From positions 1-64,000 of the forward strand of contig DAIDJO010000043.1 of the NCBI GenBank assembly GCA_027451345.1: 64,000 nt of DNA, written 5' to 3'. This DNA is from Solirubrobacterales bacterium (lineage in GTDB: Bacteria > Actinomycetota > Thermoleophilia > Solirubrobacterales > Solirubrobacteraceae). Every line of letters begins with the position of its first letter. The first letter of the stretch is position 1. The position numbers and the translations under genes were made by a program. Positions 1-64,000 of the stretch are shown in pieces. The notes under the pieces are model-generated. The model worked only from the letters and a program-made list of their open reading frames with translations, was not told the origin of the DNA and did no database searches.

Positions 1-50
1 AACAGATCCAAGATCTTCAACCCACGCTCGAGCGCGGTCACATTGCTCAT
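1..50 (-). CDS. IclR-family transcriptional regulator, N-terminal fragment (truncated by window edge)
   Basis: Reverse strand from ATG at 50 reads MSNVTALERGLKILDL..., typical IclR N-terminus. Confidence 0.55.
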   Translation of the reverse strand, partial: MSNVTALERGLKILDL

Positions 51-165
51 GACGCGGATGTCTATCACGCAACAATCCCGAGGTCAATGTTGCGTCTTAC
101 GCATCCCCCCCAAAGAACCCCTCAAACACGCAACAAGCCCCGCCAAAACAGCGACAAAGGTCCCG

Positions 166-1062
166 CTAGCCGGATGCCTCGGGAGCCCTGTAGGGCAGTC
201 GCGGATCGGGCACGTCCTCGCTCCAGCGGGCGCGGATCCAGGCCTGACGGGGATCGTCGGTGAACAGCCAGGCGCGCCCGGGCCCGGCTCCGGCCATCAC
301 GTTCAGGTAGTACAGGTCGTACTCAGGCGCCGCGGCGGCCGGTCCGTGGTACCCGTGGGGCACCAGCGCGATGTCCCCACTCCGCACGATGGCGCGGGTC
401 TCGATCTCCCCGGCGCGCGAGGAATAGGTCGCAAAGCTGGCAAATGCGTCGGCGTCGGCCGGCGCCCCGCTCCCGCGCGTGGGGGCCACCTCGAAGTAAT
501 AGATCTCCTCGAGCTGGGTCTCCTCCCCGGGCAGTGACTCATCGTGCTTGTGGGCGGGGTGCGAGGACCAGTTCCCGGCGGGCGTGATCACCTCGCACAC
601 CAGCAGTGCAGCGGTGTCGAGCGCGCCCGGCCAGCCGAGGTTGTGGATCTGCCGGGTGTCCCTGCCGGTGCCCCGCAGCTCGATCTGAACGTCATCCCCG
701 CTCAGGTACCGGCTCGGCTTCCTCACGCTGGTCGGCGCCTGCGCCACCGCCACCCGGCCGGTTCCGGCGATCCCCAGGTCGCGGCCGGCTCCCACGTACA
801 GCACATCGGTCGGACCGTCAAAGACGCTGCTTCGGCCGCCGAGCGGAGTCGAGCGCCCGTCGTGCTCGACGGTGAAGGTGCCCGACAGCGGCACGACGAG
901 CCGCTCCACGTCCGCGGCCGGAAGCTCGAGGCGCCCCCCGGAGAGCTGCGCGACATGGATGCCCGTGCGCGCCCACCCGGCGAGGCGCTGATCCACCACC
1001 GACTCCCAGCCGTCCCGAGCGAGAGAGCCGCGGGGGAAGAACCATTCGTTGAGATCCGCCAT
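166..1062 (-). CDS. iolB: 5-deoxy-glucuronate isomerase
   Basis: MADLNEWFFPRGSLA... with HPAHKHDE and EEIYYFEV motifs typical of IolB; start moved from the ORF-track start (1230) to 1062. Confidence 0.85.
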   Translation of the reverse strand: MADLNEWFFPRGSLARDGWESVVDQRLAGWARTGIHVAQLSGGRLELPAADVERLVVPLSGTFTVEHDGRSTPLGGRSSVFDGPTDVLYVGAGRDLGIAGTGRVAVAQAPTSVRKPSRYLSGDDVQIELRGTGRDTRQIHNLGWPGALDTAALLVCEVITPAGNWSSHPAHKHDESLPGEETQLEEIYYFEVAPTRGSGAPADADAFASFATYSSRAGEIETRAIVRSGDIALVPHGYHGPAAAAPEYDLYYLNVMAGAGPGRAWLFTDDPRQAWIRARWSEDVPDPRLPYRAPEASG

Positions 1063-1078
1063 GATGCTCAGCTCCTCG

Positions 1079-1993
1079 TCAGCTTCCGTGCACGAGCGAC
1101 GCGGCGATGCCGACCGCCTGGGCGACGTCGCCGTCGTCCGGATACAGGAGGCTGCGCCCCACGACCAGCCCCTGGACGCCCGGCAGCGCCAGCGCGGCTT
1201 CCCAGGACGCATACAGGTGGTCGGGATCACCGCCGCTGTCGCCGCCCAGCAGCAGCGTGGGCAGCGTCGTGGCCTCCATCACACGCTCCATCTCGTCGAC
1301 GACGGGAAGCTTCAGCCACGAGTACGCGGAGCTGCTCCCGAGTCCAGCGGCGACGGCGATCGCGTTGATGACCGCGTCGGGGGAGAGATCGTTGACGACC
1401 TTCCCACCGACTCGGCTGCACATGAAGGGCTCGAGCATGATCGGCAGATGGGCCCTCGCGGCCTGGCTCACGGCGTCGGCGGTGCGTTCCAGGGTCCGGA
1501 CCGTGAGCGGGTCCTGGAGGTCGATCCTCACCAGGACCTTCGCCGCATCCAGGTGCGCCGCGAGGGCCGACGGGACGTCGTAGCCGGTGAAGCGGTCGTC
1601 CATCTCAAACACCGAACCCCGCAGTCCGCCACGATTCATCGACCCGACCGCGAGCTTGTTCTCCAGGACACCGAGGAAGGCCAGATCATCGATCACATCC
1701 GGGGTGCCGAGAACCCCGTCGACACCGGGATGGGAGAGGGCGAGGGCGAGTCGCTGCAGCAGCTCGTACCGATCGGCCATGGCCAGGGGATTCTCGCGTA
1801 CGGCAAGCGATGCTCGGGCGGGGTGATCGGCGGCGACGATGAAGAGCCGGCCGTCGCCGTGGGCCAGCGAACGGCGGCTCCGACGCGCGAGGGCGGCGGA
1901 GATCGATGACGGTTCCTGCCTGCGTGCACGACGCAGCCCTTCGAACGCCTCGGCGCCGACCGGGATGTCGATGCACTCACTGGTCTTCCACAT
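1079..1993 (-). CDS. Cgl0159-type (beta/alpha)8 aldolase-like protein of inositol catabolism
   Basis: FIVAADHPARASLAV..., MLEPFMCSR, LLLGGD; adjacent to iolB. Confidence 0.7.
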   Translation of the reverse strand: MWKTSECIDIPVGAEAFEGLRRARRQEPSSISAALARRSRRSLAHGDGRLFIVAADHPARASLAVRENPLAMADRYELLQRLALALSHPGVDGVLGTPDVIDDLAFLGVLENKLAVGSMNRGGLRGSVFEMDDRFTGYDVPSALAAHLDAAKVLVRIDLQDPLTVRTLERTADAVSQAARAHLPIMLEPFMCSRVGGKVVNDLSPDAVINAIAVAAGLGSSSAYSWLKLPVVDEMERVMEATTLPTLLLGGDSGGDPDHLYASWEAALALPGVQGLVVGRSLLYPDDGDVAQAVGIAASLVHGS

Positions 1994-2028
1994 GGACGCG
2001 TTTGCTCTCTTTCGTCAGCCGGGCACTT

Positions 2029-2038
2029 TGTCCTAACA
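2029..2038 (+). promoter_or_regulatory. Candidate IolR-type operator TGTCCTAACA
   Basis: Matches the Corynebacterium IolR consensus KGWCHTRACA (from memory); lies between the divergent aldolase and GntR genes. Confidence 0.5.
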
Positions 2039-2056
2039 ACATGACATATTTCGCGG

Positions 2057-2848
2057 ATGCCCGGCGGATCGACCACGACGGACACTCCGACGACTGAGCC
2101 GGTTCGGCTGCCGCTCGAGCTGTTCTCGGAGGTGGACCGCTCGAGCCCCGTCCCGCTCTACTTTCAACTGGCCAGTCGCATCGAGCAGGCGATCGTCGTT
2201 GGACAGCTGCCGCCGGGTGCCCGCCTGGAGAACGAGACGAGCCTGGGGGAACGCCTGAACGTCTCGCGTCCCACCGTTCGCCGTGCGCTCCAGGAACTGG
2301 TCGACAGGGGTCTGCTCGTGCGCCGGCGTGGAGTGGGCACGCAGGTCGTGCGCAGGCCCGTCCACCGCAGGGTCGAGCTGACGAGCCTCTACGACGACCT
2401 CGCCCAGGCCGGGCGCCAGCCGAGCACCGTGGTGCTGGCGCACGAGCTCCTCTCCGCAGACCAGGCTCTGGCCGAGCGACTCGGCGTGGCGGAGGGCACG
2501 CCCGTGCTCCACATCCGGCGTCTGCGACTCACGGGTGGGGTGCCGCTGGCCGTGATGGAGAATTTCCTCGGGGCCGAGCTCGCCGACCTGTCCGCCGAGC
2601 AGATCCGATCCCACGGCCTCTACCAGCTGATGCGCGCGCGTGGGGTGCAGATCCGCGTGGCCGCGCAGCACATCGGCGCCCGGCTCGCAACCGCGCAGGA
2701 GGCACGGCTGCTCGAGATCAGGCGACACGGCCCGGTGCTCACCATGGAACGCACCGCGTATGCGAGCTCAGGCCGAGCGGTGGAGTTCGGGCACCACTGC
2801 TACCGCCCGGACCTCTACTCGTTCGAGCTGACGCTCGTCCAGAGTTGA
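2057..2848 (+). CDS. GntR-family transcriptional regulator with UTRA domain (IolR-like)
   Basis: wHTH LNVSRPTVRRALQELVDRGLLVRRRGVGTQV plus UTRA-like C-terminal domain. Confidence 0.85.
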   Translation: MPGGSTTTDTPTTEPVRLPLELFSEVDRSSPVPLYFQLASRIEQAIVVGQLPPGARLENETSLGERLNVSRPTVRRALQELVDRGLLVRRRGVGTQVVRRPVHRRVELTSLYDDLAQAGRQPSTVVLAHELLSADQALAERLGVAEGTPVLHIRRLRLTGGVPLAVMENFLGAELADLSAEQIRSHGLYQLMRARGVQIRVAAQHIGARLATAQEARLLEIRRHGPVLTMERTAYASSGRAVEFGHHCYRPDLYSFELTLVQS

Positions 2849-2854
2849 GCCTCG

Positions 2855-3715
2855 TCAGTCGGCCCGGCCGCCGGGCTCACCCGGACCGCGCCGCTCCCAG
2901 TAGCGCTGGAGCCCCGCGTACGCCTGGTCGACCGGCACGGCGGCCATGAAGGCGTCGAGCTCCTCGGCGCTCACCGCCGAGCGCACATCGGCGCGCACCG
3001 CCTCGATCCACGCCTCGCGGTCGAGCCCGCGCGCGGACTGCGCCCAGCGGTCGAGCCGCTCACCGAGCTCGTCGAGCTGCCGGTCCACGTCGTCGTAGGC
3101 GCCGAAGTGCGTGATCGCCAGCCGGTCGGGCCGCCACTGGCGGATCCGGTCGATCGAGCGGTGCCAGGCCTCGACGTCGATGTCGGGCGGCGGAGTCGGC
3201 GGCAGCGTCGGCGTGTCGGCGTCGATCCGCACCCCGCCCACGTCCCCGACGAACGCGGTGCCCTCGTGCAGGTAGGCGACGTGATGGCTCGCATGCCCGG
3301 GCGTGCCGGCGACCTCGAACGTCGCTCCGCCGATGCGCAGGCGCTCCCCGCCGGTCAGCGCGTGCACCCGGTCCTCGGGCACGGCGAGGAACTCGCCCCA
3401 CATCGAGAGCATGTTCTCCTCGCCGTACAACCGCGCGGCGCTCGCCCACAGGCGCTCGGGATTGATCAGATGCGGCGCGCCCCGGGCGTGCACGTAGACG
3501 TCGAGGTTCGGCCATCGGCGCAGCAGCGACCCCGTCGCACCCGCGTGGTCGAAGTGGATGTGCGTGAGCAGGATGGCCTGCGGCTCCCAGTCTCCGAGCT
3601 CGGCGAGCACCTGCTCGAGCGACCCCGTCGGTCCGGGGTCGATGAGGACCGGACCGACCTGCCAGCAGCAGATCCAGCGACGCCGCCCCAGATGAAGCGT
3701 GTCAATGGCTCGCAT
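2855..3715 (-). CDS. MBL-fold metallo-hydrolase
   Basis: LLTHIHFDHAGA, HVARLxxH/TPGHASHHV motifs. Confidence 0.85.
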   Translation of the reverse strand: MRAIDTLHLGRRRWICCWQVGPVLIDPGPTGSLEQVLAELGDWEPQAILLTHIHFDHAGATGSLLRRWPNLDVYVHARGAPHLINPERLWASAARLYGEENMLSMWGEFLAVPEDRVHALTGGERLRIGGATFEVAGTPGHASHHVAYLHEGTAFVGDVGGVRIDADTPTLPPTPPPDIDVEAWHRSIDRIRQWRPDRLAITHFGAYDDVDRQLDELGERLDRWAQSARGLDREAWIEAVRADVRSAVSAEELDAFMAAVPVDQAYAGLQRYWERRGPGEPGGRAD

Positions 3716-4187
3716 TCAGCTGGCCGGCGCCCGGCGGCGGATCGGCGTCCTGCGGGAACCGCTCGGCGGCGAGGTCGGCCAGCTGGTTGAGCTGCCGGGC
3801 CAGATCGCGGGCGTCGGCCACGATCCGCTCCCGTTCGCCCCAGATGCGATCGGTGTCGAGGTCGAGGTCGTGCAGCCGCTGCTCGGCCACCGCCACGACG
3901 TGCGCGGTCTCGCGCTCGGCCTGATCGCGGTGCTCCCGGGCCTCGCGCTCCGCGCCCGCGACGATCTCCTCCGCCGTGTCGTGCGCCTGCCTGAGCACGT
4001 CGGCCTCCTCCTCGCCGACGCGCGCGAGCGCGTCGCGGACGGCGGCATCGGGCGTCTGCTGCTGTGCCTGGAGCTCACGAACCTGGCGCTGCAACTGGCT
4101 CACGTAGGCGTCGACCTCGTCGCGGTCGTACCCGCGCCGGGAGAGCCGGAACAGCCCCTCTCCGCTCCTCGTCAGCTCCTCACTCAT
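3702..4187 (-). CDS. DivIVA-domain protein
   Basis: MSEELTRSGEGLFRLSRRGYDRDEVDAYVSQLQRQV... N-terminal DivIVA signature and coiled coil; 14-bp overlap with the MBL gene. Confidence 0.75.
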   Translation of the reverse strand: MSEELTRSGEGLFRLSRRGYDRDEVDAYVSQLQRQVRELQAQQQTPDAAVRDALARVGEEEADVLRQAHDTAEEIVAGAEREAREHRDQAERETAHVVAVAEQRLHDLDLDTDRIWGERERIVADARDLARQLNQLADLAAERFPQDADPPPGAGQLNASH

Positions 4188-4289
4188 CGCGCGAAGGCTA
4201 TCCGCTGCGCCCGCGGAATGGAACGGCCGGCCCGGCGCCCCCGTTGGGCCGTCGGCCGCCTGCGGATCCGTCCATAGAATCCTGGGTAG

Positions 4290-5315
4290 GTGATCATGGT
4301 GTCCGAACCCCTGACCGACGGCCATGGACGCCGCATCGCGGACCTGCGCGTGTCCGTCACGGACCGGTGCAACTTCCGCTGCCAGTACTGCATGCCGGCC
4401 GAGGGGTTGCCCTGGCTCGAGCGTGACGAGGTGCTGCGCTTCGAGGAGATCACGCGCCTCGTCGCCCTGTTCGCCCGTCTGGGCGTGCACGACGTGCGCC
4501 TGACGGGCGGCGAGCCGCTCGTGCGGCGGGACTTCCCGCGTCTGGTGGGGATGCTCGCCGCCCTCGACGGCATCGAGGACCTCGCCATCACCACCAACGG
4601 CTTCCTGCTCGAGCGCGATGCCGGCGCGCTCGTCGCGGCCTGCGAGACCAGAGAGCGCCGGGCGCGAGGGATCCGCTTCAACGTCTCGATCGACTCGCTG
4701 CAGCGCGACCGGTTCTACGCGCTGACCCGGCGCGACGCGCTCGATCAGGTCCTGCGCGGCCTCGCCCGACTCGCGGAATATCCGCAGGCGCACCCGATCA
4801 AGGTCAACGCCGTCGCCCTGCGCGGGGTCACCGAGGACGAGGTGCCGGCCTTTGTCGAACTCGCCCGCCACAGCGCCTACGAGGTTCGCTTCATCGAGTT
4901 CATGCCCCTCGACGCCGATCGCGCGTGGAGCTCCGACCAGGTGCTGACGGGCGCCGAGCTCCACGCGATGATCGACGCCCTGCACCCGCTCGAGCCGACC
5001 GAGCGCGAGCCGGGCGCCACCGCCCGGGTGTATCGGTTCGCCGACGGCCACGGCCGGATCGGCTTCATCAACCCGGTGTCCGAGCCCTTCTGCGGTGACT
5101 GCAACCGGATCCGCCTGACCGCCGACGGGCGCCTGCGCACCTGCCTGTTCTCCCTGCGGGAGACGGACCTCCGAGGGCCGCTGCGGGACGGCGCCGACGA
5201 CGACCAGCTCGCGCAGCTCATTCGCGACGCCGTCTGGCGCAAGGAGCTCAAGCACCGGATCGGCGAGCCCGGCTTCGTGCAGCCGGCCCGGACGATGTCC
5301 GCCATCGGCGGCTGA
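4290..5315 (+). CDS. moaA: GTP 3',8-cyclase
   Basis: CNFRCQYCMPAEG radical-SAM motif, second CGDCNRIRLTADGRLRTC cluster. Confidence 0.95.
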   Translation: MIMVSEPLTDGHGRRIADLRVSVTDRCNFRCQYCMPAEGLPWLERDEVLRFEEITRLVALFARLGVHDVRLTGGEPLVRRDFPRLVGMLAALDGIEDLAITTNGFLLERDAGALVAACETRERRARGIRFNVSIDSLQRDRFYALTRRDALDQVLRGLARLAEYPQAHPIKVNAVALRGVTEDEVPAFVELARHSAYEVRFIEFMPLDADRAWSSDQVLTGAELHAMIDALHPLEPTEREPGATARVYRFADGHGRIGFINPVSEPFCGDCNRIRLTADGRLRTCLFSLRETDLRGPLRDGADDDQLAQLIRDAVWRKELKHRIGEPGFVQPARTMSAIGG

Positions 5316-5321
5316 CGCGGA

Positions 5322-5942
5322 TCAGACGCGCACCGACCGCCGCTGAGCCTCGAGCAGCCCGGCGGCCAGCAGCAGGTCGTCGGGAGTGTCGACGTCGAAG
5401 AGCTCGGGCTCATCCTCGCCGTCGACCTCGAGGAGCCGCGGTTCGAGCAGGTCGACGGCCGGCTCGAGCGCCAACCCCCGCTCCACAGCCTCGGCGAGCC
5501 GCGGTGCGGCGGCGGGCAGGTACCGTCCGAGCAGGGGCCGCAAGCGGCCGCGACAGGTGGCGAGCACGGCCGGACGGCCCTCGCTGTCGGCCCCCGCGAG
5601 GGCGCCGAGGAGCCGCGGCGTGACGAACGGCAGGTCGAGCGGGCAGACGAGGATCGGGCGGCCCCCGGCGAGCGCCAGGGCCTCCCCCACCCCCAGCAGC
5701 GGGTGGGCCGGCTCCTCCGGCTCGACCCACACCATGGCGCCCTCGAGCCGTGGCAGCAGCGTCTGCGGTTTGACGATGATCGCCACGTCGTGCAGCACCT
5801 GCCGGATCGCTCGCAGGCTGTGATGGAGCAGTGGCTCGCCGAGCAGCGCGACGCTCGCCTTGTTGCCGCCGATGCGCCGGCCGGGACCGCCGGCGAGGAT
5901 CACGCCGACAGCCGTTTCACCGCTCGAGTGTGTCGGTCGCAT
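5322..5942 (-). CDS. mobA: Molybdenum cofactor guanylyltransferase
   Basis: VILAGGPGRRIGGNKASVALLGEPLL, CPLDLPFVTPRLL; convergent with moaA. Confidence 0.85.
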   Translation of the reverse strand: MRPTHSSGETAVGVILAGGPGRRIGGNKASVALLGEPLLHHSLRAIRQVLHDVAIIVKPQTLLPRLEGAMVWVEPEEPAHPLLGVGEALALAGGRPILVCPLDLPFVTPRLLGALAGADSEGRPAVLATCRGRLRPLLGRYLPAAAPRLAEAVERGLALEPAVDLLEPRLLEVDGEDEPELFDVDTPDDLLLAAGLLEAQRRSVRV

Positions 5943-5958
5943 GTCTAGAATCGAGTCA

Positions 5959-6522
5959 ATGGAGGGCTCAACCGAGGTCCGGAGCTGGCTTCGCTGCTAC
6001 CGCTGCTGGTCCCAGAACCTCGAGGTCCAGCTCCACTACGAGGGCATCCACCGCATCGATCCGGAGACGGGTGAGCGCACGGATGTCGTCGACGAGATGC
6101 AGGAGGCCGTCGTGCAGTGCCTGGAGTCCATGCACGACCAGCCGCACCTCGGCTTCCACAACGGGCGGGTCGAGCCGATCGAGGACCGCTGGGAGCGCAT
6201 GATCACCGGGACCCCGTGGATCGCGTCCTGCACGGTGACGGTCGAGGCCGACGAGGTCGAGACCTGCTCGGGCCCGGACGCCGGCGACGCGCTCTCCTAC
6301 GCCGCCTTTGGCGACCACGGCACGCGCGAGTTCTTCACCCACGTCCGCTTCCACAAGCACGACGAGGACCGGATCGTCGTGCACCTGCTCGTCGAGCTGT
6401 ACGCGCGGACGGCCGAGGAGGCCACCGAGGTGCTCGAGGAGGCGGCGCGCGGGACGCTCGCCATCACCTCGCTGGCGGAGGAGTCGCGTCCCCCCGCCTC
6501 GACGGGGCGCAGCACGCACTGA
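5959..6522 (+). CDS. Conserved hypothetical protein with N-terminal CxxC
   Basis: MEGSTEVRSWLRCYRCWSQNLEVQLHYEGIHRIDPETGERTDVV...; strong codon bias; start at 5959. Confidence 0.6.
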   Translation: MEGSTEVRSWLRCYRCWSQNLEVQLHYEGIHRIDPETGERTDVVDEMQEAVVQCLESMHDQPHLGFHNGRVEPIEDRWERMITGTPWIASCTVTVEADEVETCSGPDAGDALSYAAFGDHGTREFFTHVRFHKHDEDRIVVHLLVELYARTAEEATEVLEEAARGTLAITSLAEESRPPASTGRSTH

Positions 6523-7177
6523 CCCCGCGGTCTCCCCTGATCCGGCCACGGCGTAACCCTACCTCCACGAGCAAGAGCGCGAGGGCGACCGGCACCGTCG
6601 CCGGCAGCTCACCGGTGACGAGGAAGAGCAGATCGAACAGCGCAGCGGCCGCGAGCGTGATGACCGCCGCCGCCCGCTGCACCCGCTCGCGCGACGCCCA
6701 GACGGAGCCGAGCAGCGCGGCGACGAACAGATCGCCGTACCCCATCGAGACGCTGCCGAACTGCTCGCTCTGCAGCTGAGGCAGCCCGCCCCCGGGTCGC
6801 GCCGCGACCAGGACGGCGTTCGGGGCCTGGAGCTGGCCGGCGACGATCAGCCACACGTCGGCGGCCGCCATCGCGATGATGCCGAGCTTCAGCCAGCGGC
6901 TCGGTGTCACCGCCGCCATCAGGACGCCGAGCGTGACGCAGCTGAGGGCGGACAGGAGGGCGGCGGCGGCCTGCCCGCCGAGGCTGCCGGGCGCTCGCCA
7001 GGCCGCCACGAACAGGCCGGCCGCGAGCGGTGCCAGCCACGGGCGGGCGCCGCGGGCGGCCCATCCGAGCGCCATGGCGGCGAGGATCGGAACGGCGACC
7101 ACGGCGAGGTAGGTGAGCCAGTCGGCCGTCGCCGCCGCGTAGCGAATGGCGAGGATCACCCCGACGATCGACGCCAC
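6464..7177 (-). CDS. Polytopic membrane protein with GxGD motif; candidate intramembrane aspartyl protease (A22/A24-like)
   Basis: Hydrophobic segments with AAADVWLIV and SMGYGDLFVAALLG; start uncertain (GTG at 7177 or upstream within pckG). Confidence 0.5.
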   Translation of the reverse strand: MASIVGVILAIRYAAATADWLTYLAVVAVPILAAMALGWAARGARPWLAPLAAGLFVAAWRAPGSLGGQAAAALLSALSCVTLGVLMAAVTPSRWLKLGIIAMAAADVWLIVAGQLQAPNAVLVAARPGGGLPQLQSEQFGSVSMGYGDLFVAALLGSVWASRERVQRAAAVITLAAAALFDLLFLVTGELPATVPVALALLLVEVGLRRGRIRGDRGVSACCAPSRRGDATPPPAR

Positions 7178-7311
7178 CGGGATGAGCGCCCAGCCGCGAC
7201 CGCGCAGGCCGCGCAGGCGCGCGAGCCAGCGTGCGTCGGGCCACCGGGGGGCCGCGACGACGCCGGCCTGCAGCGCGAGCAGGACGGCGTCGGACGGGAC
7301 GAGCGGAAGCG

Positions 7312-9129
7312 TCAGCTCAGGCGCTGCTCGAGCTGGTGCAGCTGGTCCTCGAGCTGGTGCGGAAGCGTGGGGCCGAACTTCGCGAAGTGGGCCCGGATCT
7401 GTGGGATCTGGTGGCGCCACCCCTCGGCGTCGACGCTCAGCAGCTCGTGCAGGTCAGCCTCGGACACGTCGAGGTCGGTGGTGTTGAGCCCACCCTCGCC
7501 GACCGGCGGCAGCAGCCCGATCTCGGTCTCGACGGCTTCGGCCGTTCCCTCGCAGCGGCGGAAGATCCACTCGAGCACGCGGGAATTCTCCCCATACCCC
7601 GGCCACAGGAAGCGGCCCTCCGCGTTCTTGCGGAACCAGTTGACGTAGAAGACCCGCGGGAGCCTCGCGCCCTCACGTGCTCCGAGGCTCAGCCAGTGGC
7701 TCCAGTAGTCGCCCATGTTGTAGCCACAGAACGGGAGCATCGCCATCGGGTCGAACCGCAGCGTCCCGACCGCGCCGGCCGCGGCCGCGGTCGTCTCCGA
7801 GGACATGATCGAGCCGAGGAACACGCCGTGGTCCCAGTCGCGCGCCTCGTGCACGAGCGGCACGACCGTCGCACGGCGTCCGCCGAACAGGAAGGCGTCG
7901 ATCGGGACCCCGGCGGGGTCCTCCCATTCGGGAGCGATCGACGGGCACTGCGCGGCGGGCGTCGTGAAGCGAGCGTTCGGGTGAGCCGCCGGCGTCTCCG
8001 AGGCCGGGGTCCAGTCGTTGCGCTTCCAGTCGATCGCGTGCGCCGGGGGCTCGCCGGTCAGTCCCTCCCACCAGACGTCCCCGTCGTCGGTGAGGGCGCA
8101 GTTGGTGAAGATGGTGTTGCGGCCGATCGTGTCGATGGCGTTCGGGTTCGTGAGCGCCCCGGTGCCGGGAGCGACGCCGAAGAACCCGTTCTCCGGATTG
8201 ACCGCCCGCAGCCGACCGTCGGCGTCGAACTTCATCCACGCGATGTCGTCGCCGATCGTCTCGACCTTCCAGCCGGGGAGCGTCGGGATCAGCATCGCCA
8301 GGTTCGTCTTGCCGCAGGCGCTCGGAAAGGCCGCCGCGACGTACTTGACGGTGTCCTGCGGCGAGGTGAGCTTGAGGATCAGCATGTGCTCGGCCAGCCA
8401 ACCCTCGTCTCGAGCCATGACCGACGCGATCCGCAGCGCGAAGCACTTCTTGCCGAGCAGGGCGTTGCCGCCGTACCCGGAGCCGTAGGACCAGATCTCG
8501 CGGGTCTCGGGGAAGTGCACGATGTACTTGTTCTCGGCGTTGCACGGCCACGGGACGTCCGGCCCGCCGTCCAGCAGCGGCGCCCCGACCGAGTGCACGC
8601 AGGGCACGAACTCACCGTCGTCGCCGAGCGCGTCGAGCGCCTCCTGACCCATGCGGGTCATGATCCGCTGCGAGACCGCGACGTAGGCGGAATCCGTGAG
8701 CTCGACGCCGATGTAGGAGATCGGAGAGCCGATCGGCCCCATGCTGAACGGCACGACATACATCGTGCGGCCGCGCATCGAGCCCTCGAACAGCCCGTTG
8801 AGGGTGGCGCGCATCTCCACCGGATCGGCCCAGTTGTTCGTCGGGCCGGCGTCCGCCTCCCGCTGCGAGCAGATGAAGGTGCGGTCCTCGACGCGCGCGA
8901 CGTCACCGGGATCCGAGAGCGCCAGGTACGAGTTCGGGCGCTTGGTGTCGGAGAGCCTGCGGAAGGTGCCGGAGTCGATCAGCGCCTGCGCCAAACGGTC
9001 GTATTCCTCCTCGGAGCCGTCGCACCAGTGGATCTCGTCGGGCTGGGTGAGCGCGGCGATCCGCTCGACCCAGGCGCGAAGTCCGGCGTGGTTGGTCCGG
9101 GCGGTCTGCTTGGTCACGGTGTGCGACAT
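7312..9129 (-). CDS. pckG: Phosphoenolpyruvate carboxykinase (GTP)
   Basis: [14 protein letters not shown]-loop, FLFGGRR, NWFRK motifs, about 605 aa. Confidence 0.95.
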
Positions 9130-9430
9130 GTCCAGATACGGCTCCTTCCTAGAACTGCTCGTGAGTCAGATCGACTGAAGGCACGTTCGACACGACTCGG
9201 GAGAGTTCGCGTGTGCTCATGCATGCAGCGGGCGGGCCCGCGTGGGCTCTGGCTGGCGCCATAGGGCATCGTAACCCAGCCAATACCCGTAAACAAAGCG
9301 TGAACAGCGCCGCACGATACGTTTGCGTGATAAGAGTTATCCGCTGGAGGCGCGCGGGCCCGCAGGACGCGCTCTCCCCGTCAGAAGCCGGGGGTCATTT
9401 GCCGGTGGCACACGTAATACTCCCGCACTC

Positions 9431-9889
9431 ATGAGGATTTCCGCCAAAGCCGATTACGCGGTGCGCGCGATGGTCGAGCTCGCCGCCAACGCCGGGGAGA
9501 AGCCGGTGAAGGCGGAGCGGCTGGCCACGGCGCAGGGCATCCCGCTCAACTTCCTGGAGAACATCCTCGGCGAGCTCCGCCACGCGGGGCTGGTGCGCTC
9601 CCACCGGGGTGCCGAGGGCGGGTTCCGTCTCGCCCGAGACCCGGCGTTGATCAGCGTGGCCGACGTGATCCGCGCCGTCGAGGGACCGCTCGCGAGCGTG
9701 CGCGGCGCCCCGCCCGAGGAGTCGCAGTACGACGGCGCGTCCGAGGCGCTGCTTCGAGTCTGGATCGCCGTGCGCGCGAACCTGCGCAGCGTGGTCGAGC
9801 ACGTGACGGTGGCGGACGTCGCGGGCGGCAAGCTCCCGGCGGAGATCGACCGGCTCGCCGACGACCCCGACGTCTGGGTCACACGCTGA
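9431..9889 (+). CDS. Rrf2-family transcriptional regulator lacking cluster cysteines
   Basis: MRISAKADYAVRAMVELAA...IPLNFLENILGELRHAGLVRSHRGAEGGFRLAR; no Cys in protein. Confidence 0.85.
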   Translation: MRISAKADYAVRAMVELAANAGEKPVKAERLATAQGIPLNFLENILGELRHAGLVRSHRGAEGGFRLARDPALISVADVIRAVEGPLASVRGAPPEESQYDGASEALLRVWIAVRANLRSVVEHVTVADVAGGKLPAEIDRLADDPDVWVTR

Positions 9890-9893
9890 GCGC

Positions 9894-10697
9894 GTGATGC
9901 TCGAGCGCGAGCGGGAGACGGTCGAGCTGGAGCTGCGCGAGCGGGTCGCGTGGATCACGCTGAACCGCCCCGACGCGCTGAACGCGGTCAACCCGCGCAT
10001 GGGGCGAGAACTGCTCGCGGCGGTCGAGCGCGTCGCGGGCGACCCCACCGTGCGCGCCCTGGTGCTGACGGGCGCGGGCCGCGGCTTCTGCTCCGGGGCC
10101 GACCTGCGAGCGGTGGCGGGGCGCGGACCGGACGGGACGGCGGAGCTGCTCGCCTGCCTCGACGAGGTGCTGCACCCGTTGATCCTGCGCCTGCGAACGA
10201 TCGAGCAGCCGGTGATCGCCGCGGTCAACGGCCCCGCCGTCGGCTTCGGCTGCTCGCTCGCCCTCGCGGCCGACCTCGTGCTCGCCGCGCGCAGCGCCTA
10301 CTTCCTGCTCGCCTTCACCAACGTGGGCCTCACCCTCGACGGTGGCGCGTCGGCGCTGCTCGTCGCGCGGGCGGGCCACGGCCGCGCCTGCGAGATGGCG
10401 CTGCTCGCGGAGCCGATCGACGCCGACCGGGCGCTCGACTGGGGGCTGGTCAACCGCGTGCTGGGTGACGACGAACTGCTCCCCGCGGCCGCCGCGATGG
10501 CCGGCCGCCTCGCCGTCGGGCCGCCCGCGGCGCATGCGGCGATCAAACACGCGCTCAACCGGGCCGCCCATCCGCAGCTGTCCGAGCAGCTCGCGCTCGA
10601 GGCCGCGCAGCAGCGCGAGCGGGCGGTCTCGGCCGACTTCAGCGAGGGCGTGCGGGCGTTCCTGGAGCAGCGCCCGGCGCAGTTCACCGGCAATTGA
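9894..10697 (+). CDS. Enoyl-CoA hydratase/isomerase family protein
   Basis: ITLNRPDALNAVN, GRGFCSGADL, AAVNGPAVGFGCSLALAADLVLAA. Confidence 0.9.
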   Translation: MMLERERETVELELRERVAWITLNRPDALNAVNPRMGRELLAAVERVAGDPTVRALVLTGAGRGFCSGADLRAVAGRGPDGTAELLACLDEVLHPLILRLRTIEQPVIAAVNGPAVGFGCSLALAADLVLAARSAYFLLAFTNVGLTLDGGASALLVARAGHGRACEMALLAEPIDADRALDWGLVNRVLGDDELLPAAAAMAGRLAVGPPAAHAAIKHALNRAAHPQLSEQLALEAAQQRERAVSADFSEGVRAFLEQRPAQFTGN

Positions 10698-10736
10698 GAC
10701 CCGGCAATTGAGACACGGTCCGAGGAGAGGCAGCAG

Positions 10737-12227
10737 ATGAACCTGGCGCAGATACTGAGTGACGCCGCCGCCCGCGAGCCCGAGCGGGTCGCCGTGGCGC
10801 TCGACGACTTCACCCTCGGCTACGGCCTGCTCGAGCAGGCCGCGATGCGCGTCGCCACGCTCCTCACCGAGCGCGGCGTGGGCCCCGGGGAGCGGGTCGC
10901 GCTGATGCTGCCGAACGTGCCCCACTTCGTCCTCGCCTACTACGGGATCCTGCGCGCCGGAGCCGTCGTGGTCCCGCTCAACGTGCTCAACAAGCGCCGC
11001 GAGGTGGAGTACTACCTGCGGGACTCGGGCGCCCGGCTGATCTTCGTCTGGAGCGACTTCATGGGCGAAGCGCAGCCGGCCGCACAGTCCTCCGGGTGCG
11101 AGTGCGTCGCGATCGCCCCGGGCGAGTTCGAGCAGACCCTGTTTCAGACGGCGCCGACCGAGACGCTCGTCGAGCGCCGGGCGGAGGAGACCGCGGTGCT
11201 GCTCTACACCTCCGGGACGACGGGCACCCCGAAGGGAGCGGAGCTGACCCACGACAACCTGCTGCGCAACTGCCAGGCGTCCCGTGATCTGTTCGATCTC
11301 GGCGACGGGACCGTCGTGCTCGGCGCCCTGCCGCTCTTCCACTCCTTCGGCCAGACGTGCGCGATGAACACCTGCGTGCTCGCCGGTGGCACGCTCACGC
11401 TGCTGCCGCGCTTTGACCCGGTCAAGGCGCTGCAGATCATCGAGCGGGACCGCGTCGAGGTGTTCGAGGGCGTGCCGAGCATGTACGGAGCGATGCTGCA
11501 CGTGCCCGACCACGGTCGCTACGACACCTCGACCCTGCGCTGCTGCGCCTCCGGCGGCGCCGCGATGCCGGTCGAGCTGATGCGAAGCTTCGAGCGGGAG
11601 TTCGGCTGTCAGATCCTCGAGGGCTACGGGCTCTCGGAGACCTCGCCCGTGGCCTCCTTCAACCATCCCGACCGCGAGCGGAAGCCGGGCTCGATCGGGA
11701 CCCCGATCGCCGGGGTGCAGATGCGGGTCGTCGACGACGCCGACCACGAGGTGGCGCCCGGGGAGGTGGGTGAGATCGTCGTGCGCGGCCACAACGTGAT
11801 GAAGGGGTACTGGGGGCGCCCGGAGGCGACCGCCGAGGCGCTCCGCGGCGGGTGGTTCCACACCGGCGACCTCGCGCGGGTCGACGCCGACGGATACTTC
11901 TTCATCGTCGACCGCAAGAAGGACATGATCATCCGCAACGGCCTGAACGTGTACCCCCGCGAGGTGGAGGAGGTGCTCTACGAGCATCCGGCGGTGCGCG
12001 AGGCGGCCGTCATCGGGATGCCGCACGACGAGTACGGCGAGGAGGTCGGAGCCGCCGTCTCGCTCAAGGAGGGCGCCACCGCGACGCCGGAGGAGATCCG
12101 CGACTTCGTCAAGGACCAGATCGCCGCCTTCAAGTACCCGCGGCGGGTGTGGATCGTCGACGAACTGCCCAAGGGCCCCACGGGGAAGATCCTCAAGCGC
12201 GAGATCCACCCGCCGGAGGGTCGGTGA
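10737..12227 (+). CDS. Long-chain fatty acid--CoA ligase (AMP-binding)
   Basis: LLYTSGTTGTPKGAELTH, EGYGLSETSP, GDLARVDADGYFFIVDRKKDMI. Confidence 0.92.
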   Translation: MNLAQILSDAAAREPERVAVALDDFTLGYGLLEQAAMRVATLLTERGVGPGERVALMLPNVPHFVLAYYGILRAGAVVVPLNVLNKRREVEYYLRDSGARLIFVWSDFMGEAQPAAQSSGCECVAIAPGEFEQTLFQTAPTETLVERRAEETAVLLYTSGTTGTPKGAELTHDNLLRNCQASRDLFDLGDGTVVLGALPLFHSFGQTCAMNTCVLAGGTLTLLPRFDPVKALQIIERDRVEVFEGVPSMYGAMLHVPDHGRYDTSTLRCCASGGAAMPVELMRSFEREFGCQILEGYGLSETSPVASFNHPDRERKPGSIGTPIAGVQMRVVDDADHEVAPGEVGEIVVRGHNVMKGYWGRPEATAEALRGGWFHTGDLARVDADGYFFIVDRKKDMIIRNGLNVYPREVEEVLYEHPAVREAAVIGMPHDEYGEEVGAAVSLKEGATATPEEIRDFVKDQIAAFKYPRRVWIVDELPKGPTGKILKREIHPPEGR

Positions 12228-12751
12228 GCACGCCGACGGTCAGCGTCCGCCCGGCTCGGGAGGACGACGTCGAGCTGATCTACTCGCTGATCGTCGCGCT
12301 GGCCGAGTACGAGCGGGCGCCCGATGAGGTCGTGGGCACGCCCGAACTGCTGCACCGCTGGCTGTTCGGCGCCGAGCCGGCCGCCGAGGCGCTGATCGGC
12401 GAGGTCGACGGCGCCCCGGTCGGGTTCGCGCTCTTCCACGGCACGTTCTCGACGTGGGAGTGCCGGCCCGGGCTGTGGCTGGAGGACCTCTTCGTCCTGC
12501 CCGAGTACCGGCGCTTCGGCGTCGGCGGCCGACTGCTCGGCAACGTCGCCCGCGTGGCGGTCGAACGGGGGTACACGCGCGTCAGCTGGACCGCGCTGGA
12601 CTGGAACGCGATGGCGCTCAGCTTCTACCGCAAGATCGGCGCGACGGTGCTCGACGAATGGACCAACCATCGCCTGAGCGGGGCCACCCTGCAGGCGGTC
12701 GCCGCGACCGCGGACTCAAGCGCTGCGCCCGCGGCGCCCCAGGAAGGATGA
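12224..12751 (+). CDS. GNAT-family N-acetyltransferase
   Basis: VRPAREDDVELIYSLI..., LEDLFVLPEYRRFGVGGRLL; GTG start overlaps the fadD-like stop (GTGA). Confidence 0.85.
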   Translation: MSTPTVSVRPAREDDVELIYSLIVALAEYERAPDEVVGTPELLHRWLFGAEPAAEALIGEVDGAPVGFALFHGTFSTWECRPGLWLEDLFVLPEYRRFGVGGRLLGNVARVAVERGYTRVSWTALDWNAMALSFYRKIGATVLDEWTNHRLSGATLQAVAATADSSAAPAAPQEG

Positions 12752-12777
12752 AGGGAGCCCCGTTGCCGGGGCTCCCT
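12752..12777. terminator. Likely bidirectional terminator hairpin
   Basis: AGGGAGCCCCG-TTGC-CGGGGCTCCCT perfect 11-bp stem between convergent GNAT gene and rnpB. Confidence 0.7.
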
Positions 12778-12779
12778 CC

Positions 12780-13117
12780 GTAGCAGGCCTGTAAGCCGGA
12801 TCCTGTCGAGAGCAGTCATCCATCTGAGCGGCCTACCCGAACCTCGGCGGGCAACCTGCAAACGGTTCTGCTCGGCCTTGCATCAGGTGGGGTTTACCTG
12901 GCCGCCGCGTCACCGCGACGCCGGTGCGCTCTTACCGCACCATTTCACCCTTACCGGTCCGGGACGCTGCAGCGGTCCCAGACGTAGGCGGTGTCTTTTC
13001 TGTGGCACTTTCCCGCGGGTTTCCCCGGGTCGGCGTTACCGACCACCTTGCCCTGTGATGTCCGGACTTTCCTCGAAGGCATGACACCTCCGCGACTGCT
13101 CAGCCTGCACGGCGAGC
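12780..13117 (-). ncRNA. rnpB: RNase P RNA, bacterial type A
   Basis: Reverse strand contains GAGGAAAGTCCGGAC near 5' end, GGGTGAAATGGTGCGGTAAGAGCGCACC, GGTAAACCCCACC and 3' CGGATCCGGCTTACAG-type end; boundaries approximate. Confidence 0.9.
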
Positions 13118-13153
13118 ATAGCGACGCCCGCCCGCCGCACAAGCCATGCACGG

Positions 13154-13762
13154 CTACATGCTGCGCATCAGCCCGACCACGCGGCCGAGCACGCTCACGT
13201 CGCGCACCCGGATCGGCTCCATCTCGTCGTTCTCGGGCTGCAACCGCACGTGATCGCCCTCGCGGAAGAAGCGCTTGACCGTCGCCTCCTCCCCGACCAG
13301 CGCCACGACGATCTCGCCGTCGCGCGCCGTCTCCTGCGGTCGCACCACGACCAGGTCGCCGTCGAGGATCCCCACGTTCTTCATCGACTCGCCGCGGACC
13401 CTGAGGAGATACTCGCCGCTGTCCCCGCCGCACGCAGCCGGCGTCTCGATGTACTCCTCGACGTTCTCCTCAGCCAGGATCGGCTGCCCGGCGGCCACCT
13501 GGCCGAGCAGGGGCAGGCCGGGCCGCACCGCCTCCCGCACCGCGGCGCCCGCCCGGTCGAGCAGCTCCATGGCACGCGGCTTGGTGGGATCCCGCCGGAG
13601 CAGTCCGAGCTTCTCGAGGTTGGCCAGGTGCGCGTGCACGGTCGAGGAGGAGGCCAGGCCGACCGCCGCTCCGATGTCCCGCACGGTGGGCGGATAGCCG
13701 TTGCGCTCCGAGTACCGCTTGATGAAGTCGACGATCTCCTGCTGACGCTTGGTCAGGTCCAT
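13154..13762 (-). CDS. lexA: SOS regulator LexA
   Basis: MDLTKRQQEIVDFIKRYSERNGYPPTVRDIGAAVGL... with S24 protease C-terminal domain (GESMKNVGILDGDLVVV). Confidence 0.95.
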   Translation of the reverse strand: MDLTKRQQEIVDFIKRYSERNGYPPTVRDIGAAVGLASSSTVHAHLANLEKLGLLRRDPTKPRAMELLDRAGAAVREAVRPGLPLLGQVAAGQPILAEENVEEYIETPAACGGDSGEYLLRVRGESMKNVGILDGDLVVVRPQETARDGEIVVALVGEEATVKRFFREGDHVRLQPENDEMEPIRVRDVSVLGRVVGLMRSM

Positions 13763-13800
13763 CCCTTGGCTCCTTGCTCGGATTCACCGCCGGATCCGGC

Positions 13801-13812
13801 GAACATGTGTTC
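13801..13812. promoter_or_regulatory. LexA (SOS) box GAACATGTGTTC
   Basis: Perfect GAAC-N4-GTTC 39 bp upstream of lexA. Confidence 0.85.
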
Positions 13813-13871
13813 GGAACATACCGGGGGCCGAGGACGGACACCAGCGCGCGTGTCTATACTCCGCGCCCCAG

Positions 13872-13956
<85 letters not shown>

Positions 13957-13988
13957 CTGGACCCCAGTCGACCCACGTACGGAGCACC

Positions 13989-15716
13989 GTGGCAGCAGAG
14001 TCCGAGGTACGGCCCAGCTCGGCGATCCGCGCCGTCCTGGACGTCGCCCAGAGCGTTGTGGCCGAGCTCGACGTGGAGGTCGTGCTCGCCCGCGTGCTCG
14101 AGGCGGCGCGCCAGCTCACCTCGGCGCGGTACGCCGCCGTCGGCGTCCTGGACGAGAGCCGCCGCGAGCTCGAGCGCTTCCTCACCGCGGGGCTCGACGA
14201 GAGCACCCGGCGCCGGATCGGGCCCCTGCCCCGGGGGCGCGGCGTCCTCGGTGAGCTGATCAACGACCCGAAGCCGCTGCGCCTGGCCGACGTCACCGCG
14301 CACCCCGACTCGTATGGGTTCCCGCCGGGACACCCGCCGATGCGCTCGTTCCTGGGCGTGCCGCTCCAGGCGGACGGGGAGCCCTTCGGCAACATCTACC
14401 TGGCCGACAAGGCCGACGGCGAGCCGTTCACCGCCGACGACGAGGCCGCGCTCACGGCGCTGGCGAAGTTCGCCGGGATCGCGATCGACCACGCCCGCCG
14501 CTACGCCATGGTCGAGGCGCAGCGGGCCGAGCTCGAGCGCGTCGTCGCCTCGCTCGACGCCACGGTTCAGATCGCCCGGGCCGTGGGCGGCGAGACGAAC
14601 CTGGACACGGTGCTCGAGCTCGTCGCCGACCGGGCCCTCGCGCTCGTCGCCGCCCGCACGCTCGTGATCGAGCGCGAGATCGACGGTGACATGGTGGTCG
14701 TCGCCGCCGCCGGCGAGCTGCCGGCGGGCGTGATCGGCCGCGTGCTCGATCGGGAGGGCAGCGTCGCCAGCAGCGCCCTGCGCGAGCAGCGGACCCTGCG
14801 GCTCGAGGACACGCTCAACCGCGCCCGCTTCGAGAGCCACGGCGCCGGGCGCTTCGGCCTCGCGGCGGAGGCCGGCCTCGTCGTGCCGATGCTCTTCCGC
14901 GGCCGGGGATACGGCGTGCTGATCGCCCTGGACCGAACGGTCGACGGCCCCGACTTCAGCCCCGAGGACGAGCGGCTGCTCGAGGCGTTCGCCACGAGCG
15001 CGGCGACGGCCATCGCCACGGCGGTGTCCGTCCAGGCGGAGCGCGCCGCCCAGCGGCTCACCGCCGCCGAGAGCGAGCGGGCCCGTTGGGCCCGCGAGCT
15101 CCACGACGAGACGCTGCAGAACCTCGCCGCCCTGCAGATCGCCATCGCCGGGCAGCTGCGCTCGGGCAACCCGGACACGATGGCGAAGGTGCTGGGCGAC
15201 GTGGCCGAGCAGCTCGGCGCCGAGATCCAGAACCTCCGGACGCTCATCTCGGAGCTGCGCCCGGCGGCGCTGGACGACCTCGGCCTCGGTCCGGCCGTGC
15301 AGGCCCTGGCCGACCGCATGCGCCAGCAGGGACTCGACGTCCGCCTCAGCACCGAGCTCCTGTTCGAGGACGGGGCGGTGGCCGACCGGCTCTCCCTCGG
15401 GGTCGAGACCGCGATCTACCGCATCACCCAGGAGGCGCTCACCAACGCGCGCAAGCACGGGGACGCCTCGCGGGTGATCGTCGACCTGTGGGAGGACGCC
15501 AGCCACGTGCACCTCACCGTCCGCGATGACGGCCGAGGCTTCGACCCGGCGGCGAAGACCCGCGGGTTCGGGCTCACCGGCATCCGCGAACGGGTCGAGC
15601 TGCTCCACGGCGAGCTCGAGCTCGAGTCGACCTCCGGCAAGGGCACGACCCTCACGGTGACGGTGCCGAGCGGACGCGTCGCCGAGCGGACCCGGCCCGC
15701 GCCCGAGCCGTCCTGA
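13989..15716 (+). CDS. GAF-domain sensor histidine kinase (HisKA_3/DevS-like)
   Basis: Tandem GAF-like regions, ELHDETLQNLAALQIAIAGQL phosphoacceptor, DDGRGFDPAAKTRGFGLTGIRERV ATPase. Confidence 0.85.
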   Translation: MAAESEVRPSSAIRAVLDVAQSVVAELDVEVVLARVLEAARQLTSARYAAVGVLDESRRELERFLTAGLDESTRRRIGPLPRGRGVLGELINDPKPLRLADVTAHPDSYGFPPGHPPMRSFLGVPLQADGEPFGNIYLADKADGEPFTADDEAALTALAKFAGIAIDHARRYAMVEAQRAELERVVASLDATVQIARAVGGETNLDTVLELVADRALALVAARTLVIEREIDGDMVVVAAAGELPAGVIGRVLDREGSVASSALREQRTLRLEDTLNRARFESHGAGRFGLAAEAGLVVPMLFRGRGYGVLIALDRTVDGPDFSPEDERLLEAFATSAATAIATAVSVQAERAAQRLTAAESERARWARELHDETLQNLAALQIAIAGQLRSGNPDTMAKVLGDVAEQLGAEIQNLRTLISELRPAALDDLGLGPAVQALADRMRQQGLDVRLSTELLFEDGAVADRLSLGVETAIYRITQEALTNARKHGDASRVIVDLWEDASHVHLTVRDDGRGFDPAAKTRGFGLTGIRERVELLHGELELESTSGKGTTLTVTVPSGRVAERTRPAPEPS

Positions 15717-15733
15717 GCGGACGCGATATAGTT

Positions 15734-15748
15734 GATGGCGCAACCATC
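15734..15748. promoter_or_regulatory. Candidate operator inverted repeat GATGG-CGCAA-CCATC
   Basis: Inverted repeat just downstream of a TATAGT -10-like element, ahead of the mhqO/mhqD-like pair. Confidence 0.35.
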
Positions 15749-15783
15749 TCTCGACCCCTCTCCGCCTCGACAGGAGCCCGACC

Positions 15784-16719
15784 ATGCAGCTCGACGGCCT
15801 GCACCACATCACGATGATCACCGGCGACGCCCAGCGCAACGTCGACTTCTACGCGGGGTTGCTCGGCCTGCGCCTGGTCAAGAAGACGGTCAACTTCGAC
15901 GCCCCCGAGGCCTACCACCTCTACTTCGGGGATGAGCACGGCTCGCCGGGCTCGCTGCTCACCTGGTTCGAGTTCGCCGGAGCGACGCCCGGACGGGCCG
16001 GCGCCGGGATGATCCACCGGATCCAGCTCGGCGTGCCCAGCGAGGCGTCGCTGGACTTCTGGGAGCAGCGCCTGGGCGAGCGGGGCTACTCGAGCGAACG
16101 CTCGCAGGACACACTCGCCTTCGCTGATGACGACGGCCTCGGGCTCGAGCTCGTCGTGGCCGACCCGACCAACCCACCGCTCCGGGCCGCGCACGGCCCG
16201 ATCCCGCCCGAGCACGCGCTCACGGGCGTCGAAGGAGCACGCGCCTACGTCGGGCGCGACCTCCACGCCGACCGCGCACTGCTCCTCGACACCCTCGGCT
16301 TCAGCGCTCGCTCGACCCCTGGGGCCTATCGGCTGCAGGGCCCGACCCGTGGCGTCAACTGGACCTACGAGCCATCGGACCGCCACGGCATCCAGGGGGC
16401 CGGCACCGTCCACCACATCGCCTGGCACTCCGCCGACGCCGATCACGTCGCCTGGCAGCAGCGCGCCGCCGCCGCCGGGATGCGCGTGACGCCGGTGATC
16501 GACCGCGACTACTTCCGCGCCATCTATTTCCGCCAGCCACAGGGGATCCTGTTCGAGATCGCCACCACCTCCCCGGGCTTCGCGACCGACGAGGACCCGG
16601 CCCACCTCGGCGAGGAGCTGCGCCTCCCGACCCAGCACGAGCACCTGCGCCCCCAGCTCGAGCGAACGCTGCGACCGCTCACCAACCCGCGGTCGGCCCA
16701 CGCGCAGGCCACGCGATGA
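15784..16719 (+). CDS. Ring-cleaving dioxygenase, glyoxalase/VOC family (MhqO-like)
   Basis: LDGLHHITMITGDAQRNVDFYAGLLGLRLVKKTVNFD; second VOC half HHIAWHSAD. Confidence 0.85.
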   Translation: MQLDGLHHITMITGDAQRNVDFYAGLLGLRLVKKTVNFDAPEAYHLYFGDEHGSPGSLLTWFEFAGATPGRAGAGMIHRIQLGVPSEASLDFWEQRLGERGYSSERSQDTLAFADDDGLGLELVVADPTNPPLRAAHGPIPPEHALTGVEGARAYVGRDLHADRALLLDTLGFSARSTPGAYRLQGPTRGVNWTYEPSDRHGIQGAGTVHHIAWHSADADHVAWQQRAAAAGMRVTPVIDRDYFRAIYFRQPQGILFEIATTSPGFATDEDPAHLGEELRLPTQHEHLRPQLERTLRPLTNPRSAHAQATR

Positions 16720-17375
16720 GCCCGCTCGTCCACCGGCAACGGCCCGCCGACGGGCGGGCCGACGGCCTGCTCATCCTGCATCACGGGCGCGGCGCCGACG
16801 AGCACGACCTCCTCGGCCTGGCCGACGTGCTCGATCCCGAGCGCCGGCTCCACGTCATCACGCCGGGGGCTCCGCTGATCGCGCCGGGATCGCCCGGGCG
16901 CCACTGGTACGTCGTGCCGCGCGTCGGGCATCCGGATCCTGAGACCTTCGCCGCGGCGTACGCGGCGCTCGGACGGTTTCACGACGAGCTCTGGGAACGC
17001 ACCGGGATCGGCCCGGACCGGACGGTCCTCGGCGGATTCTCGATGGGGACGGTGATGAGCTACGCGACCGGACTGGGTCCGGAGCGGCCCGCCGTGGCCG
17101 GCATCCTCGCGCTGAGCGGCTTCATCCCGACCGTCGCGGGCTGGGCGCCCGACACCGAGCGGCACGCCGCCACGCGGGTGTTCATCGCCCACGGGCGGAG
17201 AGATCCGGTGATCGAGGTCGGGTTCGGCCGGCGCGCGCACGAGCGGCTGACGGCGGCCGGGCTCGACGTCGAATACCACGAGTCCGACGCGGGGCATCAG
17301 ATCGACCCGGCGCACGTGCCGGCGGCGGTCAGCTGGTTGCGCGCGACGCTCGCGCCTCAGACGCCGGGCAGGTGA
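16716..17375 (+). CDS. Alpha/beta hydrolase, carboxylesterase (MhqD-like)
   Basis: LLILHHGRGADEHDLLGLAD, GGFSMGTVMSYATG; overlaps the preceding gene by 4 bp. Confidence 0.85.
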   Translation: MSPLVHRQRPADGRADGLLILHHGRGADEHDLLGLADVLDPERRLHVITPGAPLIAPGSPGRHWYVVPRVGHPDPETFAAAYAALGRFHDELWERTGIGPDRTVLGGFSMGTVMSYATGLGPERPAVAGILALSGFIPTVAGWAPDTERHAATRVFIAHGRRDPVIEVGFGRRAHERLTAAGLDVEYHESDAGHQIDPAHVPAAVSWLRATLAPQTPGR

Positions 17376-18835
17376 TAGATGAACAGCTCCCCGGAGCTGC
17401 GGTGGTCGTTGTCGTCGCCGACCGGGAGGATGATGCGGCCGCCGACGACGATCGGGCTGTTCCAGTGCCCGGGCGCCGCGGGCAGCGCCCGATCGAGGTG
17501 CCCGTCCCGAGGGTTGAAGACGTTCAGGTCGCCCTGCTGCTCGTCGAAGACATAGAGCAGCCCGCCGGCGACGACGGGACTCGTCCCCGCATCGCCGCTG
17601 CGCCACGCGACGCGCAACCGGCGCCCGGCGAGGGTGTAGGCGGCCGTGCCGGCACCGTCGGCGACGAACACGTAGACGCGGCCGCCCGGCGCCCGCCACA
17701 CGGCCGGCTGACTGAACACCTGGGCGGCGCCCGGCGCGTCGATCCGCTGCAGCTCCCCGCCGGTACGCGGCCCGGCGGGCCCGCTGGTGCCGTCGAGCCG
17801 CCTGAGGTCGAGCAGGCTGAGCACGCCCGACTTCCCGCCCTGTACGGCGAGGCCGGTGCCCCCGGGTAGGAGGGCCGGCTCGGTGCTTCCGAGGTCCGTG
17901 TCCTGCGCGTTCAGCTGCTGGGCGTCGGTCGGCGTCCAGTTGTGGAGGAGCCGCAGCGAGGGCGAGAGCTCGAGCACGCTGTCACCCCAGTCGTTGCGGC
18001 CGTTGAACGGCCCGTTGCCGGTCGTGACAAGGATGTTCCCGCTGCCCGGCTCGATGATGCTGCCCGGCCGGCCCCAGATGGCCGAGTCGCTCGCGTGACA
18101 GCGCGAGGGCGGATCGATCAGCGTCCGGATGTTCGAGCAGAGCGTGTTGAACACGTGCGTGATCCGGCCGCTGGCCGGATCGATCGTGACGACGTGCCCC
18201 TGGTAGGACGGGGCATCGCCGTCGTAGCCGTCGGTGACGACGATCAGTTCGCCGTCGGCGACGTTCAGCCCGCCGGCGATCTTCTCGCGCGTCGGGTCGT
18301 GGGTGACGCTCGTGCTCCACACCTGGCGACCGGAGGCGACCGACAGCTTGTGGATCCGGCCGTCCGGGCTCGACACGTACACGAAGCGCCGATCCGGGTC
18401 GACGGCGGGTGAGGCGGTGGTGACCTGCGGGCCACCCTCGAGGCGTCGCACGCTCGGTGGCGAGAACTCCCAGAGGATCCGGCCGGTGGCGGCGTCGAGA
18501 GCGAGCGTGCGCCCGTAGGAGGTGGTCATGATCGCCACGTCGCGGCGGACGCCGCGCACGCGGACGTTCGCCAGCTCGACGGCGGCGGAGTCGACCGTGC
18601 CGGGCAGACGCACGACGATCCGCCGGAGCCGGCCGAGGTTCCCGGCCACGATGCCGGTGTCGGACGGTCCGACGCCCGAGCGCTGCACCCCGTCGTCAAA
18701 GGTGAGCCAGTCGCCGCTCGGCACACGGGCCGCACCGGTGGCCCCGAGGACGGCCGGCGCGGCGGCCAGGCAGCCGACAACCCCGACGAGCAGGCGGATC
18801 CATCGCAGCGTGCGCACCGGGTGGGCAGGGTACAA
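17357..18835 (-). CDS. PQQ-binding-like beta-propeller repeat protein, probably exported
   Basis: N-terminal signal/TM; repeated ALDAATGRILWEF-type blades. Confidence 0.75.
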   Translation of the reverse strand: MYPAHPVRTLRWIRLLVGVVGCLAAAPAVLGATGAARVPSGDWLTFDDGVQRSGVGPSDTGIVAGNLGRLRRIVVRLPGTVDSAAVELANVRVRGVRRDVAIMTTSYGRTLALDAATGRILWEFSPPSVRRLEGGPQVTTASPAVDPDRRFVYVSSPDGRIHKLSVASGRQVWSTSVTHDPTREKIAGGLNVADGELIVVTDGYDGDAPSYQGHVVTIDPASGRITHVFNTLCSNIRTLIDPPSRCHASDSAIWGRPGSIIEPGSGNILVTTGNGPFNGRNDWGDSVLELSPSLRLLHNWTPTDAQQLNAQDTDLGSTEPALLPGGTGLAVQGGKSGVLSLLDLRRLDGTSGPAGPRTGGELQRIDAPGAAQVFSQPAVWRAPGGRVYVFVADGAGTAAYTLAGRRLRVAWRSGDAGTSPVVAGGLLYVFDEQQGDLNVFNPRDGHLDRALPAAPGHWNSPIVVGGRIILPVGDDNDHRSSGELFIYHLPGV

Positions 18836-18846
18836 GCCGGGCGCGA

Positions 18847-19899
18847 TCAGCTGCGCGCAACCGGCGGCAGCACCCGGACCGGCACCGCCTCAACGGTCAC
18901 GACTCCGCGCCGCGCGGTGACCTCCTCGACGACGCCGATGACCTGCGCGATCCGCTCGTGCGTGTCGACGGCGACGGTCATCACCGGGGAGTGCCGCCGA
19001 GCCTGCCAGAGGCGCTCGCCCCGCGGCGGGCGGTCGTCCTGGAAGCCGTGGATACCGCGCAGCGACGTCGCCCCGGCGATCAGCTCGCCGCGCAGCCGCC
19101 GCACGAGCACGCGGTGCAGCGGGTGGCCGTCGACCCGATCATCCTCGCTCGAGTGGACCGTGAGCTTCTGCGCCCAGGCGTCGTCGTGCGCCCGGACGGG
19201 CGGGAGCGGGGCGAGCGACGTCACCCGCCGCCCGTCGCGCCGAAGCACCTGCACCCGCTCGATGACCATCACCGGATCGGCCAGGACGGAGGTCAGGGCG
19301 GCCGCGGCAGCGGCGATCGCCTCCCCCGGCCCGACGCCGATCACGAGCATCGGTACGGCCGGGCTGCGGCCGACCAGGCGCGCCCGGGTGCGCACGCCCG
19401 AGCGGGTGCCGTCCACCCCCAGAAGGGCCGTCGCGCCGTGCGCGCCGTGCTCGTGCAGCAGCGCGCAGGTGGCGACGGAGGCGGGGCGGCCGCCGACGCG
19501 CTCACCGCGTCCGAGAAAGACCGTCAGCTTCGCCTGGTCGCGGACGTCGTCGGGCAGGAGCGGCCCCGAGCCGCCCTGGAGCGGGCCGCCGAGCGGGCGA
19601 GCCCGCTCCAGCGTCACCAGCCCACGCCGCTTGAGGGCGAGCACCTGGGGGAACAGGGCCTCGATCCGATCGTCCGTGTCGACGGCGACCGAGACAACGG
19701 GCAGGTCCTCCGAGAGCGTCAGCAACCGCTCGGTGTGGGTGACGTGATGGTGCCCGAACCCCTCGATCCCGCGCAGCATCGCGCTCAGCCGAACGCGCTC
19801 GCGGCCGTAGAGGGCGAACAGCTCGTCGGCCAGGAGGCCGCCCGCGGCGCGGTCGCGCTCGCCGAAGTACGTCGTCAGCTTCGTCAGCTCCGCGCTCAC
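18847..19899 (-). CDS. DUF190 (PII-like) protein with three tandem DUF190 repeats
   Basis: Three KLT[TV]...DR..G/GxxG repeats in one chain; 4-bp overlap with crcB. Confidence 0.8.
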   Translation of the reverse strand: MSAELTKLTTYFGERDRAAGGLLADELFALYGRERVRLSAMLRGIEGFGHHHVTHTERLLTLSEDLPVVSVAVDTDDRIEALFPQVLALKRRGLVTLERARPLGGPLQGGSGPLLPDDVRDQAKLTVFLGRGERVGGRPASVATCALLHEHGAHGATALLGVDGTRSGVRTRARLVGRSPAVPMLVIGVGPGEAIAAAAAALTSVLADPVMVIERVQVLRRDGRRVTSLAPLPPVRAHDDAWAQKLTVHSSEDDRVDGHPLHRVLVRRLRGELIAGATSLRGIHGFQDDRPPRGERLWQARRHSPVMTVAVDTHERIAQVIGVVEEVTARRGVVTVEAVPVRVLPPVARS

Positions 19900-20261
19900 A
19901 GCCGCGTCCCGAGCAGGTGTCCGAGCACGACCGCGGCGAAGCCGACCACCAGGCTCGCGCCGACGTTGAGGGCGGCCGCCGTGAACTCGCCGTCCTCGGC
20001 CAACCGCTGGGTCTCGAACATCCAGGTGGAGAACGTCGTGTACGCCCCGATCGTCGCGGTCCCGGCGACCGCCATCGCGTCACCGTTCAGGGCGAGGCCG
20101 TCGAGCAGACCGAGGAGGAAGGCGCCGCTGATGTTCACGGCGAAGGTGCCGAGCGGCAGCCCCCGCCCGAAGCGGGCCGCCACCCAGCCGTCGAGCAGGA
20201 AGCGCGCGCAGGCGCCCGCGCCACCCGCCACCGCCACGCCGATCCATGCCCACGCGCTCAC
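19896..20261 (-). CDS. crcB: Fluoride efflux channel CrcB/FluC
   Basis: GGAGACARFLLDGW, GTFAVNISGAFLLGLL, GAYTTFSTWMFET. Confidence 0.92.
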   Translation of the reverse strand: MSAWAWIGVAVAGGAGACARFLLDGWVAARFGRGLPLGTFAVNISGAFLLGLLDGLALNGDAMAVAGTATIGAYTTFSTWMFETQRLAEDGEFTAAALNVGASLVVGFAAVVLGHLLGTRL

Positions 20262-20291
20262 CTTGCCCGCAACGCTATCGACGTACACCCC

Positions 20292-20861
20292 GTGACCGTG
20301 CCGAAACCGAGGTTGCTGATCGTCGTCGCCAGCACCCGACCCGGGCGGGTGGGCCGCCCGGTGGGCGATTGGTTCGAGCGAGTCGCCGCCGAGCACGGGG
20401 GGTTCGAGGTCGACGCCGTCGACCTGGCTGACCTCGCGCTGCCGATGCTCGACGAGCCCAACCATCCGCGCCTCGGCCAGTACACGCAGGAGCACACCCG
20501 GGCGTGGAGCGCGCGGGTGGCCGCCGCCGACGCGTTCGTGTTCGTGACGCCCGAGTACAACCACTCGTTTCCGGCCACCCTCAAGAACGCCGTCGACTAC
20601 CTCCACGTCGAGTGGCTCCACAAGCCGCTCGGCTTCGTCTCCTACGGCGGGATCGCCGGCGGCACGCGCGCCGTGCAGGCGTTCAAGTCGGTGGCCGCCG
20701 CGCTGATGATGTACGTCGCGAACAACCTGGTGAACATCACGTTCGTCGCCACGCGGATCAAGGACGGGGTCTTCATCGAGGACGCGGACGTGCGTGCCGC
20801 GGCCGAGGCGATGCTCGACGAGCTGCTGACGCTCGAGGCCGCCCTGCGGTCGCTGCGGTAG
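20292..20861 (+). CDS. NADPH-dependent FMN reductase
   Basis: IVVASTRPGRVGRPVGDWF, VFVTPEYNHSFPATLKNAVD. Confidence 0.9.
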   Translation: MTVPKPRLLIVVASTRPGRVGRPVGDWFERVAAEHGGFEVDAVDLADLALPMLDEPNHPRLGQYTQEHTRAWSARVAAADAFVFVTPEYNHSFPATLKNAVDYLHVEWLHKPLGFVSYGGIAGGTRAVQAFKSVAAALMMYVANNLVNITFVATRIKDGVFIEDADVRAAAEAMLDELLTLEAALRSLR

Positions 20862-20926
20862 AGGTTTCGTAAGAACCTCGTGAGGCCGCTGGACGGACGA
20901 ACGGCGGTCGGTACCCTCGTGGAGGC

Positions 20927-23368
20927 ATGGCCTACGCCGAGCAGACCACCAGATTGCGCGGTCCGATCAACGAGCACGCGACCGCGCTCGCGCACGAATG
21001 GCGTCGCCTGACGCGCGCCGCGACGTTCGTGGCGCTGCTCACCGCGCCCGCCTTCTTCCTCATCCTGCACTCGTCCAACCACCTCAGCCTGGTCGCGTCG
21101 ATCCTCATCACCGCGCTGGCCGTGGTGATGTTCCGCGGGCTCGTGGAGGTCATCGTCCGCCACTTCCTGCCGTGGCCGAGCCTGTTCGGCACCGGGGAAT
21201 CGCTGCGCGAGGAGGACATCGTCGCGCGCCGCCGGCACTGGTTCTGGCTCTCGAAGTACCGCCGCCTGCCGTACTGGGTGCTCGCCATCCTCATCCTGCT
21301 CGCCCTGTTCCAGGCGCTGTTCGCCTTCTCCGGCGTGCACTCGAGCTTCTTCAACCCCTTCCCGGCGCTGCGGGTCCTGTTCCCACCGCAGCAGGCCGCG
21401 CAGTACGCGTCGCTCGCCTTCCAGGTCCCGCTGCTGCTGTTCATCAACATCCTCATCTTCATGGGCCCGTTCGTCTTCATGGCGATCCGCGGGATCCGAA
21501 GCTACGAGCCCGGGGATGCGAGCTGGGGCGTGCGGATCGACGACGTGCGGGGCCAGGCCGAGGCGAAGGAGGAGATCACCCGGGTCATCACGCTCTGGCA
21601 GTCGGGCGAGGAGTTCGAGAAGGCCGGCGGCAAGCGCGAGCGCGGCCTGCTCTTCCTCGGCGCCCCCGGCACCGGCAAGACGATGATCTCCAAGGCGATC
21701 GCGACGAACTTCAACTGCCCGTTCGTGACGATCCCCGGCTCCGGCTTCGCCCAGATGTTCATGGGCATGGACGCGCTGACGGTCCAGATGCTCGCCCACC
21801 GCGCACGCAAGCTCGCCCGCAAATGGGGCGGGCAGTGCATCGTGTTCATCGACGAGATCGATGCGGTCGGGCTGCGCCGGCAGGCGCTCGGAACGTCGAT
21901 GACCGCCGGCACGTCCGCGACCCCCAGCTCGGTCCATGACTTCCTGTTCTTCGGGCCGAACGGCTCGCTCACCCCCAGCGGCGACCTCGTGATCGAGACG
22001 CGCCAGTGGCGGGACCAGCTGTTCGCCGCGCGCGCCGCCGCCGAGACGGCTCCCGGCTCCGCCCCCCTGCTGCAGCGGGTGGCCGCCCGGGTGAACGCGA
22101 TCTTCCCCGGCGGCATGGGGATGGGCTACCAGGGCCAGGCGCTCAACCAGCTGCTCGTGGTGATGGACGGCATGGGCGAGCCGCCGGTCTTCCGCAAGTT
22201 CGTGGTCAACCGGGTCAACACGTTCCTGGACGCGATGTTCGTGCTCCCGCAGCGCATCGGCCGTGTCTCGCTGCGCCTCGCGCCGCCGAAGCCGCGCAAG
22301 GAGGAGATCTACTTCATCGGGGCCTGCAACGTCCCGATCGAGGCGCTCGACCCCGCCCTGACGCGCCCCGGCCGCATGGGCCGCCACATCTGGTTCCGCA
22401 CCCCGACCAAGGACGACCGCAAGGACATCTTCGACCTGTACATGGCGAAGGTGGCGCACGAGCCGGACCTCGACACGGATCGCCGGCGGGACGAGCTCGC
22501 GCGCATCACCGCGGGGTACTCGCCGTCCATGATCGAGCAGGCGTGCTCGATGGCCCTCACCATCGCCCACTCGGAGGGGCGCCACTCCTTCGCCTGGCGG
22601 GACATCGTCGAGGCGATGACGACCGTCGAGTCGGGCACGGCGCAGAACATCGAATACGTCGAAGAGGAGACCCGCGCGGTCGCCATCCACGAGGCGGGCC
22701 ACGCGGCGGCCGGGCACGTGTACCTCGGCAACGACGTGCTCTCCACGCGCCTCTCGATCCGAAAGCGCGGCGGCTCGCTCGGCCATTACCAGTCGATGGA
22801 GAAGGATGAGCGGTTCAGCCACTTCCGGGCCCGTGTGATGGGTGGGCTCGTGATGACGCTCGGCGCGATGGCCGCCGAGCACGTCTTCTACGGCGAGAAC
22901 TCGCAGGGCGTCAGTGGTGACCTGTACAGCGCGACCGCCACGGCGAGCGCGATGGTCGGCATGTGGGGCATGGGACCGGAGGAGGTGCCGATCTCGCTGC
23001 GGCCGAGCCGGCGGCTGGGCCCCGGTGAGCAGCCCGACGCCGCGGACCTGGTGAAGGCGCGGCTGCGGGAGATCGGCGATCAGATCATGAACCGGGCGTC
23101 GGTGGGGTCGGCGCTGATGAGCGACCCGATCGGCAGCGTGCTCTCCAGCCCGGGCAAGCGGGAGGCGGTGGCCCAGCTCCTCGGCCAGGCGTACGTGATG
23201 GCGTACTCCCTGATGGCGACCAACCGCGCGGCGATCGAACGGATCGCGGACGCGCTGATGGAACGCAAGGAGATGCACGGGGACGAGGTCGGCGCGCTGC
23301 TCGACAGCGTCGGACTCGTGCGGCCCGAGGTCAACCTGCTCGACGATCGCACCTGGCCGGCGGTATGA
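20927..23368 (+). CDS. Divergent FtsH-like membrane AAA+ zinc metalloprotease
   Basis: GAPGTGKT Walker A, CIVFIDEIDAVG Walker B, ALDPALTRPGRMGRH SRH, HEAGHAAAGH M41 zinc site; large insertions. Confidence 0.88.
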   Translation: MAYAEQTTRLRGPINEHATALAHEWRRLTRAATFVALLTAPAFFLILHSSNHLSLVASILITALAVVMFRGLVEVIVRHFLPWPSLFGTGESLREEDIVARRRHWFWLSKYRRLPYWVLAILILLALFQALFAFSGVHSSFFNPFPALRVLFPPQQAAQYASLAFQVPLLLFINILIFMGPFVFMAIRGIRSYEPGDASWGVRIDDVRGQAEAKEEITRVITLWQSGEEFEKAGGKRERGLLFLGAPGTGKTMISKAIATNFNCPFVTIPGSGFAQMFMGMDALTVQMLAHRARKLARKWGGQCIVFIDEIDAVGLRRQALGTSMTAGTSATPSSVHDFLFFGPNGSLTPSGDLVIETRQWRDQLFAARAAAETAPGSAPLLQRVAARVNAIFPGGMGMGYQGQALNQLLVVMDGMGEPPVFRKFVVNRVNTFLDAMFVLPQRIGRVSLRLAPPKPRKEEIYFIGACNVPIEALDPALTRPGRMGRHIWFRTPTKDDRKDIFDLYMAKVAHEPDLDTDRRRDELARITAGYSPSMIEQACSMALTIAHSEGRHSFAWRDIVEAMTTVESGTAQNIEYVEEETRAVAIHEAGHAAAGHVYLGNDVLSTRLSIRKRGGSLGHYQSMEKDERFSHFRARVMGGLVMTLGAMAAEHVFYGENSQGVSGDLYSATATASAMVGMWGMGPEEVPISLRPSRRLGPGEQPDAADLVKARLREIGDQIMNRASVGSALMSDPIGSVLSSPGKREAVAQLLGQAYVMAYSLMATNRAAIERIADALMERKEMHGDEVGALLDSVGLVRPEVNLLDDRTWPAV

Positions 23369-24252
23369 CGACCGACAACCCCGCATCGAACGAGCACCAC
23401 CCGCCGATCGGCGGTGCCCCCGCCCTGGGCGCGGGCACCCGAGACCTGCCGCGCCTGCGCTCGCCGCACGCCACGAAGTTCCGCGTCGTCATCGCCGTGC
23501 TCGTCGGGATCGCCGCGGGCGCACTCGCGGTGGCCGTCGTCGTGGCCGCCCGCCAGAGCGGCCCGACGAGGCTCGTGGCCGGGGCGTGGTCGAGCTGGCG
23601 CCCGACGGCCGCCGGCTCCACCGGCGTGCTCGAGATCGCCCAGCACATCGCGCCGTACTACCGGCAGAACGCCACCCAGCAGCTCGATGTGATCACCCCG
23701 ATCGGCCTGTCGCAGCCGAACGCCGCGGGGACGACGACGGGGAACGGGCTGACGGTCGCGGTGAACGAGAGCACCTCGAGCAAGAACCAGTCGCTCGGGC
23801 TGCTCAGCGGGCGCACGATCGCCTACAACGTGTGCGGGCTCGGTTCACGGGACTGCACCCTCGCCGGGACACCGTCGGTCGCCCGCATGCTGCTGCTGCG
23901 CCGGGAGGCGCTCGAGCTGGCCCTCTACACGTTCCGCTACATCGGTGACAGCCAGAACGTCGTGGTCGTGCTGCCGCCGGGCCACACCGTCACCGCGACG
24001 GGCGCCGGGACGCAGGGGGTGACCGTTGCGCTGCTCTTCCTGCGCAGCGAGCTGCAACCCTGGCTGAACGTGCCGCTGTCCCGGACGCTCCAGCAGTACC
24101 CGCCGGACCTGACCCAGCTCGGCGTCTGGAGCAGGAGCCAGGAGGCCGCCTTCGTCGATCAGGTCACGGCGCACGGGCTCTTCTCCTCGCAGGTCGAGGC
24201 GCTGCAGGTGGGAGGAAGCGCGCTCGTGCTGACTCCGCTGCCCGCCCAGTGA
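23365..24252 (+). CDS. Single-TM membrane-anchored hypothetical protein
   Basis: FRVVIAVLVGIAAGALAVAVVVAA TM; ATGA overlap with the FtsH-like gene. Confidence 0.65.
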   Translation: MTTDNPASNEHHPPIGGAPALGAGTRDLPRLRSPHATKFRVVIAVLVGIAAGALAVAVVVAARQSGPTRLVAGAWSSWRPTAAGSTGVLEIAQHIAPYYRQNATQQLDVITPIGLSQPNAAGTTTGNGLTVAVNESTSSKNQSLGLLSGRTIAYNVCGLGSRDCTLAGTPSVARMLLLRREALELALYTFRYIGDSQNVVVVLPPGHTVTATGAGTQGVTVALLFLRSELQPWLNVPLSRTLQQYPPDLTQLGVWSRSQEAAFVDQVTAHGLFSSQVEALQVGGSALVLTPLPAQ

Positions 24253-24470
24253 GCGCCGGGTACCTGCCGCCGTCGCTCTGCCACACCTGCGCGCATCAGC
24301 AGCTCGTGCGCAACTCCCGAGGATCGGTCTTCTCGCTGTGCCGCCGCTCCCGCGCGGAACCGGAGCGCTTCGCTCGCTATCCCCCGCTGCCCGTGCTGCA
24401 ATGTCCGGGTCATGAGCATCGCGGTGACCGCCCTCCACATCACACCGGTCAAGGGCACCCGCGTCCGTAG
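24249..24470 (+). CDS. Small CxxC zinc-ribbon-like conserved hypothetical protein
   Basis: CHTCAHQQLVRNSRGSVFSLC...RYPPLPVLQCPGHE; overlaps stop of upstream gene (GTGA). Confidence 0.55.
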   Translation: MSAGYLPPSLCHTCAHQQLVRNSRGSVFSLCRRSRAEPERFARYPPLPVLQCPGHEHRGDRPPHHTGQGHPRP

Positions 24471-25236
24471 CGTCGAGCGCGTCGAGCTCGAGTCGAGCGG
24501 CGCGGCGGGCGACCGTGTCTTCTTCGTGATCGACGGGCGCGACCGGATGCGCAACGGCAAGCAGCTCGGGAGCCTGCAGGCCGTCGTGGCGACGCTGCAG
24601 GACGAGTGCCTGCGGCTCGAGCTGCCCGACGGCTCGGTGGCCGAGGGCCCCGTCGAGCTTGGGGACGAGCTCACCGCGACCTTCTACTCGCGGCCGGTGA
24701 CCGTCCGTGCCGTGCTCGGGCCGTGGTCCCAGGCGCTCTCGGAACAGTGCGGCCAGCCGCTGCGTCTGGTGCACTGCCCCGGCGCCGTCGACCGCGGGCC
24801 GGCGGGCGCCGTGAGCCTCATCTCGCGCGGCTCGCTGCGGCGCCTGGGCGAGGAGGCGGACGCGGCGGACACGGCGGACGCGGCGGGCGCGGCGGACGCG
24901 GCGGACGGCGAGATCGACCCGCGGCGGTTCCGGATGCTGATCGAGGTCGACGGTGCGGCGCCCCATGCCGAGGACGACTGGGTGGGCCATCGGTTCCGCC
25001 TCGGCACGGCCGAGGTGAGCTTCACCGGGCACGTGGGCCGCTGCCTGGTCACGAGCCGCGATCCGGTGACCGGGACGGTGACGCTGCCCACCCTCGACCT
25101 GCTGCGCGGCTACCGGTCGCGGCTGCCGACCAGCGAGCCCCTCCCCTTCGGGGTCCACGGCGCCGTGCTCCGTCCGGGCACGGTCCGCGTCGGTGACCTC
25201 CTGGAGCCCGTGGAGGACGCGGAGGCAGCGGGGTGA
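24412..25236 (+). CDS. MOSC N-terminal beta-barrel/MOSC domain protein
   Basis: ITALHxTPVKG..., FTGHVGRCLVTSRDPVTG. Confidence 0.8.
   Translation: MSIAVTALHITPVKGTRVRSVERVELESSGAAGDRVFFVIDGRDRMRNGKQLGSLQAVVATLQDECLRLELPDGSVAEGPVELGDELTATFYSRPVTVRAVLGPWSQALSEQCGQPLRLVHCPGAVDRGPAGAVSLISRGSLRRLGEEADAADTADAAGAADAADGEIDPRRFRMLIEVDGAAPHAEDDWVGHRFRLGTAEVSFTGHVGRCLVTSRDPVTGTVTLPTLDLLRGYRSRLPTSEPLPFGVHGAVLRPGTVRVGDLLEPVEDAEAAG
24856..24909 (+). repeat. 9-bp coding minisatellite (GCGGACGCG-like, six units)
   Basis: gcggacgcg gcggacacg gcggacgcg gcgggcgcg gcggacgcg gcggacggc. Confidence 0.85.
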
Positions 25237-26051
25237 GCGGCCTGAGCGAGGGCGGGCCCGCCGCGCGGGGAGACCGGGTCGCGGTGACGGTCGACGGGCA
25301 TGTGGCGTTCGTCGCGCTCACCCGGCCGGACCGGCACAACGCGCTCGACCCGCCGATGCTCGACGCGATCATCGCCGCGGCCGAGGGCCTGCGGACGCGG
25401 AGTGGTGTCCGCGCCGTGGTGCTGCACGGCACCGGCCGCAGCTTCTGCTCGGGCCTCGACTTCCCCGCCGTCGCCGCCGCCGGTGGGCTCGAAGCGTTCG
25501 GTGCCGTGCTCGACGAACCCCCGCCCAACCGGTTCCAGCGCGTCGCGTACGACTGGATCGAGCTGCCCGTCCCGGTGATCGCCGCGGTGCACGGCCACTG
25601 CCTCGGCGGCGGCCTGCAGCTCGCGCTCGCCGCCGACATCAGGATCGCCGCCCCGGATGCGCGCCTCTCGGTGATGGAGGGCCGCTGGGGGCTGATCCCG
25701 GACATGGCGATCACCCGCACGCTCCCGCGACTCGTTGGGATCGACGTGGCGAAGGAACTCGCCTTCACGGCACGCACGGTGAGCGGCGAGCAGGCGCACC
25801 GGCTCGGCCTCGTCACCCACCTCGCCGAGGACCCGCTCGCCGCGGCGAGCGCCCTCGCCGCGGAGATCGCGACACGCTCACCCGACGCGGTCCACCGGGC
25901 CAAGCGACTGTTCGACGCGGGCTGGACCGGCTCAGCCGGGGAGACGCTGGCGCTCGAGGCGGACCTGCAGCGCGAACTGATCGGCACGCCGAATCAGCTC
26001 GCGGCGATGCGGGCGGCGGCCGGCGGCGATGCGGCCGCGTTCGACCGCTGA
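25233..26051 (+). CDS. Enoyl-CoA hydratase/isomerase family protein
   Basis: ALTRPDRHNALD, GTGRSFCSGLDF, AAVHGHCLGGGLQLALAADIRIAA. Confidence 0.9.
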   Translation: MSGLSEGGPAARGDRVAVTVDGHVAFVALTRPDRHNALDPPMLDAIIAAAEGLRTRSGVRAVVLHGTGRSFCSGLDFPAVAAAGGLEAFGAVLDEPPPNRFQRVAYDWIELPVPVIAAVHGHCLGGGLQLALAADIRIAAPDARLSVMEGRWGLIPDMAITRTLPRLVGIDVAKELAFTARTVSGEQAHRLGLVTHLAEDPLAAASALAAEIATRSPDAVHRAKRLFDAGWTGSAGETLALEADLQRELIGTPNQLAAMRAAAGGDAAAFDR

Positions 26052-26067
26052 CCCGCGGGAAGCCGGT

Positions 26068-26250
26068 TCAGAGCGGCCGGGCGACGGTGGTGATGATGCT
26101 CGTCACCGGACCGCTGATCAGCGTCAGTGCGAGCACCGCCACGAGCGCGACCAGGGCGAGGACGAGCGCGTACTCCATCAGCGCCTGGCCCTCCTCCCCG
26201 GCGCCGAGGGCGGCGAGCCGAGCGAACGTCGATGTCAGCAGGTCACGCAT
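26068..26250 (-). CDS. Flp/Fap-type IVb pilin
   Basis: GEEGQALMEYALVLALVALVAVLALTLI: Flp cleavage-site and TM signature. Confidence 0.75.
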   Translation of the reverse strand: MRDLLTSTFARLAALGAGEEGQALMEYALVLALVALVAVLALTLISGPVTSIITTVARPL

Positions 26251-26317
26251 GGTTGACTCCATCGGCAGACGCGACACTCCGCTTTAGCGACGATCGTGCG
26301 CGTGCGCTGCCGGGGCC

Positions 26318-27100
26318 TCAGCCGGTGGACCGGCCGAGGAACAGCGCCACGGCGAGCCCGAGGCCGGCGAACGCGATCAGGACGCGCAGCGGAAGGTCCG
26401 GGACGACGCGGACCACCGCCGGCCCGCAGCGGCTTCCGAGCAGCACGCCGAGGGCGACCGCGGCGGCCGCCACCCAGTGGACGGGGCTGACGAAGGCGAA
26501 GATCACGGCCGCCACCAGGTTCGCCGTCGTCATCACGACGTTCTTGATCGCGTTGGTGACCGGCAGCGGCTCGAGGGTCTCCAACGACAGGACCGCGAGC
26601 ATGATGATGCCCGCCCCCGCGCCGAAGTAGCCGCCGTACACCCCGATCAGGAGGACCGGCAGACGGCGTCCCCACGACGGCCGGCCGCGTGCCGCGTCCG
26701 GCGACTCGACCAGCCGCCGGCGCTCGAGCGCGGAGCGCAGGGGGTCGCGCACCAGGAGCAGCAGTGACCCGAACGCGATCAACCACGGCACCACCCGCTG
26801 AAAGGTGCCGGCGCTGCCCCAGAGCAGCAGCCCCGCGCCGATCGCGCCCCCCACCCCCGCCCAGAGCGAGAGGGTCCCGACCCGTCGACCGTGTCCGCGC
26901 AACTCGTCGCGGGCTCCGGCGGCGCTGCCCGGACCGTTGCTGAGCAGGCCGACCGTGTTGGTGACGTTCGCCGCCAGCGGGCTCAGGCCGAGGCCGAGCA
27001 GCGCCGGATAGCTCACGAGCGAGGCCAGCCCCGCCACCGATCCGGTCAGGCCGGCGCCGATTCCGGCCAGCACCAGCAGTAGTACGTGAACGGGGCTCAT
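26318..27100 (-). CDS. TauE/SafE (TSUP) family permease
   Basis: GIGAGLTGSVAGLASLVSYPALLGLGLSPLAANVTNTVGLL, GVYGGYFGAGAGIIML. Confidence 0.88.
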   Translation of the reverse strand: MSPVHVLLLVLAGIGAGLTGSVAGLASLVSYPALLGLGLSPLAANVTNTVGLLSNGPGSAAGARDELRGHGRRVGTLSLWAGVGGAIGAGLLLWGSAGTFQRVVPWLIAFGSLLLLVRDPLRSALERRRLVESPDAARGRPSWGRRLPVLLIGVYGGYFGAGAGIIMLAVLSLETLEPLPVTNAIKNVVMTTANLVAAVIFAFVSPVHWVAAAAVALGVLLGSRCGPAVVRVVPDLPLRVLIAFAGLGLAVALFLGRSTG

Positions 27101-27111
27101 GCCACGAGAAA

Positions 27112-27129
27112 GCCCCGTGTGCACGGGGC
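27112..27129 (-). terminator. Rho-independent-like terminator downstream of tRNA-Gln
   Basis: GCCCCGTG-TG-CACGGGGC then TTTCT on the minus strand. Confidence 0.7.
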
Positions 27130-27140
27130 CTCAGAGAAGC

Positions 27141-27211
27141 TGCGGGACAAGGACTCGAACCTTGAATACCAGGGCCAGAACCTGGCGTGTTGCCAATTAC
27201 ACCATCCCGCA
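27141..27211 (-). tRNA. tRNA-Gln (CTG anticodon)
   Basis: Reverse strand TGCGGGATGGTGTAATTGGCAACACGCCAGGTTCTGGCCCTGG...GGTTCGAGTCCTTGTCCCGCA. Confidence 0.92.
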
Positions 27212-27243
27212 ATTTGGCTCGGGCGAGTATAGCCGCGGCTCTG

Positions 27244-27273
27244 TGATCCGGATTCGAGGGCACTGCGTAGAGG
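27244..27273 (+). promoter_or_regulatory. ECF-type promoter TGATCC-N18-TAGAGG
   Basis: Same -35, spacer length and GCG-TA -10 context as promoters at 32726-32755 and 36306-36335. Confidence 0.7.
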
Positions 27274-27343
27274 CTGAGTGAGCGACCCGAGTTGCTCAGG
27301 CCAACCCGGTCAACCGGGCAACACCCCACGAAGGAGCAATCGC

Positions 27344-27976
27344 ATGACCGAAGCTGCTGCCGGACTCAGTCGCGGCCAGTTCATTCGCAACGCCGCCAAG
27401 GGAAGCCTCGTGCTGGTCGGAACCGGTGGCGTTCTGGCCTCAATGGACGGAATCGCGTTCGCCAAGTCATCGGGCCTGACGAAGAGCGACATCACGGTGC
27501 TGCAGACCGGCTACATCGCCGAGACCCTCGCCGTCACGGTCTATGAGGCGATCGTCAACACCTACTTCACGAAGCTCAAGCTGGACCCCGGAAACCTGAA
27601 CTACTTCCGGGCCGCCCTGAAGGACGAGCGCGAGCACCTCGCCGCGTGGAAGAAGGCGCTCGGCCCCAAGAACACGCCGACCGGGTTCAACCTCACCGTG
27701 CCCGGGAAGTACGTCGCGAGCAAGCTCGCCCTGGCGCGCACCGGGGCGGCGCTCGAGGAGGCGTTCGTCTCGACCTACCTGGGGGCGATCGACGAGTTCT
27801 CCTCCCCGGAGCTGAAGACCGCGGCGGGTGGCGTGGCCGCCAACGAGGCGACCCACTACTCGTTCTTCGACGCGATCCTGCCGAACGGCTCCGCCGTGCT
27901 GCCCCCGTTCGGCCCGAAGCCGATCACCGCAGGCGCAGCCGCCGCCACGCTGAAGAAGCTCGGATTCCTCGCCTGA
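27344..27976 (+). CDS. Ferritin-like domain protein with probable export signal
   Basis: N-terminal RGQFIRNAAKGSLVLVGTGGVL; YEAI...DEREHLAAWKKAL and NEATHYSFF metal-ligand-like motifs. Confidence 0.8.
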   Translation: MTEAAAGLSRGQFIRNAAKGSLVLVGTGGVLASMDGIAFAKSSGLTKSDITVLQTGYIAETLAVTVYEAIVNTYFTKLKLDPGNLNYFRAALKDEREHLAAWKKALGPKNTPTGFNLTVPGKYVASKLALARTGAALEEAFVSTYLGAIDEFSSPELKTAAGGVAANEATHYSFFDAILPNGSAVLPPFGPKPITAGAAAATLKKLGFLA

Positions 27977-27988
27977 CGCGATCCGCTC

Positions 27989-28025
27989 ACCCCGGTTCGG
28001 CTCGCCGCACGAGCCGAACCGGGGT
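27989..28025. terminator. Strong hairpin, likely terminator between ferritin-like gene and photolyase
   Basis: ACCCCGGTTCGGCTCG-CCGCA-CGAGCCGAACCGGGGT, perfect 16-bp stem. Confidence 0.6.
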
Positions 28026-28042
28026 TGCGGTACGGTCGCGCC

Positions 28043-29470
28043 ATGACCGCTCTGCTCTGGCTCAGACGCGACCTGCGCCTGCACGACAACCCGGCGCTCG
28101 CGGCCGCGCTCGAGGAGCACGACACCGTCGTGCCCGTATTCTGTCTCGACGAGCGCCTGCTGAGCGGGCGCCATCGCTCGGCTCCCCGTGCCGCGTTCCT
28201 GAGCGCGTGCCTGGCCGAGCTCGACCGCGACCTTCGGGCGCGCGGCTCGCGACTGGTGATCCGCACCGGTCGGCCCGAGGCCGAGCTGCCCCGCCTCGCC
28301 GAGGCAGTGGACGCCGCCGAGGTGTACGCCGCCGCGGACGTGAGCCCCTTCGCCCGCCGCCGCGATCACGCCACCGCGCGGGCGCTGCAGCCGCTCGGAG
28401 CCCGGCTGCGCCTGAGGCCCGGATGCTTCGTGGTTGATGATCCCACCCCGATCCTGAGCGGCGCCGGAACGCCGTACACGGTCTTCACACCCTTCCACCG
28501 ACGCTGGCTGGCGGAGCCGCGCCGCGTCGTGCTCGGAGCGCCGGCGGAGCTCCCGAGCGTCCCGCGGGAGATCGGCTCCGACGCGCTGCCGGCGCTCGGC
28601 GAACTGCCACCCCGACCCGCCGTCGCCCCAGGGGAGGCGGCCGGCCGCGCACGGCTGCTCGAGTTCACGTCGGCGGGCGCGGCGGGGTACGGCCGGGCGC
28701 ACGACGCGCTCTCCGAGGCCGGCACCTCGCGCCTGTCGCCGTACCTGCACTTCGGCTGCATCTCGGCCCGGGAGCTCGAGAGCCGACTGCCGGAGGGCGT
28801 CGGGGGTGACCAGGCGCGCCGCCAGCTGTGCTGGCGCGACTTCTACGCGCACGTGCTGCGCCACCACCCCGGCAACGTCGAGGCTGAACAACAGGGGGCG
28901 CTGCGCCGGCGCATCCGCTGGTCGCGCTCACAGACCGCCTTCGACGCGTGGCGCGAGGGCCGCACCGGTTACCCGCTGGTCGACGCCGGGATGCGGGAGC
29001 TCGCCCTCACCGGCTACATGCACAACCGCGCGCGGCTCGTGGTCGGCTCGTTTCTCGTCAAGGACATGGGTATCGACTGGCGCTGGGGCGAGCGCTGGTT
29101 CATGCGGTCGCTGCTCGACGGCGACGAGGCCAACAACAACGGCAACTGGCAGTGGATCGCCTCCGTGGGCGTCGATCCCCAGCCCCCGTCGCGCCGGATG
29201 TTCAACCCCACGCGGCAGATGGAGCGCTTCGACCCGGACGGCGCGTACGTGCGCCGGCACGTGCCCGAGCTGCGCCCCGTGCCCGACGAGTACCTCCGCG
29301 AGCCGTGGACGATGCCCGAGGAGCTCCAGCGCCGGGTGGGGTGCGTGATCGGACGGGACTATCCGGCGCCGATCCTCGACCACGCGCAGGCCCGCCGCGA
29401 GGCGATCGCCCGCTACGCACAGGCGCGCGCCGCGGCCGATTCCGCGCGGGCTCCGGGCGACGACGCCTGA
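28043..29470 (+). CDS. phr: Deoxyribodipyrimidine photolyase
   Basis: LLWLRRDLRLHDNPAL, GYPLVDAGMRELALTGYMHNRARLVVGSFLVKDMGIDWRWGE. Confidence 0.93.
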   Translation: MTALLWLRRDLRLHDNPALAAALEEHDTVVPVFCLDERLLSGRHRSAPRAAFLSACLAELDRDLRARGSRLVIRTGRPEAELPRLAEAVDAAEVYAAADVSPFARRRDHATARALQPLGARLRLRPGCFVVDDPTPILSGAGTPYTVFTPFHRRWLAEPRRVVLGAPAELPSVPREIGSDALPALGELPPRPAVAPGEAAGRARLLEFTSAGAAGYGRAHDALSEAGTSRLSPYLHFGCISARELESRLPEGVGGDQARRQLCWRDFYAHVLRHHPGNVEAEQQGALRRRIRWSRSQTAFDAWREGRTGYPLVDAGMRELALTGYMHNRARLVVGSFLVKDMGIDWRWGERWFMRSLLDGDEANNNGNWQWIASVGVDPQPPSRRMFNPTRQMERFDPDGAYVRRHVPELRPVPDEYLREPWTMPEELQRRVGCVIGRDYPAPILDHAQARREAIARYAQARAAADSARAPGDDA

Positions 29471-29502
29471 GCGCGCGGAGGTCGGGCGCGGCCGGGCCGC
29501 CG

Positions 29503-30726
29503 TCATCCGGCGATCATCACCGCCTCGTGCGACGACCTCGCGATCCGGAACTCCGGCTTGCCGAGCAGGATCTGCACGTCCCCGATCCGCCGCTCGGCGA
29601 ACCCGCCCTCGCAGTACGCGAGGTACAGGCTCCAGATCCGGCGGAACCGCTCGTCGTAGCCGAGCTCCTGCAGCAGCGCGGTGTTGGCGAGGAGGTTGAC
29701 GCGCCAGCGCCGCAGCGTCTCGACGTAGTGCTGGGTCAGGTCCTCCAGGTTGAGCACCTGCAGGTCGGTGCGTCGCGCGAGCGCCCGCGTGATGACCGCC
29801 AGCGAGGGCAGCGCACCGCCCGGGAAGATGTACTCCTTGATGAACGATCGGGTCGCCTTCTCGACCGCGTAGGCCCGGTCGTCGATCGTGATCGCCTGCA
29901 GGAGCATCGCGCCGTCGGGTTCGAGCAGCGCCGAACAATGCTCGAGGAACGGACCGAACCCGCGCCAGCCGACGGCCTCGATCATCTCGATCGAGACGAG
30001 CTTGTCGTAGCGCCCGCGCAGATCTCGGAAATCCTTGTCGAGCACGGTGATCAGGTCCGACAGCCCGGCCGCGGCGACCCGTTCGGTCACGTAGCGGTGC
30101 TGCTCGCGGGAGATCGTCGTCGTCGTCACGTGGCAGCCGCGCGTCGTGGCGGCATGCAGCGCGAACGACCCCCACCCGGAGCCGATCTCGAGCACCCGAT
30201 CGTCCCGCCCCAGGCTCAGCTTCTCGCAGACGAGCTCGAGCTTGGCGAGCTGGGCGTCCTCGAGCGACATCTCCGGATCCCCGAAGAGCGCGCAGGAGTA
30301 GGTCATCGTCGGGTCGAGCATCTGTGAGAACAGCTCGTTGCCGAGGTCGTAATGGGCGGCGATGTCCCGGCGACGCTGATCCCGCCCGCCGGGGCGCACC
30401 GCGGCGCGAGCCAGCTCGACCGGTCGCAGAACGGGAGCCGCGACCTGCCGCAGGCGATCGAGCGCCGGCATCGCCCGCGCGGCGAGCCGGACGAGCGCCA
30501 CCAGGTCGGGCGAGTCCCAGAGACCATCGGCGTAGGCATCGGCCAGGGCGAGGCTGCCTCCGAGAAACGCCGTCCAGACCTGCTCGGACCGAAGCTCCAT
30601 CGTCGCCGCCAGCGAGCCGGACCCGTAGCGGCGCGCGGACCCGTCCGGCGCGATGATCGTCAGCGTTCCTCGCCCGAGACGCCGAAGCGATTGCTCCAGC
30701 AGCCAGCCGACCACTGCCTCATTCAT
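29503..30726 (-). CDS. Cyclopropane-fatty-acyl-phospholipid synthase family methyltransferase (UfaA1-like)
   Basis: AHYDLGNELFSQMLDPTMTYSCALF, LEIGSGWGSFALHAA, SIEMIEAVG. Confidence 0.9.
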   Translation of the reverse strand: MNEAVVGWLLEQSLRRLGRGTLTIIAPDGSARRYGSGSLAATMELRSEQVWTAFLGGSLALADAYADGLWDSPDLVALVRLAARAMPALDRLRQVAAPVLRPVELARAAVRPGGRDQRRRDIAAHYDLGNELFSQMLDPTMTYSCALFGDPEMSLEDAQLAKLELVCEKLSLGRDDRVLEIGSGWGSFALHAATTRGCHVTTTTISREQHRYVTERVAAAGLSDLITVLDKDFRDLRGRYDKLVSIEMIEAVGWRGFGPFLEHCSALLEPDGAMLLQAITIDDRAYAVEKATRSFIKEYIFPGGALPSLAVITRALARRTDLQVLNLEDLTQHYVETLRRWRVNLLANTALLQELGYDERFRRIWSLYLAYCEGGFAERRIGDVQILLGKPEFRIARSSHEAVMIAG

Positions 30727-31478
30727 ACCGTGCCTCCCTGCGGATGTGGGTAGGAGCGCACGCCGGCCAGGCGCAGGGCCAGCGCGTGCCCGTAGATGAA
30801 GCCGAGAGTGCGCAGCGCGACGAGCGGATAGCGCACGAGCATGCGACGAACGGCCGCCGGGGTGAGCTCCACCCGCTCCATGGCGAATGAGGCGACGAAC
30901 TCCCGCTCGCCCGCGCGATGGTTCTCGATCGCCACCCACACCCGATCGGCGGGCGCGGCCGCGGTGAACTCGTACACCTGGTCCATGGGCATGAACGGCG
31001 AGACGTGCAGGCGCTTGTCGAGCCGACCGGTGCCACCCGGCATCGCATAGGCGTGGCGATCGCCCCACGGCGTGTTGGTGACCTCGGCGAGGACCGCCAG
31101 CAGCTGCTCGCCGCCGTCGTCGAAGCAGTAGTAGAAGCTCACGGGGTTGAAGCAGATCCCGAAGGACCGCAGGGTGGTGAGGAGGCGGATCGGCCCTCCC
31201 GGCCGCACGCCGAGCTGCCGCTCGACCGTATCGCGGACCGCGGTGGCCAGGTCGAGCCCGGGGTCCCCGTGGTAATCCGAGCGGCGGAACCGAAGCGCTC
31301 CCGGCGTGCGGCGGAGGAGCCGCCCACCGAGCAGTCCGGGGAGCTCGTCCAGATCGATGTAGGTCATCGCGACACGGTGGTGAAACTGGCGGCTCGGCCT
31401 GAGCCGACGGTGCACGAGCATGCCCTCATACAGGCAGCTCGCCTCGCGGGCGCCGGGCTGGCGGTGCAGCCCGCTCAC
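30723..31478 (-). CDS. DUF1365 family protein
   Basis: LYEGMLVHRRLRPSRQFHHRVAMTYIDLDELPGL; GICFNPVSFYYCFD; 4-bp overlap with CFA gene. Confidence 0.88.
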   Translation of the reverse strand: MSGLHRQPGAREASCLYEGMLVHRRLRPSRQFHHRVAMTYIDLDELPGLLGGRLLRRTPGALRFRRSDYHGDPGLDLATAVRDTVERQLGVRPGGPIRLLTTLRSFGICFNPVSFYYCFDDGGEQLLAVLAEVTNTPWGDRHAYAMPGGTGRLDKRLHVSPFMPMDQVYEFTAAAPADRVWVAIENHRAGEREFVASFAMERVELTPAAVRRMLVRYPLVALRTLGFIYGHALALRLAGVRSYPHPQGGTV

Positions 31479-32719
31479 AACCGCACTCCGAAGGTGTCAC
31501 CGACCCGCAGCGCGCTCTGCACCCCGTCCTCGTGGAAGCCCCACGACCAGTACGCCCCGCAGTAATGCGTCCGGCTCTCGAGGCCGGAGATCTCCTCGTA
31601 GCGACGTTGGGCCCGCACGCCGGCGGGGGTGTAGACCGGGTGCGCGTAGGCGATGCGCTTGATCACGCGGTCCGGGTCGATGCGCTCGCCCAGGTTGAGC
31701 GTCACGCAGAAGTCGTGCTGACTGCTGAGCTGCTGCAGGCGGTTCAGGTGGTAGGTCACGGTCGTGCGCCCCGTCGGACGGTCGAGCAGGTGGTAGTTCC
31801 AGCTGGCCCAGGCCGCCCGCTGGTCGGGGAGGATCGAGGTGTCGGTGTGGAGGATGGCCTCATTCTCCTGGTAGGGGATCGCGCCGAGAATCTCGCGCTC
31901 CCGCCAGGTCGCGTCAGCGAGCATGTCGAGCGCCTGATCGGAGTGGGCGGCGATCACGACCTGGTCGAAGGTCAGGGGCTCGGCGCCGTCGACGCGCACG
32001 GTCACGGCGTGCGTCCCGCGGGTGATCGAGCGGACGGGGGTGGCGAGGCGGACACGGTCGCGAAACCCCGCGCTCAGGGCCTCGACGTAGCGCTCCGAGC
32101 CGCCGACGACGGTCCGCCAGCGGGGCCGGCCGGTGAGGCTGAGCATGCCGTGGTTATCGAAGAAGCGAGCGAGGAACAGGGCCGGGAAGCTCCACATCTG
32201 ACGCGGGTCGGCGGACCAGACGGCCGCCGCCTGGGGCACGAGCAGACGCTCGACGAAGAAGCGGGAGAAGCCGTGCCCCTGCAGCCAGGCGCGCAGCGAC
32301 ACCTGCTCGTCCCCGCTCTCCAGCAGCCGCCGGGCGGCGCGCTGGAAGCGCGGGACCTCCGAGAGCATCCGTACGAACGACGGGTTGAGCGCGGTGCTGC
32401 GCGCGGCGAACACCCCGCGCAGCGAGTGGCTCGCGTAGGCGAAGGAGCGGCCGTCGCTCACCCCGAAGCTCATGTCGGAGGGCTGCGAGCGCACCTCGAG
32501 CCGCGCAAGCAGACGCTCGAACCCGGGATAGTTGCGATCGTTGAACACGATGAACCCGGTGTCGAGGTGCTGGGTCTCCTGCGCCGAGTCGAACCGCACG
32601 GTGTGGGAGTGCCCGCCGAGGCGGGGCTCGGCCTCAAAGACGGTGATCTCGTGCTGACGGTGCAGCAGATAGGCGGCGGTCAGGCCGGAGACACCGGCGC
32701 CGACGATGGCGATCCTCAT
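31475..32719 (-). CDS. FAD-dependent amine oxidase-like oxidoreductase
   Basis: MRIAIVGAGVSGLTAAYLLHRQHEITVFEAEPRLGGHSHTV. Confidence 0.9.
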   Translation of the reverse strand: MRIAIVGAGVSGLTAAYLLHRQHEITVFEAEPRLGGHSHTVRFDSAQETQHLDTGFIVFNDRNYPGFERLLARLEVRSQPSDMSFGVSDGRSFAYASHSLRGVFAARSTALNPSFVRMLSEVPRFQRAARRLLESGDEQVSLRAWLQGHGFSRFFVERLLVPQAAAVWSADPRQMWSFPALFLARFFDNHGMLSLTGRPRWRTVVGGSERYVEALSAGFRDRVRLATPVRSITRGTHAVTVRVDGAEPLTFDQVVIAAHSDQALDMLADATWREREILGAIPYQENEAILHTDTSILPDQRAAWASWNYHLLDRPTGRTTVTYHLNRLQQLSSQHDFCVTLNLGERIDPDRVIKRIAYAHPVYTPAGVRAQRRYEEISGLESRTHYCGAYWSWGFHEDGVQSALRVGDTFGVRL

Positions 32720-32725
32720 CGCTGA

Positions 32726-32755
32726 CTCCTACGCGGGCCGGGCAGCCGTGGATCA
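32726..32755 (-). promoter_or_regulatory. ECF-type promoter TGATCC-N18-TAGGAG
   Basis: -35 overlaps the stop codon of the upstream MerR gene; -10 end is 7 nt before the ATG at 32719. Confidence 0.7.
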
Positions 32756-33628
32756 GGACAGGGTCGCCAGCACACGATTCATCACCGCCGTGGTCAGTCT
32801 CGCCTGCTCCGTCGCCGGCGCGGCGGCGTGGATGGCCAACTGCTGCTCGGTCCTGTCGGCGAGTTCCGGAAGGGCATGACGCACGAGCACGGTACACGTG
32901 CCGGCCAACGCGCGGGTCGCCTCAGGATCGACCGTCCAGATCAGTTCGAAGCTGCGCGAGCGGGCGGCCGCATGCACGTTCGACGACGCCTGCTCGCGCG
33001 CCACCATGCTGATCGACGAGCGGCCCCCGTAGATGACGAGCGCCCACTCGCGGGCGAGCGGCTGGCGCCGGCTGATCGGGACCTCCGCGGGGCCGTCCGC
33101 CTCCTCTCCCGATTCACCGCCGTGCGGGTCGCCGCCTCCGTGCGCCCGGACCCGATCGAAGTCCGCGAACACGGCCGCGACACGAGCCCCCGCCGCGAGC
33201 TCGCGCCAGCGGGCCTCGGAGCTGCGGTAGAACCCCTCGCGCTGAAAGCAGGCGAACATCACCCGCGCCTCCGCCCGGGCGAGCATCTCGTCCTCGATCG
33301 CACGGCTGAGCGCGACCAGAACCGGCTTGCGCACGACCCGGGACTGCAGATCGGGGCGCAGGTCGCTCAGGGAGGAGAACAGCGACACCTCCTCGGGGTC
33401 GGGCGGCGTCTGCGCCCGCGCGATCGCCGCCGGCAGCGAGAGTCCCACCTGACGCAGCATCAGCACCCGTTCGACGAGCCCGGCCTGCTCCGCCGAGTAC
33501 CGGCGGTGGCCGTTCTCCGTGCGCTGCGGCTCGGGAAAGCCGTAGCGCCGTTCCCACATCCGGAGGGTCGGTTCGGCGACGCCGGTGCGAGCCACGACAT
33601 CGCCGATCGTGAGGTCAAACCTGGACAA
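32753..33628 (-). CDS. MerR-family regulator with DICT-like sensory domain
   Basis: LTIGDVVARTGVAEPTLRMWERRYGFPEPQRTENGHRRYS; probable TTG start at 33628. Confidence 0.75.
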   Translation of the reverse strand: MSRFDLTIGDVVARTGVAEPTLRMWERRYGFPEPQRTENGHRRYSAEQAGLVERVLMLRQVGLSLPAAIARAQTPPDPEEVSLFSSLSDLRPDLQSRVVRKPVLVALSRAIEDEMLARAEARVMFACFQREGFYRSSEARWRELAAGARVAAVFADFDRVRAHGGGDPHGGESGEEADGPAEVPISRRQPLAREWALVIYGGRSSISMVAREQASSNVHAAARSRSFELIWTVDPEATRALAGTCTVLVRHALPELADRTEQQLAIHAAAPATEQARLTTAVMNRVLATLS

Positions 33629-33649
33629 GGTGTATAAGCTTACCTGTAC

Positions 33650-34567
33650 ATGGCGAAAATCGTGATCACGGGAGCGACCGGAACGATCGGCAGCGCCGTC
33701 TGCCGCGCGCTGCTGGCGCGCGGCGACCAGCCGGTCGCGCTGTCCCGCAACCCCAGCGCGTCGACCGCCCGGCTGCCGGAGGGCGTCGAATGGCACACCT
33801 GGGCCGACCCGCTCACCACCCCTCCGCCCACCGAGGCGCTCTCGGGCGCCGACGGGGTCATCCACCTCCTCGGCGAGCCGGTGTCGGAGCGCTGGACCCC
33901 GGAGGCGAAGCGGCGGATCCGCGACTCGCGCGTCCTCTCCACCCGGAACCTCGCCGCCGCCCTGCGCGACCTCGCCGGCGAGCACCGCCCGCGGGTGCTC
34001 GTCTCGCAGTCCGCGACCGGGTACTACGGACCGCGTGGGTCAGAGGAGCTCGACGAGCGGGCGCCCGCCGGAGACGACTTCCTCGCCGGCGTCGTCGCCG
34101 CCTGGGAACAGGAGGCGCTCGCCGCCGCGGCCGACACACGGGTCGTCGTGACCCGAACGGGCGTCGTGCTGTCCCCCAGCGGCGGCGCGCTCGCCAAGAT
34201 GCTGCCGTTCTTCCGCGCCGGCATCGGCGGCCCCGTGGCGGGCGGACGGCAGTTCGTCCCCTGGATCCACATCGACGACGTCGTCTCCGCGCTCCTGCAC
34301 TGCGTGGATCGGCCGGACGCCACCGGCCCGGTCAACCTCACCGCACCCCACCCCGTGAACAACGCCGAACTCTCGCGGGCCCTCGGCCGCGCGCTCCACC
34401 GACCCGCGGTGCTCCCGGTGCCGGGCTTCGCCCTGCGCCTCCTGTACGGGGAGATGTCGGTGATCGTCACCACCGGCCAGCGCGTGGTCCCCCGCCGGCT
34501 CGAGGAGCTCGGCTTCCGCTTCAACCACCCGGAGATCGAGCCGGCGCTGCGTGACGTCCTGAGCTAG
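33650..34567 (+). CDS. TIGR01777-family (YfcH-like) NAD-dependent epimerase
   Basis: MAKIVITGATGTIGSAVCRALLARGDQPVALSRNP; DUF1731-like C-terminus. Confidence 0.9.
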   Translation: MAKIVITGATGTIGSAVCRALLARGDQPVALSRNPSASTARLPEGVEWHTWADPLTTPPPTEALSGADGVIHLLGEPVSERWTPEAKRRIRDSRVLSTRNLAAALRDLAGEHRPRVLVSQSATGYYGPRGSEELDERAPAGDDFLAGVVAAWEQEALAAAADTRVVVTRTGVVLSPSGGALAKMLPFFRAGIGGPVAGGRQFVPWIHIDDVVSALLHCVDRPDATGPVNLTAPHPVNNAELSRALGRALHRPAVLPVPGFALRLLYGEMSVIVTTGQRVVPRRLEELGFRFNHPEIEPALRDVLS

Positions 34568-34570
34568 ACG

Positions 34571-35023
34571 ATGAGCCCGCAGACCTTCCACGCCGAACAG
34601 CGCATCGCGCGACCGCTCCCGGTCGTCTTCGACTTCTTCTCCCGCGCCTCGAACCTCGAAGCGATCACGCCACCCTGGCTCAGCTTCTCGATCCTCGGCA
34701 CCGAGCCCGACGAGGTGCGGGTCGGCACCGTGATCCCATACCGGTTGCGCCTGCACGGCATCCCGCTCATCTGGGTGTCCCAGATCGAGGAGTTCGAGCC
34801 CGAGCGGGTGTTCGTCGACCGTCAGCTCATCGGGCCCTACAAGCAGTGGCTGCACCGTCACGAGTTCGAGGCCGACGGCGACGGGACCCTAATCCGGGAC
34901 ATCGTGCGCTACGAGCTGCCGCTCGGGCGGCTCGGCGCGCTGGCGGAGCAGCTGTTCGTTCGACGCGACGTGCGCCGGATCTTCGAGCACCGGCGCGCGA
35001 CGATCGAGCGGCTGCTGGCCTGA
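34571..35023 (+). CDS. SRPBCC family protein
   Basis: FHAEQRIARPLPVVFDFFSRASNLEAITPPWLSFSI. Confidence 0.85.
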   Translation: MSPQTFHAEQRIARPLPVVFDFFSRASNLEAITPPWLSFSILGTEPDEVRVGTVIPYRLRLHGIPLIWVSQIEEFEPERVFVDRQLIGPYKQWLHRHEFEADGDGTLIRDIVRYELPLGRLGALAEQLFVRRDVRRIFEHRRATIERLLA

Positions 35024-35025
35024 GC

Positions 35026-35718
35026 TCAGGCCAGCCGGGCGACGATCACCGGCGTGTGCGTCGGCCGGGCGGTGCCGCCGAGCGGTTCCGGGGTGACGAG
35101 CACCGCGCTGCCGCCACGGACGCGCCCGGGGATCCCGACGTCCGCGTTCCCCGCGGCGTTCACGCCGAACAGCACGCTCGCCGGGATCGGCGCGGCGTGC
35201 CCCGACTGCAGCCAGACCTCGTAGACGTGGCCCGCTCCCGGTGGGGTGAGGTGCCGCACGAGCAGCTCAGCTCGGCCGGCGGCGACCCGCAGCTGCGCGC
35301 TGCCCGAGATCCCGATGAGGCTCGCCTGGACGACCGTGGCCGCGACGCCGCCGCCGACTCCGACCACGGCCACGGCGCCCCCCGCCGCGGCGGCGAGCCC
35401 AACCGCCGCCGCCACGACACGCTCGCGCACCCGCGGCCGACCGAGGAGTTGTCGCCCGTGCGCGCGACCCCTCGGCTCCCGGCGCACATCGCGCATCACC
35501 TGGCGGCGAACCCCCCCGGGCAGCTCGTACTGATGGACCGCGAGCGGCAGCGCCTGCACGACGCCGCCGAGCGCCTCGACCTCGTCGCGGCACACCGCGC
35601 AACCGCGCATGTGGCGACGAAACGCCTCAGCCTCCTGGGGCTCGAGCGCGCCGAGCGCGTAGGCCGCGGCGTCACCGCCGCACTCTGGGGTTCCTGACAT
35701 CGACGCTCGCTCCATCAT
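35026..35718 (-). CDS. RskA-type anti-sigma factor (zinc-binding)
   Basis: HMRGCAVC (HxxxCxxC), central TM, RskA-like exported domain; 4-bp overlap with the sigma gene. Confidence 0.85.
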   Translation of the reverse strand: MMERASMSGTPECGGDAAAYALGALEPQEAEAFRRHMRGCAVCRDEVEALGGVVQALPLAVHQYELPGGVRRQVMRDVRREPRGRAHGRQLLGRPRVRERVVAAAVGLAAAAGGAVAVVGVGGGVAATVVQASLIGISGSAQLRVAAGRAELLVRHLTPPGAGHVYEVWLQSGHAAPIPASVLFGVNAAGNADVGIPGRVRGGSAVLVTPEPLGGTARPTHTPVIVARLA

Positions 35719-36299
35719 GGTAGGACCCCAGCGTCGGCGAGCGAGATCCGCAGCTTCCCGAGGCCGAGGCGCATGCGCCCCTTCACGGTGCCGGCGGGAA
35801 GGGAGAGGAGATCAGCGATCTGCTGATGGGTGAACCCGCCGTAGTAGGCGAGCTCGATCACCTGCCGCTGCTCATCGGGCAGATCATCCAGCGCCGCCCG
35901 GACGCGCTCGGCGTCAGCGCGGCGCTCGACCTCGACCTCGGTCAGCTCGGGCGCGGCGAGCCGCTCGGCGGCCGGGCTCTCCTCCAGGGAGCTGGCCCGC
36001 CGCACGCTCTCGCGCCGGAACGAGTCGATCGCCCGATTGTGCACCGCGCTGAGCACCCAGGACCGCACGCTGCCGCGCGACTGGTCGTACCGCCCCCCCG
36101 CCCGCCAGAGCGACAGAAACGCCTCCTGGACGATGTCCTCGGCGCGAGCCCGCGTCCCGCACATGCGGTAGGCGAGTGAGAAGGCCGGGCCGCCGTGGCG
36201 GTCGACGAGAACCTCGAACGCGCGGGCGTCGCCGTCGCGCACGCGCTGCATGAGATCCTCGTCGGCGAGCTCCCTGAGGTTACGCCGCTGGCTGAACAT
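35715..36299 (-). CDS. ECF RNA polymerase sigma factor (SigK-like)
   Basis: FSLAYRMCGTRARAEDIVQEAFLSLWRAGGRYD; LAYYGGFTHQQIADLLSLPAGTVKGRMRLGL. Confidence 0.92.
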   Translation of the reverse strand: MFSQRRNLRELADEDLMQRVRDGDARAFEVLVDRHGGPAFSLAYRMCGTRARAEDIVQEAFLSLWRAGGRYDQSRGSVRSWVLSAVHNRAIDSFRRESVRRASSLEESPAAERLAAPELTEVEVERRADAERVRAALDDLPDEQRQVIELAYYGGFTHQQIADLLSLPAGTVKGRMRLGLGKLRISLADAGVLP

Positions 36300-36305
36300 A
36301 TATCG

Positions 36306-36335
36306 CTGATACGCAGCCGTGGGGTGACCGGATCA
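36306..36335 (-). promoter_or_regulatory. ECF-type promoter TGATCC-N18-TATCAG (autoregulatory)
   Basis: -10 end is 7 nt before the ATG at 36299; same architecture as 27244 and 32726 sites. Confidence 0.7.
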
Positions 36336-36355
36336 CCTGCCGAGGCGGCGCGGAA

Positions 36356-37051
36356 TCAGGCGGAGGCGCCGGCTGCGCTCGACGCGAAGAGCGTCGTGAT
36401 CTGGTTCTCGAGGCCGGGATCGAGGATCAGGAGCACCTGATCGCCCGCGGCGATCACCGAATCGGGCTTCGGCACGAAGCCCCGCCCGGAGCGGAGGACC
36501 GAGATCACCAGTGCACCGTCCGGCAACGCGATCTCCTGCACCTGCTTGCCGACCGCGAGCGATCCCTCGAGCACCTCGAGCTCGATGATCTCCAGGTGCT
36601 CCTCCTCGAGCGCGAGCAGCTGGACCAGCCCGTACTCCGGCACCTCGTGCTCGATCAGGCGCAGGATCAGGTCGGTGGCCGACACCGCCGGCTGGATGCC
36701 GAGCATCTTGAAATGGGTGAGGTTGCGGGGATTGTTGACCCGGGCCACGATCCGCTGGACGCCGTACTTCTCCTTCGCCACCTGGCTGATGAGGATGTTG
36801 TCCTCGTCGTCACCGGTGACCGCGATCACCAGGTCGGCGCGCTGGATGCCCGCGCGCTCGAGCACCCAGAGCTCACTCGCGTCGCCGTACTGCACGGCGT
36901 GCTCCAGCTCCTGCTCGACGACTCGGAACCGGTCGTGGTTGGACTCGATCAGCGTGACCTCACGGTCCTTGGCGATCAGCTCCCGCGCGAGGTTCCAGCC
37001 GACCTTGCCGGCCCCCGCGATGATGACGTACATGTCGCTCTCGGATCCCAT
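36356..37051 (-). CDS. TrkA-family K+ channel/transporter regulatory protein (RCK-N/RCK-C)
   Basis: MYVIIAGAGKVGWNLARELIAKDREVTLIE. Confidence 0.88.
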   Translation of the reverse strand: MGSESDMYVIIAGAGKVGWNLARELIAKDREVTLIESNHDRFRVVEQELEHAVQYGDASELWVLERAGIQRADLVIAVTGDDEDNILISQVAKEKYGVQRIVARVNNPRNLTHFKMLGIQPAVSATDLILRLIEHEVPEYGLVQLLALEEEHLEIIELEVLEGSLAVGKQVQEIALPDGALVISVLRSGRGFVPKPDSVIAAGDQVLLILDPGLENQITTLFASSAAGASA

Positions 37052-37056
37052 CGCGC

Positions 37057-37479
37057 TCACAGCGTCAGCAGCATCTGCTCGGCCTGCTCGATGGCGACCT
37101 GGGTCGGACAGATCGTCCGCAGCCCCTGCTCGGCGTACCACGCGGCGCGGGCCGGGTCGGCGACGCGCACGACCACCTTGGGCACCTGGAAACGCCGCTG
37201 CGCGATCTGGGAGATGACGAGGTTCGTGTTGTCTCCGCTCGTGGCGGCCATGAAGACATCCGCCCGCTCGATGCCGGCCGCGATCAGGCCGTCGACCTCG
37301 AGCGCGGTCCCGACCGTGAACTGGCCGCCGGCATCCTCCCACGTCGAGGTCTGATCACGGTCGAGTCGCTCGTGCGAGAGCGGATCGATGTCCATCACCG
37401 ACACCTCGTGGCCGGCGTCAAGCGCGCGCTTGGCCACAGCCGAGCCGACCCGCCCGCATCCGACGATCAGGATGAACAT
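37057..37479 (-). CDS. TrkA-N domain protein
   Basis: MFILIVGCGRVGSAVAKRALDAGHEVSVMDIDP. Confidence 0.88.
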   Translation of the reverse strand: MFILIVGCGRVGSAVAKRALDAGHEVSVMDIDPLSHERLDRDQTSTWEDAGGQFTVGTALEVDGLIAAGIERADVFMAATSGDNTNLVISQIAQRRFQVPKVVVRVADPARAAWYAEQGLRTICPTQVAIEQAEQMLLTL

Positions 37480-37498
37480 GGCTGCACTGTACCGACGA

Positions 37499-37969
37499 TC
37501 ACTGTCCCGGCACCCACAGCCGCCCGCTGCGCTGGGCCGGGCCCGGCTCGTCCGACTTCGGACCCTCGCCGGCTGGGCCGGGCGCACCGGCTGCCGTCCC
37601 CGCCCCGGGCGCGGGCTCCTGGCTCGCCCCGGGCTCCGGTGCCGGCGGCGGCGTCCCGCCCTGCGCCTGCACGAAGGCGAGCTGGAGCTGCGAGAGCGCA
37701 TCCCGGATCGGAGCGACCTGCTGCGGGGCGATCTGCTCGATCTGAGGCATCAGCGCCCGGACCGAGTCGATCGCCAGCTGCACCTGGCCGAGATCCCGCT
37801 CATCCTCGGTGCCCGACATCAGCCCGGTGCGTCGCATCCCCAGGTTGACCATCGTCACGACGTTCTCGAGCACCACGTGCTCCACCCGGACGCGCTTGAT
37901 CTCCTGCTCGTAGGCCGCCCGCAGCTGCTCCTCCGAGAGCTGTCCGGGATCAGGAATGTCTCCCGCCAT
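37499..37969 (-). CDS. Hypothetical protein with DUF1844-like helical N-terminus and Pro/Ala/Gly-rich tail
   Basis: EHVVLENVVTMVNLGMRRTGL...DLGQVQLAIDSVRALMP; stop/start junction with surrounding genes. Confidence 0.6.
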   Translation of the reverse strand: MAGDIPDPGQLSEEQLRAAYEQEIKRVRVEHVVLENVVTMVNLGMRRTGLMSGTEDERDLGQVQLAIDSVRALMPQIEQIAPQQVAPIRDALSQLQLAFVQAQGGTPPPAPEPGASQEPAPGAGTAAGAPGPAGEGPKSDEPGPAQRSGRLWVPGQ

Positions 37970-39132
37970 CAGTTCACCTCCACGGTGCGTTGGGCACTTG
38001 CAGCATACGTCGACCGGGTCGCCTCGACGGTCGAGGCATACGCCTCGGCGAGGCTCATCCCCTCGGTGAGCAGCGCCCGCTGGCGCTGCGCGCCGTTGGC
38101 ACTCGGCAGCGAGACGGCGATCCCGAGTTCCTGTCGCATCGGCGCGGTCCATTCGAGCAGCCGATCCGTCGCGGCCCGCGCCGGGTAGGCGCGCCCGCTG
38201 TCGAGCTCGAGCAGCTCGCCGTCCAGCCCATACCGAATCGCCCGCCACATGTTCTCCTCGATCAGCCGAGCCGGCAGGTCGACGTGCGGCCGCCCCTCGT
38301 CGGCATCGCGGGCCGCCTGCGCCACGCAGGCGACGATCAGTCCGTGGAGCGCGTCGGCCTCGCCGGCCGTCGCCTGCGTATCGCAGATCCGGACCTCGAC
38401 CGTGCCGAAGCTGAGATGCGGACGCACCGACCACCACACCTGCGTGTACTCGACGATCGAGCGGGTCCGCACGAGGAACTCGATGTACTCGGCGAACGCC
38501 CGCCACGTTCCGAACGGATCGGGCACGCCGCACCGCGGGAAGCTCTTGGTGAAGATCTGCGAGCGCATGCTGTGCAACCCCGCATCGCGCCCCTCGAGGA
38601 ACGGCGAGTTCGCCGAGATCGCGAGCAGCAGAGGCAGCACGGGCCGCAGCCGGTCGCACACCTCGATCGCGCGGTCCGCGCCACGGATCCCGACGTGCAC
38701 GTGCACCGAGAACGTGTTGTTGCGCCACGCGACGTACTTCAGGCCCTCCTCGACACGGTGGTAATGCTCGGTGTCGATGATCCGCTGCTCGCGGTAATCC
38801 GCCCACGGGTGGGTTCCGGTCGCCCCGAGCAGCACGCCCTGCGTGTCGGCCAGCGCGAAGAGCCGGCGACGGGCCTCGTGCTGCTTCGCCTGCGCGATGG
38901 CGAGCGTCTCGCCCCGGCCGGAGCGAATCTCGATCTCCGAGGAGATCAGCTCCCCGGCGATCGCCCCCGCCAGCACGGCGTCGGGCTGGGCGGCGTCCCG
39001 CAGCGCCTCGAACCGCTGCGTGAGGTCGAGGTCGGCCGGATCGAGGATGGCGAACTCCTCCTCGAGGCCGACCGTGAAGTCGGTCGCCTGCTCGAAGCGA
39101 GCGCGGCCGCTGACGAGATCGATTTCGCTCAA
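37969..39132 (-). CDS. Carboxylate-amine ligase, YbdK/GCS2 family
   Basis: FTVGLEEEFAILDP, RNNTFSVHVHVGI. Confidence 0.88.
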   Translation of the reverse strand: MSEIDLVSGRARFEQATDFTVGLEEEFAILDPADLDLTQRFEALRDAAQPDAVLAGAIAGELISSEIEIRSGRGETLAIAQAKQHEARRRLFALADTQGVLLGATGTHPWADYREQRIIDTEHYHRVEEGLKYVAWRNNTFSVHVHVGIRGADRAIEVCDRLRPVLPLLLAISANSPFLEGRDAGLHSMRSQIFTKSFPRCGVPDPFGTWRAFAEYIEFLVRTRSIVEYTQVWWSVRPHLSFGTVEVRICDTQATAGEADALHGLIVACVAQAARDADEGRPHVDLPARLIEENMWRAIRYGLDGELLELDSGRAYPARAATDRLLEWTAPMRQELGIAVSLPSANGAQRQRALLTEGMSLAEAYASTVEATRSTYAASAQRTVEVN

Positions 39133-39779
39133 GCCAGGTAGAAGTAGAGCGCGTACAGCAGGTCAACGGCCGGGCTCGAAGCGTGCACCGTCACCTCCGG
39201 AGGCGTGTGCAGGAGCGCCTCCGTGTAGTTGAAGAGCACCTTCACGCCAACCTCGACGAGGTCGTCCGCGACGCCCTGCGCGACCGCGGAGGGCAGCGCC
39301 AGCACCGCGACGACGACCTCCTCGTCGCGGATCACGTCGCGCATCTCGTCGTAGTGGCGGACGACGAGGTTGCCGACGCGGGTCCCGACCTTCGCCGGAT
39401 CGGTGTCGAACAGCGCGACCACGCTGAAGCCATGGTCGGCGAAGATGTCGGAGCCGGCGATCGCCGTGCCGAGGTTGCCCGCCCCGAACAGCGCGATGTT
39501 GTGCTGGCCCGAGGTGCGCAGGATCTGACGGATCTCGCCGATCAACGCGTCGACGTTGTATCCCACGCCCCGCTTGCCGAACTTGCCGAAGCCGGACAGG
39601 TCACGCCGGATCTGCGTCGAGTTGACGTGCGTATAGTCCGCCAGCTCCTGCGAGCTGATCGTCTCCTTGCCCATCTTGCGAGCCTGGGTGAGCACCATCA
39701 GGTAGCGCGAGAGCCGCGCCGCCACGCCCAGCCCGAGCTTCTCGCCGGACCCCTCGAGTTCCTGGCCCTCGGTCGTCAT
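39129..39779 (-). CDS. rex: Redox-sensing transcriptional repressor Rex
   Basis: RLSRYLMVL...ISSQELADYTHVNSTQIRRDLSGFGKFGKRGVGYNV; ALFGAGNLGTAI. Confidence 0.95.
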   Translation of the reverse strand: MTTEGQELEGSGEKLGLGVAARLSRYLMVLTQARKMGKETISSQELADYTHVNSTQIRRDLSGFGKFGKRGVGYNVDALIGEIRQILRTSGQHNIALFGAGNLGTAIAGSDIFADHGFSVVALFDTDPAKVGTRVGNLVVRHYDEMRDVIRDEEVVVAVLALPSAVAQGVADDLVEVGVKVLFNYTEALLHTPPEVTVHASSPAVDLLYALYFYLA

Positions 39780-39809
39780 GAGGTTCTCACTCTACTGACG
39801 CGAGCCCCG

Positions 39810-40085
39810 TCATTTCGGTTCGGTGAGCAGCCGCTCGAGGCGGTGCGGGTCGACGAACAGCTCGAACACGACCACGCCGTCGAGCTCCACCACCGGAATC
39901 CGCTCGAGGTACTGTGCGAACCACGCGTCGTCGGACTCGATGTCGCGCTGTTCGAGCTCGAACGGGACGCGCTCGCGCACCGCCTCGATCGCGCCGATGG
40001 CGTCCTCGCATAGGTGACACCCGGGCCGCCCGTAGACGATGAGGGTGCGTCCGGGGGGTGGTCCAGCGGGACCACCCCCGGTCAC
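39810..40085 (-). CDS. Glutaredoxin-family protein
   Basis: LIVYGRPGCHLCEDA, RIPVVELDG; start overlaps tsaD stop. Confidence 0.88.
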   Translation of the reverse strand: MTGGGPAGPPPGRTLIVYGRPGCHLCEDAIGAIEAVRERVPFELEQRDIESDDAWFAQYLERIPVVELDGVVVFELFVDPHRLERLLTEPK

Positions 40086-41080
40086 CGGCGCTCCCCCGTC
40101 GCGTAGACGTCGAGCTCCAGGTACTCGGGGAAGGCGAGGATCGGCGAATAGCGGGCCGCGCTGGCCACCATCGCCGCGTTGTCGGTGCAGAGCGACCGCG
40201 GCGGGATGTCGAGCTCGACGCCGAGTCCGCCGAGCGCCTCCCGCAGGGGCCCGTTCGCGGCCACGCCACCGCCCACGGCCAGCCGCCGCGCCCCGGTCTG
40301 CTGCAGCGCTCGCCTGACCCGGAGCAGCAGCGCCTCGACGATCGCGCGCTGGTAGGCGGCGGCGAGGTCGGCTCGGCGCCGCTCCGTCTCGCGCTCGCCG
40401 AGGTCGCGCACCTTGTAGAGCAGCGCCGTCTTCAACCCGGCGAAGGAGAAGTCGAGCCCGGGCATGCGTGCGGCGGCGGGGAAGTCGAAGGCGCCGGGAT
40501 CGCCCTCGGCGGCGAGCCGCTCGAGCGCGGCCCCGCCCGGGTAGCCGAGCCCGAGCAGGCGCGCCCCCTTGTCGAACGCCTCGCCGGCGGCGTCGTCGAG
40601 CGTCTGGCCGATGATGCGCAACGCGCGGTGGTCACTCACCTCGGCGAGGAGCGTGTGCCCCCCGCTGGCGATCAGCGCCAGGAACGGCGGCTCGAACTCG
40701 GAGGGCTTCAGGAAGCTCGCGGCGATGTGGGCGTGGAGGTGGTCGACGGCCGAGAAGGGCAGCTCGCGCGCCGCGGCGAGCGCCTTGCCGGCGCAGAAGC
40801 CGACGAGCAGCGCGGCGACGAGGCCGGGGCCGCGCGTGGCCGCGATCAGGCCAACGTCGTCGAGGGTCGTCCCCGCGGTGCGCAGCGCCTCGTCGATGAC
40901 CGGGGGAAGCAGGGTCAGGTGCTGGCGGGAGGCGATCTCGGGCACGACCCCGCCGAAGCGGTCGTGCACACCCTGCGAGGAGATGATGTTCGAGCGGATC
41001 GCACCGTCCGGCGTGATCACGGCGGCGCACGTGTCGTCGCAGCTCGTCTCGAGCGCGAGAATGAGGCCGTCGCCGCTCAT
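40082..41080 (-). CDS. tsaD: tRNA N6-adenosine threonylcarbamoyltransferase TsaD
   Basis: ILALETSCDDTCAAV, VDHLHAHIAA, ASGGHT. Confidence 0.95.
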   Translation of the reverse strand: MSGDGLILALETSCDDTCAAVITPDGAIRSNIISSQGVHDRFGGVVPEIASRQHLTLLPPVIDEALRTAGTTLDDVGLIAATRGPGLVAALLVGFCAGKALAAARELPFSAVDHLHAHIAASFLKPSEFEPPFLALIASGGHTLLAEVSDHRALRIIGQTLDDAAGEAFDKGARLLGLGYPGGAALERLAAEGDPGAFDFPAAARMPGLDFSFAGLKTALLYKVRDLGERETERRRADLAAAYQRAIVEALLLRVRRALQQTGARRLAVGGGVAANGPLREALGGLGVELDIPPRSLCTDNAAMVASAARYSPILAFPEYLELDVYATGERR

Positions 41081-41556
41081 CACAGCTCCCACGGGGTCCC
41101 GATGGCCCGCCACATGATGATCGCGTCCTCCCCGTTGTCGGCGTAGTACCGCGGCCGGCGTCCGGCGGCGTGAAAGCCGTAGCGCTCGTAGAGCGCGATC
41201 GCCGGCGCATTCGAGACGCGCACCTCGAGCGTGTAGTTGGCGTCCTCCCCGGCGCGGGCGATGACGCCGTCGAGCAGGGCGGCGGCCACCCCGCGACGGC
41301 GATGGTCGGGGTCGACGGCGATGTCCATCACGTGGTAGGCCTCGTCGTAGCGGGCGCAGATCACGTACCCGACGATCGCGCCCGCGCTGAGCGCGGCCAG
41401 GCAGATGCCGGAGGGCTTCGTGAGCTCGAGCACGAACATTCCGAGGGACCAGGGGCTCGTGAACGAGCGGCGTTCGATCGCCACCACCTGCGGCAGGTCG
41501 CTGAAGCCGATCGTTCGGACCGTCAGCTCCTCGCCGACGTTCGGCTTGACGCTCAT
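41080..41556 (-). CDS. rimI: Ribosomal protein S18-alanine N-acetyltransferase RimI
   Basis: VDPDHRRRGVAAALL, EVRVSNAPAIALYERYGF. Confidence 0.9.
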   Translation of the reverse strand: MSVKPNVGEELTVRTIGFSDLPQVVAIERRSFTSPWSLGMFVLELTKPSGICLAALSAGAIVGYVICARYDEAYHVMDIAVDPDHRRRGVAAALLDGVIARAGEDANYTLEVRVSNAPAIALYERYGFHAAGRRPRYYADNGEDAIIMWRAIGTPWEL

Positions 41557-42278
41557 GCGCGCGCCACCTCCGCGTCGGGTCGGCGGAGATACTCCGGCTC
41601 CACACGCCCGTCCGGCGAGGGCTCGGCGAGCGCCGCCAGCCGGCAGTGGACACGGGCCGAGACGCGGTGGAGCGGCGAACCGTCCTGCGGCACCTCGACG
41701 CCAGCCGCCTCGAGCAGCTCCCGAAACTTGATCGCGCCGTCGCCGACGGCTCGCGTGGCCGTGCCGCTCGACGCGGCGACCCGCGCGAGCTGCTCGGGGG
41801 TCAGGACGCGCGGGGCGAGCGCCGGCTCACCCGACAGCGGGTCCGCGCCGCTCGCCCAGCCGGCGACGAACGCCTCACCCCGCCGCGCGTCGATCACCGC
41901 CAGCGTGGCCGACGCCGGCGCTCGCTCCTGGGCACCGAGCGCCAGCGACGTCAGCGTCGAGACACCGACGAGCGGCAGCGCCCGCGCGGCCGCGAGGGAC
42001 TGGGCGCTGGCGATGCCGATGCGCAACCCCGTGAACGTCCCCGGGCCGACGCCCACCGCCAGGCGGTCGATGCTCTCCCAGCCGGTCTCCGTCTGCTGCA
42101 GCAGCTCGTCGATCAGCGACAGCAGCCGCTGCGCGTGGCCCGGGCGACCCCCGGCCGGGGGATCGTCCACGGCCGAGAGGTCGAGCTCGCCGAGCATGCA
42201 CGCGTTGGCACCCGTGTCGATGTCGCGCAGGGCGACGGCTGTGCGGGCGGTGGCGGTGTCGAGGGCGAGGATCCTCAT
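41553..42278 (-). CDS. tsaB: tRNA threonylcarbamoyladenosine biosynthesis protein TsaB
   Basis: MRILALDTATARTAVAL, GPGTFTGLRIGIASAQSLA. Confidence 0.9.
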   Translation of the reverse strand: MRILALDTATARTAVALRDIDTGANACMLGELDLSAVDDPPAGGRPGHAQRLLSLIDELLQQTETGWESIDRLAVGVGPGTFTGLRIGIASAQSLAAARALPLVGVSTLTSLALGAQERAPASATLAVIDARRGEAFVAGWASGADPLSGEPALAPRVLTPEQLARVAASSGTATRAVGDGAIKFRELLEAAGVEVPQDGSPLHRVSARVHCRLAALAEPSPDGRVEPEYLRRPDAEVARA

Positions 42279-42724
42279 GAGGACGACCGCACCTCGATCG
42301 TGCGACGGTCGCCGCCGGCGTGCACGAGCCGCACCCGCTGCGTGACCCGGCCGAGTTCGGCGATCTCCCGCTCCCCGACGTCCGGCCACTCGACGAACGT
42401 GATCGTGTCGGGGCCGATGTAGTCGGCGAGCAGGTCGGGATCCTCGTCGCGCAGGGACGCGAGCCGGTACAGATCGACGTGTGAGACATAGGCGACCGGC
42501 GGTCGCGCCCGGTAGCGCTGGCCGATGGTGAACGTCGGGCTCGTCACCGGGTCGGTCACGCCGAGGCGGCGCGCGGCTCCGCGCACGAGGGTCGTCTTCC
42601 CGGCGCCGAGCTCCCCGTCGATCAGCACCACGTCACCGGGAGCGAGACGACCGGCCAGCTCCGCGCCGAGCCGCTCGGTCTCGTCCGCCGATCGGGTCTC
42701 TCGTCTGTCGGGCTCGGGCGCCAT
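42275..42724 (-). CDS. tsaE: tRNA threonylcarbamoyladenosine biosynthesis ATPase TsaE
   Basis: LIDGELGAGKTTLVRGAARRLGV, VTSPTFTI, HVDLYRL. Confidence 0.92.
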   Translation of the reverse strand: MAPEPDRRETRSADETERLGAELAGRLAPGDVVLIDGELGAGKTTLVRGAARRLGVTDPVTSPTFTIGQRYRARPPVAYVSHVDLYRLASLRDEDPDLLADYIGPDTITFVEWPDVGEREIAELGRVTQRVRLVHAGGDRRTIEVRSSS

Positions 42725-42814
42725 CGTGCCCGAGTCTAGGCAGCTGTGGCGCGACAGAGCAGGCGGCAGCTGTTCCCCCGACGGGGGCGGGCAATCGCTA
42801 CCCTGCAGGCCCGA

Positions 42815-44128
42815 ATGACCGCGCGCTCCTCCGTGCTGCTCGGGCGCCTGCGCGGCTCGGACACGGGCCGTGCCGCGGGGTTGGCCGGGGCCATGATCGC
42901 CGGCAACGTCATCGCCCTCGTCCTCTCGGTCGTCTTCGCTCGTCTGCTCGCCGACTACGGCGCCCTGGCGGCACTGCTCAGCTACCTGCTGATCCTCACG
43001 GTCGTCGGCCAGGCGGTGCAGGTGGCGACGGCGCGCGAGGGCGTGCTCGGACACCTCGGCACCGGCGAGCGGCTGCTGGGCACCCTCGAGCACTGGGCCC
43101 GCGCACTCGCGGCCTGCACGGCGGTGGCGACCGTCGCCTCGGTCCTCGCCCGCCAGCCGATCGCGGACGTCGTGGGCGTGCCCCACGAGCCCTGGGGTGC
43201 GGCGGCGGGCATCCCGACCGGCTGTGTCTACCTCGCCCTCTGCATCCTGCGCGGCGCGCTGCAGGGCATCGGCGAGTACCGGGCCGTCGGGCTCAGCCTG
43301 ATCGGCGAGCAGCTGAGCCGGCTCGTCGGGGGGGCGATCCTGCTCCTCGCCGGGCTCGGCGTGGCGGGCGCCTTCCTCGGGTCGCTCGTCGCCTACATCA
43401 CCATGAGCGCCTACTGCCTGCGAGAGCTCTACCGCCGGCTCGCCCCCCCGGGCTACTCGCGTTGGCGCACCACCCGCGCCGCCGACGGGGTCCTCGGCCT
43501 CGGTCGCCACGTGTGGGCCTCGGCGGTGCCCATCGCCGCGCTGGCGATCATCCAGCTGTTGCAGAACGTCGACCTGATCACGGCCAAGCACCAGTTCTCG
43601 ACGCGCGTGGCGAGCTCCTACGCGGTCGCCGCGGTCGCCGGCAAGTTCCTCATCTGGGTGGCGATGGGTGCGAGCTTCTATCTCGTGCCCGAGACCTCGC
43701 GGCGGCGGGCGCACGGTGGCGACACCCGGCCCGTCCTGGTGAAGTCGCTCGTGATCGTGATGCTCTGCGCGATCCCCTGCATCCTGATCTTCGCCTTCGC
43801 AGCACACCCTCTGCTCGCCGTGGTCTTCGGCCCGAGCAAGGCGATCGCCTCCGCCTCGCTGCTCCCGCTCGGAGCGGCCTTCACCGTCCTGGCCGCGACG
43901 TATCTGGCCGTCCAGTACCTGCTCGCGCTCAAGCGGGTGTGGTTCCTGCCCGCGATCGGTCTCGTCGCCGCCGTCGAGCCGCTGCTGCTCCTGCAGGCGC
44001 CCAGGCAACCCGCCGCCTTCGCCACCGTGGTGCTCCTCGTCCAGTTGATCGGCGCGGCGTTCGCCTACGGTGCCGCGCTGGCTCGCCGACCGGCGCTGGC
44101 TGCGCTGGTCGAGACCGGCTCAGAATAG
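42815..44128 (+). CDS. Polysaccharide/lipid flippase-like (MATE/MOP superfamily) membrane protein
   Basis: Multiple TM segments; repeat-like MOP pattern (RGALQGIGEYRAVGLSLIGEQLSRL). Confidence 0.7.
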   Translation: MTARSSVLLGRLRGSDTGRAAGLAGAMIAGNVIALVLSVVFARLLADYGALAALLSYLLILTVVGQAVQVATAREGVLGHLGTGERLLGTLEHWARALAACTAVATVASVLARQPIADVVGVPHEPWGAAAGIPTGCVYLALCILRGALQGIGEYRAVGLSLIGEQLSRLVGGAILLLAGLGVAGAFLGSLVAYITMSAYCLRELYRRLAPPGYSRWRTTRAADGVLGLGRHVWASAVPIAALAIIQLLQNVDLITAKHQFSTRVASSYAVAAVAGKFLIWVAMGASFYLVPETSRRRAHGGDTRPVLVKSLVIVMLCAIPCILIFAFAAHPLLAVVFGPSKAIASASLLPLGAAFTVLAATYLAVQYLLALKRVWFLPAIGLVAAVEPLLLLQAPRQPAAFATVVLLVQLIGAAFAYGAALARRPALAALVETGSE

Positions 44129-44836
44129 GCCGAGCTGCTCGGCGTCGGGCGGCTCCGGGGTGCTGGGGGGCGTCGGCTCGGCCGCGGCTGCGCGCTCCGG
44201 CTCGGCCACGGGCGCCGGCTCGGGGATCGCGGCCGTCTCCGGCTGGACGGGCGGCCCGAGCGCGAGCAGCTCCGGAATCCGGAGGAAGTCGGTCCGCAGC
44301 GTCTCGACCATCGACGGGGTGTAGAGCGCCGCCGCCGGGTGGTAGATCGGGTAGAGCCGGACCGTACGGGGCCCGATCGTGCGCACCTCGGGCTGGCCGT
44401 GGATCCTCGAGATCCCCACCGGCTCCCCCCGCAGCAGCTTGGTCGCGAAGTTGCCAAGCGTGCAGATCATCGTCGGTTCGATCAGCTCGAGCTGGCTGTA
44501 GAGGAATTGGCGGCAGGCCTCGAGTTCGTGCGGAAACGGGTTGCGGTTCCCAGGGGGCCGGCATTTCAGCGTGTTGCAGATGAACACGTCGCCGCGCTCC
44601 ATGCCGATCTCGGCGAGGAGCTTCTCGAGCAGCTTGCCCGCCTGCCCGACGAATGGAAGGCCCTGGAGGTCCTCGTTGGCTCCCGGCGCCTCCCCCACGA
44701 ACATCAGCTCCGCGTCGGCGTTGCCGGATCCGAACACCACGTTCGTGCGCGTCTCGTGGAGCGGACAGGCCACGCATCCGCGCGCCTGCTGGTAGACGGC
44801 CTTCAGGAGTTCCCGACGCTCGCTCGCTGTCCTCAC
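44120..44836 (-). CDS. Family 4 (Fe-S) uracil-DNA glycosylase with C-terminal clamp-binding-like peptide
   Basis: FVGEAPGANEDLQGLPFVGQAGKLL, CNTLKCRPPGNR, CVACPL; ends AEQLGLF*. Confidence 0.9.
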   Translation of the reverse strand: MRTASERRELLKAVYQQARGCVACPLHETRTNVVFGSGNADAELMFVGEAPGANEDLQGLPFVGQAGKLLEKLLAEIGMERGDVFICNTLKCRPPGNRNPFPHELEACRQFLYSQLELIEPTMICTLGNFATKLLRGEPVGISRIHGQPEVRTIGPRTVRLYPIYHPAAALYTPSMVETLRTDFLRIPELLALGPPVQPETAAIPEPAPVAEPERAAAAEPTPPSTPEPPDAEQLGLF

Positions 44837-44901
44837 CCGAGCGATGCTAACCACGCGGCTGGCGGGGTACCATCGAGCCAGGCCGTCACCTCGACCGAGG
44901 G

Positions 44902-45663
44902 ATGGACCAGAGAGAGATGCAACCGATCGAACCCACCCGCGGTGGGGTGCGGATCGCAATCGTCGGCCCCGGACGCCTCGGAGCAGCGGTTGCCGCCACG
45001 CTCCGCGGGCACGACGACTTCGAGCTGACCGGCCCGCTCGGCCGTGGCGCAGACGCCGCCGGCAGTGACGTCGTCCTGCTCTGCGTCCCGGACCGCGAGA
45101 TCGGCCCGGCGGCGGCGGCGATCATGCCGGGCCGGCTCGTCGGCCACTGCTCGGGGGCGACCGGGCTCGAGCCACTGGCGCCACACGAGGCCTTCTCCCT
45201 GCATCCGCTGATGACCGTCACCGGATCCGGCACCGAGCTCGCCGGGGCGACCGCGGCGATCGACGGGAGCACCCCTCGCGCCCTCGCCACGGCGGAGGCG
45301 CTCGCCCGTGCGCTGCGGATGGCGAGCGTGCGGGTCCACGCCGAGGACCGTGCCGCCTACCACGCCGCCGCGTCCATCGCCTCGAACTTCCTCATCACGC
45401 TCGAGGCCGCGGCCGAGCGACTCGCCGCCACCGCGGGGGTGCACCGCACGGCACTGGCTCCGCTCGTCCGCGCCAGCGTCGAGAACTGGGCGGCGCTCGG
45501 TCCGGAGCGGGCGCTGACCGGGCCGGTGGCACGGGGCGACGAGCACACGGTCGCCCGCCAGCGCGAGGCCATCGTCGCGCGCGCCCCGGACCTCGTCGAC
45601 CTCTTCGACGCGCTCACCACGGCCACGCGGACCCTGGCCGCCGATCCGCTGGAGCTCGCATGA
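44902..45663 (+). CDS. Rossmann-like and DUF2520 domain protein
   Basis: RIAIVGPGRLGAAVAATL; GHCSGATGLEPL; HAAASIASNFLITL; precedes panC. Confidence 0.8.
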   Translation: MDQREMQPIEPTRGGVRIAIVGPGRLGAAVAATLRGHDDFELTGPLGRGADAAGSDVVLLCVPDREIGPAAAAIMPGRLVGHCSGATGLEPLAPHEAFSLHPLMTVTGSGTELAGATAAIDGSTPRALATAEALARALRMASVRVHAEDRAAYHAAASIASNFLITLEAAAERLAATAGVHRTALAPLVRASVENWAALGPERALTGPVARGDEHTVARQREAIVARAPDLVDLFDALTTATRTLAADPLELA

Positions 45664-46523
45664 GGACCCTTCGGACGGTGGCCGAGCTGCGCGCCGCGCT
45701 CGCCCAGCCGCGACGCGAGGGACGGCGCATCGGGCTGATCCCCACGATGGGTGCCTTCCACGACGGTCACCGGTCCCTGATGCGACGCGCCCGCAGCGAA
45801 TGCGACGAGGTGGTCGTCTCGCTGTTCGTCAACCCGACCCAGTTCACCGAGAGCGCGGACCTCGCCGCCTATCCGCGCGACGAGGGGCGCGACGGCATGG
45901 TGGCGGCCGAGGAGTCGGCCGATTTCTTGTTCGTCCCCGCGGTGAGCGAGATCTATCCCGAGGGCTTCGCCACGACCGTGCGGATCGGCGCCGTCACGGA
46001 GGTGCTCGAGGGCGTGCACCGCGGCCGTGAACACTTCGACGGCGTCGCCACCGTCGTCTGCAAGCTGTTCAACATCGTGGCGCCGGAGATCGCCTACTTC
46101 GGCCAGAAGGACGTGCAGCAGACGCTCGTCATCCGGCGCATGATCCGAGACCTCAACCTCCCGGTCCAGATCGAGATCTGCCCGACCGTGCGGCAGCCGG
46201 ACGGCCTTGCCCTGTCGAGCCGCAACGCGCGTCTGGCGCCCGCGGAGCGCAAGCGCGCCACCGCCCTCTACCAGGCCCTGGCGACGATCCAGGTCCTGCT
46301 GTCGGCGGGCGAGACCGACGCGGCACGGCTTCTCGCCGCCGCTCGTTCGGAGCTCGAGGATCCGCTCATCCGCGTCGAATACCTCCAGATCGTCGACCCC
46401 GACACGCTGGCGCCCCTGACGACCGTGGATCGATCCGCGCTCGCGGTGGTCGCCGCCTGGCTGGGCAACGCTCGGCTCATCGACAACCTGCCGCTCGCAA
46501 CACCACGAACGAGGAGTGCCTGA
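45660..46523 (+). CDS. panC: Pantoate--beta-alanine ligase
   Basis: IGLIPTMGAFHDGHRSLMRRAR, FGQKDVQQTLVIRRM. Confidence 0.95.
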   Translation: MRTLRTVAELRAALAQPRREGRRIGLIPTMGAFHDGHRSLMRRARSECDEVVVSLFVNPTQFTESADLAAYPRDEGRDGMVAAEESADFLFVPAVSEIYPEGFATTVRIGAVTEVLEGVHRGREHFDGVATVVCKLFNIVAPEIAYFGQKDVQQTLVIRRMIRDLNLPVQIEICPTVRQPDGLALSSRNARLAPAERKRATALYQALATIQVLLSAGETDAARLLAAARSELEDPLIRVEYLQIVDPDTLAPLTTVDRSALAVVAAWLGNARLIDNLPLATPRTRSA

Positions 46524-47445
46524 CATGTCGTCGCATCCGTCGCAGATCACCATCCCGAAGGACGCGTCGCGGCTGCCGGTGACGCTCGCGACGATCGGCG
46601 AGCGCCACCGGCTCGGCCAACCCCTCGTGATGGTCACCGCCTACGACTTCCCGAGCGCACGAGCCGCGGAGGCGGCCGGCGTCGACCTGGTGCTCGTCGG
46701 CGACTCGGGCGCGATGACCGTGCTCGGCTATCCCTCCACCGTCGGTGTGAGCGTCGAGGAGATGCTGATGCTGACGCGCGCCACACGGCGGGGTCTGCGC
46801 ACCCCGTTCCTCGTCGCCGACCTCCCCTTCGGCTCCTACGAGGAGTCCGACGAACTGGCCGTCCGCACCGCCGTACGGTTCGTCAAGGAGGGCGGGGCGG
46901 ATGCGGTGAAGCTCGAGCGCGGCAGCGCCACCTCCGTGGCTCGCGCGCGGGCGATCGTGCAGGCGGGAATCCCGGTGATGGGCCACGTCGGCCTCACGCC
47001 ACAGACCTCGGTGGCGCTCGGCGGCTACCGCGCCCAGGGCCGCAGCGCGCACAGCGCCGTGCGGATCGCGCAGGAGCTGCTGGCGCTGCAGGACGCCGGC
47101 TGCTTCACGATCGTGCTCGAGGCGGTTCCCGCCGCCGTGACGGAGGCGCTGATGGACCTCGTCGAGGTGCCCGTCATCGGGATCGGCGCCGGACCGGCCA
47201 CCGACGGCCAGGTGCTCGTGTTCCACGACCTGCTGGGGATCCGTGAGGGGCGCGGCGCCCGCTTCGTGCAGCGCTACGCGGACCTGCAGCGCGAGATGGA
47301 CGAGGGCGTCGCGGCGTACGCCGAGGATGTCCGTGCCCGCCGCTACCCCGCGCCGGAGCACTGCTACTCGATCGACACCGATGAACTGAGGGAACTGAGG
47401 GCGGAACTGTCCGCTCTGCTCGGCCGCCGCCCGGCGGACGGGTAG
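46516..47445 (+). CDS. panB: 3-methyl-2-oxobutanoate hydroxymethyltransferase
   Basis: MVTAYDFPSARAAEAAGVDLVLVGDS, GHVGLTPQ. Confidence 0.95.
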   Translation: MPDMSSHPSQITIPKDASRLPVTLATIGERHRLGQPLVMVTAYDFPSARAAEAAGVDLVLVGDSGAMTVLGYPSTVGVSVEEMLMLTRATRRGLRTPFLVADLPFGSYEESDELAVRTAVRFVKEGGADAVKLERGSATSVARARAIVQAGIPVMGHVGLTPQTSVALGGYRAQGRSAHSAVRIAQELLALQDAGCFTIVLEAVPAAVTEALMDLVEVPVIGIGAGPATDGQVLVFHDLLGIREGRGARFVQRYADLQREMDEGVAAYAEDVRARRYPAPEHCYSIDTDELRELRAELSALLGRRPADG

Positions 47446-47446
47446 G

Positions 47447-48082
47447 ATGAGCAGCGTGCCGCGTATCTCACAGGTCTTCGCGCCGCGAGACCGCGCCTAC
47501 TTCGAGCTCTTCGAGGAAGCTGGGCGCAACGTGCTGCGAGCGGCCGGATTGCTCGAGGACCTGCTCTCGGACTTCCCGGATGAGCGCGGGCTCGCCCAGG
47601 AGATCCGCGATTGCGAGCACGAGGGCGACCGCATCACCCATGAGGTCCTGGATCGGCTCAACCACACGTTCGTGACGCCGATCGACCGCGAGGACATCCT
47701 CGCGCTCGCCTCCGCCCTTGACGACATCGCGGACTACGTGGAGGAGGTCGCGGACTACCTCGGGCTCTACAAGATCGAGGCCCCGATGGACCAGGCCATC
47801 CGGCTCGCCCAGGTCCTCCACCAGGCCGCCCGGCAGATCGCCGAGGCGATGCCGCAGCTGCGTGGCTTCCACGACATCTCGGCCCACACCGTCGAGATTC
47901 ACCGCCTCGAGAACGAGGGCGACCGCATCACGCGCGAGGCGATCGCCTCGCTCTTTGACGGGGGCATCGACCCGATGGTCGTGATCCGCTGGAAGGATCT
48001 GTTCGAGCGGCTCGAGGACGCGATCGACGCGACCGAGCACGTGGCGAACATCCTCGCCGGCATCGTGATCAAGAACAGCTGA
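47447..48082 (+). CDS. DUF47/PhoU-like protein
   Basis: CEHEGDRITHEVLDRLNHTFVTPIDREDILALASALDDIADYVEE. Confidence 0.9.
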   Translation: MSSVPRISQVFAPRDRAYFELFEEAGRNVLRAAGLLEDLLSDFPDERGLAQEIRDCEHEGDRITHEVLDRLNHTFVTPIDREDILALASALDDIADYVEEVADYLGLYKIEAPMDQAIRLAQVLHQAARQIAEAMPQLRGFHDISAHTVEIHRLENEGDRITREAIASLFDGGIDPMVVIRWKDLFERLEDAIDATEHVANILAGIVIKNS

Positions 48083-48084
48083 GC

Positions 48085-48666
48085 CTACGCGTAGCTGATG
48101 GTGCGCAGCACGCGCGCCGGAGCCCCGGCGGCGACCGAGAACGGGGGGATATCCTCCGTCACCACCGATCCGGCGCCGATCACGCAGCGCTCGCCGACCG
48201 TCACGCCGCTCGTGATGACCGTGTGGGCGCCGCACCAGACGTTGTCTCCCACACGCGTCGGCCCCTTGCTGACGAATCCCTGCCACGGCACCGGGCGCTC
48301 GGGGTCATCGAAGCGGTGGTCGGCGTCGGTGATGACGCAGCCGTTGGCGAACATGCAGTGTTGCCCGATCTCCACCAGATCGAGCGCGGCCACCATCACC
48401 CCAAGGTTGAGGAAGCTGCCGCCGCCGATCCGCACCCGGGCGGGCGCCGGCATCGTGATCCAGACCCCCGGCTCGAACAGGACCTGCGGTCCCACCTCGA
48501 GCCGCCCCTCTCGCAGCGCCTCGAGCACCTCACCGTGCAGTGGCCAACGCGCGAACGCCTCTCGGCGCGCGAGCTCATAGTGGATCCTCGCGCGGTTCCA
48601 GGGCCGTCCATTGCGGTGGTACCACCGCCACTTCTGCCACCAGAGCCGAGCCTCGGCCGGGGTCAC
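48085..48666 (-). CDS. Left-handed beta-helix acyltransferase
   Basis: [63 protein letters not shown] start overlaps uvrA stop. Confidence 0.85.
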
Positions 48667-51536
48667 GCCTGCGCCATCGCCTTGGGCCGCCGGCCCGACC
48701 GCGACCGCGGACGGCTCTCCAACAGCGGCACGAGGAACCGGCCGGTGTAGGAGCCGGATGCCTCCGCTCCCTTCGCAACCTGCTCCGGCGTCCCCACCGC
48801 GATCAGCTGTCCCCCCTCGTCGCCGCCCTCGGGCCCGAGGTCGATGAGGTAGTCCGACACCTTGATGACGTCGAGGTTGTGCTCGATCACCACGATCGAG
48901 TTGCCGGCGTCGACCAGCCGCTGGAGCACCTCGAGGAGCCGCTGGATATCGGCGAAGTGCAGACCGGTGGTGGGCTCGTCCAGGATGTAGATCGTGCGCC
49001 CGGTCGCCACCTTGCACAGCTCCGCCGCGAGCTTCACGCGCTGCGCCTCCCCGCCCGAGAGTGTCGTGGCCGGCTGCCCCAGACGCATGTAGCCGAGACC
49101 GACATCATTGAGGGTCTGCACCCTCCGCCGGATCTTCGGGATGTGCTCGAAGAACTCGAGCGCCTCGGCGATCGGCATCTCCAGCACGTCGGCGATCGTC
49201 TTGCCCTTGAAGCGGACCTCGAGGGTCTCCCGGTTGTAGCGCTTGCCGTGGCACTGCTCGCACGGCACGTACACGTCGGGCAGGAAGTGCATCTCGATCT
49301 TGATCTGACCGTCGCCCTTGCACACCTCGCAGCGCCCACCCTTGACGTTGAACGAGAAGCGCCCCTGCTTGTAACCCCGGGCGCGCGCCTCCGGGGTCCG
49401 GGCGAACAGATCCCGGATCTGGTCGAACAGACCGATGTAGGTGGCGGGGTTGGACCGGGGTGTGCGGCCGATGGGCGACTGGTCGACCGAGATGATCTTG
49501 TCGAGCTGCTCGAGGCCGCTGATCGACCGGTGTGCTCCGGCGCGCACTCGCGTCGCGCTCAGCCGATTCGCCACCGCCTTGAAGAGCACCTCGTTGACGA
49601 GCGTCGACTTCCCGGAGCCGGACACACCGGTGACGCTGCACAGCACGCCGAGCGGCACCTTCACGTCGATTCCCTTGAGGTTGTTCTCCGCCGCGCCCTT
49701 GATCTCCACGTACCCCGTGGGTCGGCGCCGCTTGGGCGGCACGTCGATCCGACGGGTGCCCGCGAGGAACTGCCCGGTGAGGGATTCGGCCACCCTGGAC
49801 ACCTCCTCAGCGGTGCCCTGTGCGACCACCCGGCCGCCGCGCTCGCCCGCAAACGGGCCGATGTCGAGCAGGTGGTCGGCGGCGCGCATCGTGTCCTCGT
49901 CATGCTCCACGACGAGGACCGTGTTGCCCAGGTCGCGCAGCCGCTCGAGCGTCGCGATCAGCCTGTGGTTATCGCGCTGGTGCAGCCCGATCGAGGGCTC
50001 GTCCAGGATGTAGAGGACGCCGACAAGCGACGAGCCGATCTGGGTGGCCAGCCGGATCCGCTGGGCCTCGCCCCCCGAGAGCGTCGCGGCCGCACGCTCC
50101 ATGCTCAGATACCCGACGCCGACGTTCTCGAGAAAGCTCAGGCGCTCCTCGATTTCGCGCAGGATCAGATGGGCGATACGCCGGTCGTGCTCGGACAGTG
50201 CCAGCGCCCGCACCCACTCGAGCGCCCGCCGTGCCGAGAGGGATGCGAACTCGTTGATCGGGAGACCGTCGACGAGCACCGCGCGCGACTCCGGCCGCAG
50301 CCGGGCTCCCTGACACTCGGGACAGGGCCGCAGCGTCATGTACTCCTCGATCTTCTCCTTGACGAACTCCGAGTCCGTCTCGCGGTAGCGCCGCTCCAAC
50401 CCCTTGACGATCCCTTCGAACGCCGTCGTGTAGCTGCGACGACGACCGAAGCGGTTGCGGTAGGCGACCTGGAAGCGCTCCCCGTTGGTGCCGAACATGA
50501 AGAAGTCCCGCTGCGTCTCCGGCAGCTCGCTCCACGGCACGTTCACATCCACCCCGTAGCGCTCGCAGATCGCCTGCGTGAGCTGCTCGTAGTAGTCGGA
50601 GGCGCTCGCGGCCCACGGGGCGATCGCACCCTCGCCGATCGACAGCGCCGGATCGGGAACGACGAGATCCGGGTCGATCTCCATCTGGGAGCCGAGCCCG
50701 GTGCATCGCGGGCAGGCGCCGTGCGGCGAGTTGAAGCTGAAGATCCGCGGCTCGAGCTCGACCAGGCTCGGCCCGTGCACCGGGCAGGCGAACTTCTCGC
50801 TGTAGAGGGTCAGCTCGCCGCCGTCGACGAGCTCGATCTCCACCAGCCCTCCGGCGAGCGCCACGGCCGTCTCAATGGAATCGGCCAGCCGCTTGCGGAG
50901 ATCATCCTTCATCACGAGGCGATCGACCACGATCGAGATGTCGTGCTTGAACTTCTTGTCGAGGACGATCTCCTCGTCGAGCCGGCGAAGCTCGCCGTCG
51001 ACCTTGGCGCGGGTGAAGCCCTCTCCCCGCAGCTCCTCGAGCTGCTTGGCGTACTCGCCCTTGCGGCCTCGCACGATCGGCGCCATCACCATGAAGCGCG
51101 TCCCCTCCGGCAGCTCCATCACCTGGTCGATGATCTGCTCCGCGGACTGCCCCGCGATCGGGCGGCCGCAGATATGACAGTGCGGCTTGCCGATCCTCGC
51201 CCACAGCAGGCGGAGGTAGTCAAAGATCTCCGTGACCGTCCCGACAGTGGAGCGCGGGTTGCGCGACGTCGTCTTCTGATCGATCGAGATGGCCGGCGAG
51301 AGCCCCTCGATCGAGTCAACGTCCGGCTTGTCCATCTGACCGAGGAACTGGCGCGCGTAGGCGGAGAGGGACTCCACGTACCGCCGCTGACCCTCGGCGT
51401 AGATCGTGTCGAAGGCGAGCGAGGACTTTCCCGACCCGGAGAGGCCCGTGATGACCGTCAGCGAATCCCGCGGGATCGCCACGGTGATGTCCTTCAGATT
51501 GTGTTCGCGCGCCCCCGAGACGACCAGTTGATCCAC
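48663..51536 (-). CDS. uvrA: Excinuclease ABC subunit A
   Basis: [65 protein letters not shown]. Confidence 0.97.
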
Positions 51537-51555
51537 AGGTCCATCATAGGCGAGC

Positions 51556-51567
51556 GAACAGACGTTC
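51556..51567. promoter_or_regulatory. LexA (SOS) box GAACAGACGTTC
   Basis: Perfect GAAC-N4-GTTC 20 bp upstream of uvrA. Confidence 0.75.
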
Positions 51568-51625
51568 GCCCCGGGCGAGCGCCCGACCCCGGCTGAGCGT
51601 CCCGTCCCGCCCCATGTGCCGGGAC

Positions 51626-53641
51626 CTACCGAACCCGCCCGTCCGCGACAGCAACGTCGAGCTCGCGCTTGAGGTCTCGAATCTCATCGCGCAGCCTGGC
51701 GGCGTACTCGAATCGAAGGTCCTCGGCGGCCGCGAGCATCTCCTCCTCGATCTCGACGATCTTCCGCTCGATCTCGGCCGGGGCCATCGTTGCCGCCGCG
51801 TCGCGCTGACGACGGCGGCGGGACCTCGGCACCTTCGCCTCCGACTGGAGGAACTCGGCAATATCGGAGATTCCCTTGGTGATCGTCTCGGGAGTGATGC
51901 CGTGCTCGCGGTTGTAGGCGAGCTGGATCTCACGCCGGCGGTCGGTCTCCTCGATCGCGGCCCGCATGGCCGCGCTCTCCTTGTCCGCGTACATCAGCAC
52001 CCTGCCCTCGACGTTGCGGGCGGCGCGGCCGATCGTCTGGATCAGGCTCGTCGCCCCCCGGAGGAAACCCTCCTTGTCGGCATCGAGGATCGCGACGAGG
52101 CTCACCTCGGGGAGGTCGAGCCCCTCGCGGAGCAGGTTGACCCCGACGAGCACGTCGAACTCGCCGAGACGAAGCTCGCGGATGATCTGGATCCGCTCGA
52201 GCGTGTCCACCTCCGAGTGCAGGTAGCGGACCTTGAATCCCATCTCGAGCAGGTAGTCGGTGAGGTCCTCGGACATCTTCTTGGTGAGCGTCGTGACGAG
52301 CGTGCGTTCGTCACGCTCGACCCGCTGGCGGATCTCGTTCATCAGGTCATCGATCTGGTTGCGCGTCTCGCGCACCTCGATCTCGGGGTCGACGATCCCG
52401 GTCGGACGCACGATCTGCTCGACGGTGCGGGTCGCGTGCGTCCGCTCATACTCGCCCGGGGTCGCCGAGACGAAGACGATCTGCGGCGTGATGCTCAGGA
52501 ATTCCTGGAAGGTCTGGGGACGGTTGTCCAGTGCGCTCGGCAGTCGGAACCCGTAATCGACGAGCGTTTGCTTGCGCGACCGGTCGCCCTCAAACATCCC
52601 GCCGATCTGCGGCACGGTCTGATGTGACTCATCGATGAAGCAGATGAAGTCGTCCGGGAAGTAGTCGAGCAGGCAGTACGGCCGCTCGCCCGGCTGCCGG
52701 CCGTCCAGGATGCGGCTGTAATTCTCGATGCCGCTGCAGAAGCCCATCTCGCGCAGCATCTCCATGTCGTATTGGGTGCGCTGACGGAGGCGGTGGGACT
52801 CGAGCAGCTTCCCCTGCGCATCGAGCTCGGCGCAGCGCTCGTTCAACTCCTTGCCGATCGCGGCAACCGCCTCCTCGATATGCCCCTCACGCACGTTGTA
52901 GTGCGACGCGGGCCAGATGGCCACGTGCTCGAGGTCATCCTCGATCAGCTCGCCCGTCACGGGGTCGAAGTGCTGCAGGTGCTCGATCTCGTCCCCGAAC
53001 AGGCTGATCCGGTACGACGTCTCCGCGTAGGCCGGCCAGATCTCAAGCGTCTCGCCCCGCACACGGAACGTGCCCCGTGCGAGGGCCGTGTCGTTGCGGC
53101 TGTACTGGATGCTCACGAGCTTGCGGAGCAACCCCTCCCGATCGATCATCGAGCCCTTGACGAGCGTCTGCAGGTTCTCGTCATACACCTCAGGGCTGCC
53201 GAGACCGTAGATGCTCGAAACGGAGGCGACGATGAGCACGTCCCGCCGAGCGAACAGCGCCGCCGTGGCGGCGTGCCGAAGGCGGTCGATCTCCTGGTTG
53301 ATGGCCGAGTCCTTCTCGATGTAGAGGTCCTTGCTCGGGACGTAGGCCTCAGGCTGGTAGTAGTCGTAGTACGAGACGAAGTACTCGACCGCGTTGCGGG
53401 GGAAGAACGTGCGGAACTCGTTGCACAACTGGGCGGCGAGCGTCTTGTTGTGGGCGATCACAAGAGCGGGGCGATTCACCTCGGCGATCGTGGCCGCCAT
53501 CGTCATCGTCTTGCCGGTTCCGGTGGCCCCGAGCAGGGTCATCATCCGCTCTCCGTTGCGCAGGCCCTCGGCGAGACCCGTGATCGCCTGCGGCTGATCT
53601 GCGGTCGGGCTGAAGACGGCGTCCAGTTCGAAGCCGGGCAT
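51626..53641 (-). CDS. uvrB: Excinuclease ABC subunit B
   Basis: [54 protein letters not shown]; start at MPGFELDA (53641), not the ORF-track start. Confidence 0.96.
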
Positions 53642-53758
53642 GGGTCCTGTCGATGCTAGCGACGGGCCCGGGTCGCGAGGGCGGGACGATTCTGCGGAAT
53701 CTTGACGGTGAAACAACACCCGGCGCAGATCCGCCGGCAACCGCGGCTCCGGTGAACG

Positions 53759-53806
53759 ATCCGAGACCGGCCGCGGTCCGTCATCCGAGACCCTCCGCGG
53801 TCCGTC
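53759..53806. repeat. Tandem 24-bp direct repeat (two copies, 22/24 identical)
   Basis: ATCCGAGACC[GG/CT]CCGCGGTCCGTC x2 between uvrB and the HNH gene. Confidence 0.85.
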
Positions 53807-53826
53807 CGGACGGGATGCCACAGTAC

Positions 53827-53838
53827 GAACATGTGTTC
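53827..53838. promoter_or_regulatory. LexA (SOS) box GAACATGTGTTC
   Basis: Identical 12-mer to the lexA box; overlaps the putative HNH start codon; 186 bp upstream of uvrB. Confidence 0.8.
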
Positions 53839-55219
53839 GATCGTACCAGGATGGAGCTCCCTGCCGCAGAACAGCGGCCAACCGACGAGCGCGCCCGGCT
53901 CAGACGGTCGGCAGCAGCAGCGGTCGCTCGAGGAGCTGGAGCGCGAGATCTGCGCGCTCGCCGCGCATCTCGCGGCGGCAACCTGCCGCTGGCTGCTGCT
54001 GGTCGGAGAGTTCGACGCCCGGGAGGGGTGGGCCGAGTGGGGCGTGACGTCCTGCGCACATTGGCTCTCCTGGCGCTGCGGCATTGGATTGGTCGCGGCT
54101 CGGGAGCACATCCGGGTGGCGCGCATGCTCGGAGGCCTGCCGCTGGTTCGGGAGGCCTTTGCCTCGGGCGAGCTGTCATACAGCAAGGTGCGGGCGCTCA
54201 CGCGTGTCGCGAGCGAGGCGACCGAACCCGAACTGGTGGAACTCGGCCGCCACGCCACCGGGGCCCAGCTGGAGAAGCTGTGCCGGCAGTACGGGCGAGT
54301 CCTGCGGGCGACGGCGGATCGCGCCATGGCCGCCTACGAACGGCAGGGCCTCAGCACCTACTGGGATGAGGATGGGATGCTCGTGGTGCAGGGCCGACTC
54401 ACACCAGAGGACGGGGCCGCCCTGGTCGCCGCGCTCGAGGATGCCTCCGCATCGGTGCCCGCCGAGGTTCACGAGATCGGGAGGCCGGCGGTCCGCGCGC
54501 AGGCCCTGGTCGCGCTGGTGGCCGGCGGTGAGCGCTCGGCCGAGGTCGTCGTGCACGTCGATGTCGAGACACTGGCCGGCGAGCAGATCGTGCGCCAGGC
54601 GGAGCTGGCCGAGGGACCGGCACTGGCTCCGGAGACGGTGCGACGGCTCGGCTGTGACGCCGCCGTGGTGGCAATGATCGAACGGGACGGCAGACCGCTC
54701 TCGGTGGGTCGACGGACGCGGGCGATCCCCCCGGCACTGCGGCGCGCGCTGCGCAGCCGAGATCAGGGGTGCCGCTTCCCGGGCTGCACCCACACGCGGC
54801 ATCTCCACGCGCACCACATCCAGCATTGGGCCCGCGGCGGCCGAACCGAGATCGGCAACCTCATCCAGCTCTGCTCCCATCACCATCGCCTGGTGCACGA
54901 GGGCGGGTACGGCGTCCGGCTGCGGAGCGGAAGCCGTGTCGAGTTCAGCCGGCCCGACGGGCGCGTGATCTCACAGCGGTGCGAGGCGCGGCCGGCGTCG
55001 GGAGCCGGCATCACCGTGCAGCATCAACAACGGCGGGTGGGCATCGGCCCCGATACCTGCAGGCCGCTCTCGGCAGGCGACCGACTCGACTACCGGATTG
55101 CGGTGGATGGGCTCGCGTGGCGGGAGTTCGAGGCTCCACCGTCGCACGGAGACGAGCTCAGGTACCGGCCGTGCGACGGTAGCGCTGCACCGCCAGCGGA
55201 GCGAAGACCAGGAGGATGA
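53831..55219 (+). CDS. DUF222/13E12-type protein with C-terminal HNH endonuclease domain
   Basis: [49 protein letters not shown]222-like N-terminal half. Confidence 0.85.
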
Positions 55220-55922
55220 ACGCGACCCAGGCGAAGGCCTGCCACAGCTGGTCCGGGGAGGGCTGACCCGTCCACAGCCAGCGGAGCTCATTGACCACGA
55301 TCGTGAACGGGTTGACATCGGCGAACTGCCGCAGCGGCGTCGGCAGGGTCTGGCCGGGCACGAAGGCGGAGGAGATGAAGGTGAGCGGGAACACGGCGAT
55401 GAAGCCGACGGAGTTGGCGGCCTCCGGTGTCTTGACGAGCAGGCCGAGGAAGGCGAAGACCCAGGAGAACGCGTAGCCGAACAGCAGAGCGAGCACCACG
55501 CCGATGACCACATGCACCACGTCGGTCTGGAAGGAGAAGCCGATGACAAGGCCGGTCAGCACGAGGATGGCCATGGCGACCGCATTGGTGAACAGGTCGG
55601 CCGAGGTTCGCCCGGCGAGGACGGCGGCGCGCGACATCGGCAGTGAGCGGAAGCGGTCGATCAGCCCCTTCTGCATGTCCTCGTTGAGGCCAAGCGCGGT
55701 GACGAACCCGCCGAAGGCGATGTTCTGGACGACGATGCCCGGGAGCAGGAACTCGGCATAGGAGATCCCGGGGACCCGAATGGCGCCACCGAACACGTAG
55801 CGAAAGAGCAGAACGAACATGATCGGCTGAAACGTGAAGGCGAGCAGCAACTCCGGCGCCCGGGGCAGGCGGATCAGGTTGCGCTCGGTTACGACGAGCG
55901 TGTCGGAGAGCAGCCGCCTCAC
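55158..55922 (-). CDS. ABC-2 type transporter permease (DrrB-like)
   Basis: ABC-2 membrane topology; PIMFVLLFRYVFGGAIRVPGISYAEFLLPGIVVQ. Confidence 0.88.
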   Translation of the reverse strand: MRRLLSDTLVVTERNLIRLPRAPELLLAFTFQPIMFVLLFRYVFGGAIRVPGISYAEFLLPGIVVQNIAFGGFVTALGLNEDMQKGLIDRFRSLPMSRAAVLAGRTSADLFTNAVAMAILVLTGLVIGFSFQTDVVHVVIGVVLALLFGYAFSWVFAFLGLLVKTPEAANSVGFIAVFPLTFISSAFVPGQTLPTPLRQFADVNPFTIVVNELRWLWTGQPSPDQLWQAFAWVAFILLVFAPLAVQRYRRTAGT

Positions 55923-56932
55923 GGCTGCGCCTCCGCTTCCGCGGCGTGACCGGTGAGGGCGAGGAAGACATCGTCGAGCGTCGGCCTCCGCAGGGCGATG
56001 TCATCGACCCCGACATCCGCCTCGTCGAGCCGTCGCACGGCCTCGATGATCGCGCCGGTGCGATGCGCGACGCCGATCCGGACGAGCCCGTCGGAGCATG
56101 TCGGCTCATCGCTGCACATCGGTGCGAGAGCGCGAACCGCCGCCTCCGCCTGGGCCGGGTCCTCGAGGTGGACCTCGAGGCGCTCCCCGCCCACGCGGTC
56201 CTTCAGCTCGTCGGAGGTGCCCTCGGCGATCACCTGCCCTCGGTCGATCACCGCGATCTGGTCGGCCAGACGGTCGGCCTCATCGAGGTACTGCGTCGTC
56301 AGCAGCACGGTGGTGCCCTCGCTCACGAGCGTCTCGATGACGTCCCACAGGTCGAGCCGGCTGCGCGGGTCCAGTCCGGTGGTCGGCTCGTCCAGGAACA
56401 GTACGGGCGGCTTGGCGACAAGAGCGGCCGCGAGGTCAAGGCGGCGGCGCATGCCGCCCGAGTAGGTCTTCACCGGGCGCCGGGCCGCGTCGACGAGTCC
56501 GAACTGCTCGAGCAATTCCCGGCCCCGGGCGCTGGCCGCACCACGGGACGACCCGTAGAGACGGCCGACCATCGTCAGATTCTCCAGCCCGGTGAGGTTC
56601 TCGTCGACGGCCGCGAACTGGCCCGCGAGCCCGATACGCTCCCGCAGCTTCGCCTCCTGTCCGGGAATGCGCAGTCCGGCCACCTGAGCGGTGCCCGAGT
56701 CCGGCCGCAGCAGCGTCGTGAGGATGCGCACCAGCGTCGTCTTGCCGGCCCCGTTGGGACCGAGCAGACCAAGAACGGTCCCGCGCGCGACGTCGAGATC
56801 GACGTTGGCCAGTGCCCGGACCTCACCAAAGGACCTGGAGATGCCGCGCGCGCTGATGGCCGCCTCCGGATTCGGCGCGGCATGAGCCACGCTCACGGCT
56901 GAGCTGTTCGTTCCCCCGTCCACGGCTTGCAC
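55919..56932 (-). CDS. ABC transporter ATP-binding protein (DrrA-like)
   Basis: [42 protein letters not shown]; 4-bp overlap with permease. Confidence 0.93.
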   Translation of the reverse strand: MQAVDGGTNSSAVSVAHAAPNPEAAISARGISRSFGEVRALANVDLDVARGTVLGLLGPNGAGKTTLVRILTTLLRPDSGTAQVAGLRIPGQEAKLRERIGLAGQFAAVDENLTGLENLTMVGRLYGSSRGAASARGRELLEQFGLVDAARRPVKTYSGGMRRRLDLAAALVAKPPVLFLDEPTTGLDPRSRLDLWDVIETLVSEGTTVLLTTQYLDEADRLADQIAVIDRGQVIAEGTSDELKDRVGGERLEVHLEDPAQAEAAVRALAPMCSDEPTCSDGLVRIGVAHRTGAIIEAVRRLDEADVGVDDIALRRPTLDDVFLALTGHAAEAEAQP

Positions 56933-56948
56933 TATGCCAGCCGCGAGA

Positions 56949-57605
56949 TCAGGCCGTGTACCCGAGCTGACGCCCGTATCGCGTCCGGTAGGCGCGCTGT
57001 TTGGCGAGCACCTCGGACACGTACGCGCGGGTCTCGACGAGCGGGATGGCGCTGATCGTCAACCGGCGATGCTGTGCCTGCGCGGAGGCGAGCCAGTGAT
57101 CGACGTTTGTCTCACCGCCGTTGTAGGCGGCGAGCGCGAGCATCGTGCTCCCCCGGTAGACGTCGAGCAGGTAGCGGAGGTAATAGGTGCCGTAGGCGAT
57201 GTTGACCTGCGGCGAGCCGAGGTCGGCGACCTGGAAGGCGTATCCGTGCGAGCGGTGGGCGAGGAACCGGGCGGTGGCCGGCTCGATCTGCATCAGGCCC
57301 TCGGCACCGGTGGGCGAGGTGCGCGGCCGGAAGCGGGTCTCGGCGTAGATGACGGCGGCGATCAGCGCCGGGTCGATGTGCTTCTCCGCGGCCTGCTGAC
57401 GGATGATCCCGGAGTACTGCAGGGGGAGCTCGAAGTGCTCGATCACCCGCTGGGCGAGGGGGATCATGAGGACCACCGCGACGACCAGGGCGGCGAGCGA
57501 GAGCAGCGCGGTGATCCGCCGACGCCGGATCCGCCCGCGGGGCGTGCTGCGGTAGGTCGTGTAGCTGCGACGGTTGTGATGCGCCGGCCTGTGGGTGGCC
57601 CCCAT
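56949..57605 (-). CDS. Lytic transglycosylase (SLT domain), membrane-anchored
   Basis: YAETRFRPRTSPTGAEGLMQIEPATA; ALAAYNGGE. Confidence 0.88.
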   Translation of the reverse strand: MGATHRPAHHNRRSYTTYRSTPRGRIRRRRITALLSLAALVVAVVLMIPLAQRVIEHFELPLQYSGIIRQQAAEKHIDPALIAAVIYAETRFRPRTSPTGAEGLMQIEPATARFLAHRSHGYAFQVADLGSPQVNIAYGTYYLRYLLDVYRGSTMLALAAYNGGETNVDHWLASAQAQHRRLTISAIPLVETRAYVSEVLAKQRAYRTRYGRQLGYTA

Positions 57606-57607
57606 TG

Positions 57608-58219
57608 TCAGGCTCCCGCCGTGGTCGAGTTTCGGGCCTCAAGCATGTCAAGGATGGCCGACAGCTTGGCCTCGAGCTCGGGAACCGTTCCGTCGTTGGC
57701 GACGACGAACGTGGAACGTGCGGCCTTTTCCGTCTGGGAGAGCTGGCGCGCCTCGCGGCTCGCCACCGCCTCGTGTCCCCGCGCGCGGGCGCGAGCCTCG
57801 CGGATCGACTCCTCGGCCGTGATCGTGATCGTGGCGTCGTAGAGGTGCTCGGTGCCCGCCTCGAACAGGAGCGGCACCTCGACGATGAGCGCTCGCGGCG
57901 GCGGCACGAGCCGGCTCTGCGCCTCACGCCACTCGGCCACACGCCGGCGCACGAGGGGCCAGAGCAGCTGTTCGAGCCAGGCACGATCCCGCTCGTCGAC
58001 GAACACGCGCGCCGCGAGGGCGGCACGGTCCACGACGCCGTCGCGAAACACCCCGGCACCGAACCGGTCGGTCACCGGACCCGACACCTCGGGTGAGGCG
58101 TAGAGCTCGTGCACGACCGCGTCGCTCGAGATCACCGCGGCGCCGAGTCGCTCGAGAGCGGCGAGGGCCGTCGACTTCCCGGCCCCGAGGCCACCGGTTA
58201 ACGCGACGAAGGGCGGCAC
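57608..58219 (-). CDS. coaE: Dephospho-CoA kinase
   Basis: VPPFVALTGGLGAGKSTALAALERLGAAVISSDAVVHELY; GTG start at 58219. Confidence 0.93.
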   Translation of the reverse strand: MPPFVALTGGLGAGKSTALAALERLGAAVISSDAVVHELYASPEVSGPVTDRFGAGVFRDGVVDRAALAARVFVDERDRAWLEQLLWPLVRRRVAEWREAQSRLVPPPRALIVEVPLLFEAGTEHLYDATITITAEESIREARARARGHEAVASREARQLSQTEKAARSTFVVANDGTVPELEAKLSAILDMLEARNSTTAGA

Positions 58220-58245
58220 GGCGTCAACCGTACCGCCCTTCGTCG
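58204..58245. promoter_or_regulatory. Long hairpin in rpsA-coaE junction enclosing the coaE start codon
   Basis: CGACGAAGGGCGG[C]ACGG...CCGT[A]CCGCCCTTCGTCG: 17 paired bases, one mismatch, 6-nt loop. Confidence 0.7.
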
Positions 58246-58256
58246 GAAGGGTCCGT

Positions 58257-59672
58257 CTAGGCCTGAGAGTCGGCGGCGTCGTCGTCGGCCGAGGCGGCGT
58301 CGGCAGCCGGGTCGGCGGCGGGCTCGTCGGCCTGGGCCTCCGGCGCGGCGGCCTCCGGCGCGGCAGCCTCCGGCGCGGCGGCCTTGGGCTCAGCGGCGTC
58401 GGGCTCAGCGGCGTCGGCCTCAGCGGTGTCGGCGACACCGACCACGTCCTCGGCGAAGACCTCCTCGGAGAGACCGAGCTCCGGCACGTCCTCGATCTCG
58501 TCGGCCGCCGGAGCGACGATCGGGCGCACCGGGAGGACCTGCCCCTCGACCCGCTTGATCGAGAGCGAGAGGCGTCGGCGCTCCGAGTCGATCTCGAGGA
58601 TCTTCACCCGGACCGGGTCACCCGGCTGGATGATCTCGCGCGGGTTCTCGACGTGATGCTGGGCGAGCTCCGAGATGTGGACGAGGCCCTCGACGCCATC
58701 GAGGATCTCCACGAAGGCGCCGAAGGTGACGACCTTCGTGACGGTGCCCTCGAGTTCATCGCCGATGTTGTAGGTGTCCACGACGCGCTGCCACGGGTCC
58801 TCCTGGGTCTGCTTGAGCCCGAGGGAGATGCGCTGACGCTGACGGTCGATGTCGAGCACCTTCACCGACACGGTGTCCCCGATGTTGAGGATCTCCGAGG
58901 GGTGGTTGACGTGCGACCAGGAGAGCTCCGAGATGTGGATCAGGCCGTCGATCCCATCGAGGTCGACGAACGCGCCGAAGTCGACGATGTTCGAGATGAC
59001 GCCCTCCACGACCTGGCCCGGCTGCAGGCGGTCGAGGATGCGCTCGCGGTCCTCCTTGCGCTGCTCCTCGAGCACCGCGCGACGGGAGAGCACGACGTTG
59101 TTGCGCGAGCGGTTGAGCTCGATCACCTTGCACTCGATCGTCGTGCCCATGTACTCGTCGAGATTCGGGACCCGGCGGATGTCGACCAGCGACGCGGGCA
59201 GGAAGCCGCGGACGCCGAGGTCGATGATCAGACCGCCCTTGACGACCTCGATGACCGATCCCTCGACCGGCTCGCCGGACTGCGCGGCGGCCTCGATGCG
59301 GCGCCACGCCTTCTCGAAGCGGGCACGCTTCTTGGAGAGGATCAGCCGGCCGTCCTGATCCTCCTTGGTGAGGACGAGCGCGTCGACCTCCTCGCCGAGG
59401 GAGACCTCGTCGCTCGGGTCGACCGACTTGCGGATCGAAAGCTCGTTGGCGGGAATGACGCCTTCCGACTTGTAGCCGATGTCGACCAGGACCTCGTCGT
59501 TGTCGATGCGCACGACGTGGCCGGTGACGACATCCCCCTCCGAGAAGGGGTGGATCGTCGCGTCATAGTTGGGGACGATCTTGCCGTCGATCTCGAGCAG
59601 CAGGCCGTTGGAACCTTCGACGACCTTGGCGTCCGGAAGTTCGTTGGGGTTGGGAGCGGTGATGGTTGACAT
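58257..59672 (-). CDS. rpsA: 30S ribosomal protein S1
   Basis: Four S1 domains (GHVVRIDNDEVLVDIGYKSEGVIP..., GLIHISELSWSHV, GLVHISELAQHHV); Ala/Pro/Glu-rich tail. Confidence 0.95.
   Translation of the reverse strand: MSTITAPNPNELPDAKVVEGSNGLLLEIDGKIVPNYDATIHPFSEGDVVTGHVVRIDNDEVLVDIGYKSEGVIPANELSIRKSVDPSDEVSLGEEVDALVLTKEDQDGRLILSKKRARFEKAWRRIEAAAQSGEPVEGSVIEVVKGGLIIDLGVRGFLPASLVDIRRVPNLDEYMGTTIECKVIELNRSRNNVVLSRRAVLEEQRKEDRERILDRLQPGQVVEGVISNIVDFGAFVDLDGIDGLIHISELSWSHVNHPSEILNIGDTVSVKVLDIDRQRQRISLGLKQTQEDPWQRVVDTYNIGDELEGTVTKVVTFGAFVEILDGVEGLVHISELAQHHVENPREIIQPGDPVRVKILEIDSERRRLSLSIKRVEGQVLPVRPIVAPAADEIEDVPELGLSEEVFAEDVVGVADTAEADAAEPDAAEPKAAAPEAAAPEAAAPEAQADEPAADPAADAASADDDAADSQA
58336..58425 (-). 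repeat. 15-bp coding tandem repeat in the rpsA 3' end (six units)
   Basis: gcctccggcgcggc[g/a] x3 followed by three diverged 15-mers encoding AAPEA/AEPDA units. Confidence 0.85.
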
Positions 59673-59747
59673 GTGGACCCCCGAGTGTAGCCAGCCAGGG
59701 CCGGCGCATGCACGGCGGCCCGACGATTCCTACACTCCCCAGCCGAT

Positions 59748-60839
59748 ATGCCCACGCGAGCCACGAAGCGCGGCGCCGAGCGCACGCCGATCGATCGTGA
59801 TTGCGACGTCCTGATCTGCGGAGCGAGCTTCGCCGGCCTGGCCGTGGCGCGGGAGCTGGCCGCGTCCGGCGCCCGCGTGATGGTCGTCGACCGCTACGAG
59901 ATCGGGGAGCGCCAGACGTCGGCCTGCGGCATCCCCACGCTCTGGCTCGAGGCGCTCGATCTGATGGGCGCCCACCAGCAGACGTTCCCCGAACTGGTCA
60001 TCCACAGCCCGCACGGCACCGCCCGCTACCGGCTGCCCTGGACCTTCTCGACGTTTGATTACCGGACCCTCTGTGGCCTGCTGGCCGAGCAGGGGGCGTT
60101 CGAGTTCGAGACGGCCACGGTGGAGGGCCGGGACGGCGACACCGTGCACACCGATCGGGGGGACATCCGGGCCCCGCTGATCGTCGACGCGCTCGGCTGG
60201 CGCCGGGTGCTCGGCGCCGGCGACCCGATCCAGCCGCCCGACGCGTACCTCTCCCGAGGGCTCGAGGTGCACCCGCACGGCTCCGGCGATGACCTCGAGA
60301 TCTGGATCGACCGCCGCTATGTGCCGGCCGGTTACGGCTGGAGCTTCCCGGCCGACGGCGAGGTCCGCGTCGGCGTCGGGTCGTTCGACCCGCGCTTCCA
60401 CGTCAAGGAGACGACGGTGGCGCTCGCCCGTGACCTCGATCGCGATCCCGTGCGCTACCAGGGCAACTGGATTCCCCACCGGATCCGGGAGGCGACCGAG
60501 GGCGGCGTCTTCTTCGTCGGCGACTCCGCCGGCCACTGCCTCCCCCTCACGGCCGAGGGGATCCGCACCGCGCTCTACTTCGGGATCGCCTGCGGACGCG
60601 AGCTCGCCGACGTCCTCTCCGGGCGTCAGACGAGGGCCGCGGCACTCGCCCGCTATGGCGCGTTCAGCGCCGCGCACCGCTGGAAGTTCGAGTGGATGCT
60701 GCGCGTGCAACGGCTCATCCCCCGGGTCCCCCCGCGCGTGCTGGGCCCGATGCTCGGCGCGATGGGCGACCGCCGCTTCGTCGCCTGGTCCTTCGAGCAC
60801 TACCTGGCGATCGCGCACCCGTCGTTCGTGACGGGATAG
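59748..60839 (+). CDS. FAD-dependent oxidoreductase, geranylgeranyl reductase-like
   Basis: CDVLICGASFAGLAVARELAASGARVMVVDR; GGVFFVGDSAGHCLPLTAEGIRTALYFG. Confidence 0.88.
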   Translation: MPTRATKRGAERTPIDRDCDVLICGASFAGLAVARELAASGARVMVVDRYEIGERQTSACGIPTLWLEALDLMGAHQQTFPELVIHSPHGTARYRLPWTFSTFDYRTLCGLLAEQGAFEFETATVEGRDGDTVHTDRGDIRAPLIVDALGWRRVLGAGDPIQPPDAYLSRGLEVHPHGSGDDLEIWIDRRYVPAGYGWSFPADGEVRVGVGSFDPRFHVKETTVALARDLDRDPVRYQGNWIPHRIREATEGGVFFVGDSAGHCLPLTAEGIRTALYFGIACGRELADVLSGRQTRAAALARYGAFSAAHRWKFEWMLRVQRLIPRVPPRVLGPMLGAMGDRRFVAWSFEHYLAIAHPSFVTG

Positions 60840-60941
60840 CCGCGGCCGGCTCGCCGCTGCTTCGCCGGCCGGGTCGGACGTCCGCCCGACCCGCGCTCGC
60901 CTTCAGAACGCCGGGGGCCCTGCCGATAGCAGGAGCGAGGC

Positions 60942-63404
60942 ATGGATTCCGAGCTCACCGCCTTCGCCCCGCGGCCCGCACCCCTCTCCAGGCTCCGGGC
61001 GGCCAGCCCGTCCGCGCTGCTGCCGCGGACCGCGTCGCTGCGTCCCGTCGAGCGCCGGCTCGTCACCCTCGGCGTGGTCCTGCTCGCCGCCGCCGCCACC
61101 GCTGACCTCCTGCACGCGTTCCTCGGGCTCGCCCCGAGCTGGGAGGGCGCGCTGGCCGGGCCGGTGGTGGCCGGAAGCGCGATCCTCAACGCCGTCCTGC
61201 TCGCCGCCAGCGCGACCCGCTCCCGCCGGGCCCGCCTGGTGTGGTGCCTGGTGGCCGGCGGCGGCGCCGCCTACGCCATCGGCTGCTGCCTCTGGAACTT
61301 CTGGATCGAGCTCACCCCCGACCCGTCGAGCCCCTCCCTGGCCGATGTCTTCTGGCTCGCCGCCTACCCGCTCGTCGGGGGGGCGATCGTCGTGGCGGGC
61401 GTCGCCACGCTGCGCAATCAGGCCCGGGGGCGCACCCAGGCCAGCGGGCGGGTGATGATCGACGCGCTGGTGGCCACGAGCGCCGCCGTCGCCCTCTGTG
61501 CGGCGTTCATCGTGCCGCCGCTGCTCAGCGCCGCGCGCCGGGATCACGGCGCGCTCGTCACGGACCTGATGTACCCGATCGCCGACATGGTGCTCGGGAT
61601 CCTCGTCGTCGCGCTCCTGAGCGTGCGGGAATGGCGGATCGATCGCACCAGCGGCCTGCTCCTCGCGGCCTTCCCGATCTGGCTGCTCGGCGACAGCACC
61701 TGGGCGCTTGAGATCAGCGGGGACGCGGTGACCGGCAACAGCTCCGTGACCCTCTGCTACCTGATCGGGTTCGCGCTCATCGCGGCTGCGGCCTGGCAGC
61801 CGCTCTCCTCCACCGACCGGCGGCGCCGACCGCGGGCGGCCGAGTCGGCGGCGGCGGGCGCGCACTCGCTCGCCGCGATCCCGGCGCTGCTCGGGCTCGT
61901 GGCGCCGATCATCCTGCTCTACGACCACTTCTTCCGGGTGTCGCTGACGGCGCTGATCCTCACCTGGGTCGCGCTGTTCGCCGCCATCCTGCGGGTCGCC
62001 GTGGCGATGCGCGACTCCCTGGTCCTGCGCGACGCGCAACGCGCGGCGCACACCGACGAGCTGACCGGCCTGGCCAACCGGCGCATGTTCCTCAAGCAGC
62101 TCCATCAGCAGCTCGAGCTCGCCGAGGAGACGGGCGGCTCGCTCACGGCGCTGATGCTCGACCTTGACAACTTCAAGCAGCTGAACGACACCCTCGGGCA
62201 CGACGCCGGCGATGAGCTCCTGCGCCTCACCGGCCCGCGCCTCGTGCGTGCGGCGGGCCGCGGGTCGCTCGTGGCGCGGCTCGGGGGCGACGAGTTCGCG
62301 GTCCTGCTCGAGCGGGGCTGCAGCCGCGAGCAGGCGGGCGCGATGGCCCGCGCGGTACTCGACTCCTTCAACGAGCCGCTGCGGGTCTACGGCCTGGCGC
62401 TGCGCCTGACGGCGAGCGTGGGCATCGCCACCTACCCCCACGACGCCGACGGCTCGGAGTCGCTGCTGAAGTGCGCCGACATCGCGATGTATGAGGCGAA
62501 GCGCTCGCGCCACGGCTGGGAGCACTACTCCTCCGAGCGCGACGTGAACACGCGGGAGCGACTCGAGATGACGGGCGAGCTCGCCACCGCTCTCGCGGGC
62601 GAGGAGATCGAGGTGGCCTTCCAGGCCATCGCCGATACCGGCAGCCGCCGGATCCGCAGCGCCGAGGCGCTCGTGCGCTGGCGGCGGCCCGACGGCAGCC
62701 TGCGCCCCCCGGCGGAGTTCCTCGAGGCGGCCGAGCTCGCCGGCCTCTCACGCCAGCTGACGCGCCGGGTGCTCGGCCTCGCCCTGGACAACGTCGCGCA
62801 GTGGCGGGCGGCCGGGCACCAGATCAGCGTCAACGTCAACGCGACGGTCGCCGACCTCCTCGACGAGTCGTTCCCGGACGAGATCGAGGCGGCCCTGCGC
62901 TCGCGCGCGCTGCCGGGAGCCGCCCTCAAGGTCGAGATCACCGAGAGCTCGATCCTGGCCAACCCGGCGAGGGTCTCGGCGGTACTCGCGCGGCTGCGGG
63001 AGACCGGGGTGCGGATCGCCCTCGATGACTTCGGGACCGGCTACTCGTCGCTCACCCATCTGCGCGAGCTGCTGGTCGACCGCCTGAAGATCGACCGCTC
63101 GTTCGTCAGCCGGATGGGCACCGAGCCGGCCGATGCCGCGATCGTCTACGCGATCATCGAGCTCGCGCACAAGCTGAACCTCAAGGTGATCGCCGAGGGC
63201 GTCGAGGACGAGCGCACCTGGCAGGCGCTGCTCGAGCTCGACTGCGACGCGGTGCAGGGGTACGGGCTGAACCGGCCGATGGAGCCGGCGGCCTTCCGCG
63301 CGCTGCTCGACGAGCGGCGCGCCGCGCAGGAGGCGCGCTACTTGGCCGAGAGCCAGTCGCGCCCGACGCCCGCCTCGACGGCGAGCGGCGGATCCATCGC
63401 GTAG
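60942..63404 (+). CDS. Multi-TM bifunctional diguanylate cyclase/phosphodiesterase (GGDEF-EAL)
   Basis: RLGGDEFAVLLERG; AEALVRWRRPDG; LDDFGTGYSSL; LKIDRSFV; VIAEGVED. Confidence 0.94.
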   Translation: MDSELTAFAPRPAPLSRLRAASPSALLPRTASLRPVERRLVTLGVVLLAAAATADLLHAFLGLAPSWEGALAGPVVAGSAILNAVLLAASATRSRRARLVWCLVAGGGAAYAIGCCLWNFWIELTPDPSSPSLADVFWLAAYPLVGGAIVVAGVATLRNQARGRTQASGRVMIDALVATSAAVALCAAFIVPPLLSAARRDHGALVTDLMYPIADMVLGILVVALLSVREWRIDRTSGLLLAAFPIWLLGDSTWALEISGDAVTGNSSVTLCYLIGFALIAAAAWQPLSSTDRRRRPRAAESAAAGAHSLAAIPALLGLVAPIILLYDHFFRVSLTALILTWVALFAAILRVAVAMRDSLVLRDAQRAAHTDELTGLANRRMFLKQLHQQLELAEETGGSLTALMLDLDNFKQLNDTLGHDAGDELLRLTGPRLVRAAGRGSLVARLGGDEFAVLLERGCSREQAGAMARAVLDSFNEPLRVYGLALRLTASVGIATYPHDADGSESLLKCADIAMYEAKRSRHGWEHYSSERDVNTRERLEMTGELATALAGEEIEVAFQAIADTGSRRIRSAEALVRWRRPDGSLRPPAEFLEAAELAGLSRQLTRRVLGLALDNVAQWRAAGHQISVNVNATVADLLDESFPDEIEAALRSRALPGAALKVEITESSILANPARVSAVLARLRETGVRIALDDFGTGYSSLTHLRELLVDRLKIDRSFVSRMGTEPADAAIVYAIIELAHKLNLKVIAEGVEDERTWQALLELDCDAVQGYGLNRPMEPAAFRALLDERRAAQEARYLAESQSRPTPASTASGGSIA

Positions 63405-64000
63405 GCCGCCTCCATCTCGGTGATGGCGAGCGCGCGGACCCGCTCAGCCTCCTCCTCCGGGCCCTCGAAGAGCAGCTCGTCGTGGATCTGGAGGATCAGC
63501 CGCGTGCGCAGCCCGGCGGTGGCGAGGGCGCGGTGGGCGCGCACCATCGCGATCTTCATGATGTCGGCGGCCGTGCCCTGGATCACCATGTTGACCGCGA
63601 AGCGCTCGCCCTGCTTGCGCATCTCCCAGCGGCGGGAGCGCAGCTCGGGCACCTGCCGGCGGCGGCCGAACAGCGTGGAGACATACCCCTGCTCGGTCCC
63701 CTGCTCGATCGTCGCCTCGATGAAGCGCCGGACGGCGGGGAACCCCTCCAGGTAGCGGTTGATGAACTCGTCGGCCTCGGCCTGCGGGATGTGGAGTCGG
63801 TCGGCCATGCCGTAGGCGGAGAGGCCGTAGACGATCCCGTAGTTGATCATCTTCGACTTGGAGCGCATCCCCGGATCGATGCGGTCGGCCGGGACGTCGA
63901 ACACGCGCATCGCGGTGGCCGTGTGGACGTCCTCGCCGCGGCGGAAGATCTCCTTCAGCACCTCCTCACCGGCAATCTGGGCGAGCAGCCGAAGCTCGAC
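63338..64000 (-). CDS. polA: DNA polymerase I, C-terminal part (truncated by window edge)
   Basis: INYGIVYGLSAYGMADRL, QGTAADIMKIAMV, LILQIHDELLFE; frame open to window end. Confidence 0.95.
   Translation of the reverse strand, partial: VELRLLAQIAGEEVLKEIFRRGEDVHTATAMRVFDVPADRIDPGMRSKSKMINYGIVYGLSAYGMADRLHIPQAEADEFINRYLEGFPAVRRFIEATIEQGTEQGYVSTLFGRRRQVPELRSRRWEMRKQGERFAVNMVIQGTAADIMKIAMVRAHRALATAGLRTRLILQIHDELLFEGPEEEAERVRALAITEMEAAYAMDPPLAVEAGVGRDWLSAK

What the first reader, a model, noticed from the sequence alone, without database searches (positions are those of the whole stretch)
20927..23368. Divergent FtsH-like protease with extra TM segments and large insertions in the AAA+ module
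Walker A/B, SRH arginine and HEAGH/GDL zinc ligands are retained. However, about 85-90 residues separate IDEIDAVG from QALNQLLVVMDG, and about 45 residues separate that from the ACNVP/SRH, where canonical FtsH has short loops. The N-terminus has about four TM segments rather than two flanking a periplasmic domain. It is probably a separate FtsH subfamily with its own adaptor interface.
Basis: partly seen in the sequence, partly recalled or inferred. Interest (0 to 1): 0.6.

Follow-up and report, generated by a model that had tools for sequence, protein, structure and literature searches.

The report
Divergent FtsH protease with membrane partner
This soil actinobacterium carries, beside two ordinary copies of the membrane protease FtsH, a third very different one that lacks the usual outer domain, has two conserved extra pieces next to its protein-threading motor, and is almost always encoded together with an uncharacterised membrane protein that is probably its working partner.

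Summary
ORF 20927-23368 (813 aa) is an AAA+/M41 protease with all catalytic residues intact. It has 88 residues (E. coli FtsH: 15) between Walker B and helix alpha-3, and 50 (E. coli: 11) between alpha-3 and the sensor-1 strand. It has four predicted TM segments and no periplasmic domain. The genome also has two canonical FtsHs (845 and 741 bits to TIGR01241, cut-off 600; this protein 252). 33 distinct orthologues (51-88% identical, same class) keep both inserts; insert 2 is exactly 50 residues in all. In trees, canonical FtsHs and this clade each fall on one side of a branch with 100% support. Two further clades in other Actinomycetota carry inserts at the same sites.

Of 299 class genomes, 58 have the protease, 58 the partner and 57 both; 56 of those pairs are adjacent. 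Another clade pairs with an unrelated upstream lipoprotein.

Best explanation: an auxiliary two-component membrane AAA+ protease whose outward sensing or adaptor part is a separate co-encoded protein and whose motor is remodelled for particular substrates. Architecture and linkage are shown; mechanism and substrates are inferred. New variant of a known kind.

The parts
20927..23368 (+). Divergent FtsH-like AAA+/M41 membrane protease, 813 aa, no FtsH_ext periplasmic domain
   Evidence: Pfam AAA 8.3e-24 and Peptidase_M41 2.4e-24, no FtsH_ext; TIGR01241 252 bits against cut-off 600; tree
21017..21073 (+). TM1 (residues 31-49)
   Evidence: hydropathy, AF2 helix 16-50
21101..21157 (+). TM2 (residues 59-77)
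   Evidence: hydropathy, AF2 helix 55-80
21278..21334 (+). TM3 (residues 118-136), after an Arg-rich cytoplasmic segment
   Evidence: hydropathy and charges, AF2 helix 91-135
21431..21487 (+). TM4 (residues 169-187), leads into the AAA+ module
   Evidence: hydropathy, AF2 helix 154-189
21659..21682 (+). Walker A GAPGTGKT
21839..21856 (+). Walker B IVFIDE
21872..22135 (+). Insert 1 (residues 316-403, 88 aa against 15 in E. coli FtsH) between Walker B and helix alpha-3, the pore-loop-2 position; conserved F341, G343, G346, G352, D353, E357, W361, R362, F366, R369, P394, G395
   Evidence: 79-96 aa in 34 clade members
22172..22321 (+). Insert 2 (residues 416-465, 50 aa against 11 in E. coli FtsH) between alpha-3 and the sensor-1 strand, the ps1-beta-hairpin position; exactly 50 aa in all 34 clade members; modelled as helix 421-436 plus two short strands
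22364..22387 (+). SRH arginines RPGRMGRH
22688..22702 (+). Zinc site HEAGH
22919..22921 (+). Third zinc ligand D665
   Evidence: invariant in alignment A1
23365..24252 (+). Partner gene, 295 aa: disordered N-tail, one TM (about 41-59), extracytoplasmic domain with W75S.W, C157GLG..C164, RREALELALYTF, LPP; start codon overlaps the protease stop (ATGA)
   Evidence: no Pfam, NCBIfam or PDB relative

Best explanation
The ORF is an active, auxiliary membrane-anchored AAA+ metalloprotease of a distinct FtsH-like clade, and it works together with the bitopic protein encoded directly downstream. Shown by sequence: intact ATPase and zinc sites; four predicted TM segments and no periplasmic domain; two clade-conserved inserts at the pore-loop-2 and pre-sensor-1 positions; near-obligate co-occurrence and overlap with the partner gene. 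Inferred: it forms a hexamer that pulls substrates from the membrane or cytosol through a remodelled channel into the M41 chamber; the partner, with one TM and an extracytoplasmic domain, supplies in trans the outward substrate-selection or regulatory part that canonical FtsH has in cis or receives from HflK/HflC or prohibitin; and it is dispensable and specialised, acting beside the two canonical FtsHs.
For: Catalytic residues invariant across 48 sequences. The genome has two other FtsHs above the NCBIfam cut-off. Orthologues in 58 of 299 class genomes; outside the class only matches of 33-44% identity. Trees: canonical FtsH (E. coli plus 20 actinobacterial proteins) is one side of a branch and clade A is one side of a branch, each 100/100, in a tree restricted to columns filled in at least 90% of rows, which drops most insert columns. 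Insert 2 is exactly 50 aa in 34 of 34 members; insert 1 is 79-96 aa with 15 positions at least 90% conserved. Partner: 57 of 58 protease genomes also have it, 56 of 57 adjacent and co-directional, Fisher p about 3e-59; in all but one of the loci examined the partner starts between -18 and +13 nt of the protease stop (in L017 no start codon close to the stop was picked). Of the exceptions, G290 is split between contigs and G326's protease lies at a contig end. Fold search of the model: FtsH, AFG3L2, Yme1 and Ycf2-FtsHi as best matches. [quoted passage not shown] pore loop 2 between beta-3 and alpha-3). Another insert-bearing clade repeats the pattern with an unrelated lipoprotein upstream in 10 of 12 loci with room.
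Against: No physical or functional link between the two proteins was tested; genomic linkage does not prove a complex. One class genome has a distant partner homologue without the protease, beside an ABC transporter (G327), and one has a second stand-alone partner copy (G308), so the partner family is not strictly bound to the protease. The Fisher value ignores shared ancestry. Insert 1 is modelled with low confidence (pLDDT about 40-70), so its place in the channel rests on topology only. Hexamer, activity and substrates are not tested.
Confidence: 0.62

Rival explanations
1. The partner is a substrate, or an inhibitor titrated by the protease, not an adaptor: the protease degrades or processes the bitopic protein and the pair is a regulatory switch.
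For: Tight overlap and near-obligate co-occurrence would fit a protease-substrate or protease-inhibitor pair; the partner has a long variable, disordered cytoplasmic N-tail (pLDDT under 50 at residues 1-22) of the kind FtsH-type proteases engage.
Against: The most conserved part of the partner is the extracytoplasmic domain and not the cytoplasmic tail, which suits sensing or binding outside.
Confidence: 0.2
2. The protein is an ordinary FtsH with lineage-specific decorations that does the same jobs as FtsH; the partner is a housekeeping neighbour.
For: Full catalytic set kept; FtsH-like fold.
Against: Two canonical FtsHs already present; no FtsH_ext domain; long stem and 100% split from canonical FtsH; patchy distribution; near-obligate pairing with one gene.
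Confidence: 0.1
3. The protein is mainly an unfoldase or membrane-protein extractor (Msp1- or Ycf2-FtsHi-like motor) in which proteolysis is secondary.
For: Ycf2-FtsHi motor chains are among the fold matches; inserts at motor positions could change what is threaded.
Against: Zinc ligands and catalytic glutamate are invariant in all aligned members, unlike inactive FtsHi.
Confidence: 0.08

Closest known systems
Canonical bacterial FtsH (TIGR01241; E. coli FtsH)
   Same: AAA+ with Walker A/B, sensor 1 and SRH arginines; M41 zinc site; membrane anchor before the AAA+ module
   Different: E. coli FtsH has two TMs flanking a periplasmic domain and loops of 15 and 11 aa; here four TMs, no periplasmic domain, 88 and 50 aa; 252 bits against a cut-off of 600
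FtsH-HflK/HflC and m-AAA-prohibitin complexes
   Same: A membrane protease regulated by separate membrane proteins with domains on the far side of the membrane (PMC10850787; PMC12994072)
   Different: HflK/C and prohibitins are SPFH proteins (own knowledge); this partner shows no match to any Pfam family or solved fold, and the protease lacks the periplasmic or IMS domain
Ycf2-FtsHi motor complex of chloroplasts
   Same: Divergent FtsH-type subunits with extra segments, found by fold search
   Different: A hetero-oligomer with inactive FtsHi subunits (own knowledge); here the zinc site is intact
Two further insert-bearing clades found here in other Actinomycetota (clade B, such as L052 and L123 Nonomuraea; clade C, such as L054)
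   Same: Inserts at the same two sites, no periplasmic domain
   Different: 27-31% identity to the window protein; insert 2 is 31-32 aa (B) or 42 aa (C); B has an upstream lipoprotein instead of the downstream bitopic partner

Membership tests
FtsH/M41 AAA+ metalloprotease superfamily | AAA module and M41 peptidase domain in one chain | tested here: met
   Pfam PF00004 8.3e-24, PF01434 2.4e-24
FtsH/M41 AAA+ metalloprotease superfamily | HExxH plus third Asp ligand, Walker A/B, sensor-1 Asn, SRH arginines | tested here: met
   invariant or nearly so in 48 sequences
FtsH/M41 AAA+ metalloprotease superfamily | Hexamer with ATP-dependent proteolysis | not testable with these tools
   needs protein biochemistry
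Canonical FtsH equivalog (TIGR01241) | Score at or above the curated cut-off of 600 bits | tested here: not met
   252 bits; the genome's own canonical copies score 845 and 740
Canonical FtsH equivalog (TIGR01241) | Two TMs flanking a periplasmic FtsH_ext domain | tested here: not met
   four TMs, short outside loops, no FtsH_ext in Pfam
Canonical FtsH equivalog (TIGR01241) | Falls inside the canonical FtsH group in a tree | tested here: not met
   21 canonical FtsHs are one side of a branch with 100/100 support; clade A likewise. Sampling of canonical FtsH: E. coli and actinobacteria only
[quoted passage not shown]
   insert 2 lies there, but the model has a helix and only two 2-residue strands, and the rest of the module is FtsH-like; read as an independent insert

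The most novel reading that the evidence does not exclude
A class of FtsH-type proteases has externalised its periplasmic domain: the motor-protease lost it, gained motor inserts, and took on dedicated separately encoded partner proteins from unrelated families on different lineages (a bitopic protein in the class of the window genome, a lipoprotein in other Actinomycetota), making two-component membrane proteases steered from outside the cytoplasm.
Probability: 0.4. Interest if true: 0.68.

Novelty: new variant of a known kind. Interest (0 to 1): 0.55.

Why it matters
FtsH is the widely conserved membrane protease of bacteria, and how it chooses substrates and is controlled from across the membrane is still poorly understood. 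A natural version in which the outward part seems to be a separate protein, and which sits beside two ordinary FtsHs, would allow motor, protease and selection to be tested apart. It also gives a likely function to a protein family that has no annotation at all, and shows that FtsH-type AAA+ proteases can carry large inserts at two motor positions.

Tried and rejected
Assembly error or frameshift as the source of the inserts: rejected, 33 orthologues including one from a complete genome share them. Single FtsH copy replaced by a divergent one: rejected, two canonical copies present. Homology of the partner to any known family or fold: no support. Homology of the clade A partner and the clade B lipoprotein: no support (hhalign probability 0.3%). 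Small cysteine-rich neighbour (24249-24470) as a third operon member: weak, since it was found in only 18 of 36 loci and on the opposite strand in 12 of those. Promoter and terminator scans: nothing above chance. Literature: no paper on such FtsH-likes or on FtsH in Thermoleophilia found in the held library. Relation of clade A to B and C: unsettled; grouping A with canonical FtsH is not rejected (p-AU 0.375), so the tree shows distinctness and not a single origin for all insert-bearing clades.

Full report
WHAT WAS CHECKED. The ORF at 20927-23368 is open and encodes 813 aa. Pfam gives AAA and Peptidase_M41 and no FtsH periplasmic domain. The NCBIfam FtsH model scores 252 bits against a cut-off of 600. 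ATPase and zinc residues are invariant or nearly so across 48 aligned proteins that include two canonical FtsHs. Hydropathy gives four TM segments and short outside loops, matched by long helices in an AlphaFold2 model (mean pLDDT 81).

OTHER COPIES. The genome (G000, 3.3 Mb, 85% complete) has two further FtsHs on other contigs, with 845 and 741 bits to the FtsH family, so the window protein is an extra one.

ORTHOLOGUES. Orthologues were found in 17 of 61 family, 26 of 151 order and 58 of 299 class genomes (a few matches are cut by contig ends or frame breaks, and the samples overlap) and in named records such as Conexibacter sp. S30A1 and several Solirubrobacterales MAGs. Outside the class the best matches drop to 33-44% identity. 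In 34 distinct clade members (the window protein and 33 orthologues) insert 1 is 79-96 aa with 15 positions at least 90% conserved, and insert 2 is exactly 50 aa in every one. Every genome of the window's genus that was sampled has it (11 of 11); in other genera of the family the distribution is patchy.

OTHER INSERT-BEARING CLADES. Relatives elsewhere in Actinomycetota fall into two further groups, B (about 800 aa) and C (about 650-700 aa), with inserts at the same two sites: insert 1 65-74 aa in B and 28-66 aa in C; insert 2 31-32 aa in B and 42 aa in C. Nonomuraea gerenzanensis belongs to B in the tree; a Thermomicrobium roseum megaplasmid protein has a longer loop at the insert-2 site and a short insert 1.

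TREE. On columns filled in at least 90% of rows, 21 canonical FtsHs form one side of a branch (100/100), as do clade A (100/100) and clade B (100/100); C is weak (85/21) (quick tree). Branches are long. Grouping A with canonical FtsH is not rejected (p-AU 0.375), so the tree shows that A is not nested in canonical FtsH but not how A, B, C and canonical FtsH are ordered. Canonical FtsH was sampled from E. coli and actinobacteria only.

THE PARTNER. The next gene, 23365-24252, overlaps the protease stop (ATGA). Its product has a disordered N-tail, one TM and an extracytoplasmic domain with conserved W75S.W, CGLG..C, RREALELALYTF and LPP motifs. The cysteines are conserved in nearly all 35 aligned members, and one member lacks both. 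There is no Pfam, NCBIfam or PDB match. A confident model (pLDDT 84.6) has no relative in PDB or BFVD. In every clade A locus of the first set with room downstream the gene is present. In 299 class genomes the partner occurs in 58 and the protease in 58, both in 57, with 56 pairs adjacent on one strand. G290 is split between contigs and G326 ends at a contig edge. In a 397-genome phylum sample the partner appears outside the class only as one weak match.

CLADE B PARALLEL. Ten of twelve clade B loci with room carry, directly upstream, a protein with a signal sequence and an invariant lipobox-like cysteine, not detectably related to the clade A partner. A T. roseum membrane-anchored hypothetical lies 12 bp upstream of its protease gene. 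The recurrence of an exported or anchored companion beside proteases that lack a periplasmic domain is why an outsourced outer part is proposed.

MECHANISM. Shown: intact active sites, topology by prediction, conserved inserts, gene linkage. Inferred: hexamer, threading and degradation, partner as outward selector or regulator. Insert 1 replaces the loop between Walker B and alpha-3, which is pore loop 2 in Vps4 (PMC5039278). [quoted passage not shown] that paper notes that in protein translocases this hairpin is positioned away from the channel and may aid recognition or partner binding, so both readings stay open. HflK/C regulate FtsH (PMC10850787) and prohibitins the m-AAA protease (PMC12994072); the analogy is functional and not a membership claim.

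VERDICT. Real, conserved and apparently undescribed. It is a new variant of a known kind, a separate FtsH-like clade with a dedicated partner, not a new kind of machine.

Noticed in passing
window 24249-24470 +: Small cysteine-rich protein (73 aa, LCxxC..RGSxFSLC..YPxLPVLxC), start overlapping the partner stop; no Pfam or NCBIfam match; found next to the partner in 18 of the 36 clade A loci checked, on the same strand in 6 and the opposite strand in 12.
   Followed up: partly
L088, L081, L090, L123 and other clade B loci: Uncharacterised lipoprotein-like gene directly upstream of clade B FtsH-like proteases in 10 of 12 loci with room.
   Followed up: partly
L075 about 3783-4817 -: Distant homologue of the partner without an FtsH-like gene nearby, beside ABC transporter genes (G327).
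   Followed up: partly
L077 about 1662-2423 +: Second, stand-alone copy of the partner in genome G308, which also has the adjacent pair on another contig.
   Followed up: no
L122 4143-6674 +: Thermomicrobium roseum megaplasmid: FtsH-like AAA protease (TRD_RS13160) 12 bp after a membrane-anchored hypothetical (TRD_RS13165), with a longer loop at the insert-2 site.
   Followed up: partly
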